In this document: positions 1-64,000 of the stretch, one piece after another
How the letters are laid out: each line of letters starts with the position of its first letter
Numbering within the stretch: the first letter of the stretch is position 1
Assembly: GCF_015644665.1 (NCBI RefSeq)
Contig: NZ_JADOBQ010000002.1
Location: 890,931-954,930 of the forward strand
Source: Roseobacter sp. MH60115
GTDB taxonomy: Bacteria; Pseudomonadota; Alphaproteobacteria; Rhodobacterales; Rhodobacteraceae
Reading direction: 5' to 3'
DNA: 64,000 bases
Program-made: the position numbers and the translations under genes
Notes under the pieces: model-generated
The model's database searches: none
What the model was told of the DNA's origin: nothing
Seen by the model: the letters and a program-made list of their open reading frames with translations, nothing else

Positions 1-299
1 TTGAGGCCGCCGCGCGAGGTGCCGAGGATCGCCACTTTATCCAGCCCCAGATGGTCCAGCAGCTCGATCACGTCACGGCATTCGACCGGGAGCGAATAGT
101 TTTGCCAGGTCTTGTCCCAATCCGATTGTCCACGGCCCCGGTAGTCCATCTTGATCAGACGCACGCCGTTGAGATGGGGGGTGACATAGTCGAAATCCGC
201 CGTCGTCCGGGTCAGCCCGGCAAGGCAGAGTATGGGCGGGCCCGTACCCTCGTCGGTGTAGTAGAGCGATAGCTTGTCGGATGTTCGGAAAAACGCCAT
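1..299 (-). CDS. alpha/beta hydrolase, N-terminal part (cut by window edge)
   Basis: About 99 residues are present. The start codon is inside the window and the C-terminal part lies beyond base 1. The visible part has an early strand, a GLTRTTADF oxyanion-loop region near residue 33 and a GTSRGG nucleophile elbow (G-x-S-x-G) near residue 94, so this is an alpha/beta hydrolase fold. The ATG shares one base with the stop of the upstream HAD gene (TGATG), so the two are probably translationally coupled. The substrate is unknown, and the acid and histidine of the triad are not in the window. Confidence 0.8.
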   Translation of the reverse strand, partial: MAFFRTSDKLSLYYTDEGTGPPILCLAGLTRTTADFDYVTPHLNGVRLIKMDYRGRGQSDWDKTWQNYSLPVECRDVIELLDHLGLDKVAILGTSRGGL

Positions 300-985
300 C
301 AGAGCCCCGCCAATGCCGGAATGCCGGTGAGATCGGACAGGATGTGCGCCGGTGTCCATGGCAGACGATCCACCGGATCACCCGCACGGTTGACCCAGGC
401 GGTCGTGAACCCGTAGCCCGTGGCACAGCCCGCGTCCCACCCGTTGGAGGAAACGAAGAGCACCTCTTTCTTGTCACACCCGAACCGCTTGGCGACCAGG
501 TCGTAGACCCGCGCATCGGGCTTGAACACCCCGACACTTTGGACCGACAGCGTGTCATCCAGCAAGGCATCGATGCCAGCAGAAGTGACCGCCCCGCGCA
601 GCATATCGGGGGACCCGTTCGACAGAATCGCCGTGGCCATGCCCCCGGCCTTGAGCTGACGCAGCATGTCCGGCACCTCCGGATAGCTCTGCAATTCCCA
701 GTAGAGCGCAAGCAGCCGTTCACGCAGCGCGGCATCGCCCGCCAGACCGGTTTTCTCCAGCGCCCAATCGAGCCCCTGCTGCGTGACCTCCCAGAAGTCG
801 CAGTGGTCATCGGTGACGGCCCGCAGCCATGTGTACTGCAACTGTTTCAGACGCCAATGCTCCGCGAGCGCCGGCCAGGTGCTTTCCAGTTTCGAGAAAT
901 CCGGCTCGGACGCTGCTTGTCGTGCTGCCGCGGCAACATCAAACAAGGTGCCGTATGCGTCAAAGACGCAGGTCGTAATCGACAT
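299..985 (-). CDS. haloacid dehalogenase type II (HAD superfamily)
   Basis: 228 residues, the usual length for L-2-haloacid dehalogenases. Motif I is at the N-terminus (VFDAYGTLFD, nucleophile Asp9). SNGSPDM matches the Ser/Asn motif II, and the KPDARVYD and FVSSNGWDAGCA stretches match the C-terminal motifs. Members of this group hydrolyse carbon-halogen bonds of short 2-haloacids, or act as small-molecule phosphatases. The ATG has an AAGGGG ribosome site. It is coupled to the hydrolase that follows, so a small catabolic or detoxification operon is likely. Dehalogenase rather than phosphatase activity is inferred from overall similarity. Confidence 0.85.
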   Translation of the reverse strand: MSITTCVFDAYGTLFDVAAAARQAASEPDFSKLESTWPALAEHWRLKQLQYTWLRAVTDDHCDFWEVTQQGLDWALEKTGLAGDAALRERLLALYWELQSYPEVPDMLRQLKAGGMATAILSNGSPDMLRGAVTSAGIDALLDDTLSVQSVGVFKPDARVYDLVAKRFGCDKKEVLFVSSNGWDAGCATGYGFTTAWVNRAGDPVDRLPWTPAHILSDLTGIPALAGL

Positions 986-1169
986 GGGCGCACCCCTTCA
1001 CAAATGCTCTTGCGCAGAGTGTCACGGCTCAGCTTATGCGAAAAGGCCCAAATGCAGGGTTTTTCGCCTTTACTCATCTGGATTGGACAGGCAGGCTGAG
1101 GTCATCTCAGGAGAACCCGCGCAGATACGTGGCCTCCCACACTCTTTCCCAGACATGATCGGAGCATCA

Positions 1170-1598
1170 ATGACCCAGGTGAAAACGGGCGACACGGTTG
1201 GCATTCACTACACAGGAACCTTGCTGGATGGCACAAAATTCGACAGTTCAGAAGGGCGTGATCCGCTGGAGTTCGAAGTGGGGTCCGGCCAGATCATTCC
1301 CGGGCTGGACGAAGCGTTGCCCGGCATGAGCGTGGGCGACAAGAAAACGGTCGAGGTTCCTTGCACCGAGGCCTACGGTCCGATCAATCCCGAGATGCGG
1401 CAGGCGGTGCCGCGCGAGGGCATTCCGGACGATGTTCCGCTCGATATTGGCACGCAACTGAATGTGCAGACACCCGAGGGGCAGGCGATGCAGGTGATGG
1501 TTGTCGCGGTGGACGACGCCACGGTGACGATCGATGCCAATCATCCGCTGGCGGGGCAGGACCTTAAGTTCGATATCGAGTTGATGTCGATCTCCTGA
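1170..1598 (+). CDS. FKBP-type peptidyl-prolyl isomerase, SlyD-like
   Basis: 142 residues. An FKBP core (VGIHYTGTLLDGTKFDSSEG) is followed by an inserted flap-like domain (residues ~70-125) and a return to the core at HPLAGQDLKFDIEL, the typical SlyD arrangement. Such proteins catalyse proline isomerisation and act as folding helpers. The metal-binding His-rich tail of E. coli SlyD is absent. Start 1170 is chosen because GGAG lies a few bases upstream; an in-frame ATG at 1155 is possible. The gene converges on the small membrane protein at 1608, leaving 9 bases between them. Confidence 0.85.
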   Translation: MTQVKTGDTVGIHYTGTLLDGTKFDSSEGRDPLEFEVGSGQIIPGLDEALPGMSVGDKKTVEVPCTEAYGPINPEMRQAVPREGIPDDVPLDIGTQLNVQTPEGQAMQVMVVAVDDATVTIDANHPLAGQDLKFDIELMSIS

Positions 1599-1607
1599 GG
1601 CGGCAGA

Positions 1608-1952
1608 TCAGCCCTCTTCCCCGGCAGCGGGCAAGGGGCGGTTCACCGGCGTTCGTGCAATCGGAAGGCCCGCGATTTTCGCGTTCAGCTCAGCGGCCTT
1701 TTGAGCCGCTGCCTCTTGCAGCTCGCGGGCTTCATCGGTCGGGAATTCGCCCTGCATCACGGCGGCAAGGAGGGGTTTGACCTCATCCAATCCGCTTTGC
1801 AGCTTGGGTTGCAGCGCCGGATCCGACCAGAGCGCGGCCGAAAACACGGCGGCCGTGACCGGCATCAACAGCCACGCATAAAGGCGCGCGCGGCTGGATC
1901 GCCGGATGTAACGCGCCTGTCGCAGGGTCCGTGAATTGGCATAGGTGAGCAT
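1608..1952 (-). CDS. hypothetical single-span membrane protein
   Basis: 114 residues, not recognised. A basic N-terminus (residues 1-25) precedes one hydrophobic segment (AWLLMPVTAAVFSAALW, residues ~26-43). The rest is a soluble helix rich in Ala and Glu that ends in a Pro/Gly-rich tail. The positive-inside rule predicts that the C-terminal helix faces the periplasm. It lies downstream of fabI on the same strand but 66 bases away, so co-transcription is possible and not evident. Codon usage matches the neighbours. Confidence 0.6.
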   Translation of the reverse strand: MLTYANSRTLRQARYIRRSSRARLYAWLLMPVTAAVFSAALWSDPALQPKLQSGLDEVKPLLAAVMQGEFPTDEARELQEAAAQKAAELNAKIAGLPIARTPVNRPLPAAGEEG

Positions 1953-2017
1953 GCCCTTTCCATAGACATGGAATATGGCATCAGTTGGGCTTAATCGCGG
2001 CCTGTGCGGTACTTGGT

Positions 2018-2809
2018 TTAGATGTTCTCGCCCTGCGGCATGCCCAGCACGTGGTATCCGCCATCCACCCGAATGACCTCTCCGGTGGTGCAGGCGCCTG
2101 CATCGGAGGCCAGATAAACCGCCGTACCGCCCACCGCTTCAAGCGTCGCGTTCGAGCGCAGCGGCGCGTTCTGATCGGTGAATTTGTAGGTCTTGCGGGC
2201 CCCACCAATGGCGGCCCCGGCCAGCGTTTTCATCGGCCCCGGCGAGATGGCGTTCACGCGGATACCTTCCGGGCCGAGATCATTTGCCAGATAGCGCGTG
2301 GCGCTTTCCAGCGCGGCCTTGGCAACCCCCATCACGTTGTAATTCGGCACAACGGTGTTGCTGCCCTGATAGGTCAGGGTCATCAGCGTGCCGCCGTTTT
2401 CGACCATTAACGGGTGCGCTCGGCGGGCAACCTCGATCAGGGAATAGGCGCTGATGTCCATGGTCTGTTTGAAGTTGGCACGGGTGGTGTTGAGGAACCG
2501 CCCCGTCAGCTCATTCTTGTCGGAAAAGGCGATGGCATGCACCACAAAATCCACTGTCGGCCAGCGCGCGGCCAGCTGATCAAAGGCTGCGTCCAGCGAG
2601 GCATCGTCGGTGACATCCACGTCGACCATGAAATCCGACCCAACCGAGGCGGCGAGAGGCGCCAGCCGGGAGCCAAAGGCCTCGCCCTGATAGGTGAAGG
2701 CAAGTTCCGCTCCGGCCTCCGACATAGCCTTGGCAATACCCCAAGCGATGGAGCGTTCATTCGCCACGCCCATGATCAGGCCGCGTTTTCCGTTCAATAG
2801 ACCAGACAT
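2018..2809 (-). CDS. fabI: enoyl-[acyl-carrier-protein] reductase (NADH)
   Basis: 263 residues, the normal FabI length. It is an SDR-fold enzyme that reduces trans-2-enoyl-ACP in the last step of fatty-acid elongation. GLIMGVANERSIAWGIA is the FabI dinucleotide-binding segment. The catalytic pair in the YNVMGVAK segment falls at Tyr157 and Lys164, and SPGPMKTLAG is the substrate loop. The start lies 9 bases after the fabB stop, so fabA-fabB-fabI form one unit transcribed leftwards. FabI is the usual triclosan and isoniazid-type target. Confidence 0.97.
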   Translation of the reverse strand: MSGLLNGKRGLIMGVANERSIAWGIAKAMSEAGAELAFTYQGEAFGSRLAPLAASVGSDFMVDVDVTDDASLDAAFDQLAARWPTVDFVVHAIAFSDKNELTGRFLNTTRANFKQTMDISAYSLIEVARRAHPLMVENGGTLMTLTYQGSNTVVPNYNVMGVAKAALESATRYLANDLGPEGIRVNAISPGPMKTLAGAAIGGARKTYKFTDQNAPLRSNATLEAVGGTAVYLASDAGACTTGEVIRVDGGYHVLGMPQGENI

Positions 2810-2818
2810 AACTGTACC

Positions 2819-4048
2819 TTACCCGCGATATTTGGACAGGATCATCGATCCGTTTGTGCCGCCGAACCCGAAGGAGTTTGTCATCACCGAATCGAGCCCG
2901 GCATTCTCGACAAGTTCTGTGGCGATCTCCGAGGGCTCAAAGGCGGGGTCCAGCGTTTCGACGTTGATCGATGGGGCGATGAAATCGTCCTTGAGCATCA
3001 GCAGACAATAGATGGCTTCCTGCGCGCCCGCAGCCCCCTGGCTGTGCCCGGTCATCGATTTCGTCGAACTCACAGGCGGTTGGGTCAACCCCTCGAAGGC
3101 GCGGCGCACGGCCTCGATCTCGGGCTGATCGCCCGCAGGCGTGCTGGTGCCATGGGCGTTGATGTAGCTGACGCTGCGCCCGTGGGGCAGCGTTTCCAGG
3201 GCCAGTTGCATCGCGCGTCCACCGCCTTCGCCGGAGGGCGCGACCATGTCGTGCCCGTCGGAGGTGGCCGCGTAACCGGTGACTTCGGCGTAGATATGCG
3301 CGCCGCGGGCCAGCGCATGCTCCAGCTCTTCCAGCACCACCATGCCGCCGCCGCCGGAGATCACGAAACCATCGCGGTTCGCATCGAAGGCGCGCGAGGC
3401 CTTGTCGGGGGTGTCGTTGTACTTGCTGCTCATCGCGCCCATGGCGTCAAAGAGGCAGGACAGCGTCCAGTCGAGCTCTTCCCCGCCGCCCGCAAACATC
3501 ACGTCTTGCTTGCCGAGCATAATCTGTTCGGCCGCGTTGCCAATGCAATGCAAAGAGGTCGAACAGGCCGAGGTGATCGAATAATTGATACCTTTGATCT
3601 TATAAGCTGTGGATAAGTTGGCACTGACGGTCGAGGACATACATTTCGGCACGGCGAAGGGACCGATGCGTTTCGTGGCACCTGTGTCCTTGACGACCGT
3701 GTGGGCCGTCAACATAGCGCTGGTTGAGGGCCCACCCGACCCGGCAACAAGGCCGGTGCGCGGATGGGAGACGACGTCCTCACCGAGACCTGCATCCTGA
3801 ATCGCCTGATCCATCGCGATATAGGCATAGGCCGCACCCGGCCCCATGAACCGCAGCGTGCGTTTGTCGATGTGTTCCGCCACATCGAGCTTGAGCGTGC
3901 CCGCGACCCGGCTGCGGAACCCATGCTCTGCCATCTCGTCACTGGCGACGATGCCGCTGGTGCCGGATTTGAGCGAGGATGTGACCTCTTCGGCATTGTT
4001 TCCGATGGATGAGACGATCCCCAACCCTGTCACGACGACGCGGCGCAT
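2819..4048 (-). CDS. fabB: beta-ketoacyl-ACP synthase I
   Basis: 409 residues. It is a thiolase-fold condensing enzyme with the nucleophile in [10 protein letters not shown] (Cys162). The two histidine motifs follow: [11 protein letters not shown] and [12 protein letters not shown]. FabB extends cis-3-decenoyl-ACP and so commits chains to the unsaturated branch. Pairing with fabA supports FabB rather than FabF. The reading frame is open up to 4156, but AAGGAG sits 7 bases before ATG 4048 (protein begins [10 protein letters not shown]), which fixes the start. It is 25 bases downstream of fabA. Confidence 0.96.
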
Positions 4049-4073
4049 GGCGTTCTCCTTTGTATCTTCAACG

Positions 4074-4583
4074 TCAGCTTTCAGACAGGGCCACGCGCAT
4101 GCCGGTGACCTGATAGATGGTTTCCCCATCTGCCTCCACACGGCCATTGGCGACACCCATTGTCAAGCGCCGGGTCTGAAGGGCTTTTGTAAAATCAACG
4201 TAATAGGTCAGCATTTTTCGATCCGGTCGGACCATGCCGGTGAGCCTGACTTCGCCGACGCCAACCGCCATGCCCCGGCCTGTCCAGCCGCGCCAGCCAA
4301 GATTGAACCCGGTCAGCTGCCAAAGCCCATCCAGACCCAGACAACCAGGCATGATGGGATTGCCGGGAAAGTGACAGTCGAAAAACCACAACTCCGGTTT
4401 GATATCGAATTCGGCGACCACATGCCCCTTGCCGTGTTCACCACCATCTGCAGAAATATCCGTGATCCTGTCCATCATCAGCATCGGCGGTTCGGGAAGC
4501 TGTGCGTTGCCGGGGCCAAAAAGCTCCCCGCGCGCGCATTTAAGCAGGTCGTCCTTGGTGAAGCTGGTCGGGTATTGGGCCAT
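4074..4583 (-). CDS. fabA: 3-hydroxydecanoyl-ACP dehydratase/isomerase
   Basis: 169 residues, a hotdog-fold dehydratase that also isomerises trans-2- to cis-3-decenoyl-ACP, the entry point of anaerobic unsaturated fatty-acid synthesis. The active-site helix and His are seen in [22 protein letters not shown] (His at about residue 71, Asp at about 85). It is the first gene of fabA-fabB-fabI and is divergent from irr. No FabR- or FadR-like operator was recognised in the 207-base divergent gap. Confidence 0.96.
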
Positions 4584-4733
4584 TTTGGCGCGTCTCCTGC
4601 TCGGTATTCTTTTTCGTCAGTCCCGTCTAGCATCGCGTTTGCGGCCTCTGCAAGGGCGGGTGCGGTCGCTGCGTATCTGTCCGCGTTGGCCGTGGCTGCG
4701 TCAATTGCGACGGGTTAAATCGCGTGAATCCAA

Positions 4734-4763
4734 TTGAAAATGACTCGCATTGACCCTTATATG
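4734..4763 (+). promoter_or_regulatory. irr promoter with embedded dyad operator candidate
   Basis: TTGAAA at 4734-4739 matches five of six -35 bases. TATATG at 4758-4763 is a plausible -10 after an 18-base spacer. The spacer holds a perfect dyad, AATG-N5-CATT, at 4739-4751. Over 21 bases (4735-4755) it resembles a Fur-type box, with about 13 matches to the classical consensus by eye. A start near 4770 would place the two more upstream ATG codons (4740, 4761) outside the message and favours ATG 4791 for irr. Confidence 0.45.
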
Positions 4764-4790
4764 AATGAAATGAGGCCACGAGAGGGTGCC

Positions 4791-5210
4791 ATGACGCCTG
4801 CGCAACAGACAATCGGGACAAGCTGGCTGGCCAAAGCCGGGCTGCGGCCCACCCGTCAGCGGGTGGCCCTCGCGACCTTGCTGATCGGCGATGGGCAGCA
4901 CCGCCACGTGACCGCGGAAAGCCTGTTCGATGCGGCCAAGGATCAGGGCGAGGCGGTGTCGCTGGCCACGGTCTACAATACCCTGCGCGCCTTTTGCGAT
5001 GCCGGATTGATGCAGGAAGTCACCGTCGACGGCTCCAAGAGCTATTTCGACACCAACACGCATGATCATCCGCATTTTTTCTGGGAAGACGAGGCGAAGC
5101 TCACGGATGCGCCGTCCGACCAGTTGGTGATTGCGCAACTGCCCGACGCGCCGGAAGGGGCGGAGATTGCATCTGTGGATGTGGTAATCCGCCTGCGCCG
5201 TAAATCCTGA
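4791..5210 (+). CDS. irr: Irr, Fur-family iron response regulator
   Basis: 139 residues. A winged-helix DNA-binding half (GLRPTRQRVALATLL, then LATVYNTLRAFCDAGL) is followed by a short dimerisation/metal half. The HDHPHFF cluster puts histidines at residues 91, 93 and 95, matching the HxH heme-responsive motif of Irr. The zinc-binding CxxC pairs of Fur are missing, which also points to Irr. Irr represses or activates iron and heme genes under iron limitation. The heme-regulatory Gly-Cys-Pro motif seen in Bradyrhizobium is absent. It is divergent from fabABI. Confidence 0.88.
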   Translation: MTPAQQTIGTSWLAKAGLRPTRQRVALATLLIGDGQHRHVTAESLFDAAKDQGEAVSLATVYNTLRAFCDAGLMQEVTVDGSKSYFDTNTHDHPHFFWEDEAKLTDAPSDQLVIAQLPDAPEGAEIASVDVVIRLRRKS

Positions 5211-5256
5211 TTTTCTCCCGGCGCTGGCTTTAGAAAGCGCTCAGAGGCAACCCGCC

Positions 5257-6066
5257 GTGCCACACACCTTGATCACGCAACAAGACATCGAGACCTACGC
5301 CCGCGATGGTGTGGTGTTGATCCGTGGGCTTTTTGCGGATCATGTGGAGACGCTCCGGGCAGGGGTGGCGCACAACATGGCGCATCCTGGACCTTATGCA
5401 GCCGAAAACCTGCACAAACACGAAACCGGCCGCTTTTTCGACGACTATTGCAATTGGGATCGGATTGCCGAATTTGGCGAGATTATTGGCAATTCTGCCG
5501 TCGCCGAGGTTGCCGCCGATCTGATGCAAAGCGACCGGGTGCAGCTCTTCCATGATCACGTGCTGGTGAAAGAGCCGGGCACGTCGAAACCAACCCCGTG
5601 GCATCAGGACGCGCCCTATTATTTTGTCGAGGGAGAGCAGACGATCAGTTTCTGGTCGCCACTTGACCCGGTGAAAGAGGCGACGCTGCGCTGTGTTGCC
5701 GGGTCACATCGCTGGCCGAAACCGGTGCTGCCCACGCGCTGGCTGGCCGAAACGGATTTCTATCCGGAGAGCGATGCCTACATCCCCGTTCCCGACCCTG
5801 ACGCAGAAGGCATGGACATCCGGGAATTCCAGATGGAACCCGGGGATGCCGTCGCCTTTCACTACCGCGTGCTGCACGGCGCACGCGGCAACACCGCAGA
5901 CACGCGCCGCCGGGCGTTTTCGCTGCGTCTTCTCGGGGAGGATGCGCGTTACGTGGCGCGTCCCGGTCCAACCTCGCCCCCCTTTCCGGGCCATGCCATG
6001 CAGCCGGGTGAGCGGTTGCGGACGGACTGGTTCCCGATTTTGCTGGATCGCAACGCAGGCGCTTGA
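5257..6066 (+). CDS. phytanoyl-CoA dioxygenase family protein
   Basis: 269 residues with a GTG start and AGAGG nine bases upstream. This is an Fe(II)/2-oxoglutarate oxygenase of the PhyH family. The iron ligands are visible as HQD (His116, Asp118) and the distal His207 in VLHGARGN, followed by the oxoglutarate-binding Arg in RRRAFSLRLLG. Relatives hydroxylate very diverse small substrates, so the substrate cannot be read from sequence. It lies 46 bases after irr on the same strand and could share its transcript. Confidence 0.88.
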   Translation: MPHTLITQQDIETYARDGVVLIRGLFADHVETLRAGVAHNMAHPGPYAAENLHKHETGRFFDDYCNWDRIAEFGEIIGNSAVAEVAADLMQSDRVQLFHDHVLVKEPGTSKPTPWHQDAPYYFVEGEQTISFWSPLDPVKEATLRCVAGSHRWPKPVLPTRWLAETDFYPESDAYIPVPDPDAEGMDIREFQMEPGDAVAFHYRVLHGARGNTADTRRRAFSLRLLGEDARYVARPGPTSPPFPGHAMQPGERLRTDWFPILLDRNAGA

Positions 6067-6088
6067 GACGCCTGTCGCGACGACGGCC

Positions 6089-6961
6089 TCAGAACCACTG
6101 ACCGGGCTCCATCAGCCCCAGATCAAGCAACTGCCGCGAATGCCACTCAAAGGGCGCTGAGTTGTGCCATTTGAACGTGTGAATGTCATAGGTGCTGCCG
6201 GGATTGCGCTTCAGCGCCTTGGCCGTGCGGAAGGAACAGATGGCGGCGGTGATGTTGTGATGCCACGGGCAGGCGTAGGTGTTGTATTCCTCATCCGAGA
6301 AGGTGTGATCGTCGCGCAGTTCCAGCCCCGGCTTTGCCCGGAAAAGAGAGATACGGTCGATTTTGCGCCGCGTGTGGGGCACGTGCTCCTCGAACCGCCA
6401 GCGCAGCCCGCCGAAGAAATCCAACTGCCGTTCCTTGGGATGATCGTTCCTGGCGACATCCTTGCGCGCCAGCGCATAATACCCGGATCGGTCCAGATGC
6501 GCCCGGTCCAGCGACACGGCATCGGGGTGTTCGGCCAGATCGTCCGCATAGAGATCGACGACATAGGTCAGCATCGCATCGCGTCGCTCTTCGCTGTGAA
6601 ACGCCAGCATCTCACCGACGGTCCGGGTCTCGCAGAAGGGGAAAAAGAGATACTCCGCGTTGAAACAGTAATACATCCAGGCGCCGGGGGCCGCTGCCGC
6701 GATGCTGTTCACGGCCCGTTCCACCGTGCCGTCGGCGGTGGCGTCATAATCGATCCGGTGCACGATGTCCTGCAGGTCGTCGGGCAGATCGAAAGCGGCC
6801 GGCATCAGCGCAATGACACAGGCAAACCCCATGTGATCATGGTGGCGCAACGTGGTCGCCACCTCGATGTCATCTTCGACAAAAACCATTGCCACCGGCC
6901 CCTTGCGCAATGCGTCGGGCGGAGAGGTCAAAAAGTCTTTCAGGTTCTTGTAGTGCATCAT
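6089..6961 (-). CDS. conserved protein of unknown function, possibly GT-A glycosyltransferase-like
   Basis: About 291 residues, soluble, without signal peptide or membrane segment. The N-terminal stretch (AMVFVEDDIEVATTLRHHDH) looks like the beginning of a GT-A fold in which an acidic pair follows the first strand. The middle is rich in Tyr, Trp, His and Asp, including a CPWHHNIT motif near residue 243. I recall similar Roseobacter proteins carrying vague glycosyltransferase names. The frame opens at 6979, but GGAG sits just before the ATGATG pair at 6961/6958, so the start is placed there. Function unassigned. Confidence 0.6.
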   Translation of the reverse strand: MMHYKNLKDFLTSPPDALRKGPVAMVFVEDDIEVATTLRHHDHMGFACVIALMPAAFDLPDDLQDIVHRIDYDATADGTVERAVNSIAAAAPGAWMYYCFNAEYLFFPFCETRTVGEMLAFHSEERRDAMLTYVVDLYADDLAEHPDAVSLDRAHLDRSGYYALARKDVARNDHPKERQLDFFGGLRWRFEEHVPHTRRKIDRISLFRAKPGLELRDDHTFSDEEYNTYACPWHHNITAAICSFRTAKALKRNPGSTYDIHTFKWHNSAPFEWHSRQLLDLGLMEPGQWF

Positions 6962-7069
6962 CGCTCCGGGTGGCTGCATGGCGCAGAATCAGTTAATTCA
7001 GCGTTCATTGCAAGCCGGTGCTGCGGCTGGTAAGCAGCGCGCCAACCCACCGTGATTTGGATCCCACCC

Positions 7070-8395
7070 ATGACCGCGCCCAAAAAGCTCTTCGTCAAGA
7101 CCTATGGCTGCCAGATGAATGTCTATGACAGCGAACGCATGGCCGAAGTGCTGGGCGAGCAGGGATATCAGCCCACCGACACCGCCGAAGACGCGGATAT
7201 GATCTTGTTGAACACCTGTCACATTCGGGAAAAGGCGGCTGAAAAAGTCTATTCCGAGCTGGGGCGTCTGAAGGGGCTGAAGGCGGAGAACCCGGATCTG
7301 AAGATCGGCGTCACCGGATGTGTGGCGCAGGCTGAGGGCGAGGAGATCATGCGCCGCCAGCCCGCCGTCGATCTGGTGGTGGGGCCGCAGTCCTATCACC
7401 GCCTGCCTCAGATGGAGGCGCGGGTGCGGGAGGGCGGCAAAGCGCTCGATACCGATTTTCCCGAAGAGGATAAGTTCGACACGCTGAAACGGCGACCCAA
7501 GGCGGCGCGCGCACCGTCGGCGTTTCTGACAGTGCAGGAAGGCTGTGACAAGTTCTGTGCCTTCTGCGTGGTGCCCTATACCCGCGGTGCCGAAACCAGC
7601 CGCCCGGTGGCCCGCATTCTCGAAGAGGCACGCGATCTGGTGGAGCGTGGTGTGCGGGAAGTCACCCTGCTGGGACAGAATGTGAACGCCTATCATGGGC
7701 TGGGCGCTGATGGTCGGGAGCAGAGCCTCGCTGCGTTGATCTGGGCACTTAACGATATCGACGGGCTGGAGCGCATTCGCTTTACCACCTCGCATCCCAA
7801 CGACATGACCGATGATCTGATTGAGGCCCATGGTGCTTGTGAAAAACTGATGCCATACCTGCATTTGCCGGTGCAGTCTGGGTCGGACAAGATCCTCAAA
7901 CGCATGAACCGCAGCCACACGTCGGAGAGCTATCTGCGGGTGATCGAACGTATTCGGGCCGCGCGTCCTGATATCCTGATGTCAGGGGATTTCATCGTGG
8001 GCTTCCCGGAAGAGACCGAAGAGGATTTTCAGGCAACGCTCGATCTGATCGAAGAGGTTAAATACGGCTACGCCTATTCCTTCAAATACTCCACGCGCCC
8101 TGGGACCCCGGCGGCGGAACGGACGCAGGTGGATGCAGCGGAGGCCGACGAGCGGTTGCAGCGCATTCAGGCGCTGATCACCCGCCAGCAGCAGGACATT
8201 CAGAAGGCGATGGTTGGCCGGAGTGCCCGGGTTCTTGTGGAGAAACCGGGGCGCGAAGCGGGGCAGATGGTGGGGAAATCGGAATACCTGCACGCGGTTC
8301 ATATTGAGAATTCCGACGCGGCTGTCGGTGACATCGTGCCGGTCAGAATCATCGGGGCGAAACGCAACTCCCTGGCCGCAATAAGGCAGGAATAA
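7070..8395 (+). CDS. miaB: tRNA-2-methylthio-N6-dimethylallyladenosine synthase
   Basis: 441 residues. MiaB is a radical-SAM methylthiotransferase that modifies A37 of tRNAs reading UNN codons. The N-terminal MTTase domain carries the auxiliary cluster cysteines (KTYGCQMN Cys14, NTCHIRE, TGCVAQ). The radical-SAM triad CDKFCAFC gives Cys159, Cys163 and Cys166, and a C-terminal TRAM domain ends the protein. An in-frame GTG at 7052 exists; ATG 7070 gives the family's usual N-terminus. It stands alone on this strand, divergent from the unknown protein at 6089. Confidence 0.96.
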
Positions 8396-8407
8396 AGGTT
8401 AACCTTT
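8394..8407. repeat. 14-bp perfect palindrome at the miaB stop codon
   Basis: AAAGGTTAACCTTT is a perfect inverted repeat without loop that overlaps the last bases of miaB. It has no T-tract and no spacer, so it is unlikely to be a terminator. It may be a protein-binding dyad or chance. Confidence 0.4.
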
Positions 8408-8578
8408 CACGATGCAGTCGGAATGTGGCATTTATGCGCGCTGTGTTGCTGCAGTGGCGACAATGCGTGCAATTCCTTGCCTCATTACCCTTTAGAATTT
8501 ACATAAACTCTTAGTTTGTTTTTGTGTCTCGCGTGTTTTGGCACCGGGGTTTGGGTGTGATCAGTAAAGGAATAGGCC

Positions 8579-9154
8579 GTGAAATTTGCTTTTTCGGATG
8601 TCGGACGTGGTCTGGCCGGGGTGGTTTTGGGCGTTGTCGTTGCGCTTCAGGGGAGTGTCGCAGGGGCGCAAACAGCCTCGCAGAGCGGTTTGGATCGGGG
8701 GCAATACATCCCCAGCATCTGGGTCGACCCGGATGGGTGCGAGCACTGGGTGATGGACGATGGCGCCGAAGGCTTCATGACCCCGCATGTGAACCGTCAG
8801 GGCATTCCGGTCTGCCGCGAGGCCGATGTCTGCGCCGTGATGAGTTCGGATCAGTTTTTTGCCACCGATAGTTTCCGGATCAGCCAGGCCGGGCGGGACA
8901 GCCTTGGGGATTTCTTCCGCAGATCAACCGCCAATGCCTTCATCATCACAGGCCACACCGACAGCAGCGCGTCCGATGCCTACAACATGCAGTTGTCGCT
9001 GAACCGCGCCAACACGGTGGCGGACATTGCACGCGCACAAGGTGCGGTGGTGTCGGATGTCCGCGGCTTGGGCGAACGCCAGCCTGCCGCGTCAAACGCG
9101 ACACCTGAAGGCCGGTCAAAGAACCGTCGCGTCGAAATCATCTGTATTCAGTAA
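8579..9154 (+). CDS. OmpA-family outer-membrane/peptidoglycan protein
   Basis: 191 residues with GTG start and AAAGGA upstream. A signal peptide ends near residue 30 (VAGA-QTAS). Residues 47-79 form a small two-cysteine module starting IWVDPDGCEHW and ending PVC. Residues ~85-191 are an OmpA C-terminal domain with the peptidoglycan-binding signature (ITGHTDSSASDAYN, then SLNRANTVADI and RSKNRRVEI). It should be exported and tether to the cell wall. The same module recurs in the lipoprotein encoded 12 bases downstream, so the two probably act together. Confidence 0.85.
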   Translation: MKFAFSDVGRGLAGVVLGVVVALQGSVAGAQTASQSGLDRGQYIPSIWVDPDGCEHWVMDDGAEGFMTPHVNRQGIPVCREADVCAVMSSDQFFATDSFRISQAGRDSLGDFFRRSTANAFIITGHTDSSASDAYNMQLSLNRANTVADIARAQGAVVSDVRGLGERQPAASNATPEGRSKNRRVEIICIQ

Positions 9155-9166
9155 CGAGGGCCGCGC

Positions 9167-9475
9167 ATGACACGTTTCAATCTTTATTTGGTGGGCCTTG
9201 CCGCGCTTGCGGTGGCCGGGTGCAGTGAACTTGGTTCTGATAAGGCTTTTGATCGCGGGCCCGATTCCAAGGACCTGCTGGATCTGCAGGCAGGCATCTG
9301 GGTCGATCCCAACGGCTGTGATCACTGGATCATCGACGACGGGATCGAAGGCTATCTCTCCGCCCGGCTTGATCGTAACACCGGCAAACCCGTGTGCTCC
9401 GGCGTTGCTGCCCCAACCCAGACCGTGGGCGATTTCAAACGCGGCGGCACAGAGATCATCGGCGATCCCTTCTAA
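9167..9475 (+). CDS. small lipoprotein sharing the WVDP cysteine module
   Basis: 102 residues. A lipoprotein signal peptide ends in the lipobox LAVAGC (Cys19). After a short linker, residues 44-77 hold the module seen in the preceding OmpA-like protein: IWVDPNGCDHW, DDGIEGY and GKPVC, with about 19 of 33 positions identical. The last 25 residues are polar. No known domain was recognised. The 12-base gap to the OmpA gene indicates one operon; the protein should be anchored to the outer or inner membrane from the periplasmic side. Confidence 0.75.
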   Translation: MTRFNLYLVGLAALAVAGCSELGSDKAFDRGPDSKDLLDLQAGIWVDPNGCDHWIIDDGIEGYLSARLDRNTGKPVCSGVAAPTQTVGDFKRGGTEIIGDPF

Positions 9476-9626
9476 GGCCGGATTGGTTTTCACATTGCGG
9501 GCATGGGCGGTATTTCCCCGCGCATGTCCTTTTTTGTTTCAAACATGTGAATTCCATGTAGTTGCGCTTGCACCTGCCGCGCGGAATTGGCACCGTCAGG
9601 CATAGTTTAATCCTGAGGAACAGCGA

Positions 9627-10643
9627 TTGGCCGCCAGCGACCAGAGCCCGACAGACACAACAACCGCAGCGCCCGGTGGCACGGTTGAATTCCCGGACAA
9701 CAGACTTCTGATCGATCTATGTGGTGCCTATGACGCCAATCTGGCGTTGATCGAGAAGGCGCTCGGGGTTCAGATCGTGCGGCGCGGCAATCAATTGGCC
9801 GTCGTCGGTGAGGCGGACGCCCAAACCGATGCGATGCGGGTCTTGCATGCGCTCTATGCGCGGCTGGAGAGTGGGCGCGCGGTGGAGCCGGGCGATGTGG
9901 ACCGCGAATTGCGCATGGGCCCCTTTGAGGAGGCAACCGGCGTTCAGGACGGCGATCAGATGGAAATGCCCATCGGCAGCCGTGTCGAGATCCAGACCCG
10001 CAAAAAGCGTGTCGAACCCCGCACGGATGCGCAGAAAGCCTATGTGCAATCGCTGTTCGACAATGAGCTGGCCTTTGGCATCGGCCCTGCAGGCACCGGT
10101 AAAACCTATCTGGCAGTGGCGGTCGGCGTGTCGATGTTCATCTCCGGCCATGTGGACAAGATCATCCTGTCCCGTCCGGCCGTGGAAGCGGGCGAGCGTC
10201 TGGGCTTTCTGCCGGGGGACATGAAAGACAAGGTCGATCCCTATATGCAGCCGCTCTACGATGCGCTGGGGGATTTCCTGCCGGGCAAGCAACTGGCCAA
10301 GCTGATCGAGGAAAAGCAGATCGAGATCGCGCCGCTGGCCTTTATGCGGGGGCGCACGCTCAGCAACGCTTTTGTCGTGCTGGACGAGGCGCAGAATGCG
10401 ACGTCGATGCAGATGAAGATGTTCCTCACCCGTCTCGGCGAAGGCTCGCGCATGGTGATCACCGGTGACCGGACCCAGATCGACCTGCCGCGCGGTGTTT
10501 CGTCAGGGCTGGCAGATGCGGAACGGCTGCTGAAAACCATTCCCAAGATCAGCTTCAACTATTTCACCTCCAAGGACGTGGTACGCCACCCGCTGGTCGC
10601 CGCCATCATCGAAGCCTACGAGGCGGAGACACCGCCCGCGTGA
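9627..10643 (+). CDS. PhoH-like ATPase
   Basis: 338 residues. The PhoH core has Walker A GPAGTGKT (residues 153-160) and Walker B FVVLDEAQN, followed by the GDRTQIDLP sensor segment. An N-terminal ~110 residue domain of the KH-like type typical of YbeZ precedes it. TTG 9627 is the likely start, with AGGA about nine bases upstream. It heads the conserved phoH-ybeY-corC-lnt cluster. YbeZ works with YbeY in ribosome quality control and 16S rRNA maturation, so that is the likely role. Confidence 0.92.
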   Translation: MAASDQSPTDTTTAAPGGTVEFPDNRLLIDLCGAYDANLALIEKALGVQIVRRGNQLAVVGEADAQTDAMRVLHALYARLESGRAVEPGDVDRELRMGPFEEATGVQDGDQMEMPIGSRVEIQTRKKRVEPRTDAQKAYVQSLFDNELAFGIGPAGTGKTYLAVAVGVSMFISGHVDKIILSRPAVEAGERLGFLPGDMKDKVDPYMQPLYDALGDFLPGKQLAKLIEEKQIEIAPLAFMRGRTLSNAFVVLDEAQNATSMQMKMFLTRLGEGSRMVITGDRTQIDLPRGVSSGLADAERLLKTIPKISFNYFTSKDVVRHPLVAAIIEAYEAETPPA

Positions 10644-10698
10644 GGGCCGGGTGGATGGCTGGGAGCCGAGGGGCGTGGTCCGGAACGGCGATGATCCG

Positions 10699-11196
10699 AT
10701 GATCGATATTCTGATCGATGACCCGCAATGGCAGGAGGTCCCGCTGGCGGACCTGGCCGAGCGTGCGATGGCGGAAACACTCCGCCACCTCGGGGTGCCG
10801 CCGGACCCCGTGAGCGTTTCGCTCCTGGCCTGCGATGATGCGCGCATCGCCGAATTGAACGGCGCATTCCGCGACAAACCGGGGCCTACAAATGTGCTGA
10901 GCTGGCCCACCGAGGACCTCACTGCCGAGGCCGCAGGCAAATCCCCGCTGATGCCCACACCTGATTTTGACGGCTCCATGGCGCTTGGCGATGTCGCGAT
11001 TGCCTATGAAACCTGCGGCCGCGAGGCCCGCGAATTCGGTAAATCACTGGACGATCACGTCACCCATCTGCTTGTTCACGGAATTTTGCATCTTTTCGGC
11101 TATGACCATATCCGTGACCCGGATGCTACGCTGATGCAGGGGTTGGAAACCGAAATACTTGGCAAACTGGGTCTGGATGACCCATATAGGAGCTGA
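10699..11196 (+). CDS. ybeY: endoribonuclease YbeY
   Basis: 165 residues. The zinc-binding signature HGILHLFGYDH supplies His127, His131 and His137. YbeY is a metal-dependent RNase needed for 16S rRNA 3' maturation and 70S quality control. The frame is open from 10651, but the family N-terminus (MIDILIDDPQW) begins at 10699. It follows phoH by 55 bases and precedes corC, the usual order. Confidence 0.95.
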   Translation: MIDILIDDPQWQEVPLADLAERAMAETLRHLGVPPDPVSVSLLACDDARIAELNGAFRDKPGPTNVLSWPTEDLTAEAAGKSPLMPTPDFDGSMALGDVAIAYETCGREAREFGKSLDDHVTHLLVHGILHLFGYDHIRDPDATLMQGLETEILGKLGLDDPYRS

Positions 11197-11233
11197 TCGG
11201 TCCACGTGCCGAGCCATTCTAGAACAGGACCCA

Positions 11234-12130
11234 ATGGGCGACAACGACGGACAATCTGACGCAGCGCACCGCGCGCATGTCGAAACAGACACCTCTCCAG
11301 AACCGGAACCTTCCAGGCAAGGCGGCTTTTTCAGCCGCGTGATCGAAGCGCTGAGCCCGACGGACGACGCCGAGGCGGTCCCTGTCCTGCAGGCACCTCA
11401 GGCACGGCCACAGACCCACGGCATGATGAACCTGCGGCGGATGCGGGTGGAAGACGTTTCGGTCCCCAAGGCCGATATCACTGCCATTCCAACAACCGCC
11501 ACGCTGGATGAGGTGGTGGCGATCTTCAAGGACAGCGGGTTGACCCGTCTGCCCGCCTATGAGGGCACGCTGGATACGCCCATCGGCCTGTTGCACCTCA
11601 AGGATCTCGCCCTGACGCATGGGTTCAACGGCGACAGCCACAATTTCGACCTGCGCGCCATGTTGCGCCCGTTGCTCTTTGTGCCGCCCTCCATGACCAT
11701 CGGCGTGCTGCTGACCAAGATGCAGGCAGAGCGGCGCCATATGGCGCTTGTGATCGATGAATATGGCGGTGTCGACGGGCTGGTGACCATCGAGGATTTG
11801 ATCGAGCAGGTGATCGGCGAGATCGAAGACGAACACGATGTCGACGAAGGGCTGTACTGGACCAAGGAAAAGCCCGGGTGCTATCTGGCTCTGGCCAAAA
11901 CACCGCTGGAGGATTTCGAGGCGGAGATCGGGCAATCGCTGACCGATCACGATGAGGTCGACGAAGAAGAGATCGATACGCTCGGCGGGCTGGTCTTTAT
12001 GCTGTCTGGCCGCGTGCCTGCACGAGGCGAGGTTGTCATCCACCCCGATGGGCCTGAATTCGAGGTGATCGATGCCGATCCGCGGCGCATCAAACGCCTG
12101 CGGGTACGCGCAGATACACGTGGACACTGA
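11234..12130 (+). CDS. CBS-pair and CorC_HlyC domain protein (hemolysin/CorC family)
   Basis: 298 residues. An acidic N-terminal ~60 residues precedes a CBS pair (VSVPKADITAIP to DEYGGVDGLVTIEDLIEQVIG), then a CorC_HlyC transporter-associated domain containing the EEIDTLGGLVF motif. There are no membrane segments, as in E. coli CorC/YbeX. The protein is linked to magnesium/cobalt handling and ribosome homeostasis. ATG 11234 is preferred over the more upstream frame opening at 11159, which overlaps ybeY. Its stop overlaps the lnt start by one base. Confidence 0.9.
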   Translation: MGDNDGQSDAAHRAHVETDTSPEPEPSRQGGFFSRVIEALSPTDDAEAVPVLQAPQARPQTHGMMNLRRMRVEDVSVPKADITAIPTTATLDEVVAIFKDSGLTRLPAYEGTLDTPIGLLHLKDLALTHGFNGDSHNFDLRAMLRPLLFVPPSMTIGVLLTKMQAERRHMALVIDEYGGVDGLVTIEDLIEQVIGEIEDEHDVDEGLYWTKEKPGCYLALAKTPLEDFEAEIGQSLTDHDEVDEEEIDTLGGLVFMLSGRVPARGEVVIHPDGPEFEVIDADPRRIKRLRVRADTRGH

Positions 12131-13665
12131 TGACGCGGGCTGGCTCCCGGCCCGGTAAACCCTGGGGGTGGTACACGCGGCTGCCGCGCGTGGCGCGCGC
12201 TGCGATTGCTGGTTTTGTGGGGGCCTTGGGGGCTCTCGGGCAGGCGCCCTATGATCAGCCGCTGATCATGCTGCTGGCTTTCTCATTGGCATTCTTGATG
12301 CTCCGGCGGCAAAAGCGTGCCCGTGACGCAGCGCTCGTGGGGTGGTGCTTCGGGATCGGCTATTTCTGCGTTGCGTTGATCTGGATATTGCAGCCGTTTC
12401 AGATCGACCCCGACAAGCACGCCTGGATGGCGCCTTTTGCCCTGCTCTTCATGAGCACCGGGCTTGCGCTCTTTTGGGGTGCGGCGTTCTGGGCGGCCCG
12501 CCTTTTGTCCAATCGGACATGGCCCCTGATCCTCACGTGGACGGCTGCGGAAGTGTTGCGCGCCTATGTGCTCACGGGGTTTCCCTGGGCCAATCCGGCA
12601 CAGGCCCTGGTGAATGGGGCCGCCGGGCAGGGTCTGGCCTGGGTCGGTCCGCATGGGATCACACTGTGGTTGATGTCGCTGGCCTGGGCCTTGTCCTTTC
12701 CCGCCATCTATCGTCGTCGTCACGTCATGCGCCTGGGACAGGCCGCTCTGTTGGTCAGCGTTGCGGCCCTGTTCTATCTAAGGCCCTCGGCGCCGGAGGC
12801 ACCGCTGACACCTCATTGGGTTCGGCTGGTGCAGCCCAATGCGGAACAGCACCTCAAATGGCATCCCGATCATGCGCGCGGGTTCTTTGATCGGCAACTG
12901 GCGCTGACTGCGGCGCCGCCGGAAACGGCTGCTGCGGCACCCGATCTTACGATCTGGCCGGAAACGGCAATCCCCTGGGTGCATCCGGATGCGGAGGCCG
13001 CGCTTGAGATGATCTCCACCGCTGCGCAGGGCAAGCCGGTCGCGCTTGGTCTGTTGCGTCGGCAGGGTGGGGGGCTGCTCAACAGCATGGTGGTTCTCGA
13101 CGCTACCGGACAAGCAACGCAGATCTATGACAAGCACCACCTTGTCCCTTTCGGTGAATATATTCCGCTGTCCAGCGTCGCGGAACGGTTCGGGTTGACC
13201 GGAATGGCGCAGATCTCCGCAACCGGATTTGCGCGCGGACCGGGGGCGCAGACGCTGGATTTTGGCGCGCTTGGGCGCGGTCTGCCATTGATCTGCTACG
13301 AGGCCGTGTTTGCCCATGATGTGAACGCCGCCCCCGAACGCCCCGATTTCATCATACAGATCACCAATGATGCGTGGTTTGGCCGGGATGTCGGGCCGCA
13401 ACAGCATCTTGCACAGGCGCGCATGCGGGCGATCGAACAGGGGCTGCCGCTGATGCGCGCGGCCAATACCGGGATCTCGGCCATGATCGACCCCCACGGC
13501 CGCGTTCTTGCCAGCTTGCCGATGGGGGTTTCGGGCTTTCTTGATGTGCAACTGCCGGCACCGCTGGAGCCCACACTTTACAGTCGCACAGGCGATGGCC
13601 CGCTTGCCCTTCTGTTGCTCATTGGGCTCGTCGGCGCCGCCATCCGCCGTGCTGCGTCGAAATAG
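12130..13665 (+). CDS. lnt: apolipoprotein N-acyltransferase
   Basis: 511 residues. Several N-terminal membrane helices (residues ~15-215) precede a nitrilase-type catalytic domain. The Glu-Lys-Cys triad is visible at about Glu278 (WPETAIPW), Lys335 (YDKHHLVPFGEY) and Cys389 (LICYEAVF). Lnt adds the third acyl chain to lipoproteins at the periplasmic face of the inner membrane. A final helix near residues 487-505 closes the protein. It is translationally coupled to corC (TGATG) and ends the phoH-ybeY-corC-lnt run. Confidence 0.95.
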   Translation: MTRAGSRPGKPWGWYTRLPRVARAAIAGFVGALGALGQAPYDQPLIMLLAFSLAFLMLRRQKRARDAALVGWCFGIGYFCVALIWILQPFQIDPDKHAWMAPFALLFMSTGLALFWGAAFWAARLLSNRTWPLILTWTAAEVLRAYVLTGFPWANPAQALVNGAAGQGLAWVGPHGITLWLMSLAWALSFPAIYRRRHVMRLGQAALLVSVAALFYLRPSAPEAPLTPHWVRLVQPNAEQHLKWHPDHARGFFDRQLALTAAPPETAAAAPDLTIWPETAIPWVHPDAEAALEMISTAAQGKPVALGLLRRQGGGLLNSMVVLDATGQATQIYDKHHLVPFGEYIPLSSVAERFGLTGMAQISATGFARGPGAQTLDFGALGRGLPLICYEAVFAHDVNAAPERPDFIIQITNDAWFGRDVGPQQHLAQARMRAIEQGLPLMRAANTGISAMIDPHGRVLASLPMGVSGFLDVQLPAPLEPTLYSRTGDGPLALLLLIGLVGAAIRRAASK

Positions 13666-13668
13666 CAA

Positions 13669-13697
13669 TTGACGGTGCTTATCAGGCCACGTAAGCA
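13669..13697 (+). promoter_or_regulatory. candidate metK promoter
   Basis: TTGACG at 13669-13674 and TAAGCA at 13692-13697 are separated by 17 bases. The -35 is good and the -10 weak. Transcription would start near 13704, directly before the riboswitch aptamer, which is the main reason to believe it. Confidence 0.4.
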
Positions 13698-13707
13698 CGC
13701 GCGACGC

Positions 13708-13753
13708 ATGCCACAACGGCTTCCTGACGTGGCGTGAAATTTTCAGTGGAGCA
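13708..13753 (+). ncRNA. SAM/SAH riboswitch upstream of metK
   Basis: The segment contains the conserved core CACAACGGCTTCCTG, then a CGTG closing strand, and finally TGGAGCA at 13747-13753. GCCAC (13710-13714) pairs with GTGGC (13729-13733) as P1, and GCTTCC can pair with GGAGC to form the pseudoknot. GGAG (13748-13751) is also the ribosome site of metK, six bases before the ATG, so ligand binding would hide it. This matches the SAM/SAH aptamer known from Rhodobacterales metK leaders and implies translational feedback by S-adenosylmethionine. Confidence 0.9.
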
Positions 13754-13757
13754 CTAC

Positions 13758-14939
13758 ATGTCCCGTAAAAATTATGTTTTCACTTCGGAATCCGTTTCCG
13801 AGGGTCACCCCGATAAAGTCTGCGACCGGATTTCCGATGCTGTTCTGGACGCCTTTCTCGCCGCCGAGCCAGAAGCACGCGTTGCCGCCGAGACATTTGC
13901 CACCACGAACCGCGTTGTGATCGGTGGCGAAGTCGGGTTGTCAGACAAGGACGCGTTGAAAGACTACATGGGCCGGATCGAGGAGATCGCGCGTGCCTGT
14001 ATCAAGGATATCGGGTACGAGCAGGACAAGTTTCACCACGCAACCTGCGAAGTGACCAATCTGCTGCATGAGCAATCCGCCCATATTGCGCAGGGTGTTG
14101 ATGCCAGCGGCAACAAGGATGAGGGCGCAGGCGACCAGGGTATCATGTTCGGTTTCGCCACCAATGAGACGCCGGAGTTGATGCCCGCACCGATCCACTA
14201 CGCCCATGCCGTTTTGCGTCGCCTGGCCGAAGTGCGCAAGGACGGCACCGAACCAACTCTGCGTCCGGATGCCAAGAGCCAGCTGTCAGTGCGCTATGAA
14301 GACGGTCGCCCGGTGGGGGTGACCTCTATCGTGCTCTCCACGCAGCATGCGGATGAAAGCCAGACCTCCGAGGATATCCGCGCGATTGTTGAACCCTATA
14401 TCCGTGAGGTTCTGCCGCAGGGGTGGATCACCGACGCAACCGAATGGTGGGTGAACCCCACCGGCACCTTCGTGATCGGCGGCCCGGACGGGGACGCGGG
14501 CCTGACGGGCCGCAAGATCATCGTGGACACCTACGGCGGCGCAGCGCCACATGGCGGCGGCGCGTTTTCGGGCAAGGATCCGACCAAGGTGGACCGCTCG
14601 GCGGCCTATGTCGCGCGCTATCTGGCAAAGAACGTCGTCGCTTCCGGCATGGCCGAGAAATGCACGATCCAGCTGAGCTATGCGATCGGGGTCAGCAAGC
14701 CGCTGTCGATCTACTGCGATACCTTCGGCACGGGGCAAGTGGATGACGCGGCGATTGAAACCGCAATTGGGCAGACCATCGATCTGACGCCGCGTGGCAT
14801 TCGCGAACATCTGCAGCTCAACCGTCCGATCTACGCGCGCACCGCGGCTTATGGTCACTTTGGCCGAACGCCAGACGCGGATGGTGGGTTCAGCTGGGAA
14901 AAGACCGACCTGGTGGACGCGCTGAAGGCAGCGGTCTAA
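13758..14939 (+). CDS. metK: S-adenosylmethionine synthetase
   Basis: 393 residues. It makes SAM from methionine and ATP. Signatures seen are [14 protein letters not shown] (ATP-binding His17), the [12 protein letters not shown] motif and the glycine-rich [19 protein letters not shown] loop. The frame opens at GTG 13734, but that codon lies inside the riboswitch. GGAG six bases before ATG 13758 and the family N-terminus ([18 protein letters not shown]) fix the start. The gene ends the lnt-metK stretch and converges on the response regulator. Confidence 0.97.
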
Positions 14940-15034
14940 ACGCCGCGTTTGTGTTAATCGTATCCCGTGTCTCGTCCGTCAGGTGAGGCACGCAGCGCCC
15001 GTGGTCTGACTGAAATCCGGGCAGATGCAGGCGC

Positions 15035-15916
15035 TCAATGCTTGCCGAACAGGCTCGGGCGCGGTTTCTTCCCGGGTATGTTTGCTCCGGTGTCTCCCGC
15101 CTTTATACGTCGTGGTTGTGTTGCGGGCGATGCAGTCTCTGCGGTGGCTTGATCCGGGAAGTCATTGACGATCACGGGCGGTTGTGCCGTGCTGGGGTTG
15201 ACCGGGATCGACAGGGGCGCGTCCGACAGATCGGTGCCTTGATATTGCTCCAGGTCATCGAGGAATTCCCACAGCCGCATGCAGGAGTTTTCGATCCGGC
15301 CAAACCGCTCGCTTGCCTGTTCTTCGCTGAGACTGGGGGCTTCGCGCAGGTCCCGCAGTTGACGCATCAGACGGCTTAGAACCGGTTTGATCTCACTTGC
15401 GCATTCGGTCGAAAACCGCTCCAGCACCGCTTCGATCTGCTGACGTCTTACATCCTGGGTTTCGATCCCCACCGACAGGGATGATTTTTGCAGCGCATTG
15501 ATCGTGGCCTTCTTGAAGGACGCAGGCGACAGGTCATCCTTGATGATGTAGTCGCTGCACCCGCGTTTCAAAGCCTCGATCGCGACATCCGTCTGGCCGT
15601 CACCGGCCACCATGATCGTCGCGGCGTGACGGTTTTTGGTATCAAGGCGAATGGCGTCCAGCGCCATCAGACCGTTCCCGTCCGGCAGATTGTAATCGAC
15701 AAGGATCAGGTCGAATTTGTCACGCTGGAGCATCGTGCCCATGGATTCCAGCCGGTCGGCTTCCACCACATGGGTCTCGAATTCCAAGCCGCTGATCAGA
15801 CGCTTGAGCCGGGCGCGGTCAAATCTTTGGTCATCCACAACCAGAATGCTGGCCAGTTTGGGCAGTTTTGTGGTTTCAGGACGCACTCTGGCGTGAACTC
15901 TTCCAACCTTGGCCAC
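15035..15916 (-). CDS. response regulator with non-standard output region
   Basis: 293 residues with GTG start and AGGAG eight bases upstream. Residues 22-145 are a receiver domain with acidic pair Asp28/Asp29, phospho-acceptor Asp74 (VDYNLPDGNG) and Lys126. The conserved Thr/Ser before Ala104 is replaced by Val103. Residues ~160-235 are predicted helical (ERFSTECASEIKPVLSRL and following), without a recognisable DNA-binding or enzymatic domain. The last 55 residues are Pro/Thr-rich and basic, probably disordered. No histidine kinase is adjacent. The output is likely protein-protein interaction. Confidence 0.75.
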   Translation of the reverse strand: MAKVGRVHARVRPETTKLPKLASILVVDDQRFDRARLKRLISGLEFETHVVEADRLESMGTMLQRDKFDLILVDYNLPDGNGLMALDAIRLDTKNRHAATIMVAGDGQTDVAIEALKRGCSDYIIKDDLSPASFKKATINALQKSSLSVGIETQDVRRQQIEAVLERFSTECASEIKPVLSRLMRQLRDLREAPSLSEEQASERFGRIENSCMRLWEFLDDLEQYQGTDLSDAPLSIPVNPSTAQPPVIVNDFPDQATAETASPATQPRRIKAGDTGANIPGKKPRPSLFGKH

Positions 15917-16033
15917 GTACGTTCTCCTGCTGAGCAGAGGGAATGTAGCAGGGCTGTCTTAATTCTTGATGAAACCGTTAAAGCGCCGGGTCAGAGCGTT
16001 GCAGCCGTGCCCGGTCCGGGGTAGACGCCGCGC

Positions 16034-16735
16034 ATGACGCACCAAAACCGACCCCGCAGAAACTTCTATGGCCGCCTCAAGGGGAAATCCCTCAAGCAGT
16101 CGCAAAAGGGCTATCTGGAAGAAGATCTCGCCGCCTTGTCACCCGGTGCGATAAGTTGGGAGGACAATCCGGATCGGACGCCGATTGATCTGCAGCAGCT
16201 GTTTGACGGCAAGCCGGTCTGGCTGGAGATTGGGTTTGGCGGGGGTGAGCACATGGTGCATCAGGCCGCTCAAAATCCGCAGATCGGGCTGATCGGGGCA
16301 GAACCCTATATCAACGGTGTTGCCATGCTGTTGGGTAAAATCCGGCGGGCTGGCGTGTCAAACCTCGCCGTGCACCCTGGTGACGTGCGGGATCTCTTCG
16401 ATGTGCTGCCGGATCAATCCATCGAGCGCGCCTTCCTGCTCTATCCCGACCCCTGGCCGAAAACCCGGCACCACCGCCGCCGCTTTGTCACGCAGGAGCA
16501 TTTGGCGCCATTGGCGCGGGTGCTCAAGCCCGGGTCGATTTTCCGCGTTGCGACGGACATCGAGGACTACGTGCGCCAGACCCTGGAAGAGGTGCCGCGC
16601 CACGGCTTTGACTGGCTGGCCGAGCGCCCGCAGGATTGGCAGCAGCCTTGGGGGGATTGGCTCTCCACGCGCTATGAACAGAAAGCCCTGCGCGAAGGCC
16701 GTACGCCGCACTACCTGACTTTCCGCAAGCGCTAA
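16034..16735 (+). CDS. trmB: tRNA (guanine-N7-)-methyltransferase
   Basis: 233 residues. A Rossmann methyltransferase that makes m7G46 in tRNA. The SAM-binding segment WLEIGFGGGEHM and the TrmB signature FLLYPDPWPKTRHHRRRFV are clear. The N-terminal basic region (RPRRNFYGRLKGK) is typical of alphaproteobacterial TrmB. It stands alone between the response regulator and aroA. Confidence 0.95.
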   Translation: MTHQNRPRRNFYGRLKGKSLKQSQKGYLEEDLAALSPGAISWEDNPDRTPIDLQQLFDGKPVWLEIGFGGGEHMVHQAAQNPQIGLIGAEPYINGVAMLLGKIRRAGVSNLAVHPGDVRDLFDVLPDQSIERAFLLYPDPWPKTRHHRRRFVTQEHLAPLARVLKPGSIFRVATDIEDYVRQTLEEVPRHGFDWLAERPQDWQQPWGDWLSTRYEQKALREGRTPHYLTFRKR

Positions 16736-16817
16736 CAGTCCGGGCGGCTAAAGGGCTGGACCCGGACAGAGACAGCGGCTAAGTCTCGCGGAACCTCTGA
16801 CCGATACGAGAAGTCCC

Positions 16818-18170
16818 ATGTCCAGCCACGGCGCCTCCATCCCCATGACATCCCGCCCCTGCGGCCCGCTGAAGGGCGAAGCGCGGGTGCCGGGCGACAA
16901 GTCGATCTCGCACCGGTCGCTGATCCTCGGGGCGCTTTGCGTGGGCGAAACCGAGATCACCGGCCTGCTCGAAGGGCAGGACGTGCTGGACACGGCGAAG
17001 GCGATGCGGGCCTTTGGCGCCGAGGTCACCGATCACGGTGGCGGCAACTGGAGCGTCCATGGTGTCGGCGTCGGTGGCTTTGCCGAGCCTGAGCAGGTGA
17101 TTGATTGCGGGAACTCCGGCACCGGTGTGCGGCTGATCATGGGGGCCATGGCCACCTCGCCGATTGCTGCGACCTTTACCGGTGATGCGTCCCTGAACGG
17201 ACGGCCGATGGCGCGGGTGACCGACCCGCTGGCGCTTTTCGGCACGCAGGCCTTTGGCCGGGCAGGGGGGCGGTTGCCGATGACCATTCTGGGGGCTGCT
17301 GACCCGGTGCCTGTCACCTATACGGTGCCGGTTCCTTCGGCGCAGGTGAAATCGGCAGTGCTGCTGGCGGGGTTGAACGCGCCGGGTAAAACCGTGGTGA
17401 TCGAAGCTGAAGCCACGCGGGACCACACCGAACGTATGCTGAAAGGTTTCGGCGCCGAGATCACAGTAGAAGAGACCGACGAAGGCCGGGTGATCACCCT
17501 GACCGGCCAGCCGGAGCTCAAACCGCAAAAGATCGACGTGCCACGTGATCCATCCTCTGCCGCATTCCCTGTTTGCGCCGCACTCATCGTGCCGGGGTCG
17601 GATGTGCTGGTGCCCGGCATCGGGCTCAACCCGACGCGCGCAGGTCTCTATAACACGCTGCGCGAGATGGGCGCCGATCTGACCTATGAGAATGAACGCA
17701 CCGAAGGCGGCGAACCCGTCGCCGATCTGCGCGCGCGTTTCTCGCCTGAGATGAAAGGCATCGAGGTGCCACCCGAGCGCGCGGCCAGCATGATCGACGA
17801 ATACCCGGTCCTCTCTGTGGTGGCGGCTTTTGCGCAAGGCGAAACGGTGATGCGCGGCGTGAAAGAGCTGCGCGTCAAGGAAAGCGACCGGATTGATGCC
17901 ATGGCCGTGGGGCTGCGCGCCAATGGGATCACCGTGGACGAAGGGCCGGACTGGTGGACCGTGACGGGGCTTGGGCATGGCAATGTACCGGGCGGGGCCA
18001 CCAGCGCCAGCCATCTCGATCACCGGATCGCGATGTCCTTCCTGATCCTCGGCATGGCCGCACAGAAACCGGTGAGCGTGGATGACGGCGGCCCGATTGC
18101 CACCTCCTTCCCGATTTTCGAGCCGTTGATGTCCGAGCTGGGCGCGCATCTGGTGCGCGACAATGCATGA
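16818..18170 (+). CDS. aroA: 3-phosphoshikimate 1-carboxyvinyltransferase (EPSP synthase)
   Basis: 450 residues. It is the sixth step of the shikimate pathway and the glyphosate target. Seen are the N-terminal [13 protein letters not shown] substrate loop, NSGTGVRL and the C-terminal [11 protein letters not shown] motif. [12 protein letters not shown], with Ala before the Ser-Leu of this loop, looks like the class II (less glyphosate-sensitive) pattern of alphaproteobacteria, but that needs alignment. It overlaps cmk by 4 bases (ATGA). Confidence 0.95.
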
Positions 18171-18781
18171 GCGCGCCCTTCACCATAGCGATTGACGGGC
18201 CGGCAGCGGCGGGTAAGGGCACGATTTCCAAGGCTGTTGCCGCACATTTCGGTTTTGCGCATCTGGACACCGGGCTGCTCTACCGGGCCGTCGGGGCCAA
18301 GCTGTTGCTGGGTATGGACCCGGTGGTCGCGGCGCGAACATTGACGGCAGAAGATCTGCAAGGCGGTGATCTGCGCAGCCCGGAGGTGGCGCAGGCCGCC
18401 AGCAAGGTTGCGGTGATCGGCGAGGTGCGCGCGGCCCTGCTGGATTTCCAACGCAGCTTTGCCCGCCGGGCCGGCGGGGCGGTGCTGGATGGGCGCGACA
18501 TCGGTACGGTGATTTGCCCCAATGCAGAGGCCAAACTCTTTGTCACCGCGCGCGCCGAGGTCCGTGCCGACAGGCGCTTTGCCGAATTGAACGCAGCAGG
18601 TGCCGCTGTCAGCCGCGCACAGGTGCTGGCAGATGTGAAAGAACGTGACGCACGGGATCGGGAACGCGCGGCGGCACCGCTGATCCCGGCGCAGGACGCC
18701 GTGGAAATCGATACCTCCGATATGAGCATTGAGGACGCGATTGCGGCGGCAATCGCTGCCATCGAGGCGCGCAGATCCTGA
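18167..18781 (+). CDS. cmk: cytidylate kinase
   Basis: 204 residues. It phosphorylates CMP and dCMP. The P-loop is [11 protein letters not shown] near residue 11, the nucleotide-binding DTGLLYRA and DGRDIGTVI motifs are present, and the lid contains [10 protein letters not shown]. It is coupled to aroA. In relatives the next gene is rpsA; here three other genes intervene before rpsA at 21357. Confidence 0.95.
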
Positions 18782-18882
18782 CCCCATACTGATTATTGCA
18801 GGGCGATCACCAAAGGGTGCTTGGTGTTTGAAGCGATCCGGGGCTAGCTTTGGCGATACAGATATCGCGAAAGGGCATTTTC

Positions 18883-19428
18883 ATGGCACGATTTCCTCTG
18901 ACTCTGGCGCTGATCCTTTGCGGCACGCTCAGCTTTGCCCAGCAAGACGAGACGCCCGCCCCGGAGCCCCTTTCGGAACCGCCGATGACGCTGGAGCGGC
19001 TGGCCAATATCATTCTGAACATCGACGAAGATGCGCAGCTGCGCGGCTCTGCCATCGAGTTCACCATTCAGGATATCCCGGTGATCGTCGTGGCCGATCC
19101 GCGCGCCGACCGGATGCGGGCCATGGTGCCGATCCGTTCGTCCGATGGGTTGGACCCCGAAGAGTTGATGCGCCTCATGCAGGCCAATTTCGACAGCGCG
19201 CTGGACGCCCGGTATGCCGTGGCGCGTGGCAGACTCTGGGGGGTCTTTATCCATCCGCTCTCCCCGCTGGAGCAGGACCAGTTTCTGTCGGCGCTGGTGC
19301 AGACCGTGAACGTGGCCCGCACCTACGGGCAAACCTATTCCGGCGGCGCCCAGGTCTTTGGCGGTGGCGACAGCAATGGCATCTACCAGGACCTGCTGGA
19401 TGACTTGCGCAAGGGCCAGGCACTCTAG
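18883..19428 (+). CDS. secreted hypothetical protein, possibly YbjN/chaperone-like fold
   Basis: 181 residues from ATG 18883, chosen for AAAGGG upstream and because the protein then begins with a signal peptide (MARFPLTLALILCGTLSFA, cut before QQDE). After a Pro-rich linker, residues ~45-150 alternate short strands and helices, with SAIEFTIQDIPVIVVADP and a long helix, loosely resembling the YbjN or type III chaperone fold. The C-terminus is Gly-rich and ends in a helix. No enzymatic motif is seen. It is probably periplasmic. Confidence 0.65.
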   Translation: MARFPLTLALILCGTLSFAQQDETPAPEPLSEPPMTLERLANIILNIDEDAQLRGSAIEFTIQDIPVIVVADPRADRMRAMVPIRSSDGLDPEELMRLMQANFDSALDARYAVARGRLWGVFIHPLSPLEQDQFLSALVQTVNVARTYGQTYSGGAQVFGGGDSNGIYQDLLDDLRKGQAL

Positions 19429-19751
19429 TCTGCACCGCCCACGGGACCCCGCAAAACGCGATCAACCCAGCTTATATCGAAGCCTTTCCTTTTGTTGGTA
19501 AGGTTTCACTAACTATTGCATGCTGAGCGCGCTGCGCAGGGTTAAAGTCGCGCGGTCATCTATCTCAGGACATTTCAGGCCGTCCCTCAGTGGCTGCGCC
19601 TGAAACTGGACGAACCAAACATACGGGCCACGGTATTTTTCCTGTTTTTCCGCCGTGGCACGCATGATGCGCATGGCAATTGGCCTGCAACGGATACTCT
19701 GGTGATGATGGTCGCGGACGACCCTGTGCGGCGCATTTGTCGTAGTTCAGC
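19429..19751. other. 323-base intergenic region with two potential hairpins
   Basis: No credible ORF. Two inverted repeats are present: TTTCAGGC/GCCTGAAA (19573-19580 with 19598-19605) and GCCACGG/CCGTGGC (19627-19633 with 19653-19659). Neither has a T-tract. The segment may be a structured leader of the VPLPA-CTERM genes; no promoter could be assigned with confidence. Confidence 0.35.
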
Positions 19752-20474
19752 ATGAGTACTTCTATGAAACATTTTCTTGCACCATCCCTTCTCTCCGCAG
19801 CCCTGATCGCGTTTTGCGCCCCTGTCTCCGCCAAATCGATCAGCTTCACCGGCATTCTCGATTTCGAAAACTACATCGGATCGGAACAACCGTTCTCCGA
19901 ACAACCCGCAACGCTTGATGTCACCATTGGAATTGATACTTCGGCACCCGTGGACTCCTCGGTCGACTCCGGTGGTCTCGGTCAGTCCGCGAGCTACCTG
20001 ACAGCCGTGACCTCCGCGCAATACGAGGCCTTTGGTGTCGGCGGCAATTCGATTGGCAGCTGGTCAGCATCGGATTTCGAATTGACGATCGTCGACTTTG
20101 TGTTCGGTGACAGCTTTCACTTTTTCTCCGGCAATGCGACGGGCCCGGCACCCCTGAACAATCTGCTGATATTCTTCGACAGCCCCGCCGACACCTTTTC
20201 GGGCACCGACCTCGACCTGTTGACGGAGGAAAACCTAAAGGCGCTGTCCACCGGGGTGATCGGCATTTCCAGCTTCCTCGGCGATGGCGCAATCGGGGCG
20301 TCCTACCTGATCGACGGCGATAGTATCGTCGTCACGGACGATGATCCGCGCCCCTCTGTCGTGCCGCTGCCTGCGGGTCTGCCGCTGTTGCTGGCGGGAT
20401 GGGGTGCATTGGGACTGGTTCGGCACCGCAAGCGTCTGTTCGGCCTCGGCCCGCGCCTTAAGGCCGTGGCATGA
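19752..20474 (+). CDS. VPLPA-CTERM sorting domain protein, first paralogue
   Basis: 240 residues. A signal peptide (to about PVSAKS, residue 28) is followed by a beta-rich domain with few charges and no cysteine except in the leader. The C-terminus carries the sorting signal VPLPAGLPLLLAGWGALGLV (from residue 204), then a basic tail with RHRKR. VPLPA-CTERM proteins are recognised by a dedicated exosortase (XrtD type) and displayed at the surface or in exopolysaccharide. No exosortase gene is in the window. It overlaps its paralogue by 4 bases. An in-frame ATG at 19764 is an alternative start. Confidence 0.85.
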   Translation: MSTSMKHFLAPSLLSAALIAFCAPVSAKSISFTGILDFENYIGSEQPFSEQPATLDVTIGIDTSAPVDSSVDSGGLGQSASYLTAVTSAQYEAFGVGGNSIGSWSASDFELTIVDFVFGDSFHFFSGNATGPAPLNNLLIFFDSPADTFSGTDLDLLTEENLKALSTGVIGISSFLGDGAIGASYLIDGDSIVVTDDDPRPSVVPLPAGLPLLLAGWGALGLVRHRKRLFGLGPRLKAVA

Positions 20475-21169
20475 CCGGCGGTCTCAAAGCCACGGCTGCG
20501 GCGGTTGCATGGGCGGTGGTCCTTGCCAATCCGGTGGACGCCAAGACCATCAGCTTTACCGGTCTCTTCGAGGCGGAAAACTTCGTCGGTTTCGAGTACC
20601 CGCTGGCCGAGCAGCCCGCCACACTTGAGGTCATCATCGATCTCGATGAAACCTCTGCGCCGGATGTGGTGGCAGACATTGGAGCAGGCGAAACAATTGC
20701 CCAGTATTTTTCTGCGGTAACGTCCTTTTCCTATGAAGCATTTGGTGTCGGTGGCAATACGCTTGGGTCGTGGACGGCATCGGATACTCTGTTGCTGGTC
20801 AGCAGTCTCAACACCATGGACATGGTGCTGTTCACATCAGAGGCTGCAACAGGCCCCGGACCGCTTGACCGCATCCTTCTGACGTTTGAGGGAGACGCAA
20901 ATGTTCTGTCCGGCAGCGATCTGGAGATGCTGGCGACGGGCACTTTGGGGGCGATGACAACCGGAGAATTCATCGTCCTGCAGGATCAGGACAACGCCCC
21001 CGCGATTGGCATGCAGTTTCTGATCGATTTCGACAGCGTCCAGGTGTTCGATGATCCGTCTTCCGGTGGTGGAACCCCGGCGGCAGTGCCCCTGCCTGCA
21101 AGTCTTCCACTGCTTTTGGCGGGGTTCTGGGCGCTCGGCCTGGTAAAACGCGGCAGATACCGGGCTTAA
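20471..21169 (+). CDS. VPLPA-CTERM sorting domain protein, second paralogue
   Basis: 232 residues. It is a clear tandem duplicate of the preceding protein: KTISFTGLFEAENFVGFEYP aligns with KSISFTGILDFENYIGSEQP, and YEAFGVGGNTLGSWTASD aligns with YEAFGVGGNSIGSWSASD. A signal peptide ends near PVDAK. The sorting signal VPLPASLPLLLAGFWALGLV begins near residue 206 and is followed by the basic KRGRYR. The ATGA overlap with the first paralogue implies coupled translation and equal expression. Confidence 0.85.
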   Translation: MTGGLKATAAAVAWAVVLANPVDAKTISFTGLFEAENFVGFEYPLAEQPATLEVIIDLDETSAPDVVADIGAGETIAQYFSAVTSFSYEAFGVGGNTLGSWTASDTLLLVSSLNTMDMVLFTSEAATGPGPLDRILLTFEGDANVLSGSDLEMLATGTLGAMTTGEFIVLQDQDNAPAIGMQFLIDFDSVQVFDDPSSGGGTPAAVPLPASLPLLLAGFWALGLVKRGRYRA

Positions 21170-21173
21170 GCAC

Positions 21174-21202
21174 TTGCGATAGACGCCGTTTGCGCCTATA
21201 CG
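21174..21202 (+). promoter_or_regulatory. candidate rpsA promoter
   Basis: TTGCGA (21174-21179) and TATACG (21197-21202) are separated by exactly 17 bases, directly after the second VPLPA gene. A start near 21209 would give rpsA a leader of roughly 150 bases. Confidence 0.5.
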
Positions 21203-21242
21203 CGGCCTCGTTAAAGCGGGGAAAACACCGCAGTGGCGAGCA

Positions 21243-21275
21243 GGGCCGGTTCTTCCGGCCCTTTCTCGTTTTTCG
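21243..21275 (+). terminator. intrinsic terminator or attenuator in the rpsA leader
   Basis: GGGCCGG (21243-21249) pairs with CCGGCCC (21255-21261) around a TTCTT loop and is followed by TTTCTCGTTTTT. It can end transcription of the VPLPA genes. Because it also lies downstream of the candidate rpsA promoter, it may attenuate rpsA. Confidence 0.65.
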
Positions 21276-21356
21276 CTTTGACCAATTGAAACCTCAAAGA
21301 CCGGCGGAGACAACCGCACGGCCAGACACAAAACCAAGTTAGGAAAACGACGCCAC

Positions 21357-23033
21357 ATGGCAAATATGATGGATGAGTTTGAAGCACTCTTAGAAGAAAG
21401 CTTCGAAATGGACACACCCGAAGAAGGGTCTGTCGTCAAAGGCAAGGTGATCGCGATTGAAGCGGGCCAGGCCATCATCGACGTAGGCTACAAGATGGAA
21501 GGCCGCGTCGAGCTCAAAGAATTCGCAGATCCCGGCGAAGCGCCCAAAATCGAAGTTGGCGATGAAGTAGAAGTCTTCCTGCGTCAGGTCGAAAGCTCCC
21601 GTGGCGAAGCCGTCATTTCCCGCGAAATGGCCCGCCGCGAAGAAGCCTGGGATCGTCTGGAAAAAGCCTACGCCGATGAAGAGCGCGTCGAAGGCGCCAT
21701 CTTCGGCCGTGTCAAAGGTGGCTTCACCGTCGATCTCGGCGGCGCCGTGGCCTTCCTGCCCGGCTCTCAGGTTGATGTACGTCCCGTGCGGGACGCAGGC
21801 CCTCTGATGGGTCTGAAGCAGCCGTTCCAGATCCTGAAAATGGACCGCCGCCGGGGCAACATCGTGGTATCGCGTCGTGCGATCCTCGAAGAATCCCGTG
21901 CCGAACAGCGCGCCGAAGTCATCGGCAATCTGACCGAAGGTCAGACCGTCGACGGCGTGGTCAAGAACATCACCGAATACGGGGCCTTCGTGGACCTCGG
22001 CGGTGTCGACGGCCTGCTGCACGTCACCGATATGGCATGGCGCCGGGTCAACCACCCGTCCGAGATCCTGTCGATCGGCGAGACCATCAAGGTGCAGGTC
22101 ATCAAGATCAACAAAGAGACACACCGCATCAGCCTTGGCATGAAGCAGCTGCAGGAAGATCCATGGGATCTGGTGGCCGCGAAGTATCCGCTGGATTCCA
22201 CGCACACTGGCCGCGTGACCAACATCACCGACTACGGTGCCTTTGTTGAGCTCGAAGCCGGTGTTGAAGGTCTGGTACACGTCTCCGAGATGTCCTGGAC
22301 CAAGAAGAACGTGCACCCGGGCAAGATCGTCTCGACCTCTCAGGAAGTCGAAGTCATGGTGCTGGAAATCGACGGTGCCAAGCGCCGTGTGTCTCTGGGC
22401 CTGAAACAGACCATGCGCAACCCATGGGAAGTGTTTGCAGAAACACACCCCGAGGGCACGGAAGTCGAAGGCGAAGTCAAGAACATCACCGAGTTTGGTC
22501 TGTTCGTCGGCCTCGACGGCGACATCGACGGCATGGTGCACCTCTCCGACCTCAGCTGGGACCAGCGTGGCGAAGAGGCGATCCAGGACTACCGCAAAGG
22601 CGACATGGTGCAGGCCGTTGTCTCCGAAGTGGACGTCGAGAAAGAACGCATCTCTCTGTCGATCAAGGCCGTGGGCGGGGACAAGTTCGCCGAAGCCGTG
22701 GGCGGCGTGAAGCGTGGCTCCATCGTGACCGTGACCGTGACCGCCATCGAAGACGGTGGTGTCGAGGTGGAATACGAAGGTATGAAGTCCTTCATCCGCC
22801 GCTCTGACCTGTCGCGTGACCGTGCCGAGCAGCGCCCCGAGCGTTTCTCCGTGGGGGACAAGGTCGACGTGCGCATCACCAATGTGGACAACAAGTCCCG
22901 CCGTTTGGGTGTGTCCATCAAGGCGCGCGAGATCGCGGAAGAAAAAGAGGCCGTGGAACAGTACGGCTCCTCGGACTCCGGTGCATCGCTTGGCGATATC
23001 CTGGGTGCCGCGCTCAACAAGGGCGACGACTGA
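21357..23033 (+). CDS. rpsA: 30S ribosomal protein S1
   Basis: 558 residues with six S1/OB-fold RNA-binding repeats, several showing the motif NITEYGAFVDLGGVDGLLH or a close variant. S1 unwinds mRNA leaders on the 30S subunit and is essential for translation initiation in Gram-negative bacteria. Length and repeat number are normal. It is followed by a strong terminator. Its codon bias is strongly towards preferred C-ending codons, as expected for a highly expressed gene. Confidence 0.97.
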   Translation: MANMMDEFEALLEESFEMDTPEEGSVVKGKVIAIEAGQAIIDVGYKMEGRVELKEFADPGEAPKIEVGDEVEVFLRQVESSRGEAVISREMARREEAWDRLEKAYADEERVEGAIFGRVKGGFTVDLGGAVAFLPGSQVDVRPVRDAGPLMGLKQPFQILKMDRRRGNIVVSRRAILEESRAEQRAEVIGNLTEGQTVDGVVKNITEYGAFVDLGGVDGLLHVTDMAWRRVNHPSEILSIGETIKVQVIKINKETHRISLGMKQLQEDPWDLVAAKYPLDSTHTGRVTNITDYGAFVELEAGVEGLVHVSEMSWTKKNVHPGKIVSTSQEVEVMVLEIDGAKRRVSLGLKQTMRNPWEVFAETHPEGTEVEGEVKNITEFGLFVGLDGDIDGMVHLSDLSWDQRGEEAIQDYRKGDMVQAVVSEVDVEKERISLSIKAVGGDKFAEAVGGVKRGSIVTVTVTAIEDGGVEVEYEGMKSFIRRSDLSRDRAEQRPERFSVGDKVDVRITNVDNKSRRLGVSIKAREIAEEKEAVEQYGSSDSGASLGDILGAALNKGDD

Positions 23034-23060
23034 CCCGCAACCGGTCCTTAAATTGCCACA

Positions 23061-23094
23061 AAAGCCCCGCAGACGTTATTCTGCGGGGCTTTTT
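23061..23094 (+). terminator. rpsA intrinsic terminator
   Basis: AAGCCCCGCAG (23062-23072) and CTGCGGGGCTT (23081-23091) form a perfect 11-bp stem with an 8-base loop. A run of T follows, giving a textbook rho-independent terminator. Confidence 0.93.
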
Positions 23095-23109
23095 ATTGGG
23101 AGAACGACA

Positions 23110-23376
23110 ATGCGGAAACTGGCGGTAGGCCTTTGTCTCTGCCTTGCGGCAAGCGCTGCGCAGGCTGGCGGCAAGGACAATTTCTTTTCGTTCAAAACGA
23201 AGGTTGTGCAGGGGCAATTGCAGATGCACGGACACTACGGAAAAAACTGGAGCGCAGAGGAGGTCCGGGCGTCTCTGGGCCGTGATTGTGCGGGGGCCGG
23301 GAAGACGCTGGTCGCGCTGCAACTGGGAGACGTACATAGGCGCAAGGGACAGTCTTTCGTCGCCGTCTGCGGCTGA
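23110..23376 (+). CDS. small secreted protein of unknown function
   Basis: 88 residues from ATG 23110, supported by GGGAG upstream. A signal peptide (MRKLAVGLCLCLAASAAQAG, cut near residue 19) leads to a mature chain of about 68 residues. The mature chain has two cysteines that could form a disulfide (RDCAGAG and the penultimate Cys) and a strand-helix pattern (GYHGKNW-like region, then LVALQLGD). No family recognised. It sits immediately after the rpsA terminator. Confidence 0.6.
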   Translation: MRKLAVGLCLCLAASAAQAGGKDNFFSFKTKVVQGQLQMHGHYGKNWSAEEVRASLGRDCAGAGKTLVALQLGDVHRRKGQSFVAVCG

Positions 23377-23446
23377 TCTGGCGAGCCGTCTTTGACACAG
23401 ATTTTTGCGTCCGGCTGGGCGCAGGCCAGCATGTCCGGCAAACTGG

Positions 23447-23493
23447 TTGACTTGATACCATTTAGTATCATATTAAAGGATACCAAATGGTAT
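23447..23493 (+). promoter_or_regulatory. cupin-gene promoter with two dyad operators
   Basis: TTGACT (23447-23452) and TATTAA (23471-23476) make a promoter with an 18-base spacer. The spacer is filled by the dyad TGATAC-N6-GTATCA (23453-23470). A second dyad, ATACCA-AA-TGGTAT (23480-23493), lies at the expected start site. The two share a 14-bp pattern (ATACCA..TRGTAT) with centres 25 bp apart, suggesting one repressor bound twice. No regulator gene is adjacent. Confidence 0.6.
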
Positions 23494-23506
23494 TATGAGG
23501 TTGATC

Positions 23507-23929
23507 ATGACGAATATGCTAAACACACTTGCCTTCACCTTATCCGCTGCCGCAACGGTTGCTTCGGGTGAGGGCATCGAACTGACGGCTGCGGGCAGTT
23601 TCGACTGGGAAACAACGGCGGAAGGGGTGGCTTTTGCGCCGCTGCAAGGGGACCGTTTCAGCGAATCCTATCAGGCCATGGTGCGGCTGCCCGCAGGCCT
23701 TGTCAGCCCGCCGCATGTGAAATCGGCCAATATGTTCGGCGTCATGCTGCAGGGAGAGATGATCCACTACGTGCAGGGTGCTGATCCGGCGCAGGCCCAG
23801 CCCATCGGAGCCGGTTCCTTCTACCGGATTCCGCGCGGGCTGCCGCATGTGTCGGCTTGTGTGTCAGCGGATCCCTGCATCGCCTACCTTTATCAGGACG
23901 GCGCCTTTGACTTTCTGCCGGTGCAGTAA
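23507..23929 (+). CDS. secreted cupin-domain protein
   Basis: 140 residues from ATG 23507, selected because GAGG lies six bases upstream; ATG 23495 is in frame but has no ribosome site. A signal peptide of about 20 residues precedes a single cupin barrel with a metal-site-like SPPHVKS motif, the glycine-rich MLQGEMIHYV strand turn and GAGSFYRIPRGLPHVS. Two cysteines near the end (ACVSADPC) may form a disulfide. The ligand is unknown. The paired operators upstream indicate induction by a specific signal. Confidence 0.75.
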   Translation: MTNMLNTLAFTLSAAATVASGEGIELTAAGSFDWETTAEGVAFAPLQGDRFSESYQAMVRLPAGLVSPPHVKSANMFGVMLQGEMIHYVQGADPAQAQPIGAGSFYRIPRGLPHVSACVSADPCIAYLYQDGAFDFLPVQ

Positions 23930-23970
23930 TTCGGTAGCGCAGTGTTTCAGGTTCAAAGCCGACGAGATTA

Positions 23971-24005
23971 CGAAAAGACCCTCGCCGCGCTGCGCGGTGA
24001 GGGTC
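23971..24005 (-). terminator. terminator of the flavin monooxygenase-like gene
   Basis: Read leftwards, GACCCTCACCGCG and CGCGGCGAGGGTC form a long stem (one wobble) around CAG, spanning 24005-23977 and followed by TTTTCG. It lies between convergent genes and suits the minus-strand gene. Confidence 0.7.
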
Positions 24006-24043
24006 GCCATTGGGTATAATGGGCCGGAGGTTCCTTCGCCGCG

Positions 24044-25690
24044 CTACTCCGCCGCCGTCCGTTTGCCGCGGGCTTCGCCAATCCCCTGCTGTTCCAGAAA
24101 GCTGCTGATCTGACGATGGGCGACCTCGGACGGGGGCAGGGCGTCGCCCGCATCCTTGAAGGTCATCCGCAGCACCGTCGCGGCATTTGCGTCCCGCTCC
24201 GCCCGCGGGCGCCAATCGGCGTCCAGATGATCGGCCAGATGCACCTCCCCAATTTGCGCGCCGGAGCGGATATGCCGGATGACCGGGTGAATGAAGGCAT
24301 CGGGCGTGTCCCCAAAGATATTGTGCTCGCGTTTCACATGCATCGTATCTGCGCCGAAATCGCCGTATTCGAGGGTCACCATCAGATACTCCCGACCGGC
24401 GAAACTCTTGGCGTCCTGCACCCATTCCACGGGTACATCATGATAACTGCGTCCCGCGTCCTCCTGATCGAGCAGGATGACGTCGCACAAAAACCCCGGC
24501 TGCAGAAACACCCCGGCGCAGGTGCTGATCCGGTCGATGATCGCGCGCGTCAATCCATCGGGGGCGAGTTCGGTTTGCGTGCTCGGATAGGCGGTGCCCG
24601 TCACGCGCCCGGCCACGAATTCGGACAGGCATTTCACGTTATGCCGAAAGCCGTGCACAAAACCTGACATGGTCTTGCGATAGTCGCGCGACTGCATGAT
24701 CGTGCCTGCAAAAAACAGCCCCTCGACGTTTTCGCTTTCCCACTCCGACGTCATCGCCGGGAACTTGTCGAAGTGACGCAGCGCGGGCCGGATATCTTCG
24801 GCAAAGATATCGGCATCAAAGCGGAAGCCGGTGCAGGCGATGACACGGTCATAGGTCAGGGTAATCTCATGATCCTCTGCGGCCCGCATCTGCGCGGTGA
24901 CGGTGTAGAGCCCGTCCTTGCGCTCGATCTTCACCGCTTTGGCATCGATCACCGCGTTCTGTGATTTCAACTGATAGGTGTCGAGGAAGTTGTTGTTTAC
25001 GGCGCGCAGATGCCCGACGAAATGCGTTTGCCAGGCAAAGCGCACCGGGTTCGGGCTCATCACGTGTATCGAAGCCGCGTGTTCCACCAGCGAATCAGCC
25101 GTTTCGAAGGCAGAATTGCCTTTGCCCAGGATCAGCACACGTTCGTTCTCAAACTGCTCCGGCGTGGGGTCAAAATCGAAGTAATTATCGACCAGATCGA
25201 ACCCCTCGATCCCCGGATCCCAGGGCTGCGACACGCCGGTGGCAACAATCACATTCCGCGCGTGATGTGTCGCGCCGTCCGAGCACCGCAGGGCAAAGAT
25301 GCCATCGGTTTTCGAAATCTCGACCACGTTGCTGTCGCACAGGATGCGGTCCTGCATCTGGGCGGCAAAGGCCTCGGCGTAATCAACGAAGTCTTCGGCA
25401 GAGGGGAAGTATTTCCGGCTCCAGTCCTTGAAAAGCATGCCTTCGTCGTTCAGCAGTGAGTTCCAATCGTAGCGCAGGCGCGTTTCAGGGTTCGAGAGGC
25501 CCGTATGCACCTTGTTGATCGAAATGAACTGACGGTGTCGCGGAAAGGTGCGGAAGAAACTACACACCTCCGAGCCGCGCTCGAGGATGACAAAATCCAT
25601 ACCCTTTTTCTGGAAGTAGTATCCGGCCTGAAGCCCTGCCGGACCCGATCCGATCACGCAGACATCGCGTGGCCCATCCTTTTGCGTCAT
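24044..25690 (-). CDS. FAD/NAD(P)-dependent monooxygenase-like oxidoreductase with extra C-terminal domain
   Basis: 548 residues from ATG 25690 (AGGA upstream). Residues ~8-375 form a two-dinucleotide flavin monooxygenase fold, with VIGSGPAGLQAGYYF (Gly14-Gly19) for FAD, a second VLILGKGNSAFETADSL for NAD(P)H, and a late ACTGFRFDADIF strand. Residues ~390-548 are an unrecognised alpha/beta region rich in His and Asp. The layout resembles eukaryotic FOXRED2-type proteins more than simple FMOs. There is no signal peptide. The gene stands alone; the substrate is unknown. Confidence 0.75.
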   Translation of the reverse strand: MTQKDGPRDVCVIGSGPAGLQAGYYFQKKGMDFVILERGSEVCSFFRTFPRHRQFISINKVHTGLSNPETRLRYDWNSLLNDEGMLFKDWSRKYFPSAEDFVDYAEAFAAQMQDRILCDSNVVEISKTDGIFALRCSDGATHHARNVIVATGVSQPWDPGIEGFDLVDNYFDFDPTPEQFENERVLILGKGNSAFETADSLVEHAASIHVMSPNPVRFAWQTHFVGHLRAVNNNFLDTYQLKSQNAVIDAKAVKIERKDGLYTVTAQMRAAEDHEITLTYDRVIACTGFRFDADIFAEDIRPALRHFDKFPAMTSEWESENVEGLFFAGTIMQSRDYRKTMSGFVHGFRHNVKCLSEFVAGRVTGTAYPSTQTELAPDGLTRAIIDRISTCAGVFLQPGFLCDVILLDQEDAGRSYHDVPVEWVQDAKSFAGREYLMVTLEYGDFGADTMHVKREHNIFGDTPDAFIHPVIRHIRSGAQIGEVHLADHLDADWRPRAERDANAATVLRMTFKDAGDALPPSEVAHRQISSFLEQQGIGEARGKRTAAE

Positions 25691-26160
25691 TCCCGTCCTA
25701 TCCCTCGCCGTGGTGCTATCGTTTCTAGGCCCATTTCTCTCGATGGAAATTTGCGGGCAACCCCGTCGCCAGCTAAGCAGAAACGGGGTTTTCACGCAAT
25801 GCGCGCGCTCGTCCGGCGGCCCTTACCTGGGCGTGCAGGTACAAGGTGCCAAACGGCTGGGCAGGGGCTGTGTGTTTTTGCCGGGTGGCGATGCCAAACG
25901 TCTCGTGTCGGGACACCTGGCAAACCCTCTCTCGGTGGTTCCGAATCATAAGCTGACGCTGCGCTGCGGCATTTGGCATACATCCGCCTGCAAGCGCGGA
26001 CAGCCGCGCAGGGATCGGAAAAAGCGCTATAATACAGCGTGTTCTGCGTCAAAAAAAGTGATAACGTGGCCACGGGCTCACTTTCCGTAAGCCGGGTTTC
26101 TTTCTATAGTTCCGGCATAGGCGCGGCAAAAGTGCCAACAACCAACAAGGGGACGCTGCC
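25691..26160. other. 470-base intergenic region with an orphan terminator-like hairpin
   Basis: No convincing gene. An open + frame (25710-26090) has the composition of a non-coding frame and no ribosome site. AACCCCGT (25759-25766) pairs with ACGGGGTT (25783-25790), followed by TTTT, which is terminator-like on the + strand although no + strand gene is known just upstream. The ihfB promoter candidate lies at the right end. Confidence 0.4.
26082..26110 (+). promoter_or_regulatory. candidate ihfB promoter
   Basis: TTTCCG (26082-26087) and TATAGT (26105-26110) are spaced by 17 bases, about 50 bases before the ihfB start. The -10 is good, the -35 weak. Confidence 0.35.
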
Positions 26161-26445
26161 ATGATCCGTTCGGAGCTGATTCAAAAGATCGCCGATGAAA
26201 ATCCACATCTGTATCAGCGCGACGTGGAGCGTATCGTCAACACCATCTTTGAAGAGGTGACCGGTGCGATGGCCCGGGGCGACCGGGTTGAGCTGCGCGG
26301 CTTCGGCGCGTTCTCGGTCAAGAAACGCGATTCCCGCGTGGGCCGGAACCCCCGCACCGGCGAAACCGTGCATGTAGAAGAAAAACACGTGCCGTTTTTC
26401 AAGACCGGCAAGCTGCTGCGTGATCGTCTGAACGGGAAATCCTGA
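26161..26445 (+). CDS. ihfB: integration host factor subunit beta
   Basis: 94 residues, a HU/IHF-fold DNA-bending protein. The DNA-intercalating arm [22 protein letters not shown] and the GRNPRTGE motif are intact. [17 protein letters not shown] is the beta-subunit N-terminus. It forms IHF with IhfA, encoded elsewhere, and shapes promoters and replication origins. It shares one base with the next gene (TGATG). In relatives ihfB follows rpsA closely; here 3.1 kb of other genes separate them. Confidence 0.95.
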
Positions 26446-26795
26446 TGCGCTACATCCGCTACGCCTGCATCGCGACATTCGGGATCGCGCTGATTGCAGT
26501 GGCCATTGCCAACCGCGGCATGGTGTCCTTGCAGTTGATCCCGTCGGAAGTTGCGGGCTGGTTTTCGGTCACGCCCCAGATCGAACTGCCGCTCTTTCTC
26601 GTGATTTTTGGCGGCATCGTTTCGGGCCTGCTGATCGGCTTTGTCTGGGAGTGGATCCGCGAGCATGGGCAGCGGGCCGAAGCGGCGCGTCAGGCCCGCG
26701 AGATGCGCCGGCTGGAACGCGAGATCGCCAAGCTCAAGGGTGAGAAGCACGCAGGCAAAGATGAAGTTCTGGCGCTGCTGGACGAAGCCAGCTGA
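26445..26795 (+). CDS. LapA-family (DUF1049) membrane protein
   Basis: 116 residues. Two membrane helices (residues ~5-25 and ~46-70) surround a short periplasmic loop with VSLQLIPSEVAGW. A cytoplasmic coiled coil of about 40 residues (EAARQAREMRRLEREIAKLKGE) follows. This is the LapA architecture, implicated in LPS and envelope assembly in E. coli. It is coupled to ihfB. Confidence 0.85.
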   Translation: MRYIRYACIATFGIALIAVAIANRGMVSLQLIPSEVAGWFSVTPQIELPLFLVIFGGIVSGLLIGFVWEWIREHGQRAEAARQAREMRRLEREIAKLKGEKHAGKDEVLALLDEAS

Positions 26796-26840
26796 TCCTG
26801 CGCTCTTGTATCTGCGCCGGTGCCGTGCTCAAACGCGCCC

Positions 26841-27485
26841 ATGCCTGACGATATATCTGTAAAAATCTGCGGTCTGCGCACGCCCGAAGATGTCGCGGCG
26901 GTGGCCGGGGCCGGCGCGTCTTATTGTGGGTTTACCTTCTTCACCAAATCCCCGCGCAGCATCGGCTTTGAGGACGCGCGGGCGCTGGCGATAGCGGCAC
27001 CGCCGGGCCTTGCCAAGGTTGCGCTGACGGTCGATGCAGATGATGCCTTTCTGGATGATCTCACCCGACAGGTCCCGCTCGACATGCTGCAATTGCATGG
27101 GCATGAAACGCCTGAGCGTGTCGCGGCGATCAAGGCACGGTACGGATTGCCGGCGATGAAGGCGGTGGGGATTGCTGACGCGGACGATCTTGCAGAGCTT
27201 GATCGGTATCTGACCGTGGCGGACCAGATTCTGGTCGATGCGAAGCCGCCCAAGACATCTGAGCTGCCGGGCGGGAATGGGCTCACCTTTGACTGGCGGC
27301 TTGTCGCGGGGCGCCGGTGGCCGGTGCCGTGGATGCTGGCGGGGGGGCTGACCCCGGACAATGTTGCCGAAGCCATTGCCTTGACCGGCGCGAAACAGGT
27401 GGATGTGGCGTCCGGCGTCGAGCTCGCGCCGGGGGTCAAGGATCACGATGTGGTCCGCAGCTTCGTGCACGCGGCCAAGGCATGA
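26841..27485 (+). CDS. trpF: phosphoribosylanthranilate isomerase
   Basis: 214 residues, a TIM barrel of tryptophan synthesis. The catalytic cysteine is in [12 protein letters not shown], and the Asp general acid is in [16 protein letters not shown]. The phosphate-binding loop is [12 protein letters not shown], ending in VDVASGVE. The start is placed at [12 protein letters not shown]. It overlaps the GNAT gene by 4 bases, which then leads to trpB. Confidence 0.95.
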
Positions 27486-27931
27486 TGGTCACCTTCCGCC
27501 CGGCGGAGCGTCACGAGGTCGCGGCCATTGTCGCGTTACTGCAGGACGATATGCTGGGATCTGCCCGGGAAGGCAGCGACCTTGAAACCTATCTTGCGGC
27601 CTTCGACTGGATGACGACCGAGGGCGGCAACCAGCTTATCGTAGGTGCACACGGCACTCGGGTTGTGGCCACCTATCAGCTGACCTTCATCTCGGGCCTT
27701 TCGCTGCGCGCCGCACGCCGCGCACAGATTGAAAGCGTGCGGGTGTCCAGCGATCTGCGCGGGCAGGGGATCGGCCACCGGATGATTGAGGACGCGGTGC
27801 AGCGCGCCAGGGAAGCTGGATGCAGTCTGATCCAGCTCACCATGAACAAAAGCCGCACCGACAGCGCGCGGTTCTACGGCGACCTTGGCTTTACCCCTTC
27901 GCACATCGGGTATAAACGCAATCTGATCTGA
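27482..27931 (+). CDS. GNAT-family N-acetyltransferase
   Basis: 149 residues. The acetyl-CoA binding motif A is visible as [20 protein letters not shown] (RGQGIG). The C-terminal [15 protein letters not shown] is the usual substrate-side signature of small-molecule or peptide acetyltransferases. It overlaps trpF (ATGA) and lies 14 bases before trpB, so it is co-expressed with tryptophan genes although no tryptophan-related role is known for it. Substrate unknown. Confidence 0.88.
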
Positions 27932-27945
27932 CAGGAGTGCGCGGG

Positions 27946-29178
27946 ATGGCAAACGATCTTTTCAATTCCTTCATGACCGGCCCGGATGAAAACGGACGGT
28001 TCGGCGATTTTGGCGGGCGGTTCGTATCCGAGACGCTGATGCCGCTGATCCTTGAGCTGGAAGCGCAATACGAAAAAGCCAAGACTGACGATAGCTTCTG
28101 GGCTGAGATGAACCACCTCTGGACCCATTACGTGGGTCGGCCCAGCCCGCTTTACCTCGCCGAGCGCCTGACCGCGCATCTGGGCGGCGCCAAGGTCTAC
28201 ATGAAGCGGGACGAGCTCAACCACACTGGCGCGCATAAGATCAACAACGTGCTGGGCCAGATCATCCTGGCGCGCCGCATGGGCAAGACCCGGATCATCG
28301 CCGAAACCGGCGCGGGCCAGCACGGCGTGGCCACCGCCACCGTCTGCGCCAAATTCGGGCTGAAGTGCGTGGTCTACATGGGCGCGCATGACGTCGAGCG
28401 TCAGGCACCGAACGTCTTCCGCATGCGCCTTTTGGGCGCCGAAGTGGTGCCCGTGACCTCCGGGCGTGGCACGCTCAAGGATGCGATGAACGATGCGCTG
28501 CGCGATTGGGTGACCAATGTGCGCGACACCTTCTATTGCATTGGCACCGTCGCTGGTCCGCACCCCTATCCGGCGATGGTCCGTGATTTCCAGTCGATCA
28601 TCGGTAAGGAGGTCCGCGAACAGATGACCGCCGCCGAGGGTCGTTTTCCCGATACGGTGATTGCTGCCATCGGGGGCGGGTCGAACGCGATGGGTCTTTT
28701 TTACCCGTTCCTTGACGACAAGGAGGTTGGCATCATTGGTGTTGAGGCGGGCGGCAAGGGCGTGAATGCCAAGATGGAGCATTGCGCGTCGCTGACCGGT
28801 GGCCGCCCTGGCGTGCTGCACGGCAACCGCACTTATCTGCTGCAGGACGATGACGGCCAGATCCTCGAAGGGTTTTCGATCTCCGCCGGGCTCGACTATC
28901 CCGGCATCGGTCCGGAGCACGCCTGGCTGCACGAGATCGGGCGCGCGGAGTATGTCGCGATCACGGACAAAGAGGCGCTGGAGGCCTTCCAGCTCTGCTG
29001 CGAACTCGAAGGCATCATCCCGGCGCTGGAACCCTCTCACGCGCTCGCCCATGTCACGAAGATCGCGCCTGAGCTGCCTAAGGATCACATTATCTGCATG
29101 AACATGTGTGGCCGTGGCGACAAGGATATCTTCACCGTCGCCAAGGCGCTCGGTTTTGAGATGGGTGAATTCGCCTGA
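27946..29178 (+). CDS. trpB: tryptophan synthase beta subunit
   Basis: 410 residues, a PLP fold II enzyme joining indole and serine. The PLP lysine is Lys98 in HTGAHKINN, with the glycine loop GGGSNAMG and catalytic Glu in [13 protein letters not shown] at 27933-27937 sets ATG 27946; the in-frame GTG at 27937 overlaps that site. The partner trpA is 9 kb away on the other strand. Confidence 0.97.
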
Positions 29179-29785
29179 CCCACGCCTGATCTCGATCCTG
29201 ACCTTGATTGCTTTCGCGGCAAGAGGGGTGAGGATGAAACGGATTGTCGGCAATTGCGCTGTTTGGGCCTCTGCGCTGGCGGCTGCGGCGCAAATCCCGA
29301 AAGATATTGTGTACCGGATCTCTACGTCCTTGGCCAACCCAGTACCACCGTCCCAGTTGGGTCTCGACTAGCTTTCGGCGCTCGCGGCGCGCCGGTTTCT
29401 TTTGCGCCGCATGGTGGCCTTCAACGAGCTCAACGACAGCTACGGCGATGATCTTGGGCAGGGCTGTGTCGGTTTCGGCTTCGCGATTCCGGGAAACGAC
29501 CATGATGCCTTGCGGCTTGAGCTTTCAGAAGGTGATGCCGCCCAGATCGAAATCTCGAGTTGGCAGGTCAGCGGTCACAGTCGTCACACACGAATGGCAG
29601 AAGGATCGGGTTGACGGCTGGACTTCCCGGGCACCGGTGGCTGCAAGCTGTAGCGCATGGCGGCGTGCAGGTGGCCGACCCGGATCGGGCCTGCAAAGCC
29701 AGCATGTGCGGTTCTGAACGGCCTGAGTTTTCCCGCAGCCGCCAGATTGACCGTGCGGCACGGCAGTCTCAGATCAGATAACGCC
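29179..29785. other. 607-base region without a supported gene; possible decayed coding sequence
   Basis: No frame is convincing over its length. A 45-codon frame from 29234 (AGAGG upstream) ends at a TAG (29369-29371). The same frame then continues open to 29614 with protein-like composition, including FNELNDSYGDD and DALRLELSEGDAAQIEISSW. This could be one gene broken by a nonsense change, or chance. Nothing recognisable was found in the last 170 bases. Confidence 0.3.
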
Positions 29786-30160
29786 TCAGACGGTCAAAGC
29801 ATGGGTTTCGAGAACTTCCAGCGGAACGATTTCCAACGCGCGCTTGTGCGTTGCGGCCAGATGCACTTGTGGCGCGCAACCCTCGTCGTGGGCCTGCAGG
29901 AATCGTCCCGCGCAGAGGCACCAGCTATCGCCCGCCTTCAGGCCCTGAAAGCCGAATTCCGGGCGCGGGGTGCTGAGGTCGTTGCCGACGTATTTCGAAT
30001 AGGCAAGAAATTCCTCCGTCATCACCGCACAGACGGTGTGGCTGCCCTGATCCGCCGCGCAGGTGTTGCAGTGGCCATCGCGGAAGAACCCTGTCACCGG
30101 GTCTGACCCGCAGAGGGCCAGCGATCCTCCCAGTACATTGAGGCTGTCGTCTTTCTCCAT
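29786..30160 (-). CDS. DUF2237 family protein
   Basis: 124 residues from ATG 30160, which is preceded by GGAGGAGAGG. The N-terminal NVLGGSLALCGSDPVTGFFRDG and C-terminal GDSWCLCAGRFLQAH segments with conserved cysteines are typical of DUF2237. Members are small cytosolic proteins of unknown function found in bacteria and algae. Five to six cysteines suggest metal or redox involvement. It lies 10 bases downstream of the serine hydrolase and is probably in its operon. Confidence 0.85.
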   Translation of the reverse strand: MEKDDSLNVLGGSLALCGSDPVTGFFRDGHCNTCAADQGSHTVCAVMTEEFLAYSKYVGNDLSTPRPEFGFQGLKAGDSWCLCAGRFLQAHDEGCAPQVHLAATHKRALEIVPLEVLETHALTV

Positions 30161-30170
30161 CCTCTCCTCC

Positions 30171-31334
30171 TTACGTTTTGTCGGCGATGGCGCGGAACAT
30201 CTCGATGTTGCTGCGTTGCACAGCCTTGTCACGAAACTGCGGATCGACTGCGGTCAGCGCGATCACGATACCCTGTTCCTCATTGATGTAGAGGTATTGG
30301 CCGTAAATGCCACGCCCCATGTACTCGCGGGGACGCGCATCGCGGGGCATCCACCACTGATATCCATAGCCGTATTGATCCGTGGCTGTCGGTGCCGATG
30401 CGGTTGTCGAGGCGATCACCCATGCCTCCGGCACCACCTGCCGACCGTGCCACCGCCCGTGCTGCAGGAACATCTGGCCAAAGCGCGCGTAGTCGCGGGT
30501 CGTGCCGTTGAACCCGCCCAGTACAAAGGCCACACCGGTGCCATCGGTCAGGTAGTAGGGTTCCTGCTCCACGCCCAGCGGCGCGACGATCTTCTCACTC
30601 ATCAGGTCGATGACCGAACGCCCCGTGGCGCCGCGCAGCACCATGCCCAGCACATGGGTGTCGATCGAGACATATTGCCATTCGGAGCCGGGTGCCGCGA
30701 AAGTCTCGCTCAGCCCGGCGGCAAAGGCGTCCATCTCCGCACCCAGCGCCAGGACGCGGCCCATCCGGTTAATGTCCGAGTTCTTGTCGGTGTAATCCTC
30801 GTCGAATGTCACGCCGGTGGCCATGTTGAGGACATGCCGGATCGTGGTGCCATCATAGGCGCCGCCCTTCAGCGCGGGCGCATATCCGGTGACCGGATCG
30901 TCGAGCGAGACAATGACACCTTCATCCAGCAGAATACCGGTCAGCGCGGAGAGATAGCTTTTCGCCATGGACCAGCTGATGCGCAGATCGTCGGGGCGGG
31001 TGTCGAGGTAGTAGTTTTCATGGACCAGCTTGCCATCCTTCAGGACAACTACCGACGTCACCCGCCGATCACGAACAAACTGCTCAAAATCATCCGGCAG
31101 TGCGATGGCCGGTCCGGTGGGCAGTGTCGCGACCGGTCCTGTCCCCCGGCTGATCGGGCTGTGCAGGAACGCCTGGTCCATATGGCTGAAGTTCTGGGCG
31201 ATCCGGTCCGGCAGAAACAGGCTGTTCACCGCCATCAGGCGCGAAATCTCATCCCGTTTCCAGGCCCCGACCACCAGGGCGGCGAGGGCGAGCGCAAGCA
31301 TCAGCCGCAGCGCCCATTTCAAAAGTTTGCGCAT
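30171..31334 (-). CDS. serine hydrolase of the beta-lactamase/penicillin-binding class C family
   Basis: 387 residues. One N-terminal membrane anchor or uncleaved signal (ALRLMLALALAALVVGAW, residues ~8-26) precedes a beta-lactamase-like domain. The active-site SxxK is in SWSMAKSYLSAL, the Tyr motif in the Y-x-S/N position is less clear, and YGYGYQWWMPRD resembles the C-terminal region of esterase EstB-like members. It probably acts in the periplasm on an ester, peptide or amide. It is 3 bases from the DUF2332 gene upstream, within a pth-DUF2332-hydrolase-DUF2237 run. Confidence 0.85.
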   Translation of the reverse strand: MRKLLKWALRLMLALALAALVVGAWKRDEISRLMAVNSLFLPDRIAQNFSHMDQAFLHSPISRGTGPVATLPTGPAIALPDDFEQFVRDRRVTSVVVLKDGKLVHENYYLDTRPDDLRISWSMAKSYLSALTGILLDEGVIVSLDDPVTGYAPALKGGAYDGTTIRHVLNMATGVTFDEDYTDKNSDINRMGRVLALGAEMDAFAAGLSETFAAPGSEWQYVSIDTHVLGMVLRGATGRSVIDLMSEKIVAPLGVEQEPYYLTDGTGVAFVLGGFNGTTRDYARFGQMFLQHGRWHGRQVVPEAWVIASTTASAPTATDQYGYGYQWWMPRDARPREYMGRGIYGQYLYINEEQGIVIALTAVDPQFRDKAVQRSNIEMFRAIADKT

Positions 31335-31337
31335 GTC

Positions 31338-32387
31338 TCAGCCTGTATCCCGTGCCCCGTCCCAGCGTATCCAGCGACCATGGAAATCGGCACGTCCCAG
31401 ATGCAGGGTGATATCGCCGGGCCAGAGCCGGAGCACCAGTGCGGCGCCGATACCGCCGGTGGTGTCCCCATCGCTTTCCATCGAGAGCCAAGCCAGCGGG
31501 CGGGTCGGTGTCGCCGTCGCCCCGGCGGTCTCGATCATTTCCTGGCCGCGGGCCTGAACGTCAGCGGGAAAATACTGCCAGGCAACCGTGTGCTGGATCA
31601 GATGCAGATGACCTTCGGGCGCCGATGCCAGACGGGTTGCCAACCAATCGATCGCATCGCCTCGGTGAACCGGCGCATCGGTCACCGCAGCAGCGGCGCG
31701 GGTGAGCGCCAGACGCTCCGGTTGGTCGGGCCAGAGATAGGCGGTCAGGCGCAACAGATCCTGTGGGTCACTGGGATCAAGCGGGTTCAGATCGACGCCC
31801 GCGCGCTCTGCAACGACGGGGCGGATGTGCGGAGGCAGGGGACCGGTCCAGTCGGGGGTGAGGGTGATCACCGGGTCGGGTGGTGTCATCTCCACGCCCG
31901 GCAGAGACAGCCCATAGCGGTCCCACATCAGGTTCAGCCCCGCACTGGCGCCCAACTCCGAGACCATGAAGGGCAGGTCAAAGTGGTCCGCCGTCACGGC
32001 CGCCCCCGCGATCAGCGCAGCGGAGCGGCGCACTTCGTTGGTTTGAGGCGGGCTTTCCACCCAGTCGAGCATGAAGGCTTCGTGTTGGTCGAGCGCCTCC
32101 AGAACGCCCTCGCGCAATGCCTCATCGCTGACCTGTGCCGGGGGGTAGAGGGCCGCCAGCTCCGGCGCGCGCGCGGTGAGGACCAGCGCATGCAGTCCCC
32201 CCGCAGTGCGCAGGGGCAGGGAGGCGCCCGCAGGCCCGATGTCTCCGTCAAATTGTGCCAAGCGCTGTGCCAGAGCGCTGTCCGTCGGCCAGTGTTCCGC
32301 CAGGATCCGCAGCAACCGCCCCATGAAAGGGGACCCCATGCGTTCGCAACTGATGGCCTGATGCTGAAAGGCCTCTGCCAGCATCAC
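31338..32387 (-). CDS. DUF2332 family protein
   Basis: 349 residues, cytosolic. The N-terminal AEAFQHQAISCERMGSPFM and LYPP segments and the central SELGASAGLNLMWDRYG motif are typical of DUF2332. That family has no established function, though the GASAGLNL segment resembles a nucleotide- or SAM-binding loop. Its start overlaps the pth stop (ATGA), so the two are coupled. Confidence 0.85.
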   Translation of the reverse strand: MMLAEAFQHQAISCERMGSPFMGRLLRILAEHWPTDSALAQRLAQFDGDIGPAGASLPLRTAGGLHALVLTARAPELAALYPPAQVSDEALREGVLEALDQHEAFMLDWVESPPQTNEVRRSAALIAGAAVTADHFDLPFMVSELGASAGLNLMWDRYGLSLPGVEMTPPDPVITLTPDWTGPLPPHIRPVVAERAGVDLNPLDPSDPQDLLRLTAYLWPDQPERLALTRAAAAVTDAPVHRGDAIDWLATRLASAPEGHLHLIQHTVAWQYFPADVQARGQEMIETAGATATPTRPLAWLSMESDGDTTGGIGAALVLRLWPGDITLHLGRADFHGRWIRWDGARDTG

Positions 32388-33076
32388 CGGAAACGCTCGA
32401 TGAGTTTTTGCAGCGGTGATGCTGTTTCTTTCTTAGGGTTCGGCTCCGGGGGGGGCACTGGCTGCGGCTTTGCCGCCTTGGGGTTTTTTTGACCGGTGCC
32501 GGACCGTTGGGGCGAGACGCGCAATCCGACCGCATTCATGAATTTCGCCGCATCGCCGGTCGCCAGATCAGGCGCGCCGTCGCTGACACCGCGCAGCACG
32601 TCATCCAGCCAGTCCTCGTCCGCCTTTGCGAAATCGCGCAGCACATACCCCGGCACTGCGTCTTTGTGCCCCGGATGACCCACACCCAGACGCACCCGCG
32701 CATAGTCGGGCCCGATGTGTGCATGCACGGAGCGTAAACCGTTGTGCCCTGCATGCCCGCCGCCGACCTTATGCTTGACCTTACCGGGGGCGAGATCGAT
32801 CTCGTCGTGCAGGACAACGACATCTTCCGGCTCCAGCTTGTAAAACCGCATCGCGGCCTGCACCGACTGGCCGGAATTGTTCATGAAGGTCTCGGGTTTC
32901 AGCAGCACCGCCCGGTCAGCGCCAAAGCGCCCCTCGCTGATTGTGCCCTGATGCTTGCCCTTCCACGCCGGAAAGCCATGGTCCGCCGCGATCCGGTCCA
33001 GCGCCATGAACCCGATATTGTGCCGGTTTTTGCTGTATTTTGCACCCGGATTGCCCAGACCCACGATCAGCTTCAT
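32384..33076 (-). CDS. pth: peptidyl-tRNA hydrolase
   Basis: 230 residues. It recycles tRNA from drop-off peptidyl-tRNA. The N-terminal IVGLGNPGAKYSKNRHNIGF with catalytic His and the FMNNSGQSV and LHDEIDL motifs (catalytic Asp) are intact. About 35 C-terminal residues beyond the usual end are Pro/Lys-rich and probably disordered. It follows rplY, from which it is separated by a hairpin terminator, the usual rplY-pth pairing. Confidence 0.96.
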   Translation of the reverse strand: MKLIVGLGNPGAKYSKNRHNIGFMALDRIAADHGFPAWKGKHQGTISEGRFGADRAVLLKPETFMNNSGQSVQAAMRFYKLEPEDVVVLHDEIDLAPGKVKHKVGGGHAGHNGLRSVHAHIGPDYARVRLGVGHPGHKDAVPGYVLRDFAKADEDWLDDVLRGVSDGAPDLATGDAAKFMNAVGLRVSPQRSGTGQKNPKAAKPQPVPPPEPNPKKETASPLQKLIERFR

Positions 33077-33125
33077 GACAATGCTCCTTCATATTGCAGT
33101 GCAGCATAGCAAAGCAGGGGCGCAA

Positions 33126-33155
33126 ACGAAATACGGGGCCGCAAAGGGCCCCGTA
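33126..33155 (-). terminator. terminator between rplY and pth
   Basis: Read leftwards, TACGGGGCC and GGCCCCGTA (33155-33147 with 33140-33132) form a perfect 9-bp stem with a 6-base loop, then TTTCGTTT. It would limit read-through from rplY into pth. Confidence 0.8.
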
Positions 33156-33181
33156 CTTGTTTCAACCCACCAGGTGGAGGA

Positions 33182-33853
33182 TCAATCGTCGGCTTGCTCG
33201 CCGTCGGGTGCATCCATCTCCGTTGTGGGCACTTCATCCGCATCCACATCGGCATCCTCGTCTTCATCGTCCGCAGACGCCAGACCCGCAGGCGCGGAAA
33301 GCTGGGCAATCACAAAGTCACGGTCGATGGTCGGCTTGGCGCCTTCCGGCAGCGTGACCGAAGAAATCGTGACGTTGTCGCCAATCTCCATCTCCGAGAC
33401 GTCGATGGTGATGTGATCGGGGATATCGCCCGCGGTCACGATCAGCTCAACCTCGGGACGCACCAGCGTCAGCACGCCGCCTTTTTTCAGGCCGGGCGAG
33501 ACGTCTTCGCCTTCCACTTCAACCGCGATGAAGAGGTTGATCTTGGTGGTGCGGCGCAGGCGCATGAAATCGATGTGTGTCGGCAGGTCCTTGACCACGT
33601 GACGCTGCACGTCGCGGCAGATCACACGCACGTCGTCGTGGCCTTCTACCTTCATGTTGAACAGGGTCGACTTGAACCGGCCCGCGCGCAGCTTCTTGAT
33701 CAGCACGTTGAACGGAATGTTGATCGGCAGCGGGTCAACGTCGCCACCAAATACAATCCCAGGAACCATGCCATCGCGGCGTGCCTGACGAGCGGCGCCC
33801 TTGCCTGTCCCCGTCCGTTCCTGAGCTTCAAGATCCGGAATTGCTCCAGCCAT
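33182..33853 (-). CDS. rplY: 50S ribosomal protein L25/general stress protein Ctc
   Basis: 223 residues, the long CTC form: an N-terminal L25 domain (residues ~5-95) that binds 5S rRNA, and a C-terminal beta domain (residues ~100-190). The last 25 residues are very acidic ([13 protein letters not shown]), common in alphaproteobacterial members. It is followed by a hairpin terminator and pth. Confidence 0.94.
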
Positions 33854-34002
33854 CTTTTGTCTCCAATATGTTAAGGGCGGGCCTCCTCCAAGGCTGTAGA
33901 CCCGCGTGAAGCCGCGCGTATAGACCGGTTTGTGGCCCGTGAAAAGAGGTTTTTCGCAGATGCTCTCTTGCAGGCGTCGCGCGCCCGTGTCACCGCTGGC
34001 AC

Positions 34003-35169
34003 ATGCGTTTGGTGAGCGATCTCTGGCTGTCCCGAAAATCAGTTGCTGGCTTCGTCATCGTTGGCGCGGCCTGGTCCAGCTATTTCGCCCAGATGCCGGT
34101 GATCAAGGCGGCCATCGGTGCCTCTGACGGGGTCTACGGCGCGGTCATGCTGCTGGCCTCTCTGGGCGCGCTTGCCGCCATGTGGCTGGCACCGCTGGCG
34201 CACCGGATCGCAGGTCGCTGGGCCTTGCCGCTGGGGGCAATGATCATGTCGGGCGGCATGCTGGGCGCGGGCATGTCCGCCGAGATCGTGGCCTTTGGAA
34301 TCGCGATGACCTGTGCCTCTGTCGGGGCCGGGATCACGGATGTTTTGGCCAACGTGCGGGTCTCCGAGATCGAGGAGACCAGTGGCCGCCACCTAATGAA
34401 CCTCAATCACGCGATGTTCTCCTTCACCTACGCGGGCTGTGCGCTGGCCACGGGCATCATGCGGGAGCTGGGTTGGTCGCCTGCGCAGGTCTTCACTGTC
34501 CTGATCGGGCTGACCGCGCTGGCAGGCTGGGTCATGCTGGAAAGACGTGCTCCCCCCATGCCAACGGACGAAACCCCGGACGATGCGCCGCTGCCGCATT
34601 TGCTGGTCTGGGGCGTCGGGGCGATCGTGATGGTCGCCTTCTTGACGGAGGCCGCGTCTGAGGGATGGTCGGCACTGCACCTGGAACGCACGCTGGGCGG
34701 CGGTCCGGCCGAAGGCGCGCTGGGGCCCGCGCTATTGGGGCTGAGCATGGGGATCGGGCGGCTTTCGGGGCACTTCCTGTCAGACCGGGTGCCGACCTTG
34801 CCCTTCATCACGGTGGCCTCCGTCGTCGCGGCGGCGGGGCTGATCCTGGTCGGGGGGGCACCGACGCTCTTTATGGCCTACATCGGTTTTGCCCTCACCG
34901 GTCTCGGCATTTCGGTGGTCGCCCCGCTGGCGCTTGCGCTGATCGGGCGGTTGGTTCCACCCAAGGCGCGCCTTGCCGCCATCAGCCGCGCCTCGGCGCT
35001 CGGCTACGCTGCGTTTTTCGTGAGCCCACCGCTGATGGGCTTCACCTCAGAAGCGCTTGGCCTGCGCGCGGGTTTCTGGGTGGTCGCTGCCCTGCTGTTG
35101 ATCTGCATTGCCGCGCTGGTGCCGGTGCTGGCCGCCCGTATCGCGGCCCGCGCGCAGCAGGCCTACTGA
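34003..35169 (+). CDS. MFS transporter
   Basis: 388 residues with about 12 membrane helices. The loop after helix 2 has a degenerate MFS motif ([11 protein letters not shown]), and the repeat appears in the second half ([10 protein letters not shown]). It resembles the small MFS group that includes fucose/sugar permease-like and YbjJ-type proteins; the substrate is not predictable. It ends 7 bases inside the convergent LldD-type gene. GTG 34012 is an alternative start; no good ribosome site was seen for either. Confidence 0.85.
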
Positions 35170-36332
35170 TCCAGCCAGCGCCCCTCGAAATCTTCCGGAA
35201 TGAGCAGATTGTGCCGGCCAAGATCCTTCACACTGGTCTCGCCACAGAGCGCCATGGTCGTGTCCAGCTCCTTGTGGATTACTTCCAGTGCCCGCGTCAC
35301 ACCGGCCTGACCCATCGCGCCCAGACCATGCACAAAGGCACGCCCGATGTAGGTCCCCTTGGCCCCCAGGGCCAGCGCCTTGAGCACGTCCTGACCAGAG
35401 CGGATGCCGCTGTCCAGATGCACCTCGACCTTGTCACCGACCGCGTCCATGATGGAGGGCAGAACGCGGATCGAACTGAGCGCGCCATCGAGCTGCCGCC
35501 CGCCGTGGTTGGACACGATGATCGCATCCGCGCCGACCTGCAGCGCCATCCTGGCGTCTTCCGCATCCAGAATACCCTTGAGGATCAGCGGGCCGCCCCA
35601 CATTTTCTTGATCTCCTTGACCTCCTCCCAATTCAGCTGGGGATCAAAGCTCTCAGCCGCCCAGACGGAGAGAGAAGACAGATCGCTGATGCCATCGATG
35701 TGGCCGACGATATTGCCGAACTGGTGCCGTTTCGTCTTGGCCATGCCCGCAATCCAGCGCCACTTGGTGGCCAGGTTGGCGATATTGCCAATTGTCGGTC
35801 TGATCGGGATGGATAGCCCGTTCTTGATGTCCTTGTGGCGTTGTCCGAGGATCTGCAGGTCGAGCGTGACCACAAGCGCCGAACACTTCGCATCCTTGGC
35901 CCGCTGGATGATGTTCTTGATGAAGGTCTTGTCGCGCATGGCATAAAGCTGGAACCAGAAGGGTTTGCTGGTGTTCGCAGCCACATCTTCGATCGAACAA
36001 ATTGACATGGTGGAGAGCGTGAAGGGCACGCCAAAAGCCTCCGCTGCCTTGGCCGCGAGGATCTCACCATCCGCGTGTTGCATGCCGGTTGATCCGACCG
36101 GGGCCAGGGCCACCGGCATCGCCACATCCTCGCCGATCATCTGGCTGGCGGTCGAGCGGCCCGTCATGTCCACGGCCACGCGCTGGCGTAGCCTGATCTT
36201 CTCAAAGTCGGTGGTGTTCTCGCGAAAGGTCTGTTCCGTCCAACTGCCTGATTCCGCGTAGTCGTAGAACATACGGGGCACACGACGTTGGTGAAGCTTC
36301 TTGAGATCCTGGATCGTGGTGATTGTTGGCAT
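35163..36332 (-). CDS. lldD: FMN-dependent alpha-hydroxy-acid dehydrogenase (L-lactate dehydrogenase type)
   Basis: 389 residues from ATG 36332 (GAGGG upstream). A TIM barrel of the LldD/glycolate oxidase family. The FMN-binding loop and catalytic His are in IIVSNHGGRQLDGA, with GGPLILKGILDAEDA and the C-terminal RSGQDVLKALALGAKGTYIGR. The N-terminal RRVPRMFYDYAESGSWTEQT is typical of L-lactate dehydrogenases, but other 2-hydroxy acids remain possible. Its 3' end overlaps the MFS gene tail to tail. Confidence 0.88.
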   Translation of the reverse strand: MPTITTIQDLKKLHQRRVPRMFYDYAESGSWTEQTFRENTTDFEKIRLRQRVAVDMTGRSTASQMIGEDVAMPVALAPVGSTGMQHADGEILAAKAAEAFGVPFTLSTMSICSIEDVAANTSKPFWFQLYAMRDKTFIKNIIQRAKDAKCSALVVTLDLQILGQRHKDIKNGLSIPIRPTIGNIANLATKWRWIAGMAKTKRHQFGNIVGHIDGISDLSSLSVWAAESFDPQLNWEEVKEIKKMWGGPLILKGILDAEDARMALQVGADAIIVSNHGGRQLDGALSSIRVLPSIMDAVGDKVEVHLDSGIRSGQDVLKALALGAKGTYIGRAFVHGLGAMGQAGVTRALEVIHKELDTTMALCGETSVKDLGRHNLLIPEDFEGRWLDQ

Positions 36333-36414
36333 GGCACCCTCATATTGGTCAGTTTTGATTACCAATTCACCACAGAAAGATCAATCGACAAAAAGATGCG
36401 CGGGCTGACTTGAT

Positions 36415-36454
36415 TAGTGCGATATCGAACTATATGTAGTTCGATATCGCACTA
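36415..36454. promoter_or_regulatory. 40-bp palindrome, probable MarR operator of the acg-marR operon
   Basis: Two 18-bp arms, TAGTGCGATATCGAACTA (36415-36432) and its exact complement TAGTTCGATATCGCACTA (36437-36454), flank TATG. Each arm is itself a near-perfect dyad around CGATATCG, so the site offers two tandem MarR-sized operators. TTGATT (36410-36415) and TATGTA (36433-36438), 17 bases apart, could be the promoter, so the left operator would fill its spacer. It is 15 bases before the Acg gene. Confidence 0.75.
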
Positions 36455-36469
36455 TAAACAGAGAACACC

Positions 36470-37576
36470 ATGAACCTGTCTCGCCGCAAAGCCTTGTCCC
36501 TAATCGGTGGGGGCGCCGTTCTGGCTGCATCCGCGTCTGCCGCCGGGTTTCTCGCCAGCCGAACCCCACGCGCCACTCTGGCACCGTGGGACCTTGCCGG
36601 GAGCTATGATGATCCCCGCCTCAACGCGCTCAGCTTTGCATTGCTGGCGCCGAACCCTCACAATCTGCAGCCTTGGCAGGTTGCACTTGAAGGGCAGCAC
36701 AGCCTGTCCATCTATCTGGACCCGGCCCGTCGCTTGCCGGAAACTGACCCCTATGACCGGCAGATTACCATCGGTTTGGGATGTTTTCTGGAGCAGATGG
36801 TTTTGGCCGCGGGCGCTGCGGGACACACGGTCCACTTGTCCCTCTATCCCGACGGCGCCGATGACCCGGTTGCGCGTGCAACGTTTTCCTCCGGCGGAGC
36901 GCCTGATCCGCTCAGCACGCAGATCCTCGCGCGCAGGTCCTGCAAGGAGCCATTCGAGGCGCGGCCAGTTGATGGTGTGCAAGCAAATGAATTGGAGCTC
37001 TTCGCCGACATCTACACTGATGAGACGATGGTCAGTGCGCTGAAATCGCTCACCTGGAATGCGTGGGAAACCGAGGCGCAGACACGCCGGACGATGATGG
37101 AATCCGTTGATCTGATGCGCTTTGGCAAGGCCGAGATCAATGCGAACCCGGATGGCATAGACCTCGGCGGGCCCTTCTTGGAGAGCCTGATGTTGGTCGG
37201 CATGTTGAGCCGGGATGCACAGTCTGATCCGGAGAGCGCGAGTTTCAAGCAGGGTGTCGAGATCTACCGCGAGATGCTCGCGGCAACACCGGCTTACGCC
37301 GCGCTGACCAGCGATGGCAACACACGCAGGGATCAGATCGAGGCCGGGCGACGCTGGCTCCGACTGAACCTCAAATGCACGGCCCTTGGTCTGGCACTGC
37401 ATCCCGTGAGCCAGTGTCTGCAGGAATACCCCGAAATGTCACCGCACTTTGACACGGCGCATGATCTTCTGGCGGCGCCGGGACAGACGGTTCAAATGCT
37501 GGGTCGATTGGGCTACGGTCCGCAAACGCCCCGCACGCCGCGCTGGCCTCTGGAGACAAAGCTGCTGAATGCCTGA
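36470..37576 (+). CDS. Tat-exported Acg-family FMN-binding (nitroreductase-like) protein
   Basis: 368 residues. The N-terminus has a twin-arginine signal (SRRKALS, Arg5-Arg6, then a hydrophobic Ala/Gly stretch to about residue 28). The remainder matches the Acg/nitroreductase-like group: APNPHNLQPWQV, DPYDRQITIGLGCFLEQ and LNLKCTALGLALHPVSQ. Export by Tat suggests folding around FMN in the cytoplasm. Relatives may sequester flavin or reduce quinones. It overlaps the following marR by 8 bases. Confidence 0.85.
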   Translation: MNLSRRKALSLIGGGAVLAASASAAGFLASRTPRATLAPWDLAGSYDDPRLNALSFALLAPNPHNLQPWQVALEGQHSLSIYLDPARRLPETDPYDRQITIGLGCFLEQMVLAAGAAGHTVHLSLYPDGADDPVARATFSSGGAPDPLSTQILARRSCKEPFEARPVDGVQANELELFADIYTDETMVSALKSLTWNAWETEAQTRRTMMESVDLMRFGKAEINANPDGIDLGGPFLESLMLVGMLSRDAQSDPESASFKQGVEIYREMLAATPAYAALTSDGNTRRDQIEAGRRWLRLNLKCTALGLALHPVSQCLQEYPEMSPHFDTAHDLLAAPGQTVQMLGRLGYGPQTPRTPRWPLETKLLNA

Positions 37577-38024
37577 CGACGCTCGCGCCACCTATTTCGA
37601 TGTCTTCAACGAGATCGGAATCATCGAACAGCTCAGCCGCACATTGCTTGAAGCGCGCTTGCCGGATGGCCTGATCGCACCGCATTTCGCTGTTTTGAAC
37701 CACTTGATCCGATTGGGCGACGGGCGCGCACCAATCGATATGGCGCGCGCTTTTCAGGTGCCCAAGACCTCAATGACCCACACGGTAAAGGGCCTGGAGG
37801 CGCATGGGCTTGTCGATGTGCGCCCCAATCCGGAAGACGGTCGGTCGAAACTGGTCTGGATCACGCAGAAGGGCCGCGCCGCCCGGGATCAGGCCATTGC
37901 AGATCTCACCCCAGATTTTGAGCGGCTTGCGTCGGGGTTTGACACGCATCGTCTGGACGCGATCCTGCCGGTGCTGCGGGATCTTCGCATCTTTCTGGAT
38001 GAGGACAGAAATCCGTCGGGCTGA
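37569..38024 (+). CDS. MarR-family transcriptional regulator
   Basis: 151 residues. A winged helix (residues ~45-105) with recognition helix in VPKTSMTHTVKGLEAHGLV and wing RPNPEDGRSKLVWIT, flanked by dimerisation helices. It is translationally coupled to the Acg gene, and the large palindrome upstream is a natural autoregulatory site. There is no cysteine in the N-terminal helix, so an OhrR-type thiol sensor is unlikely; a small phenolic or quinone ligand is an inference. Confidence 0.9.
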   Translation: MPDDARATYFDVFNEIGIIEQLSRTLLEARLPDGLIAPHFAVLNHLIRLGDGRAPIDMARAFQVPKTSMTHTVKGLEAHGLVDVRPNPEDGRSKLVWITQKGRAARDQAIADLTPDFERLASGFDTHRLDAILPVLRDLRIFLDEDRNPSG

Positions 38025-38026
38025 AC

Positions 38027-38818
38027 CTAGGCGCTATGCGCCCCGTCCGAGAGGGTTTTCACGAAGGCCAAAACATCCGCAACAGGTTCGCCCGCGCCGA
38101 TCTTGCCGACAATCGCCGAGCCTACGACAACGCCGTCCGCCACATCGGCAATCGCGCGTGACTTCTCCGGTGTGTTCACGCCAAAACCGACGATGACGGG
38201 CAGGCCGCTTGCCGACTTGATCCGCGCCACCTCGGGGCCGACATCCCCGGCTTGCGCTTCGGCAGCGCCGGTGATCCCGGTGATGGAGACGTAATATACA
38301 AAGCCCGAAGTGTTCTGCAGCACCCGTGGCAGCCGTTTCGCATCCGTCGTGGGGGTCGCCAGACGGATGAAGTTGAGCCCGGCCTCTTGCGCGGGCAGGC
38401 ACAATTCGCTGTCTTCTTCCGGTGGCAGGTCCACGACGATCAATCCGTCGATACCCGCGTCGATAGCCTCGGCGAGAAACCGGTCGACGCCCCGGCTGTA
38501 AATGGGATTGTAGTAGCCCATCAGGACAATCGGTGTCGTCTGGTCCTCTTTCCGAAAGGCGCGCGCCAGATCCAGCGTCCGCTGCAACGTCATTCCACCT
38601 TCCAGGGCGCGCTGCCCGGCCAGCTGGATCGTGGGGCCATCGGCCATCGGATCGGTGAAGGGCAATCCCAGTTCGATCACATCCACCCCCGCCGCCGGCA
38701 GGCCGCGCACCACCTCCAGCGATGTGTCAAAATCCGGATCTCCGGCCATGACATAGGCAACAAAGGCCTTCTTTCCGGCTTTGGAAAGCTCTGCAAACTT
38801 GGCGTCAATTCGGGTCAT
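38027..38818 (-). CDS. trpA: tryptophan synthase alpha subunit
   Basis: 263 residues, a TIM barrel that splits indole-3-glycerol phosphate. The signature [21 protein letters not shown] holds catalytic Glu (about residue 50) and Asp (about 61), and [27 protein letters not shown] is the phosphate site. It converges on marR with 2 bases between stops. It is separated from trpB, as in many Rhodobacterales. Confidence 0.97.
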
Positions 38819-38969
38819 CAGGCTGGCCTTTCGTGGTATCGCCCCGCAATGCCGAAAACCAAACGGAAAATCAATGCATCAACGGCCACTCTGTGCCACT
38901 TGTCGGAAATGGCGCGGCCTATCAGGATTTCCCCCTTTAGATTTTCCAAAGACCGCCTACCTATCAGCC

Positions 38970-39161
38970 ATGAATTACTTGCTCGCCATTCTGCTGCCAC
39001 CGCTGTCGATCCTGCTGACCGGCCGGGTGATCCTCGCCATTCTGGTATTTCTCATCTGGATCCCCGCACTCATCTTTTCCGGTGGTCTGACCCATCCGAT
39101 GTTCATCCTTCTGGCGTGGTTTCTGATCTTCCACGCCCGCGAAGATCGGCGTCACCGCTAG
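38970..39161 (+). CDS. Pmp3/YqaE-like small membrane protein
   Basis: 63 residues with two hydrophobic helices (residues ~2-36 and ~44-56). The N-terminal LLAILLPPLSILL matches the Pmp3/YqaE proteolipid signature, and IPALI occupies the position of the usual WIPG. The family modulates membrane potential or salt tolerance in yeast and plants; its bacterial role is unclear. ATG 38970 is the only start that gives the family N-terminus. The ribosome site is poor. Confidence 0.7.
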   Translation: MNYLLAILLPPLSILLTGRVILAILVFLIWIPALIFSGGLTHPMFILLAWFLIFHAREDRRHR

Positions 39162-39220
39162 GTCTTGTCTTGGCCTGTCAGACCCCCTAGGACAAGCGCC
39201 ACCACAACAAGGACGTCGAT

Positions 39221-40318
39221 ATGGGTTTCAAGATGGGTATCGTGGGGTTGCCAAATGTAGGCAAATCCACTCTTTTCAATGCGTTGACCCGCACCGCTGC
39301 AGCGCAGGCGGCGAATTTTCCATTTTGCACCATCGAACCGAATGTCGGCGACGTTGCGGTGCCGGACGCGCGTCTCGACCGTCTGGCGGAGATCGCGCAG
39401 TCGAAGCAGATCATTCCTACCCGCATGACATTTGTCGATATCGCCGGTCTGGTGAAAGGGGCCTCAAAAGGCGAGGGGTTGGGCAACCAGTTTCTGGCCA
39501 ACATCCGTGAAGTTGATGCGATTGCGCATGTGCTGCGCTGTTTCGAGGACGGGGATGTCACCCATGTTGAGGGCCGGGTCGATCCGGTTGCTGACGCAGA
39601 GACCATCGAAACAGAGTTGATGCTGGCCGATATCGAGAGCATTGAAAAACGCTTGCAGAACATTGTCCGTAAAGTGCGGGGGGGCGATAAGGAGGCGGTA
39701 CAACAGGAACGCTTGATGCGTGCCGCGCTGGAAGCTCTGGAGCAAGGTAAGCCCGCGCGCGTGGTTGAGGTCGACGCCGAAGATCTGCGCGCCTGGAAGC
39801 TGCTGCAGCTTCTGACGACCAAACCTGTGCTCTACGTGTGCAACGTGGGCGAGGCGGAGGCCGCGGAAGGCAACGCGCATGCGGCCAAAGTTGCCGAAAT
39901 GGCGGCTGCCGAAGGCAATGCCCATGTCGTGATCTCTGCGCAGATCGAAGAAGAGATTAGCCAGCTGGAGCCCGAAGAGGCGACGATGTTTCTGGAGGAA
40001 ATGGGTCTGTCGGAAGCGGGTCTGGATCGCTTGATCCAAGCGGGATACGCGCTGCTGCACCTCGAAACGTATTTTACCGTTGGCCCGAAGGAAGCCCGCG
40101 CCTGGACCATTCGGCATGGTACCAGCGCACCGAAAGCCGCCGGGGTCATTCACGGAGATTTCGAGAAGGGGTTCATCCGGGCAGAGACGATTAGCTACAA
40201 TGATTTTGTGTCGCTGGGCGGTGAGCAGCCCGCAAAAGAAGCGGGTAAAATGCGCGCAGAAGGCAAATCATACGTCGTCAAGGACGGTGATGTGCTCCAT
40301 TTCCTCTTCAACACCTGA
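39221..40318 (+). CDS. ychF: redox-regulated ATPase YchF (OLA1 family)
   Basis: 365 residues. An Obg-like P-loop domain (GLPNVGKS, residues 9-16; [20 protein letters not shown] as switch/Walker B) has an inserted coiled coil (residues ~120-200). A C-terminal TGS domain follows, ending in GDVLHFLFN. YchF prefers ATP to GTP, binds ribosomes and is a negative regulator of oxidative-stress responses in E. coli. It is isolated and followed by 157 bases with nothing recognised. Confidence 0.96.
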
Positions 40319-40475
40319 AAGATCTTAAGTTTCTGGAATTATGCGGACCGGTTCTTCCAACGTCGCGATCTAGCGGGGACCGAAATCACCCTTTCTAGGT
40401 TGTCGATGCAGGGGCCTGTCCGCGCGACTGAATTCTGGGACATCGCCTGGCACCACCGCATCCCGACCAGCAGAC

Positions 40476-43262
40476 TCAGGCGGATTTCACCTCTTTTTCC
40501 TGCATCGCCCCTGTTTCTTCGCCGTCGGAGTTGACCTCTTTCTGATCGACGACAAATCCCGCGACGAGTTTCGCAAGTTTTCCAGCTTCGCCGGTAAGGG
40601 CCTGGCTGGCGGCTGTTGTGGTCTCGAACATCGCGGCGTTTTGCTGGGTCGATCTGTCGAGTTGTTCCACTGCGGTGTTGATCTCGGTGATACCGGTCGA
40701 TTGTTCGTTGGCAGAGTTGGCGATTTCGGACACGTTCTGAGATACGTTCGTGATGCCCTTGAGAATGGTCTCAAGCGCCTCGCTGGTTTGATCGATCAAC
40801 GCGACGCCGCTTTCAACATGTCCCGCAGACTCCGAGATCAACCCATTGATTTGCAAAGCGGCTTCCGAACAACGATGCGCGAGGATGCGCACTTCTGACG
40901 CGACAACGGCAAAACCGCGTCCGGCTTCACCCGCGCGGGCAGCCTCGACACCCGCGTTCAGGGCCAACAGATTCGTCTGAAAGGCAATGGAATCGATGAC
41001 CTCGACTATTTTGGAGATTTTCGAAGAGGACGTCTCGATCTCGCTCATCGCGTTCACCGCGTCGTGCATCACCTGCTGACTGGTTTCGGCGTCTTTTTTG
41101 ACCGTCTCGACGGTCGTGGTCGCGTCTGATGCGCCCCGTGCAGCCGACGAAACGCTGCTTGTCAACTCACTCAAGGCAGCGGCGGTTTCCTCTAGTGTCG
41201 CGGCTGCATTCTCCGTTCTGCGCGACAGATCAAGCGACGAAGAAGCGATCTCGGCGCTGCTGGCGTCAATCATACCTGAACTGTCACCGATTCTGCGGAT
41301 GAGGTCCGCCAGGTTTGCCACCGCATCATTGAAATCCTGACGCAAGGCCTCGTATGCGCCGGGAAACTCGGTGTCGATTGTGCGGCTAAGGTCCCCTGCA
41401 GAAAGACGCTGCAAGCTGCGGGCGAGCTCTGAAACCACGGCCTCTTGCTCATCTGCATGTGCCTTGCGCTCCGCCTCGGCTGCGGCGCGGGCTTGTTCAT
41501 TGCGCGCTTGTTCAGCGGCCTCTCGCTCGCGCTCTTCGCGCTCCCGTTTGGCTTCTGCGTCGCGGTCCCGCTGCTCAGCCTCCTGCTTGGCTTTCTCGGC
41601 TGCGCGTTCGGCCTCCAGCATCTCTTTTTGCCGCCGCTGGTCTTCCTCCTGCAGGTGAATGCGTTCAAGCGCGCCATCCCGGAAGACCTCAAGTGCATGG
41701 GCGAGGCGTCCAATCTCGCCTTTCTTGCTGCCCAATCCTTCGATCTCTGACAGATCACCCGATGCCAGGCGCTCCGTCACAGACGTCACCTTGTTCAAAG
41801 GTTGCGTCACCATCTTCCAGATCAGCAAGGGGGCCAGCAGCACAAGTGCAAGGCTTGCCCAGGCGATTTGCTGCATCCGTCCGCGTGCCTGAGCAACCTC
41901 GAGGTTCAGCGCCTCAGAGGTTGCGTCAATCTTGTCCTGGGCAGCGCCCGCGACGGCACTGATTTCTGAACCGATCTCCTGAACGGCACGGGCGGCACTC
42001 TGCGCGGAAACCACGGCTTTTTGCTGCGCATCAAAGGCGGCTGACCTTGTCGCGCCAATTCCCGTCTCCGCATCAGCAATTTCGAGAATGGCCTCGAGGT
42101 TTTGCGTGATCTCCTGAGAGGCATTCTCCATGGCGTCCCGCAGTTTTGCAGCATTCACATTCAGTGCGTCCTGGAGACGCGCGAGTTCCTGTGGATCGCG
42201 CGCCAGGGCTGTTTGCATGGCGGCGGCAAAGAAGGACTTGGTTGCCGCGTCAAGCGCAGCCTGTCGCCGGATGCGGGTTACTTGGTCGTCCATCAGACCA
42301 CGAATGGAATCGTCGTTTGTGGTCTTTGCGTCATCGCTGTTGATCACCAGTTCAAAGTAGATGTCATCAAGTGCCGTCGCCAGCGCGGCATCGATCTCCT
42401 GGCGCAACGACAGTATTTCTTCAGGTTTGAGTGACGTACGGCCAGAGGAGAAAATGGTCTGGAAATCGGCTTCGGCCTTTTGCACGAGCGCATAGAGGTC
42501 CGACGACCCACCGGCTTCCTCGATCACCGGCAGCAATGTGTTCAATTGATCCTGGGCTGCGTCGGACAGATCTGTCAGGATCGAAATCAGAGCTGGATCG
42601 CGTGTGTTCAGAGTGCTCAGCGCAATTCCGGACAGCAGATTAATCTCCGCGCGCACCTGTAGCGTGGCCTGATAGACGGCGAAGTCCTTTTCGATCAATT
42701 GCGCCAGAGTTTGATCGATGTTTGCAATCGTATCGTCCGCCCCGATGACCAGGTCGAAATAGGCGTCATCAGAGGCCTGATCGAGCAATGCGCTTGCGGT
42801 GGTTGAGAGTATCAGCGCGTTTTCAACATCTGCCGCAAGACTGTCGGCGCGGGCGAATGCTTCAGACCGGGCGTTGCTAAGCGCTGTCAGGGCGCTTTCC
42901 ACCTGGGTTATGTCATCGGTAAGGACGCTGGCCTGCTCGGGGTCAAGGTTTTGGACGGCGTCGCTGATGTCTGCGATCACCAGTTGTGTCCGACCTGACA
43001 AGTTGCTCAGTTCTTCTTCGTTGCGGGCGATCAGGATGTTGGAGAGGACATCGCGCACCCGATCAGCGGCGGCCACAACCTGGGCGCTGTTGCGCAGGAC
43101 GGGCAGGCGTTCCTCCGAGAGCACCGCCATGTTCGTGGCAATTGACTGAAACACCATCCAGCCGATGATGATGGCCGCGGCGGTCATCGCGGCCAGCGCG
43201 CCAAAAATCAGCGCAAGGCGCATCAGGACGGATCCAAAGAGGTTAGAAACGATGGAACCCAT
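40476..43262 (-). CDS. methyl-accepting chemotaxis protein with very large periplasmic domain
   Basis: 928 residues from ATG 43262 (AAGGG upstream). Membrane helix 1 (residues ~10-36) and helix 2 (~462-482) enclose about 425 periplasmic residues predicted largely helical. HAMP 1 follows, then an extremely charged coiled coil (~540-605; Glu, Arg, Ala, Gln), a second HAMP-like segment (LSAGDLSRTIDTEFPG) and the signalling hairpin with tip FQTNLLALNAGVEAARAGEAGRGF region (~760-795). It is transcribed after the solute-binding protein gene, 94 bases downstream of its stop. No CheW/A genes are nearby. Confidence 0.92.
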   Translation of the reverse strand: MGSIVSNLFGSVLMRLALIFGALAAMTAAAIIIGWMVFQSIATNMAVLSEERLPVLRNSAQVVAAADRVRDVLSNILIARNEEELSNLSGRTQLVIADISDAVQNLDPEQASVLTDDITQVESALTALSNARSEAFARADSLAADVENALILSTTASALLDQASDDAYFDLVIGADDTIANIDQTLAQLIEKDFAVYQATLQVRAEINLLSGIALSTLNTRDPALISILTDLSDAAQDQLNTLLPVIEEAGGSSDLYALVQKAEADFQTIFSSGRTSLKPEEILSLRQEIDAALATALDDIYFELVINSDDAKTTNDDSIRGLMDDQVTRIRRQAALDAATKSFFAAAMQTALARDPQELARLQDALNVNAAKLRDAMENASQEITQNLEAILEIADAETGIGATRSAAFDAQQKAVVSAQSAARAVQEIGSEISAVAGAAQDKIDATSEALNLEVAQARGRMQQIAWASLALVLLAPLLIWKMVTQPLNKVTSVTERLASGDLSEIEGLGSKKGEIGRLAHALEVFRDGALERIHLQEEDQRRQKEMLEAERAAEKAKQEAEQRDRDAEAKREREEREREAAEQARNEQARAAAEAERKAHADEQEAVVSELARSLQRLSAGDLSRTIDTEFPGAYEALRQDFNDAVANLADLIRRIGDSSGMIDASSAEIASSSLDLSRRTENAAATLEETAAALSELTSSVSSAARGASDATTTVETVKKDAETSQQVMHDAVNAMSEIETSSSKISKIVEVIDSIAFQTNLLALNAGVEAARAGEAGRGFAVVASEVRILAHRCSEAALQINGLISESAGHVESGVALIDQTSEALETILKGITNVSQNVSEIANSANEQSTGITEINTAVEQLDRSTQQNAAMFETTTAASQALTGEAGKLAKLVAGFVVDQKEVNSDGEETGAMQEKEVKSA

Positions 43263-43356
43263 AGTGGTGCCCTTCCCATTCAGTCGATGCGGGCGGTGCC
43301 GCGGTGTATTCATCGCTGGAAGGGACCCGGATAATCACCCGGGCCCCGATCTTGTA

Positions 43357-44511
43357 TCAGCTGCCCGGATGCATGGCCTCAAAAGTGCCGTCGGACAGAA
43401 TACGTGTCAGGAAGACATCGTCGGACCCTTGGTTGTCGCCTGGGCCGAACGTCAGCGTCATGCCATCCAGATCGATGGTGCCGAGCGTGTTCATCGCCGT
43501 CATGAAGCTGTCGCGCGTCAGATCGGCCCCGGCCTTGCGGAGACCTTCGACAACCAACCGGCCGGCGACATAGCCTTCCAGCGACACGAAACCGGGCTCG
43601 GCGCTTGCGTCAAGCGCGCTGAGGGCGGCCTGATACTCTGCCACGATGGCCAGATTAGTGTCCCAGGGCTGTGGGACGACCTGGCTGACGATCACGCCGT
43701 CGCCATCGGGCCCTAGCTCAGCGGCCAGTGCTTTTGATCCGACAAAGGAGATGGTGACGAATGTCGGGTCCATTTTCATCTTGCGCGACAGTTTGATGAA
43801 TTCGGCCAGTGGCTTGTAGGCACCAACCATAACGATCGCCTGGGGCTTTGCCTTACGGATATCCAGCAGCGCGGATTTTACCGCGACCGTGTTGCGGGTG
43901 TAGCTGCCTTGCGCCACCAGCGACATGCCGCGCGCGTCCAGCGCTTTCTCAACGCCTGCCAGACCGACGCGACCGAAACCGTCATCCTGGAACAGGATCG
44001 CGATGTCTGTCAGACCAAGGTCATCCACCAGATAGTCCACCCACGCCTGCGTTTCTGCATCATAGGTCGCGCGCACGTTGACGACGTTCTGAAGCGCGGA
44101 GTCGCGCAAGAAACCGGCACCGGTGAAAGGTGCAATCATCGGCATATTCGCTTCCGTGGCAATGGGTTGCGTGGCCTTCGTTGTGGGGGTGCCCACCGGG
44201 CCGACCAGCGCGAGATAGTCACCGCTGTCGATGACCGAGCGGGTCTGCGTGACGGAGCGGTCGGGCTCGTAGCCATCATCCATGCTGGTCAGGCTGATGC
44301 TGCGCCCGTTGATCCCGCCTGCGCGGTTGGCTTCTTCGAAGGCCGCCAGAAGACCCTGGCGCATGCCGGTCCCAAGGGCGGCAGCCGGGCCTTCGAGGGC
44401 GGCGACTTGGGCAAATTGAATACTGTCGTCGGTGACGCCTTGCTCAGCGGCAAGCGGCCCGGCGGCCAGTGCAATCGTGGCAAAGGCGGCGGCGCGCGAA
44501 AAGTGAAACAT
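43357..44511 (-). CDS. periplasmic ligand-binding protein (branched-chain amino acid/Leu-Ile-Val type)
   Basis: 384 residues from ATG 44511. A signal peptide (ends LAAEQ, residue ~23) precedes a type I periplasmic binding fold (residues ~25-384): DSIQFAQVAALEGPAAALG, GRSISLTSMDDGYEPD and PMIAPFTGAGFLRD are family landmarks. Such proteins bind amino acids, urea, amides or aromatic acids for ABC uptake. No permease or ATPase genes are adjacent; the only partner is the chemoreceptor downstream. Confidence 0.88.
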   Translation of the reverse strand: MFHFSRAAAFATIALAAGPLAAEQGVTDDSIQFAQVAALEGPAAALGTGMRQGLLAAFEEANRAGGINGRSISLTSMDDGYEPDRSVTQTRSVIDSGDYLALVGPVGTPTTKATQPIATEANMPMIAPFTGAGFLRDSALQNVVNVRATYDAETQAWVDYLVDDLGLTDIAILFQDDGFGRVGLAGVEKALDARGMSLVAQGSYTRNTVAVKSALLDIRKAKPQAIVMVGAYKPLAEFIKLSRKMKMDPTFVTISFVGSKALAAELGPDGDGVIVSQVVPQPWDTNLAIVAEYQAALSALDASAEPGFVSLEGYVAGRLVVEGLRKAGADLTRDSFMTAMNTLGTIDLDGMTLTFGPGDNQGSDDVFLTRILSDGTFEAMHPGS

Positions 44512-44826
44512 GATAATATCCCGAAAGCTGTTGTCAGTCTGCGACAATAAGGCGCGCAGAACTCAACAAACATTTAATGCGTCATGGGAATGGTAAGGAT
44601 TGCAGCGCCGCGCCACGGCCGATTTATGCGGAAGGTCACGCGGGTGACATGAGCGTCTGTTGAGAAAACCGTTTAAGATCAGGCCGCCCGCGACCTTTGG
44701 ATCGGTTCTAACGGGGAGATTAATCTGTGTGGATTGCGCCCTGATCGAGGTTGTTAGAAATTGAATGATTTGCAGACTATGCGAAGGCTGATGCCGCCGG
44801 GACCCTCCGCGAGAGGGGACCGCGAC
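44512..44826. other. 315-base intergenic region, nothing recognised
   Basis: It holds the upstream region of the binding-protein gene and the 3' flank of the gene at 44827. No ORF with plausible composition, no clear promoter and no clear terminator was found. Confidence 0.4.
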
Positions 44827-45234
44827 TCAATCGTCACCCTTCATCAGCCGGTCTGCCTTCTTGCGCACCAACACCGATCTCAGATCATGCATTGCCAGCA
44901 GCAAGTCGTCAGTCACGGCCTCCAGCTGATCGGCTGTTGCCCGCGATTGGGCCCATTGTGTGGTCAGGTTCATGTGGTCCACCGCGCGGTGGATATCGTC
45001 GATGTCCCGCCTGGCAAGAAGTGCGGTGCGCTCGGCGATCCAGTCCTGAATGACCGTCAGATCGGCATCTGAAAGCGTTCGGTCGCCTTGCGGCTTGATA
45101 TCGCCGTTGCGGATGTTCACAACGGCAATCTGATCCATCTCTATGCGCCGCTGCCGGTTTTCGGTGTCGACACGAAACACCGCGGCCCCGTTTTCTCGGA
45201 CGCGAAAATAGTACTCCGGCAGCTCTCCTGACAT
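44827..45234 (-). CDS. conserved hypothetical protein
   Basis: 135 residues, cytosolic, not recognised. The first half (PEYYFRVRENGAAVFRVDTE) is strand-rich. Residues ~75-135 are helical (DLTVIQDWIAERTALLARRD), with a basic end. Highly charged with Asp and Arg. It lies 13 bases downstream of aspC on the same strand and is probably co-transcribed. Confidence 0.65.
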   Translation of the reverse strand: MSGELPEYYFRVRENGAAVFRVDTENRQRRIEMDQIAVVNIRNGDIKPQGDRTLSDADLTVIQDWIAERTALLARRDIDDIHRAVDHMNLTTQWAQSRATADQLEAVTDDLLLAMHDLRSVLVRKKADRLMKGDD

Positions 45235-45247
45235 AGCGTGTCCTTGT

Positions 45248-46516
<1,269 letters not shown>

Positions 46517-46538
46517 TCATCGCAAAGGAGATCAAAGC

Positions 46539-46946
46539 ATGCACGATACTCAAGACTGGTACGGTCCCGAGACAGCGACATTTGGCGACCGCGTGGCTGC
46601 GGCCCGTGACATGGCCGATATGACGCAGGCTCAGCTGGCCCGCCGCCTTGGGGTGCGTGTCTCCACGCTCCGGGCTTGGGAAAACGATCTCAGCGAACCG
46701 CGTGCCAACCGCCTGTCGATGATGGCGGGGCTTTTGAACGTATCGATGATGTGGCTGATCAACGGTCAGGGCGAAGGCCTTGATGCGCCGATGGAAGAAG
46801 CCAGCCTGCCAGCCTCTGCGCATGATATCCTCAATGAGTTGCGTGACCTGCGCACCGATATGATTGCTCGTGTGGAACAGATGGGCCGGCTGGAGAAGAA
46901 ATTGCGGGCGGCCCTGAAGGAAGATCTGCATGAAAGAGCCGCGTGA
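46539..46946 (+). CDS. XRE-family transcriptional regulator
   Basis: 135 residues from ATG 46539 (AAAGGAG upstream). A helix-turn-helix (DMTQAQLARRLGVRVSTLRAWEND) occupies residues ~20-80. The C-terminal ~55 residues are a helical, probably dimerising, coiled coil (DILNELRDLRTDMIARVEQM). It overlaps sdhE by 17 bases and is divergent from aspC, so it could regulate either; no operator was recognised. Confidence 0.88.
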   Translation: MHDTQDWYGPETATFGDRVAAARDMADMTQAQLARRLGVRVSTLRAWENDLSEPRANRLSMMAGLLNVSMMWLINGQGEGLDAPMEEASLPASAHDILNELRDLRTDMIARVEQMGRLEKKLRAALKEDLHERAA

Positions 46947-47196
46947 GACGCGCATCAAGCGTCTGAAAATGCGGTCGATGCGGCGCGGGATCAAAGAGAT
47001 GGACGTGATCCTGCAGCCTTTCGCCGAAGCCAACCTCGAGGACATGGATGAGGCCGGGCTGCGTCTCTACGACGATATGCTCAGCGAGAACGACCATGAT
47101 CTTTATCAATGGGTTAGCCGGCAGACGCCGGCTCCTGATCGCTATGCTGCGCTGATCGATCAGATCGTGGATCAGCTGCCGCGCGGCTCTGTCTGA
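46930..47196 (+). CDS. sdhE: succinate dehydrogenase assembly factor SdhE
   Basis: 88 residues, a small helical protein that promotes covalent FAD attachment to SdhA. The family motif RGxxEMD is present as RRGIKEMDVIL, and YDDMLSENDHDLYQWV is the second conserved helix. It overlaps the XRE gene by 17 bases, so its translation depends on that gene's message. The sdh operon is not in the window. Confidence 0.92.
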   Translation: MKEPRETRIKRLKMRSMRRGIKEMDVILQPFAEANLEDMDEAGLRLYDDMLSENDHDLYQWVSRQTPAPDRYAALIDQIVDQLPRGSV

Positions 47197-47290
47197 CGCA
47201 CCACCGTACGCGCCATTTTCGCGTTTTTAACGAATTATTGGCGTTTCTCACGCAAATTCCGACCAAATTAGAACGAGTCGGAGCGCGTAA

Positions 47291-47803
47291 ATGAGCATAC
47301 AAGATCAAATTCCGTCGGACCCTGCCGCCATGAGCCGAACACAAGGCTTCATGGTCAGCTATCTGGAAGCGCTGTCGCTGGTGGAGCGTCTTCATCGACT
47401 GCTGCTGGACGTCATCAAAGACGAATTTGAGCGTGTCGGCGTGCTGGAGATCAATGCGGTACAGGCACTGCTGCTCTTCAACATCGGCGACAACGAGGTG
47501 ACCGCAGGCGAATTGAAAAGCCGCGGGTACTATCAGGGCAGCAACGTCAGCTACAATCTGAAGAAACTGGTGGATATGGGCTACATGCACCACCAGCGTT
47601 GCGAGATTGACCGGCGTTCGGTGCGGGTGAAGCTGACGGACAAGGGGCAGAAAATCAGGGTTGTCGTTTCCGAGCTATTCTCCCGTCATGCAGATGGTCT
47701 GGAGGCCAAGGGCGTTTTGGGCCCGGATGGTATCGACGACATCACGCGGTCGCTGAAGCGCATGGAGCGGTATTGGTCCGACCAAATCCGCTATATCTAC
47801 TGA
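47291..47803 (+). CDS. MarR-type winged-helix regulator, LdtR-like
   Basis: 170 residues. The winged helix contains VTAGELKSRGYYQGSNVSYNLKKL (recognition helix region) and the wing EIDRRSVRVKLTDKG. It resembles the LdtR regulators of Rhizobiales, which control an L,D-transpeptidase and osmotic tolerance; that link here is inferred from similarity only. It converges on the DUF1194 gene with a 7-base overlap. Confidence 0.85.
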   Translation: MSIQDQIPSDPAAMSRTQGFMVSYLEALSLVERLHRLLLDVIKDEFERVGVLEINAVQALLLFNIGDNEVTAGELKSRGYYQGSNVSYNLKKLVDMGYMHHQRCEIDRRSVRVKLTDKGQKIRVVVSELFSRHADGLEAKGVLGPDGIDDITRSLKRMERYWSDQIRYIY

Positions 47804-48519
47804 AGTTTGCTGATCGTCAGACCATCAATCTCGCGTTTCAGCTTGGCGGTCATGGCTGCCGCATAATCCTCAAAGCCCAGGGCCGTTTGCACAAATGCAT
47901 TCGGCCCTGTAATCACTTCAGCCCGGTAGTAGGAAGACAGCTCACCTATGTCGTCCTGTCCACGGTCACCTTTGGTCGCGGCATCCGCACCGATGACCAG
48001 CGCGTTGATGGTGATGCCGCGGGCGCCAATGGCATCGCGGAACTCGCGAGGCCGGGGACCAAGATTTGATTCGCCGTCCCCTGAGATATCGAGGGTTCGT
48101 TTGGTGCAGTCCTTTTGCTGATCGAGGTAGGCCGCGCCGACATTCATCGCGATCCCCAGCGCGGTTCCGGGGGTTGCAACCCGCCGTTTCGTGCCCGCCA
48201 GTGTGCCGCTGATGTCCGCCAGCGTGGCGCGATCCGTCAGCGTGGTCCAGGGGACCAGCACAACCTGATCCGACCGGCCGCTCCACTCGAACACCATCAG
48301 CGTGATCGGAGCACTGGGCACAGCCAATAGCGCCTGCACCACCTCAGGATCGTTCAGCGCAGTGACCAAACCATCGAGCTGCAGGCGGTACTCCCGCAAA
48401 TCAACCGAGCCCGATACGTCTAGCGCAAGTGCCAGCGCCTGACGACACGCAGCTGTGGCCTCACCGACAAGCCCGGCAGCCAGCGATAAACTCAGGCAGA
48501 GGCCGCGCAGGCGGTTCAT
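47797..48519 (-). CDS. DUF1194 (von Willebrand A-like) secreted protein, copy 2
   Basis: 240 residues. A signal peptide (to about AAC, residue 24) is followed by a VWA-like domain with the metal-site motif LALDVSGSVD and the supporting TLDISGDGESN. DUF1194 proteins are periplasmic and uncharacterised. It overlaps the paralogous gene upstream by 4 bases (ATGA). The two align along most of their length, including GITINALVIGAD against GVTVNGLVVNGAD. Confidence 0.88.
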   Translation of the reverse strand: MNRLRGLCLSLSLAAGLVGEATAACRQALALALDVSGSVDLREYRLQLDGLVTALNDPEVVQALLAVPSAPITLMVFEWSGRSDQVVLVPWTTLTDRATLADISGTLAGTKRRVATPGTALGIAMNVGAAYLDQQKDCTKRTLDISGDGESNLGPRPREFRDAIGARGITINALVIGADAATKGDRGQDDIGELSSYYRAEVITGPNAFVQTALGFEDYAAAMTAKLKREIDGLTISKLQ

Positions 48520-49226
48520 CCCTTCGGCTCCCCATCGGACCCTGCTGGCACCGCTCCGATCACCGGAGGCGAGAGCTCCCGCTCCAGCTTGCGCCGCATG
48601 GCGCGCTCGTAATCTTCAAACCCCTGCGCAATTTCAAGGAAAGCCCCGGGCCCGTGCAGCACCTGCGCCTGATAGAAAGCGATCAACCCGGTTTCGGCCT
48701 CGTAGTCCGCGCCATTGACCACCAGACCGTTGACCGTCACCCCATCAAACGGAAACTCGGCATAGGCCTGTGCCGGGCCAAAGCCCTCGTTGTTCTGCCC
48801 ATCCCCGGCCATGTCGAGCGTCCGGTAGAGACAGCGCGGCCCGCGCGTGAGCAATCCCGCACCATATCCAAGCGCATAACCCATCGCGGTCGGAAAATCG
48901 TTGTGGCTGCGGCTGCTCGCCGCAATCGTCTCCGCCGCGTGCAATAGCGTGGCGCGGCTGTCGATCAGCGTCCACTCCAGCAGCATTTCCTGATTGTAGC
49001 GCCCGGACCACTCGTATGCGGCAAGTGCTACGTGGCTGTCCGCCGCGAAAAAGGCTGCCTCCACTTCGGGTGCGGTCAGAGCGGCCACAAGACCGCCCCG
49101 CTGCAACCTGTCCTCCGCGGCATCGACGGAGCTTGACACATCCAGCGCCAGAACCAGCGCCAGCCGACACTCCGCCGCCGCCGGACCCGCCAGCAGCAGA
49201 CCTGCGCAGAGGCTCGCGCGGATCAC
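48516..49226 (-). CDS. DUF1194 (von Willebrand A-like) secreted protein, copy 1
   Basis: 236 residues from GTG 49226, chosen because it gives a GTGA overlap with the glyoxalase stop and a clean signal peptide (IRASLCAGLLLAGPAAA). A start at 49256 would run 34 bases into the glyoxalase gene. The MIDAS-like motif is LALDVSSSVD and the second motif TLDMAGDGQNN. It is the first of a tandem pair and is coupled to both neighbours. Confidence 0.88.
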   Translation of the reverse strand: MIRASLCAGLLLAGPAAAECRLALVLALDVSSSVDAAEDRLQRGGLVAALTAPEVEAAFFAADSHVALAAYEWSGRYNQEMLLEWTLIDSRATLLHAAETIAASSRSHNDFPTAMGYALGYGAGLLTRGPRCLYRTLDMAGDGQNNEGFGPAQAYAEFPFDGVTVNGLVVNGADYEAETGLIAFYQAQVLHGPGAFLEIAQGFEDYERAMRRKLERELSPPVIGAVPAGSDGEPKG

Positions 49227-49651
49227 CAGTGGCCTGTGTTTTCCATGCTCGCCCAAGGCTCGGCCGGGGCCAGATTGTCGCCTTCCTGCAGCAGTTCGAT
49301 GGAGATGTTGTCGGGCGAGCGGACGAAGGCCATATGCCCGTCGCGCGGTGGCCGGTTGATCGTCACGCCGTTGTCCATCAGATGCTGACAGACCTCGTAG
49401 ATATTGCCGACACGGTATGCCAGATGTCCAAAATGACGACTGTCATCGGGCAACCCCTCGTCCCCATCCCAGTTGTAGGTCAACTCCACCGGGCACTCTT
49501 CCTGTCCGGGCGGCGCCATGAACACCAGCGTGAAGCGCCCGCCCTCGCTGTCCATCCGTCGCGTTTCCTTCAACCCCAACAGCTCGTAAAACGCGATCGA
49601 TTTCTCCAGATCCTTCACCCGGACCATCGTGTGCAAATACGTCAGGCTCAT
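49223..49651 (-). CDS. gloA: lactoylglutathione lyase-type glyoxalase (VOC family)
   Basis: 142 residues, two beta-alpha-beta-beta-beta modules. The N-terminal YLHTMVRVKDLEKSIAFYELLGL and the later GHLAYRVGNIYEVC and NISIELLQEGD supply the metal ligands His, Glu, His and Glu of glyoxalase I. It converts the methylglyoxal-glutathione adduct to lactoylglutathione. It starts a three-gene coupled run with the DUF1194 pair. Confidence 0.9.
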   Translation of the reverse strand: MSLTYLHTMVRVKDLEKSIAFYELLGLKETRRMDSEGGRFTLVFMAPPGQEECPVELTYNWDGDEGLPDDSRHFGHLAYRVGNIYEVCQHLMDNGVTINRPPRDGHMAFVRSPDNISIELLQEGDNLAPAEPWASMENTGHW

Positions 49652-49834
49652 TGCGCCCCTCCATCACTTCACTCGTTCGACGCAACACTAGCACGCTCGC
49701 ACCGGGATGCCAGTCACATCCCCCTGATCAACGGCCGTTCTAAAACAATACCGAAATACACCATATAGCTGTTCCGCGCGCGTGCGCGCCCAGATATAGT
49801 CGTATGCGACTCATGCCCTCGAAAGGATGTCCCC

Positions 49835-50740
49835 ATGCCGCTTTCCGCCGAGCATCAAGCCGAAATCGACGCTCAACGCAGCCAGCCCACGCCGACCCTG
49901 CGCGCCACCGCCCCCGGCATGGAAAAGCACCTCTATACCGCGCAGCCCGTGCTCGATCACGGCTTTGTCCGCGTCATCGACTACATGGGCGACGACGCCG
50001 CCATCTGCCAGGCCGCCCGCGTCTCCTACGGCCGCGGCACCAAATCCGTGCAGAACGACGAGGGGCTCATCCGCTACCTCATGCGCCACTGGCACTCCAC
50101 CCCCTTCGAGATGTGCGAAGTCAAGCTGCACGTGAAACTGCCCGTTTTTGTCGCCCGCCAGTGGATCCGCCACCGGACCGCCAACGTGAACGAATACTCC
50201 GCCCGCTACTCGATCCTCGACCGTGAATTCTACATTCCGGCACCGGACGACCTCGCCGCCCAATCCGTGGTGAACAACCAGGGCCGGGGTGAGGCCCTGA
50301 CGGGCGAAGAGGCCGAACGCGTCCTGCGCTACCTGCAACAGGACGCCATGCAGTGCTATGACCACTACGAAGAGATGATCTCACAGGACGGCCAACAGGG
50401 CCTCGCGCGCGAGCTTGCCCGCATGAACCTGCCCGCCAATGTCTACACCCAATGGTACTGGAAGGTGGACCTGCACAACCTCTTCCACTTCCTGCGTCTG
50501 CGCGCCGACGCGCACGCGCAATACGAAATCCGCGTCTATGCGGATGCGGTCTGTGCCATGGTCAAGGATTGGGTCCCCGCCGCCTACGGCGCCTTCGAGG
50601 ACTATCGTTTGGGCGGAGCCACGCTCTCAGGCCGGGCGCTCGAGTGCATCAAGAAGATGCTCGCCGGAGAGGAGGTCACGCAGGAGACCTCTGGGATGAG
50701 CAAGGGGGAGTGGCGGGAGTTCCGACAAGCCATTGCCTGA
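49835..50740 (+). CDS. thyX: flavin-dependent thymidylate synthase
   Basis: 301 residues. The ThyX motif RHRxxxxNExSxRYS is seen as [15 protein letters not shown] beginning at Arg112. It makes dTMP using FAD and methylene-tetrahydrofolate. The N-terminal 60 residues include the [18 protein letters not shown] substrate loop. It is alone on this strand and is followed by a low-GC gene. Confidence 0.96.
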
Positions 50741-50772
50741 CAACGTAGAGAGAACAATGGGAAGGTGACGTT

Positions 50773-51630
50773 GTGAAGTTTTTGGGAATAAATACGAAAA
50801 GTTGGTCCAATGGCTTCGTGCGAAGTCTTCGAGCATGGAATCGCAATCGTCTTGAGGAGCGAAGTCGTACTAGAGTCAGGGAAGAAGAAGCAGACACACT
50901 GTGCGTGTTGGGAATCTTCAAGAACGAGGAACTGGCTTTAGACGAATGGATACAACATTATATTTGGCTTGGCGCGGATAAGATTATTCTGATCGATAAC
51001 GGTAGTACGGATGGGTCCGCAGATCGCATAAAGGCGTGGCGCAATGACGATCGCGTCTCCTGTATACGGCTCGACCAACCGCACCGGCAAACCGAGCACT
51101 ACTGGACAGCAATCAAGCACTTTGAGGTTCGTCAGAAATGGAAGTGGTTGCTGATTGCTGATTTGGATGAGTTTTGGTTCGTAAAAAATGGACAGCCACT
51201 AAAGAACAAACTTGCCGAATATGAAACACTTGACGTTGTGTACTGCAATTGGAGCGTGTTTGGGTGCCCGAATGAAGGCGATCACCCGAAGAGCCTGAGA
51301 AAAGAGCTCTGTTTCAAACAAGCTGATCTTGGTGGCCATAGGCATCGAAAGTACCTCGTGCGGGCTAAAAAGCTGACCAAGTCGTCGATGATTGAAATAC
51401 ATACAATCAAGGGTTTGGATTCAGCACGGACGGTTTCCGACAATGCAACCATGCAGATCAACCACTATTACACGCAGAGCCAGATTTTCTGGAAAAAAGT
51501 GAAAATGACAAGGGGCGACGCCTTTGATCCAATGATGGACAGGTTTCGTGTTATGGAGGTGTTCAAGGACGTAAATTCAAGATGCACAGTTGAAGATACG
51601 GTGCTCGCAGACCTGATTAGAAAGCAGTGA
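50773..51630 (+). CDS. glycosyltransferase family 2-like protein on a low-GC insert
   Basis: 285 residues, probable GTG start with AAGG upstream. A GT-A domain with CVLGIFKNEELALDEWIQHY, IILIDNGSTDGS and the DxD-type LLIADLDEFW metal site, as in Glyco_tranf_2_4 members. The C-terminal third is rich in His, Lys and Tyr. Base composition is clearly poorer in GC than the surroundings, with AGA, AGG and ATA codons, so recent transfer is likely. The sugar and acceptor are unknown; surface polysaccharide is a guess from the family. Confidence 0.82.
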   Translation: MKFLGINTKSWSNGFVRSLRAWNRNRLEERSRTRVREEEADTLCVLGIFKNEELALDEWIQHYIWLGADKIILIDNGSTDGSADRIKAWRNDDRVSCIRLDQPHRQTEHYWTAIKHFEVRQKWKWLLIADLDEFWFVKNGQPLKNKLAEYETLDVVYCNWSVFGCPNEGDHPKSLRKELCFKQADLGGHRHRKYLVRAKKLTKSSMIEIHTIKGLDSARTVSDNATMQINHYYTQSQIFWKKVKMTRGDAFDPMMDRFRVMEVFKDVNSRCTVEDTVLADLIRKQ

Positions 51631-52030
51631 CCGCGATGCACGGTTTTGGTTCTGAGTAAACGTGAACACCGATAAGCTTCAACACATTTTGGGGTTGGGG
51701 GCAGGTTTTTCTATCTGGTGGGATCTTGTAGTGTGGACTTTTAGAAATAGTCGTGAGGTAAGAAAGCCACTTTTGGCGCCCGGGGTGTCGCCCTCATCTG
51801 CTATTGTGTCGGGAGAGAGGGGATATTGATCATGCGTCGGTGTTACGCTTAGCTGGTATGGATTTGCCCCAGCCAAGTAAGTATTGCTGGTTTTCTTAAT
51901 GGTGCCGTAACCGTAGTCCTTCGTAGTCTTTTTGTTGGCACCGTCGGTCTGCGATCAACTCGCGTTGTCGGGTTGTGTGTACGCTTGGCCCGTCCATTGA
52001 CAAGACATTTATGGTGCGCAGACTGCCCCC
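51631..52030. other. 400-base low-GC intergenic region, probably foreign remnant
   Basis: No credible gene. Short minus-strand frames (51679-51876 and 51896-52153) lack ribosome sites and family resemblance. GGTGCC and GGCACC flank a 30-base segment near 51900-51940 that contains a repeated GTAGTC. Composition continues that of the glycosyltransferase, so it is probably part of the same insert. Confidence 0.4.
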
Positions 52031-53209
52031 ATGCTCACCCTCGCAGCGCCCCCGGCCGATTTCGTGGAAAATCCTTTTCCGTACTATGATGCCCTGCTGC
52101 GCGAGGCGCCTGTCTCCGCGCAGCCTGACGGCTCTTTCCTGCTCTCCCGCCACGCGGACCTCAGCGCCATTTACCGGGATGTAGACCTCTACAAATCGGA
52201 CAAAAAGGCTGCCTTCGCCCCGAAGTTTGGCGCAGGCTCACCGCTCTTCGAGCACCACACGACATCGCTCGTGTTCAACGACCCGCCACTGCACACGCGC
52301 GTGCGGCGGATCATGACATCGGCACTCACGCCGAAAGCGCTGAGGCGCATGGAACCGGGACTGATTGCCACGGTCGATGCCTTGCTTGAGGCGCTGCCGC
52401 AAGCCCCTGACCTGATTGAGGACTTCGCCGCCTCGATTCCTATTCAGGTCATCGGCAACCTGCTCGACGTGCCTATGGCAGAGCGCGGCCCGCTGCGGGA
52501 CTGGTCCCTGGCTATCCTCGGGGCCTTGGAGCCTACGCTGACCGAGGCACAGCTCTCCCGTGGCCATCAGGCGGTCACGGCATTCAAAGCATATTTGCAG
52601 GACCTTATCGACCGGAGACGCGCCGCGCCCGGTGACCCAGAGACCGATGTGTTGACCCGCCTCATTCAAGGCGATGACAGCGGGCAACTGTCAGAAATCG
52701 AACTCATTCAAAACTGCATCTTTATCCTGAACGCGGGACATGAGACGACCACGAACCTGATCGGCAATGGCCTTGCGCTGTTGCACGACCACCCGAGCCA
52801 GCGTGAAAAACTGATCTCTGACCCGACCCTTATTGATGGTGCCATCGAAGAGGTCCTCCGCTTCCGCTCCCCGAACCAGTTTGGCAACCGGGAGACCACG
52901 CAAGATGTATCGCTGGGCGGTCACAGCATCCCCAAGGGGACGAACCTGCATCTTTGTATTGGTGCTGCAAATCGCGACCCGGAGGTTTTTGAGGATCCGG
53001 CGCGATTTGACATCACGCGCCAGCCAAACCGTCATTTGGCTTTTGCCAGCGGGCCGCATGTCTGCGTCGGTCTGACCCTCGCGCGGATGGAGGGGCGCAT
53101 TGCTGTGGCCCGCTTTCTGCGACGTTTTCCGGATTACGCGATCACAAGGCGCGTGCAGGGCGGTCGCATTCGGTTCCGCGGGTATGCGTCGCTGCACGCT
53201 CAGGTGTAG
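52031..53209 (+). CDS. cytochrome P450
   Basis: 392 residues, a soluble bacterial class P450. The oxygen-binding I-helix motif is AGHETT (residues 235-240), the ExxR is in EEVLRFRS, and the heme signature FASGPHVCVG places the thiolate at Cys345. The ferredoxin and reductase partners are not nearby and the substrate is unknown. It follows the low-GC insert but its own composition fits the chromosome. Confidence 0.94.
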   Translation: MLTLAAPPADFVENPFPYYDALLREAPVSAQPDGSFLLSRHADLSAIYRDVDLYKSDKKAAFAPKFGAGSPLFEHHTTSLVFNDPPLHTRVRRIMTSALTPKALRRMEPGLIATVDALLEALPQAPDLIEDFAASIPIQVIGNLLDVPMAERGPLRDWSLAILGALEPTLTEAQLSRGHQAVTAFKAYLQDLIDRRRAAPGDPETDVLTRLIQGDDSGQLSEIELIQNCIFILNAGHETTTNLIGNGLALLHDHPSQREKLISDPTLIDGAIEEVLRFRSPNQFGNRETTQDVSLGGHSIPKGTNLHLCIGAANRDPEVFEDPARFDITRQPNRHLAFASGPHVCVGLTLARMEGRIAVARFLRRFPDYAITRRVQGGRIRFRGYASLHAQV

Positions 53210-53269
53210 ACGCGCGTTTCTGATCAGATTTTTATCCACAGCGCGTCGCAAAACTGTTACATTGGACAT

Positions 53270-53560
53270 ATGTTGTTTCGCGCTCTTGCTCTCCTCACAC
53301 TGGCGGTCCCATCCGCAGCACAGGCCTCCCCGATCGGAGACGTTCTCTGCGCGCCGTCAGAGGAGTTGCGCGACAGGCTTACACTTCAGTACGGCAGTGC
53401 GCGGCAGGCCAGCGGGCTGCGCGGGCGGGAGCAGGTGATGGAGGTCTGGACGGATCAGCGCGGCGATTGGACGATGGTTGTGCGCTATGCGTCAGGCACG
53501 TCGTGCATCGTTGCGATGGGCGAACACTGGACGGATTTCGGTCCACATGATCCCGCTTAA
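53270..53560 (+). CDS. small secreted protein of unknown function
   Basis: 96 residues. A signal peptide (LFRALALLTLAVPSAAQA, cut before SPIG) is followed by about 77 residues with two cysteines (DVLCAPS and TSCIVA) that could pair. VMEVWTDQRGDWTMVVRYASG forms a probable beta hairpin. No family name is known to me. It converges with the next gene with a 4-base overlap. Confidence 0.65.
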   Translation: MLFRALALLTLAVPSAAQASPIGDVLCAPSEELRDRLTLQYGSARQASGLRGREQVMEVWTDQRGDWTMVVRYASGTSCIVAMGEHWTDFGPHDPA

Positions 53561-53799
53561 CCTGATGCCGCGCGGCGCAGGTCAGCGACGGTTTCGGCAT
53601 TCCGGCGTTCCCACGCTTTGAAATTCTGATAGGCACTTTGGGGATGCGCTGCGCCATCCATCCCAGGTTCGGTGAAATACTCTTTGACGTCCTGGTAATG
53701 CGCCATGCATTCCATGACTTCTGAATGATCGAGCGCACGTGTCGCAGCAACTGCATCACAGCCGTAGTACAGCAGCAGAACCGAGAGGAATTCAGTCAT
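53557..53799 (-). CDS. hypothetical small protein
   Basis: 80 residues from ATG 53799, supported by GAAGGTGAAG upstream. A hydrophobic N-terminus (TEFLSVLLLYYGCDAVAA) may be a signal or anchor. It is followed by a helical, charged region (SEVMECMAHYQDVKEYF, FKAWERRNAETVADLRR). No family recognised. Confidence 0.6.
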   Translation of the reverse strand: MTEFLSVLLLYYGCDAVAATRALDHSEVMECMAHYQDVKEYFTEPGMDGAAHPQSAYQNFKAWERRNAETVADLRRAASG

Positions 53800-53917
53800 T
53801 GTCTTCACCTTCGACGGCAAAGATACGCCATCCATGGCAAACAATGTGTAAACGGCGCGTTTGCCGACGGCCGACCTGCTGGCCGCCCGCTTGAAAAGGC
53901 CGCTTTATGTCAGAATG

Positions 53918-54124
53918 TTAGAGCAGCTTGAGATCACTCGCCATCTGCCGTCCATCGCGTCCTTCGGACAGCTCGAAGCTGACTTTTTGATCGTCGGCCA
54001 GGCCGGTCAACCCGGACCTTTCAACCGCTGAGATATGTACAAACACATCTGATCCACCGCCTTCTGGGGCGATGAAGCCATAACCTTTTGTGGTGTTAAA
54101 CCACTTCACGGTGCCGTTTGGCAT
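53918..54124 (-). CDS. cold-shock protein (CspA family)
   Basis: 68 residues, one OB-fold cold-shock domain with intact RNP motifs: GTVKWFNTTKGYGFIAP and SDVFVHISAVE. It is an RNA chaperone. AAAGGAGG lies 11 bases before the ATG. The 190-base upstream gap may contain a long cold-responsive leader, but no structure was resolved. Confidence 0.94.
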   Translation of the reverse strand: MPNGTVKWFNTTKGYGFIAPEGGGSDVFVHISAVERSGLTGLADDQKVSFELSEGRDGRQMASDLKLL

Positions 54125-54314
54125 CAGTCCCGTGCCTCCTTTGTATTGCCTGACCGCCCCAGCGCTTCCGGAGCAGCTTGTTCGTGCGGCCAGTTTGATC
54201 GCAAAAATCAGACCAGCTACCCTTTAAGAGATTGCCCTTCGCGTGTAAAAATCAAGCGAAACGGGGCGAAACGCGACGATTTCACCCCCGAATTATCGGA
54301 TTTGTGAGTAATTG

Positions 54315-54632
54315 ATGCGACTATATGGATTGAAAAACTGCGACACCTGCCGTAAAGCGCTGAAAGCCTTGCCCAAAGCACAGCTCGTGGATGTCCGCGC
54401 AGAGGGTGTGCCGGAGGAGGTTTTGACGGCTGCTTTAGCGCATTTTGGCGACGCTTTGATCAACACGCGCTCGACGACCTGGCGCGGGATGGACGAGGCG
54501 GAAAGGAACAGGCCACCTCTGGAACAGCTACAGGCACATCCCAGCTTGATGAAGCGGCCCCTGATCGTGACGGGGGCCGATATGCATCTGGGATGGAGCA
54601 AGGACACGCAGGCGGCGCTGGGGGCCGCCTGA
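54315..54632 (+). CDS. ArsC/Spx-fold reductase-like protein
   Basis: 105 residues, thioredoxin-like ArsC fold. MRLYGLKNCDTCRKALKAL contains Cys9 with a second Cys at position 12. SLMKRPLIVTGADMHLG is the conserved cis-Pro region. YffB-like proteins of this group are not proven arsenate reductases; a glutathione-dependent thiol function is more likely. A TTG three bases upstream is in frame. It converges on the DoxX gene. Confidence 0.82.
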   Translation: MRLYGLKNCDTCRKALKALPKAQLVDVRAEGVPEEVLTAALAHFGDALINTRSTTWRGMDEAERNRPPLEQLQAHPSLMKRPLIVTGADMHLGWSKDTQAALGAA

Positions 54633-54637
54633 GCCGA

Positions 54638-55186
54638 TCAGGCGGCGGGTGTGCGTTTGCGCAGGGCGTTGTCCAATGACAGGGGGCCGGCACCTTTGAT
54701 GACCAGAACCAGCAGGACAAAGACCCAGAAACTGCGCTGATCGAGGATCACGCTGTCCGGGAAGCGATCAAACCACGCGCCGAAGGTTTCCTTGTGCTCC
54801 AACCCGCCGTGACCAAAAAGATCGGTGAGGGATTGCACGACGACAAAGCCGATCATCCCGAGGGCGGAAAGACGGGTGAGCAGGCCGATGACAATCAGCG
54901 CCGGCAGGATGAATTCAGCCCATGTGCCTGCGACAACGACGGCCCAATGGAACACTGACAGTTGAGAGGTGTCGTAGGTGACGGCCTCCATCACCTTGGG
55001 AAAAATCTGGGCGTAGGCCCCGACGGAGGGTTGAAATAGGCCCATGAACCCCTCTCCGAGTTTGGTGAGCCCGGACACCCAGAAATACATGAGCAAAGTG
55101 CCCGCAAAGACCAGCCGCGCCAATGTCGCAAGCAGCCAGTCCGCCTGCGACAGACGGTGTGTCACCGAAGCATAAAGAGAGATCAT
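54638..55186 (-). CDS. DoxX-family membrane protein of the bufferin operon
   Basis: 182 residues with four to five membrane helices (residues ~20-40, ~80-105, ~110-130, ~150-170). The DoxX landmark RLVFAGTLLMYFWVSGLTKL is present. It begins directly after the bufC stop. DoxX-like proteins commonly close bufferin and related DUF692 operons; a redox or export-support role at the inner membrane is inferred. Confidence 0.85.
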   Translation of the reverse strand: MISLYASVTHRLSQADWLLATLARLVFAGTLLMYFWVSGLTKLGEGFMGLFQPSVGAYAQIFPKVMEAVTYDTSQLSVFHWAVVVAGTWAEFILPALIVIGLLTRLSALGMIGFVVVQSLTDLFGHGGLEHKETFGAWFDRFPDSVILDQRSFWVFVLLVLVIKGAGPLSLDNALRKRTPAA

Positions 55187-55942
55187 CTAGCTGTCCTTTG
55201 TCTTGTATTCAGTCAGGGCGCAGGTTTGCAAAGCCTGCGAAAGGGATGTGGCAAGGTCAAAGGCGGGGTGCGCCGCGAGCGCTGCCTCATGCGCATCGCC
55301 AAGCGTTCGACCGATTTGCAGGTTTTCCAGCCATACCGCCGCGCCATCTGAAAGCAGATGGGGGGCAGGGTCAAATCCCGGTCGCGTGATCAGCACGTCC
55401 TGCGCCACCGCGCGCGGTTTCGGCGCGCCGGCTTCGTTGTTGACCCGCCAGATATCGTAAAGCGGCCAGGCGGACCTGACGATCTGCGCGGCGGGCGCCA
55501 GTGACAGCCGTATCTGGACAAGCTCCTGCGGATCACACTGGAAAGTGTCCGCTGGTACGGGGGATGCATCCGCCGCGTGATAAGACCGTCTGAGCGCCAG
55601 ATCCAACCGCGCGCAGTCGGGGAGGTAGCCAATGTGCTGGAGCGGGGCAAAGCTCTCCAGAAACGCGGGCAGCTTTTCCCCGTAGTGCATCATCAGCGGA
55701 GAGGCCGGTGGGTGCGCACGGACATAGACAGCGGCCAGCCTGTCGAAGGTCTGGGCCCCCAACAGTTTGTGCAGCAAGGGAAACGCCGTGCGGAGCGCCT
55801 CTGTCAGCGATACCACCACGTTATTTCGATAGACGGAAAAGCGGCGGCCCGCAGGGGCGGCATGGCCATCCAACAAGCCGTCGGGCACATCCTGCGCCGC
55901 ATCGAGCAGGGCGCTTCGAAATGTGGTTTGTGAGACTGTCAT
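55187..55942 (-). CDS. bufC: DUF2063 partner protein of the MNIO enzyme (BufC-like)
   Basis: 251 residues. The N-terminal domain is DUF2063 ([20 protein letters not shown], then [10 protein letters not shown] and [13 protein letters not shown]), followed by a strand-rich C-terminal domain. Such proteins bind the precursor peptide and present it to the DUF692 enzyme. It overlaps bufB by 4 bases (ATGA) and abuts the DoxX gene, so expression is coupled. It is cytoplasmic and has no enzymatic motif. Confidence 0.88.
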
Positions 55943-56793
55943 TTGACCAGGGCAAGTGCCCGTGCTGCCCGCTCGGTTTCGCTGCGCAACACCGGCCAGT
56001 CGGGGACTTCATTGTCCCATTCTACCAGAACGGGGCGCGCGCCGGATTTGGCGAGTGTCAGGTCCAGCAGCGCCCAGACGGGATCATCTACCGGTTTGCC
56101 ATGGCTGTCGATCAGCAAGGGGGCGCCGTGATCGTCGACTTCTTCGTCATGGCCGCCCACATGTATTTCGCCAACGGCCTGCAGCGGGAAGGCATCGATG
56201 TAGTCGGATGCTGACATCCCGAGATTAGTGGCGGAGATGAAAACGTTGTTGACGTCCAGCAAGAGACCACAGCCGGTGCGCCGCACCAATTCGGTCAGAA
56301 AATCGGTCTCCGACAAGGTGCTTTCGGCAAAGGCCAGATAGCTTGACGGGTTCTCCAGCAACATCTGGCACCCAAGCGTTGATTGCACCTGATCGATGTG
56401 ATCGGCCACGCGGGTCAGCGTGTCGTTTGTGTAGGGCAGGGGCAGCAGGTCATTCAGGAACTCCGCGCCATGGGTGGACCACGCCAGATGCTCGGAAAAG
56501 CTTGCCGGTTTGGACCAACCGACAAGGGTCTTCAGCCGCGCCAGGTGCTCCGCGTCCAACTTGTCCTCCCCGCCAATGCTGAGGCCGACGCCATGCACAG
56601 ACAGCGCAAACTGTTCGGACAGCGCCCGCAACTGCGCCAGGGGACGCCCGCCATCGCCCATGTAGTTTTCCGCGTGGATCTCGATCCATTCGACCGCACC
56701 GGGATCTGCGCGCAATTCCGCAAAATGCTGGGGTTTGTATCCGACGCCGGGCGCGGGCGGCAGGTGTTCAAAACGAGGGGAGTTGTCTAACAT
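55939..56793 (-). CDS. bufB: DUF692 multinuclear non-heme iron oxidative enzyme (BufB-like)
   Basis: 284 residues, a TIM barrel. Family metal ligands are visible: His67 (SVHGVG), Glu101-His102 ([10 protein letters not shown]), Glu147-Asn148 (LENPSSYLA), Asp180-Asn182 (LLLDVNNVF), His211 and His215 (IHVGGH), His231 and Glu258. MNIO enzymes oxidise cysteine in RiPP precursors, in bufferins to thiooxazole. The adjacent DUF2282 precursor with four cysteines is the expected substrate. All ligands look intact, so it should be active. Confidence 0.92.
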
Positions 56794-56838
56794 CTTGGCC
56801 CTCCGACGTCATGTGTCCCGAGGCGTTTTCAGGGGGAC

Positions 56839-56868
56839 CCCACCCGGCGATCTGCATCACCGGGTGGG
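56839..56868 (-). terminator. GC-rich hairpin between bufA1 and bufB
   Basis: CCCACCCGG and CCGGGTGGG form a perfect 9-bp stem with a 12-base loop, about 20 bases after the precursor stop and 45 before bufB. No T-tract follows, so it is more likely an mRNA-stabilising or partial-termination element than a full terminator. Confidence 0.6.
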
Positions 56869-56887
56869 ATCAATTTCGTGTGCATGC

Positions 56888-57190
56888 TTATGCAGGCAGA
56901 TCGCGGCTCAGCTCTTCCAGCGAACCTTGGCGCGGTGTGCCGTCTGCCAGGTCGGGCAGTTCGATTTCAGCGCATGTGCCAGCATCGACCAGCGTCCAGG
57001 CGTTGCCTTGGTAATCAACGGTGGAGGTGCCCGCGCAGGTTGTGCCGGGGCCGGCCGCGCAGTCATTGGCACCTGCCAGCGAAACGCCGTAGCATTTTTC
57101 CTTCGCAGCCGCTTCGGCTGTTGTCACCTGTGCAGTCAGGGCAGCAGCGACAGCACCGGCAATTGCGACTGTTTTCATTGTGTTGGACAT
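56888..57190 (-). CDS. bufA1: bufferin-type RiPP precursor (DUF2282)
   Basis: 100 residues. A Sec signal peptide ([20 protein letters not shown] region, cut near AEA-AAK, residues ~24-28) precedes the conserved core [15 protein letters not shown] and GTTCAG. The four cysteines are at 33, 44, 52 and 73. Bufferins are periplasmic copper-buffering peptides whose cysteines are modified in the cytosol before export. The tail after Cys73 (27 residues) is acidic and ends [11 protein letters not shown]. It heads bufA1-bufB-bufC-doxX. Confidence 0.88.
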
Positions 57191-57323
57191 GATTTCATTC
57201 CCTTTTTGAGGACCATCGCGGTCAATGATAGGGCAAAATCTAGACGTTGGGAAACGGACTTTCCACTCACGAGGTCGTGCCTCACGCAGCCGTCAGAAGA
57301 CGTTGGGTAGACAGTGGCAAAAA

Positions 57324-57348
57324 CACGCCATTCTTCACGGAATGTTAC
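57324..57348 (-). promoter_or_regulatory. candidate ECF-sigma promoter of the bufferin operon
   Basis: Read leftwards, GTAAC (57348-57344) is followed by 16 bases and CGTG (57327-57324), an ECF-type -35/-10 pair. A TATCAT hexamer nearer the gene could serve a housekeeping promoter instead. CCCAACGTCT (minus strand) occurs twice in the leader, at 57307-57298 and 57251-57242. Confidence 0.35.
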
Positions 57349-57389
57349 AAAATCGGTCCCCGCGGGCAGCTGTGCGGCATGCGGGGGCC
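57349..57389 (-). terminator. thrS terminator
   Basis: Read leftwards, GGCCCCCGC and GCGGGGACC (57389-57381 with 57363-57355) form a 9-bp stem with one wobble and a 17-base loop, then GATTTTG. It lies just after the thrS stop. Confidence 0.6.
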
Positions 57390-57396
57390 GGAATTG

Positions 57397-59355
57397 TTAC
57401 AAAAGATCAGGCGGCGTTGCTTCGCGCGCCAGTGTTTGTGTCAGGCTGTCCAGCGCTTCGACGCTTGTGCGTTTTTCGCCCAGACGCCGGAGGGTCACAG
57501 TGCGTTCTTCGACCTCGCGGGCGCCGACGGCGAGGATAACCGGCACCTTGCCCACGGAGTGTTCGCGGACCTTGTAGTTGATCTTCTCGTTGCGCACATC
57601 GGCTTCGGCGCGGACACCGGCAGCCTTCAAAGTCGCAACAACCTCATGCACATAGTCATCGGCGTCGGAGATGATCGAGGCGACGACGACCTGACGCGGT
57701 GCGAGCCAGAACGGCAGTTTGCCCGCCGAATTCTCAATCAGGATGCCGATGAAGCGCTCGAACGACCCTAGGCAGGCGCGGTGCAGCATGTAGGGTCGAT
57801 GTTTCGCGCCGTCTTCACCTACGTAGGTGGCGCTCAGACGCTCGGGCAGGTTGGGGTCCACCTGGAAGGTGCCGCACTGCCACTCCCGACCAATCGCGTC
57901 GGTCAGTTTGAAGTCCAGTTTCGGCCCGTAGAACGCGCCCTCTCCTTCGTCGAGGGTATAGGGATGTCCGGTTGCCTTGATCGCGTTTTCCAGCGCGGCC
58001 TCGACGTGATCCCAGCTCTCCTCGGACCCCACGCGCTTTTCAGGCCGGGTGGCGAACATGATCTCGAAGCTTTCGAACCCCAGATCCTTGTAGACCGACG
58101 ACAGGTAGGTGATGAACGCCGCGCATTCCGCCTCGATCTGGTCTTCACGGCAGAAGATATGGCCATCGTCCTGGGTAAAACCGCGCACCCGCATGATCCC
58201 GTGCAGCGCGCCAGACGGCTCATAGCGATTGCATGAGCCGAATTCGGCCATGCGCAGCGGCAGATCGCGATAGGATTTCAGGCCCTGGTTGAAGATCTGC
58301 ACGTGGCAGGGGCAGTTCATCGGTTTCAGCGCGTTGATCGCCTTTTCCCGCGCGTGCTCCTCGTCGACCTCGACGATGAACATATGCTCCTGATACTTGT
58401 CCCAGTGGCCAGACGCCTCCCAGAGCTTGCGGTCCACGACCTGTGGGGTGTTCACCTCCTGATAGCCTGCCGCGCGCTGTTTGCGGCGCATGTAGTCCTG
58501 CAGGGTGGTGTAGATCGACCAGCCGTTTGCGTGCCAGAAGACCTGTCCCGGCGCCTCTTCCTGCATGTGAAAGAGATCCATCTCGCGACCCAGCTTGCGG
58601 TGGTCACGCTTGGCGGCTTCCTCCAGCATGTTGAGATGCGCCCGCAGCTTTTCCTTGCCGGTGAAAGCCACGCCGTAGATACGTTGCAGCATCGCGCGGT
58701 CGCTGTCGCCGCGCCAGTAGGCCCCGGCGATGGACATCAGCTTGAAGGCGTCGCCGGGCACCTGCCCGGTATGCTGCAGGTGCGGCCCCCGGCAAAGATC
58801 CTGCCAGTCACCGTGCCAATACATGCGCAGCGGCTCGTCCCCCGGAATGGCGTCGATGAGTTCCACCTTGTAAGGCTCGCCCGCCTCTTCGTAATGCTTG
58901 ATCGCGCGTGCGCGGTCCCAGACCTCGGTGCGGACGGGATCACGCTTGTTGATGATGTCCTTCATCTTCTTTTCGATGAGGCCCAGGTCTTCCGGTGTGA
59001 ACGGTTCAGCCCGATCAAAATCATAGTACCAGCCATCCTTGATCACCGGGCCGATGGTGACCTGGGTGTCGGGCCAGATTTCCTGCACGGCGCGGGCCAT
59101 GATATGCGCCAGATCGTGGCGCACCAGCTCGTTGGCCTGCTCTTCGTCCGCCATGGTGTGAATGGCGATCTCGGCGTCCTCTTCGATGGGCCAGGCGAGA
59201 TCGTAGTGCACCCCGTTCACGGTGGCGGAGATCGCCTTTTTGCGCAGCGAGGTGGAGATGCTGGCGGCCACATCGCCTGCGGTGACGCCCGCCTCGAAGC
59301 TGCGCGCATTGCCATCGGGAAAGGTGAGAGAGATTGCGTTGTCTTTGGGAGCCAT
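57397..59355 (-). CDS. thrS: threonyl-tRNA synthetase
   Basis: 652 residues from ATG 59355, close to the 642 of E. coli. A TGS domain (residues ~1-65), the editing domain with [16 protein letters not shown] and the His/Cys zinc-like site, then the class II catalytic core containing [10 protein letters not shown] and the motif 2 loop ([15 protein letters not shown]) and motif 3 ([18 protein letters not shown]), and an anticodon-binding domain. The frame is open to 59742, but that extension lacks family similarity. Confidence 0.97.
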
Positions 59356-59479
59356 CTGCTGGCACTCCTCGTCGGTTTGGCGCCTACGAGACGCCCGGTT
59401 GCGGGTTATGTGAGCGTGCTGATGACGCCTGGGGGCAGATGTGTCAAGCAGCGCTATCCAATGTATACCCAAGAATACG

Positions 59480-59507
59480 TTGACTGCGACATCTCGTATG
59501 CTAAATC
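59480..59507 (+). promoter_or_regulatory. candidate promoter of the small gene at 59548
   Basis: TTGACT (59480-59485) and TAAATC (59502-59507) are 16 bases apart in a locally AT-rich stretch 40 bases before the start codon. Confidence 0.4.
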
Positions 59508-59547
59508 CGACATGTACCCAAATGGTAAAATGACCGGAAGGACCGTC

Positions 59548-59793
59548 ATGCCGCGCTATAACCGCACATTCGAATTGAGCATCCATGATGTCGATCTGAT
59601 CGAAGAATCTCTGCGGGCCCGTGGTCGGGAATTGTGCCGGATGCGCCGTGCTTTGTCGGAGGAAAATCCTGCGGATCTGCAGTCGATCACCGTCATCGAA
59701 GCGGATCAGCGGGAAAATGAAGAACTGCTTGGGCGTCTCCACAACCAGAAGATTTTTTACCGCCCCGGCGCCGCCCCCTACGTTAGTGGGTAA
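59548..59793 (+). CDS. small conserved hypothetical protein
   Basis: 81 residues from ATG 59548, preceded by GGAAGGA. It is charged and helical: [23 protein letters not shown], then two helices rich in Arg and Glu and a Tyr-Pro-Gly end. No family known to me. The ATG at 59530 is in frame but has no ribosome site. A recognisable promoter lies in front. Confidence 0.65.
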
Positions 59794-59814
59794 CCGCGCC
59801 GAAGACGGTTGCAG

Positions 59815-60228
59815 TCAGGCCGTGTAGGCCGCGTATGCCATCAGCAGACAACAGATCCAGCCCGCGGTGAAGATGATGGGGCGCAGGGGAAGCCTTGCGA
59901 GACCTGAAATCATGCCCACCGCATGGGCGACCCGCAGCCAGAAGAACGCGATGGCTGTCCAGTAAGTCAGCGTCGAGTATCCGCCCAGACGGTCAATCAC
60001 CAGCACCAGGATGGCAAAGGGCAGCAACTGCTCCAGCAGGTTCAGATGCGCGCGGTAAGCCCGGTGCACCCAGGGCCGCAATTGCGTCAGATCACCGGGG
60101 CGAGTGAAGTTATCCGCCGGATGCGGGTCCGTGTTCACGCCGACGATGTAAGGGATCCAGAGGGAGGCTGCGAAAATGCAGAGCATGATCAGCACGCCCA
60201 TTTCAGTAGGAAGTGTTCCGGCCTGCAT
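59815..60228 (-). CDS. MAPEG-family membrane protein
   Basis: 137 residues with four membrane helices. The pattern RAYRAHLNLLEQLLPFAILVL (Asn-Glu pair in helix 2) and FFWLRVAHAVGMISG is typical of bacterial MAPEG proteins, relatives of microsomal glutathione transferases. The substrate is unknown. It lies 3 bases downstream of the ArsR-SRPBCC gene and is therefore in its operon. Confidence 0.88.
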   Translation of the reverse strand: MQAGTLPTEMGVLIMLCIFAASLWIPYIVGVNTDPHPADNFTRPGDLTQLRPWVHRAYRAHLNLLEQLLPFAILVLVIDRLGGYSTLTYWTAIAFFWLRVAHAVGMISGLARLPLRPIIFTAGWICCLLMAYAAYTA

Positions 60229-60231
60229 CGC

Positions 60232-60990
60232 TCACCCCTCCGCTTCTGCGTGCGAAAAGCGCACCGATTGCCCGGTCTCCAGCCATGTTTTCAGGCCAGC
60301 GAGGGTGCGGTGCCAGCCATCTGCCACGCCTTCCTGACCGGCGGGAATGTCATAATGCTCAAGCGTGAGCATGCAGTTTTCACCCTGCGGTTCAATCAGA
60401 TAGACAAAACGCGAATGCTCCAGCGGCACATCCGGTCCGGCCCAATGCGGCTCAAACGTGCTCTCAATCCGGGTTTTGGGGGTCAGCTTGGTCTCCGTCA
60501 GGATCAGCATCGGCGTGCCGTCCTCGAATTTCAGGATCAGCTTGTTGCCCTCGCGCACGCAGCTGCCCGCCACGAAGTTATAGGCGGCATTGGCCTCGGC
60601 GTCCGTCAAAGCATGCCACAGCGCGTCCTGGGTGCAGTGAATATAGGTCTGCATCATGAAATCGGGTTTGGTCATTCTCGGTGTTCCTTCAAGTTGAGTT
60701 TTAAGATTTAGCACCGCTCGTGCCGCCGGTTGCTGGAGCAGGGGCTCCACCCAGCGGTCTATCGCTTCCTGCAGGGGCAGGGCGTTGAGGTAGTGGTATT
60801 TGAACCGGCCTTTCTTGTGGGTCACGATCAGCTTGGCCTCTTCCAGCACGCCCAGATGCTTCATCACGCCAAACCGCGACATGTCGAGCTGGCCTTGCAG
60901 ATCAAGGAGGCTCTGTCCCGGTTTGGCACGCAGGCTGTCCAGCAGCATCCGGCGCGTGGGGTCGGCCAAGGCTTTGAAAATCGAATCCAT
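60232..60990 (-). CDS. ArsR-type regulator fused to a SRPBCC (AHSA1-like) domain
   Basis: 252 residues. Residues 1-95 are an ArsR winged helix (IFKALADPTRRMLLDSLRAK, then DMSRFGVMKHLGVLEEAKLI). Residues ~105-250 are a START/AHSA1-like ligand-binding cup (MMQTYIHCTQDALWHALTDA, then TWLETGQ). No metal-site cysteines are present, so it probably senses a small hydrophobic ligand. It is likely autoregulated through the 44-bp palindrome just upstream and is divergent from the hydrolase operon. Confidence 0.88.
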   Translation of the reverse strand: MDSIFKALADPTRRMLLDSLRAKPGQSLLDLQGQLDMSRFGVMKHLGVLEEAKLIVTHKKGRFKYHYLNALPLQEAIDRWVEPLLQQPAARAVLNLKTQLEGTPRMTKPDFMMQTYIHCTQDALWHALTDAEANAAYNFVAGSCVREGNKLILKFEDGTPMLILTETKLTPKTRIESTFEPHWAGPDVPLEHSRFVYLIEPQGENCMLTLEHYDIPAGQEGVADGWHRTLAGLKTWLETGQSVRFSHAEAEG

Positions 60991-60996
60991 ATCCTC

Positions 60997-61040
60997 TTAT
61001 AGGTTACTTACTAGTCACGTGACAATATAGTAACCTATAA
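60997..61040. promoter_or_regulatory. 44-bp co-centred palindrome between divergent genes
   Basis: Outer 12-bp arms TTATAGGTTACT (60997-61008) and AGTAACCTATAA (61029-61040) are perfect. The inner palindrome GTCACGTGAC (61014-61023) shares exactly the same centre. It lies between the ArsR-SRPBCC gene and the hydrolase gene and is the likely operator for one or both. Confidence 0.75.
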
Positions 61041-61107
61041 AAAATATAAAATGGATTGCGGGCCAATGGGCTTGCGCACATGATCGCAGCCAAAAAGGAC
61101 ACTCCGA

Positions 61108-61860
61108 ATGACCTCTCCAAGCTTCTTCGATAGCCCGCAGGGCCGACGGCTTGCCTATCATCGCACACCGGGCGCAGGCCCGTGGGTCGTGTTCCTGGGC
61201 GGGCTCAAATCCGATATGGAAGGCACCAAGGCGCTGCATCTTGAAGACTGGGCGCGGCGCGAGGGCCGTGCTTTCCTTCGGTTCGACTACTCCGGGCATG
61301 GCCAGTCGTCCGGGACCTTCGAAGAGGGCGCCATCGGGGACTGGGCAGAAGATACCGCGGCCATCGTCGCGGGTCTAACGGAGGGGCCAATCATCCCGGT
61401 CGGATCTTCCATGGGGGGCTGGCAGGCGCTCTTGCTGGCGCGACAGATACCGGACCGGCTGGCGGGGCTGGTCACCATTGCGGCCGCGCCTGACTTTACG
61501 GAAGACAGCTATTGGGCCGGGTTTTCCGAGGCCCAACAGCAGCAGGTGATGGCGCAGGGCCAGGTGGAGATCCCGTCCGACTACATGGAACCCTACATCG
61601 TGACGCGGCGGATGATCGAGGACGGGCGGCGCAATCTCGTCCTGCGCGCGCCGCTTGATCTGCCGTTCCCGGTGCGCTGCCTGCAGGGCACGGCAGATAC
61701 CGCTGTCAGCACGGAAACCGCCCTCCGCCTGATGGAGCATGCGACCTGCCCCGACATGCGTCTCACGTTCGTCAAGGATGCAGACCACCGGTTTTCAGAC
61801 GGCCCGTGTCTGGGGCTGATCGAGGACGCGATTGTCGATATTTTGGATGCAACAAAATAG
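61108..61860 (+). CDS. alpha/beta hydrolase
   Basis: 250 residues, soluble. Oxyanion region FLGGLKSDMEGTKA, nucleophile elbow GSSMGG, acid in GTADTAVS and catalytic His in KDADHRFSDG. It resembles the ABHD10-like esterase/thioesterase group. It starts a three-gene run (hydrolase, VOC, unknown) and faces the ArsR-SRPBCC operator. Confidence 0.88.
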   Translation: MTSPSFFDSPQGRRLAYHRTPGAGPWVVFLGGLKSDMEGTKALHLEDWARREGRAFLRFDYSGHGQSSGTFEEGAIGDWAEDTAAIVAGLTEGPIIPVGSSMGGWQALLLARQIPDRLAGLVTIAAAPDFTEDSYWAGFSEAQQQQVMAQGQVEIPSDYMEPYIVTRRMIEDGRRNLVLRAPLDLPFPVRCLQGTADTAVSTETALRLMEHATCPDMRLTFVKDADHRFSDGPCLGLIEDAIVDILDATK

Positions 61861-61869
61861 GAGGATCAC

Positions 61870-62304
61870 ATGGACCAGCGGATCAGTCTCATCACGCTTG
61901 GCGCGCGCGACGTCGCGGCACTGGCGGCGTTCTACGACGCCTTGGGCTGGCAACGCACGCCGTCGCCGGACGGGGTGATCGCCTATGACCTGATTGGCCA
62001 GACCCTTGGGCTCTACCCGTTGGATAAGCTTGCGGAAGACATCGGTGTCCCGCTGACGGATCTTGGGTATGGCGCCAGTACCTTCGCCCACAACCTGCCC
62101 GACAAAGGCGACGTCGCCCCGCTTTTGGCGCAGGCAGAGGCTGCGGGCGCCAAAATCCTCAAGCCCGCACAGGATGTGTTCTGGGGCGGGCACCATGGCT
62201 ATTTTGCCGACCCCGAGGGCCACATCTGGGAAATCGCACATAACCCCTTTTCACCCTTGAGAGAGGACGGCGCATTTCGGTGGTTGGGCTACGGGGACGG
62301 CTGA
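61870..62304 (+). CDS. VOC-family protein
   Basis: 144 residues. Two glyoxalase-like modules: RISLITLGARDVAALAAFYD, ALGWQRTPSPDG, and the late WGGHHGYFADPEGHIWEIAHNPF signature. Such proteins include dioxygenases, lyases and resistance proteins. The metal-ligand His and Glu are present in the second module. It lies 9 bases after the hydrolase and its stop shares a base with the next start. Confidence 0.88.
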   Translation: MDQRISLITLGARDVAALAAFYDALGWQRTPSPDGVIAYDLIGQTLGLYPLDKLAEDIGVPLTDLGYGASTFAHNLPDKGDVAPLLAQAEAAGAKILKPAQDVFWGGHHGYFADPEGHIWEIAHNPFSPLREDGAFRWLGYGDG

Positions 62305-62951
62305 TGCGCAGCCCCAAATCCATGTGGAGCCTTGAAACGCTGGGCCGGGTGCGTCTGTCAAAACACTTCTACATGCGCGATTTCCTCTATTCCGAAATCA
62401 GCAATATGCATGGGGTGCCCAACGTGCCGCCCGACCCGGAGCTGACCATCGAGAATGGGCGTATGCTGTGCACCGAACTGCTGGATCCGCTGGAAGAGAC
62501 CTTTGGCCGCCTCGCCATCCGGTCGGGATACCGCTCGCCTACTTTGAACGGATACGGCAACGCGCACAAACTGAACTGCGCGGCCAACGACAACCCGATC
62601 GAATGTCACATCTGGGACATCGGCCGCGGTGACAAGGCGGTGGCGGGCACGTCGCTGGCCATCCCGTGGTTCACGGATCGCTATGAGGCGGGCCGCGACT
62701 GGCGCGATCTGGCATGGTGGATCCACGACCATCTGCCCTATTCCGAGGCGTGGTTCTTTCCAAAGCTCGCAGCCTTCAACCTTGTCTGGCGCCCGTCGCC
62801 GCTGCGCACGATTTCGAGCTACATCGCGCCAAGGGGGATGTTGCTGCGCGCCGGAGAGGAGCCGTCTGAGCCTTTGAAGGAAAGGCAGGCGCGCTATGCT
62901 GATTTTCCACCTTTTCGCAGCATAGATTTTCCCAATTGCCAGACCGAATGA
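62304..62951 (+). CDS. conserved hypothetical protein, peptidase M15-like fold suggested
   Basis: 215 residues, coupled to the VOC gene (TGATG). The middle part (RLAIRSGYRSPTLNGYGN, then HIWDIGRG) resembles the SGYRSP and HxxGxA-like context of Hedgehog/DD-peptidase (M15) folds, with Asp and His possibly available for metal. The C-terminal WWIHDHLPYSEAWFFPKLAA is aromatic and may be a binding surface. No signal peptide. Function unassigned. Confidence 0.65.
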   Translation: MRSPKSMWSLETLGRVRLSKHFYMRDFLYSEISNMHGVPNVPPDPELTIENGRMLCTELLDPLEETFGRLAIRSGYRSPTLNGYGNAHKLNCAANDNPIECHIWDIGRGDKAVAGTSLAIPWFTDRYEAGRDWRDLAWWIHDHLPYSEAWFFPKLAAFNLVWRPSPLRTISSYIAPRGMLLRAGEEPSEPLKERQARYADFPPFRSIDFPNCQTE

Positions 62952-63169
62952 CCTCGCGGCGCCTCCAAAATCCCGATTGAGTGCGGATTGCCGATCAGCT
63001 TCCAGGTGCGCTGCGCTTTGCCGAGATCAGGTGAAAGGCCGGGATTTGCCGAACACTCCCCGGATGGCCTTGTGATTGCGCATATGGCGGGTAAGACTGC
63101 CGCAAAACGACCAGTTAACAGGGCAGGATATGATCAGCACCATCACCATTGCGGATAGTGGAATGTAGG

Positions 63170-63880
63170 ATGGCTGAACCCCTGGTTCTACTGCCCGGCC
63201 TGATGTGTGACGCGCGGCTTTTTGGGCCGCAGATCGCGGCGTTGTCGTCGGATACGGCGGTGATGGTCGGCCCGATCACGCAAGGCGAACGTGTGGAAGA
63301 AATTGCCTCCGGCCTGCTGGATCAACTGCCCGGTCGGTTTGCTCTGGCGGGGCTGAGCATGGGCGGCATCGTCGCGATGGAGATCCTGCGCCGCGCGCCG
63401 GACCGGGTGACGCGCATCGCCTTGATGGACACCAACCCGCTGGCGGAAACGCCGCAGGTTGCCGCCGCGCGCGAGCCGCAGATCGTGGCCGCGCGTACGG
63501 GTCGGATGCTCGACGTGATGCGCGAGGAGATGAAGCCGAACTACCTGGCACCGGGGCCGCACCAGCAGGCGGTGCTCGATCTGGTCATGGATATGGCCGA
63601 TGCGCTGGGCCCCGAGATTTTCGTGCGGCAATCGCGAGCGCTGCAGCGGCGGCGGGATCAGCAGAGCACGCTGCGCAAATGCAAGGTCCCGGCGCTGGTG
63701 CTGTGCGGCGCGCATGATGCGCTTTGCCCGGTCAAACGGCACGAGTTCATGTCCGAACTCATCCCCTATGCGACGCTGTGCGTTTTGCCGAATTCCGGCC
63801 ATCTGCCGACGCTGGAACAGCCGGATGAGACAACGCAGGCGCTGCGCGATTGGATGGGGCTGCCATTGGTGCTGCGCTAG
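63170..63880 (+). CDS. alpha/beta hydrolase
   Basis: 236 residues from ATG 63170. LPGLMCDARLFGPQ is the oxyanion-loop region, AGLSMGGIVAME the nucleophile elbow, GAHDALCPV the acid and PNSGHLPTLEQP the histidine. Distinct from the hydrolase at 61108. The start follows GTGGA by about eight bases. The IS5-type element begins only tens of bases after its stop. Confidence 0.88.
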   Translation: MAEPLVLLPGLMCDARLFGPQIAALSSDTAVMVGPITQGERVEEIASGLLDQLPGRFALAGLSMGGIVAMEILRRAPDRVTRIALMDTNPLAETPQVAAAREPQIVAARTGRMLDVMREEMKPNYLAPGPHQQAVLDLVMDMADALGPEIFVRQSRALQRRRDQQSTLRKCKVPALVLCGAHDALCPVKRHEFMSELIPYATLCVLPNSGHLPTLEQPDETTQALRDWMGLPLVLR

Positions 63881-64000
63881 GACCAATCGACATTCAGGAT
63901 TCACAAGGGATGTGATTGTGTGATTCATAGAGGACCAGATTGAGCAGTCTGGAGATGATCACATGACCAAGCGTTACGAACTCACCACGTCGCAATGGCT
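63881..64000 (+). mobile_element. left part of an IS5-family insertion sequence (cut by window edge)
   Basis: The segment after the hydrolase stop leads into a transposase N-terminus typical of the IS5 family. The left inverted repeat cannot be fixed without the other end; it should lie within 63881-63910. The rest is beyond the window. Confidence 0.6.
63963..64000 (+). CDS. IS5-family transposase, N-terminus only
   Basis: Only 12 codons are visible (MTKRYELTTSQW). This start matches the common IS5-family N-terminus M-x-K-R-Y-E-L-T-x-x-Q-W. The catalytic DDE residues lie outside the window. Completeness unknown. Confidence 0.65.
   Translation, partial: MTKRYELTTSQW

Follow-up and report, generated by a model that had tools for sequence, protein, structure and literature searches.

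A Buf1-type bufferin operon in Roseobacter sp. MH60115, likely activated by CenK-CenR through two tandem upstream boxes

The stretch of DNA analyzed here, which we refer to as the window, comprises 64,000 nucleotides of Roseobacter sp. MH60115 (contig NZ_JADOBQ010000002.1, positions 890,931 to 954,930). On its minus strand it encodes a precursor of the DUF2282 family, an MNIO (DUF692) enzyme, a DUF2063 protein and a DoxX-family membrane protein, preceded by a conserved element and an inferred promoter (Table 1). The genes are closely packed, the MNIO and the DUF2063 genes overlapping by 4 nt and the latter abutting the DoxX gene, with a gap of 94 nt between bufA and the MNIO gene. All four products are recognized by Pfam above the respective cut-offs, with E-values of 1.9e-24 (DUF2282; 85.9 bits with PF10048, cut-off 22.4), 4.8e-100 (MbnB_TglH_ChrH), 2.3e-25 (DUF2063, PF09836) and 2.9e-6 (DoxX, PF07681). 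Among the NCBIfam models, MNIO_BufB (NF050167) matches the enzyme at 363 bits versus a cut-off of 310, no model matches the precursor, and the DUF2063 and DoxX proteins give matches to the HvfC and HvfX models, respectively, that stay below cut-off. The initial annotation had described this region as a complete operon of the bufferin type, and this description holds: all four frames are open, on the minus strand and at the coordinates proposed, the families are those called by Pfam, and the assignment to the bufferin type is backed by the family models, the gene order and the pattern of four cysteines. By its genes, the region between positions 54638 and 57190 is confirmed as a complete Buf1 bufferin operon, its gene content being identical to the Buf1 core as given in the available part of PMC12452194.

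Table 1. Genes and features of the bufferin locus (window positions), and the candidate regulator encoded elsewhere in the genome.
Feature	Position	Strand	Basis
bufA1, bufferin precursor, DUF2282, 100 aa	56888..57190	-	Pfam, ORF, Cys positions
bufB1, MNIO (DUF692) bufferin maturase, 284 aa	55939..56793	-	Pfam, NCBIfam, metal-site alignment
bufC1, DUF2063 protein, 251 aa, predicted enzyme partner	55187..55942	-	ORF, Pfam
bufD, DoxX-family membrane protein, 182 aa	54638..55186	-	ORF, Pfam
Strong bufA-bufB hairpin, possibly a partial terminator or stabilizer	56839..56868	-	Folding z of the gap
Small 5'-UTR hairpin, GACC-GCGAT-GGTC	57211..57223	-	Similar ones in relatives, by eye
Inferred -10 hexamer, TAGATT	57237..57242	-	TANNNT at fixed distance from element, alignment of 97 loci
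Element TNACR-N4-YGTGA-NN-CACR-N4-YGTGA-NTGG, two tandem CenR-like boxes	57263..57295 (73-105 nt before bufA)	-	Conservation, matrix match
CenR-like box 1, TGACGGCTGCGTGAG	57281..57295	-	CenR matrix
CenR-like box 2, GCACGACCTCGTGAG, 15 bp offset	57266..57280	-	CenR matrix
CenR-like OmpR-type regulator	G000:C14:47771-48454		D11-13, D51 and D56 (numbering of the CenR paper)

The precursor has a hydrophobic, Ala-rich N-terminus that, as judged by eye, resembles a signal peptide. Its four cysteines, as read from the translation, occupy residues 33, 44, 52 and 73, exactly as originally annotated, and they fit the Buf1 rule, by which modification affects the central pair of cysteines and the outer pair is joined in a disulfide (PMC12452194, in its available part). 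The same spacing, with exactly four cysteines counted from the first, is seen in all of the 145 precursors found by pattern, a pattern that itself required part of this spacing and that missed 13 of the 158 homologous loci, which were left out. As to the enzyme, alanine variants of residues N175, D242 and H244, which belong to site 3 of HvfB, are reported as inactive (PMC13419390, available part). The window enzyme carries N182, D229 and H231 at the positions that align with these three through the 3BWW structure, the conversion of HvfB residue numbers to those of 3BWW having been counted by hand. H67, H102, E147, D180, H211 and E258 of the window enzyme also match 3BWW, and we take these to serve in sites 1 and 2. 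Loss of the DUF692 ligands, named earlier as an observation that would speak against the assignment, was not seen, N182, D229 and H231 as well as the His, Asp and Glu residues of the other conserved blocks all being retained.

In order to place the operon in context, a sample of 198 genomes of the family was used, including the genome in question, each representing a different genus. The MNIO gene is present in 139 of these and in all 19 genomes of the genus, and the gene upstream is thrS in 108 of 158 loci; the gene set is thus an ordinary one. Adjacency to thrS, pointed out in the initial annotation, is real, and there is nothing peculiar about it, given these homologous loci. A single MNIO gene and a single DUF2282 gene are found in the genome, and the nearest named BufB, 98% identical, is from an uncultured Roseobacter. 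The 158 loci comprise one each from the 138 other matching genomes, a second locus from one of these (G126:C57), 18 from the further genomes of the genus, and the window's own; two weaker extra MNIO matches (G126:C29 and G062:C33) were left out. The G126:C57 locus has no bufA and was excluded from the element counts, and one locus with just 18 nt upstream (L162) was scored as a miss in the set of 116 loci described below and is absent from the set of 115.

Alignment of the regions upstream of bufA from the 19 genomes of the genus revealed a conserved block, the 33-bp element of Table 1. A first regular expression recovered it in two of 30 family loci, and a weight matrix was used instead. The distribution of the element was then considered against the presence of NrsF, which in Caulobacter is the partner of SigF and is encoded beside the Buf1 operon (see below). 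With the matrix built from the genus alone, the element is detected in 94 of the 116 NrsF-lacking family loci, at a cut-off passed by 1% of shuffled sequences. A refined matrix detects it, at the same cut-off, in 98 of the 116 NrsF-lacking loci (on which this matrix was itself trained), in 19 of 19 loci of the genus, and in four of the 22 NrsF-bearing loci. At a stricter threshold of 15 bits, outside of the genus, the numbers are 93/116 versus 2/22, and in a separate, partly overlapping collection of named loci the element exceeds 15 bits in 78 of 80. In the genome in question the complete pattern is matched exactly only once, and the sole other match within three mismatches has all three. The spacing between the element and the start codon of bufA varies little (median, 112 nt; 5th and 95th percentiles, 101 and 133; n = 105), and a TANNNT -10 sequence begins 21 nt past the element, so that the boxes adjoin the expected -35 region, when the latter is placed by assuming a 17-nt spacer from the inferred -10. 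Rfam recognizes no family between positions 53500 and 58000, up to an E-value of 0.5. Complementarity between the dyad halves, examined in 93 sites, is close to that of independent columns; one pair, the innermost of box 2, exceeds expectation (55 versus 41). As the halves show no clear covariation, the RNA-stem reading was dropped, and the element is more likely a DNA site.

The route to a candidate regulator was through an OmpR-type regulator gene found behind one of the element matches located away from bufferin genes. Five such matches, among those listed, were inspected. One (G171) is upstream of a CenR-like regulator gene, and another (G112) is upstream of a gene for a YkuD L,D-transpeptidase. 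Two (L198 and L199) fall, by eye, inside coding frames and were set aside as chance, and the fifth (L200) has no neighbor named by Pfam in the two frames tested. CenR is an essential cell-envelope regulator, acting with CenK as a two-component system. The neighbors of the first two matches are relevant because both kinds are listed as CenR targets in Rhodobacter sphaeroides, cenR itself and an L,D-transpeptidase among them (PMC9275681, in its available part). The same source reports the CenR box of R. sphaeroides as TGA-N8-TGA, a single repeat, places 28 of 31 published sites next to the -35, and lists targets that are mostly cell envelope or exported proteins.

A CenR matrix was constructed from the 31 R. 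sphaeroides sites of Table 1 in PMC9275681, with no input from the window. Compared to this frequency matrix, the element correlates at 0.89 at offset 0 and at 0.75 at offset 15, and at no more than 0.27 at the 18 other offsets. Upstream of bufA, the CenR matrix exceeds 10 bits in 16 of the 19 loci of the genus and in 65 of 115 NrsF-lacking loci, while 300 column-permuted matrices produce means of 0.95 and 4.71, respectively, and none of the 300 reach the observed counts; inside bufB, used as a control, the counts are 0/19 and 2/115. The best CenR-matrix match coincides with box 1 or with box 2 at 18 of the 19 and at 91 of the 115 loci. The window site, taken alone, scores 10.9 bits, a score equalled by 6.1% of shuffles, and the 95% shuffle cut is passed in 8/19 loci of the genus, 65/115 NrsF-lacking loci and 7/22 NrsF-bearing loci. 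The support from the CenR matrix is weak for the single window, and its strength is in the conserved position. Table 1 of PMC9275681 lists no DUF692, DUF2282 or DoxX operon in the R. sphaeroides CenR regulon. Of the known CenR targets, tolQ in the genome in question has as its best box TGACAGCATAGTGAT, at 10.2 bits and at -102 from the start used; in two other family members the scores are 2.4 and 4.6 bits, and the tolQ box as a CenR site is suggestive only.

The genome encodes a CenR-like regulator (Table 1) which, on the basis of homology, namely the residues named in the CenR paper along with a box in its own promoter, appears to be the CenR orthologue. Among the 25 NCBIfam models listed of 100, none passes its cut-off on this regulator and none names it CenR. 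Its promoter carries the box ACACGACCGCGTGAG, 84 nt before the start. With the published matrix this box reaches 8.0 bits and is outranked by another site (8.3 bits); with a matrix trained without cenR it reaches 4.8 bits, and its leading A accounts for the low score. The regulator is found, at E-values up to 1e-90, in 180 of the 198 family genomes, and the motif ACACG-N4-YGTGA is present 83-124 nt upstream of the gene in 30 of the 30 best orthologues out of these 180 genomes, versus one of 210 control windows taken from these same loci; the exact 14-base core of the R. sphaeroides cenR site, ACACGAGCGCGTGA, is present in three of the 30. The element and the regulator also tend to co-occur. 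When the comparison is restricted to genomes of 90% completeness or more and to loci not linked to NrsF, the element is present in 87 of 103 cases with the regulator and in one of six without it (Fisher p 0.0009, kinship ignored), and with the completeness filter removed the numbers are 91/111 and 4/10 (p 0.007, kinship likewise ignored). One fairly complete genome, itself 6% contaminated, has no regulator and keeps the element (G158), and the element is missed in 20 of the 111 loci with the regulator that are not linked to NrsF, some of these, by eye, due to a one-base change in spacing.

Binding of CenR upstream of bufA and activation from there are inferred from these comparisons, and the bufferin operon can be considered a predicted member of the direct CenR regulon. 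An alternative is that this is an ordinary bufferin operon whose element is bound by some other regulator of the OmpR family, for example a copper-sensing one, with a box resembling that of CenR. The genome does contain nine further regulator matches, near full length, at 28-37% identity, the element is a doublet as opposed to the single TGA-N8-TGA of the published CenR sites (PMC9275681, available part), and the bufferin operons of Caulobacter are known to be induced by copper (PMC8224329, available part). Against this, the box fits the CenR matrix column by column, in a comparison made with CenR sites only, it resembles the box in the cenR promoter in all 30 cases examined, and the element tends to go missing where CenR is missing. 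We consider another OmpR-type regulator unlikely, if still a serious contender.

Control by CenR is, in our view, the likely reading: a Buf1 operon for a predicted periplasmic copper-binding peptide, probably activated by CenK-CenR via the two tandem boxes. In this scheme, phosphorylated CenR would bind boxes 1 and 2, which would lie immediately 5' of the -35 region, and would activate transcription of bufABCD; the hairpin after bufA may hold the enzymes at a lower level than the precursor; BufB, with BufC, would convert Cys44 and Cys52 to 5-thiooxazoles before export, Cys33 and Cys73 would form a disulfide, and the peptide, exported by Sec, would buffer excess periplasmic copper. The activation step draws on the comparative evidence presented above, and the steps of modification, export and copper binding are predicted from homology to the Buf1 of Caulobacter. 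The resemblance to the R. sphaeroides CenK-CenR regulon (PMC9275681, as available) extends to the TGA-N8-TGA box, to its location, which here would adjoin the -35 if the inferred -10 is correct, to the presence of a CenR-like regulator that carries a box of its own, and to the mostly envelope or exported nature of the targets, which would also apply to a bufferin; the differences are in the two tandem boxes, 15 bp apart, and in the absence of a bufferin operon from Table 1 of that source. Oxazolin (HvfA) and fontiphorin, proposed as captophorins, share with the window operon the MNIO and the DUF2063 partner, and their products are reported, in the sources available, to contain 5-thiooxazole; their precursors, however, are of the EGKCG type as opposed to DUF2282, and the partner and DoxX proteins of the window do not reach the cut-offs of the HvfC and HvfX models.

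The metal itself may be questioned, as the peptide might serve against another metal or stress (gold, cadmium, chromate, oxidants), with copper being incidental. The gig operons belong to other bacterial classes. They represent the same kind of cluster, and are called bufferin operons in PMC12452194 (available part), where they are named for induction by gold. Genes dependent on SigF, including the Caulobacter operon, have been studied under chromium and cadmium (PMC3511200, available part), and the known CenR regulon is mostly of the cell envelope (PMC9275681, available part). On the other hand, the founding Buf1 binds both Cu(I) and Cu(II), and it improves growth when copper is in excess (PMC12452194), related thiooxazole peptides are linked to copper in the literature available, and the Caulobacter operon was induced by copper in all conditions tested (PMC8224329, available part). 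A primary role other than in copper buffering appears quite improbable.

A close relative among described systems is the Buf1 operon of Caulobacter vibrioides, CCNA_03363-03366 (DUF2282, DUF692, hypothetical, DoxX), located, according to the part of the literature available, beside sigF and nrsF. The two operons are alike in the four-gene core and its order, in the precursor of DUF2282 type with four cysteines, in the MNIO, the partner and the DoxX protein. They differ in that the genome described here has no NrsF, and the operon carries the CenR-type twin boxes and no SigF-like promoter. Could the Roseobacter operon be controlled by SigF and NrsF from genes elsewhere in the genome? Such control is known for the Caulobacter bufferin operons (PMC8224329, available part), NrsF is found in 29 of the 198 family genomes, in 16 of which, by coordinates read by hand, it is no more than a few kb away from the MNIO gene, and other genes resembling sigma factors are present, with 18 matches to Sigma70_r4_2 in the genome. 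None of these 18 is inside the window (C12:890931-954930), in agreement with the initial annotation, which noted no ECF sigma gene there. A search of the genome for NrsF, which recovered the Caulobacter control, produced no match, and no sequence like GTAACC-N16-CGAA is found between thrS and bufA with up to two mismatches, one such site with two mismatches being located inside bufA and the window total of 40 being close to the 35 expected by chance. With NrsF absent from the genome and a SigF-like site absent upstream, a SigF promoter for bufA was rejected, and remote control by SigF-NrsF is very unlikely. That the element belongs to the 3' end or terminator region of thrS, the upstream neighbor in so many of the loci, and is unrelated to the bufferin genes is hardly credible, as it exceeds 15 bits in 13 of 30 NrsF-lacking family loci without thrS upstream, keeps a steady spacing to bufA, and is followed by a -10.

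Across the family, the twin element is absent from all 16 of the operons linked to NrsF, even at a looser cut passed by 1% of shuffles. A single CenR-like site is present in eight of these 16 loci, with a mean of 0.5 for permuted matrices and none of the 300 reaching the observed count, and the inputs of CenR and NrsF are therefore not cleanly exclusive; the input of CenR may predate the twin box and extend more widely than it does. In a quickly built tree of BufB (154 rows, with four loci omitted for a broken or short BufB), the two types of control are clustered, with three changes versus 14.4 for shuffled labels. A dedicated regulator beside the relocated operons was also considered. The top 25 clusters of flanking ORFs from the 158 loci are mainly those of thrS with the frames that overlap it, of a gene resembling ArsC, and of one resembling DUF4064 (below cut-off). 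No regulator for the class without NrsF was picked out from these clusters, and on this basis the idea was rejected.

Most of the enzyme-bearing genomes sampled in the family have no NrsF, and the CenR boxes represent a concrete candidate replacement, with coordinates. The broader proposal is that, family-wide, bufferin belongs to the CenKR envelope regulon, the tandem double CenR box taking the place of SigF-NrsF, and that the peptide acts as an envelope-protection factor upon disturbed envelope homeostasis, with copper buffering tied to the essential control of cell division and the envelope. We lean toward this proposal only slightly. Envelope stress as the signal for CenK is suggested by the composition of the regulon. 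If the proposal is true, a post-translationally modified copper chelator joins the genes controlled by an essential regulator of the envelope, which would point to a single pathway for sensing damage by copper and damage to the envelope. In the literature searched, covering few subscription papers, CenR was not found together with DUF692, DUF2282, bufferin, MNIO or DoxX among the hits listed, nor was DUF2282 found together with Rhodobacteraceae, and of the two papers that contain CenR, copper and two-component, one has the word copper twice and the other once, in the latter case for a microscopy grid.

A further feature of the locus is the fold in the gap between bufA and bufB. Its folding z is -2.7 in the window, and values under -2 are seen at 91 of 144 loci and at 10 of the 19 of the genus; the hairpin is followed by TTTT in four of the eight genus sequences listed.

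Further elements of the CenR type, named for the OmpR-type envelope regulator whose box was published for Rhodobacter sphaeroides, are present in the relatives. One example is a related locus (L202, from genome G063) that carries a second twin element, with one mismatch, between bufA and bufB, suggesting that the gene for the MNIO enzyme may possess a CenR-type promoter of its own. The CenR-like gene provides another example, its own promoter having one box in 28 of the 30 cases examined and a twin box in locus L197 (genome G171). In some operons with nrsF, encoding the SigF partner in Caulobacter, near the MNIO gene (L013, L064, and L006, for example), a single CenR-like box is found despite the nearby NrsF gene, with a similar spacing to bufA, and such operons may be under double control. 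In one NrsF-linked genome (G149:C1:525482-526265), the MNIO gene is seemingly broken into two frames.

Coordinates of features in the window and in two related loci
Feature	Location	Position	Strand	Remarks
ArsC/Spx-like reductase gene	window	54312-54632	+	TTG start; convergent with bufferin operon
TTTTGTAACATTCC, TTGNAACA-like block	window	57339-57352	-	between thrS stop and CenR-like boxes
thrS open frame	window	57397-59742	-	GTG start, 781 aa
bufA frame	L202 (G063)	ends 3132
Twin element	L202 (G063)	3220
MNIO frame	L202 (G063)	from 3307
Twin box	L197 (G171)	2440-2472		promoter of CenR-like gene

As to the downstream flank, clustering of flanking frames shows that 20 of the 158 related loci (the window's own included) have an ArsC-like frame 3' of the operon and antiparallel to it, and a small DUF4064-like membrane protein (Pfam score below the cut-off) adjoins the operon in 35 of the 158, mostly downstream and likewise on the opposite strand. 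On the upstream side, an alignment of the upstream regions of the 19 genomes in the genus shows that most have the TTGNAACA-like block in the stretch separating the thrS stop codon from the CenR-like boxes. The TGS domain of thrS begins far downstream of the GTG start, and translation probably begins at Met 130.
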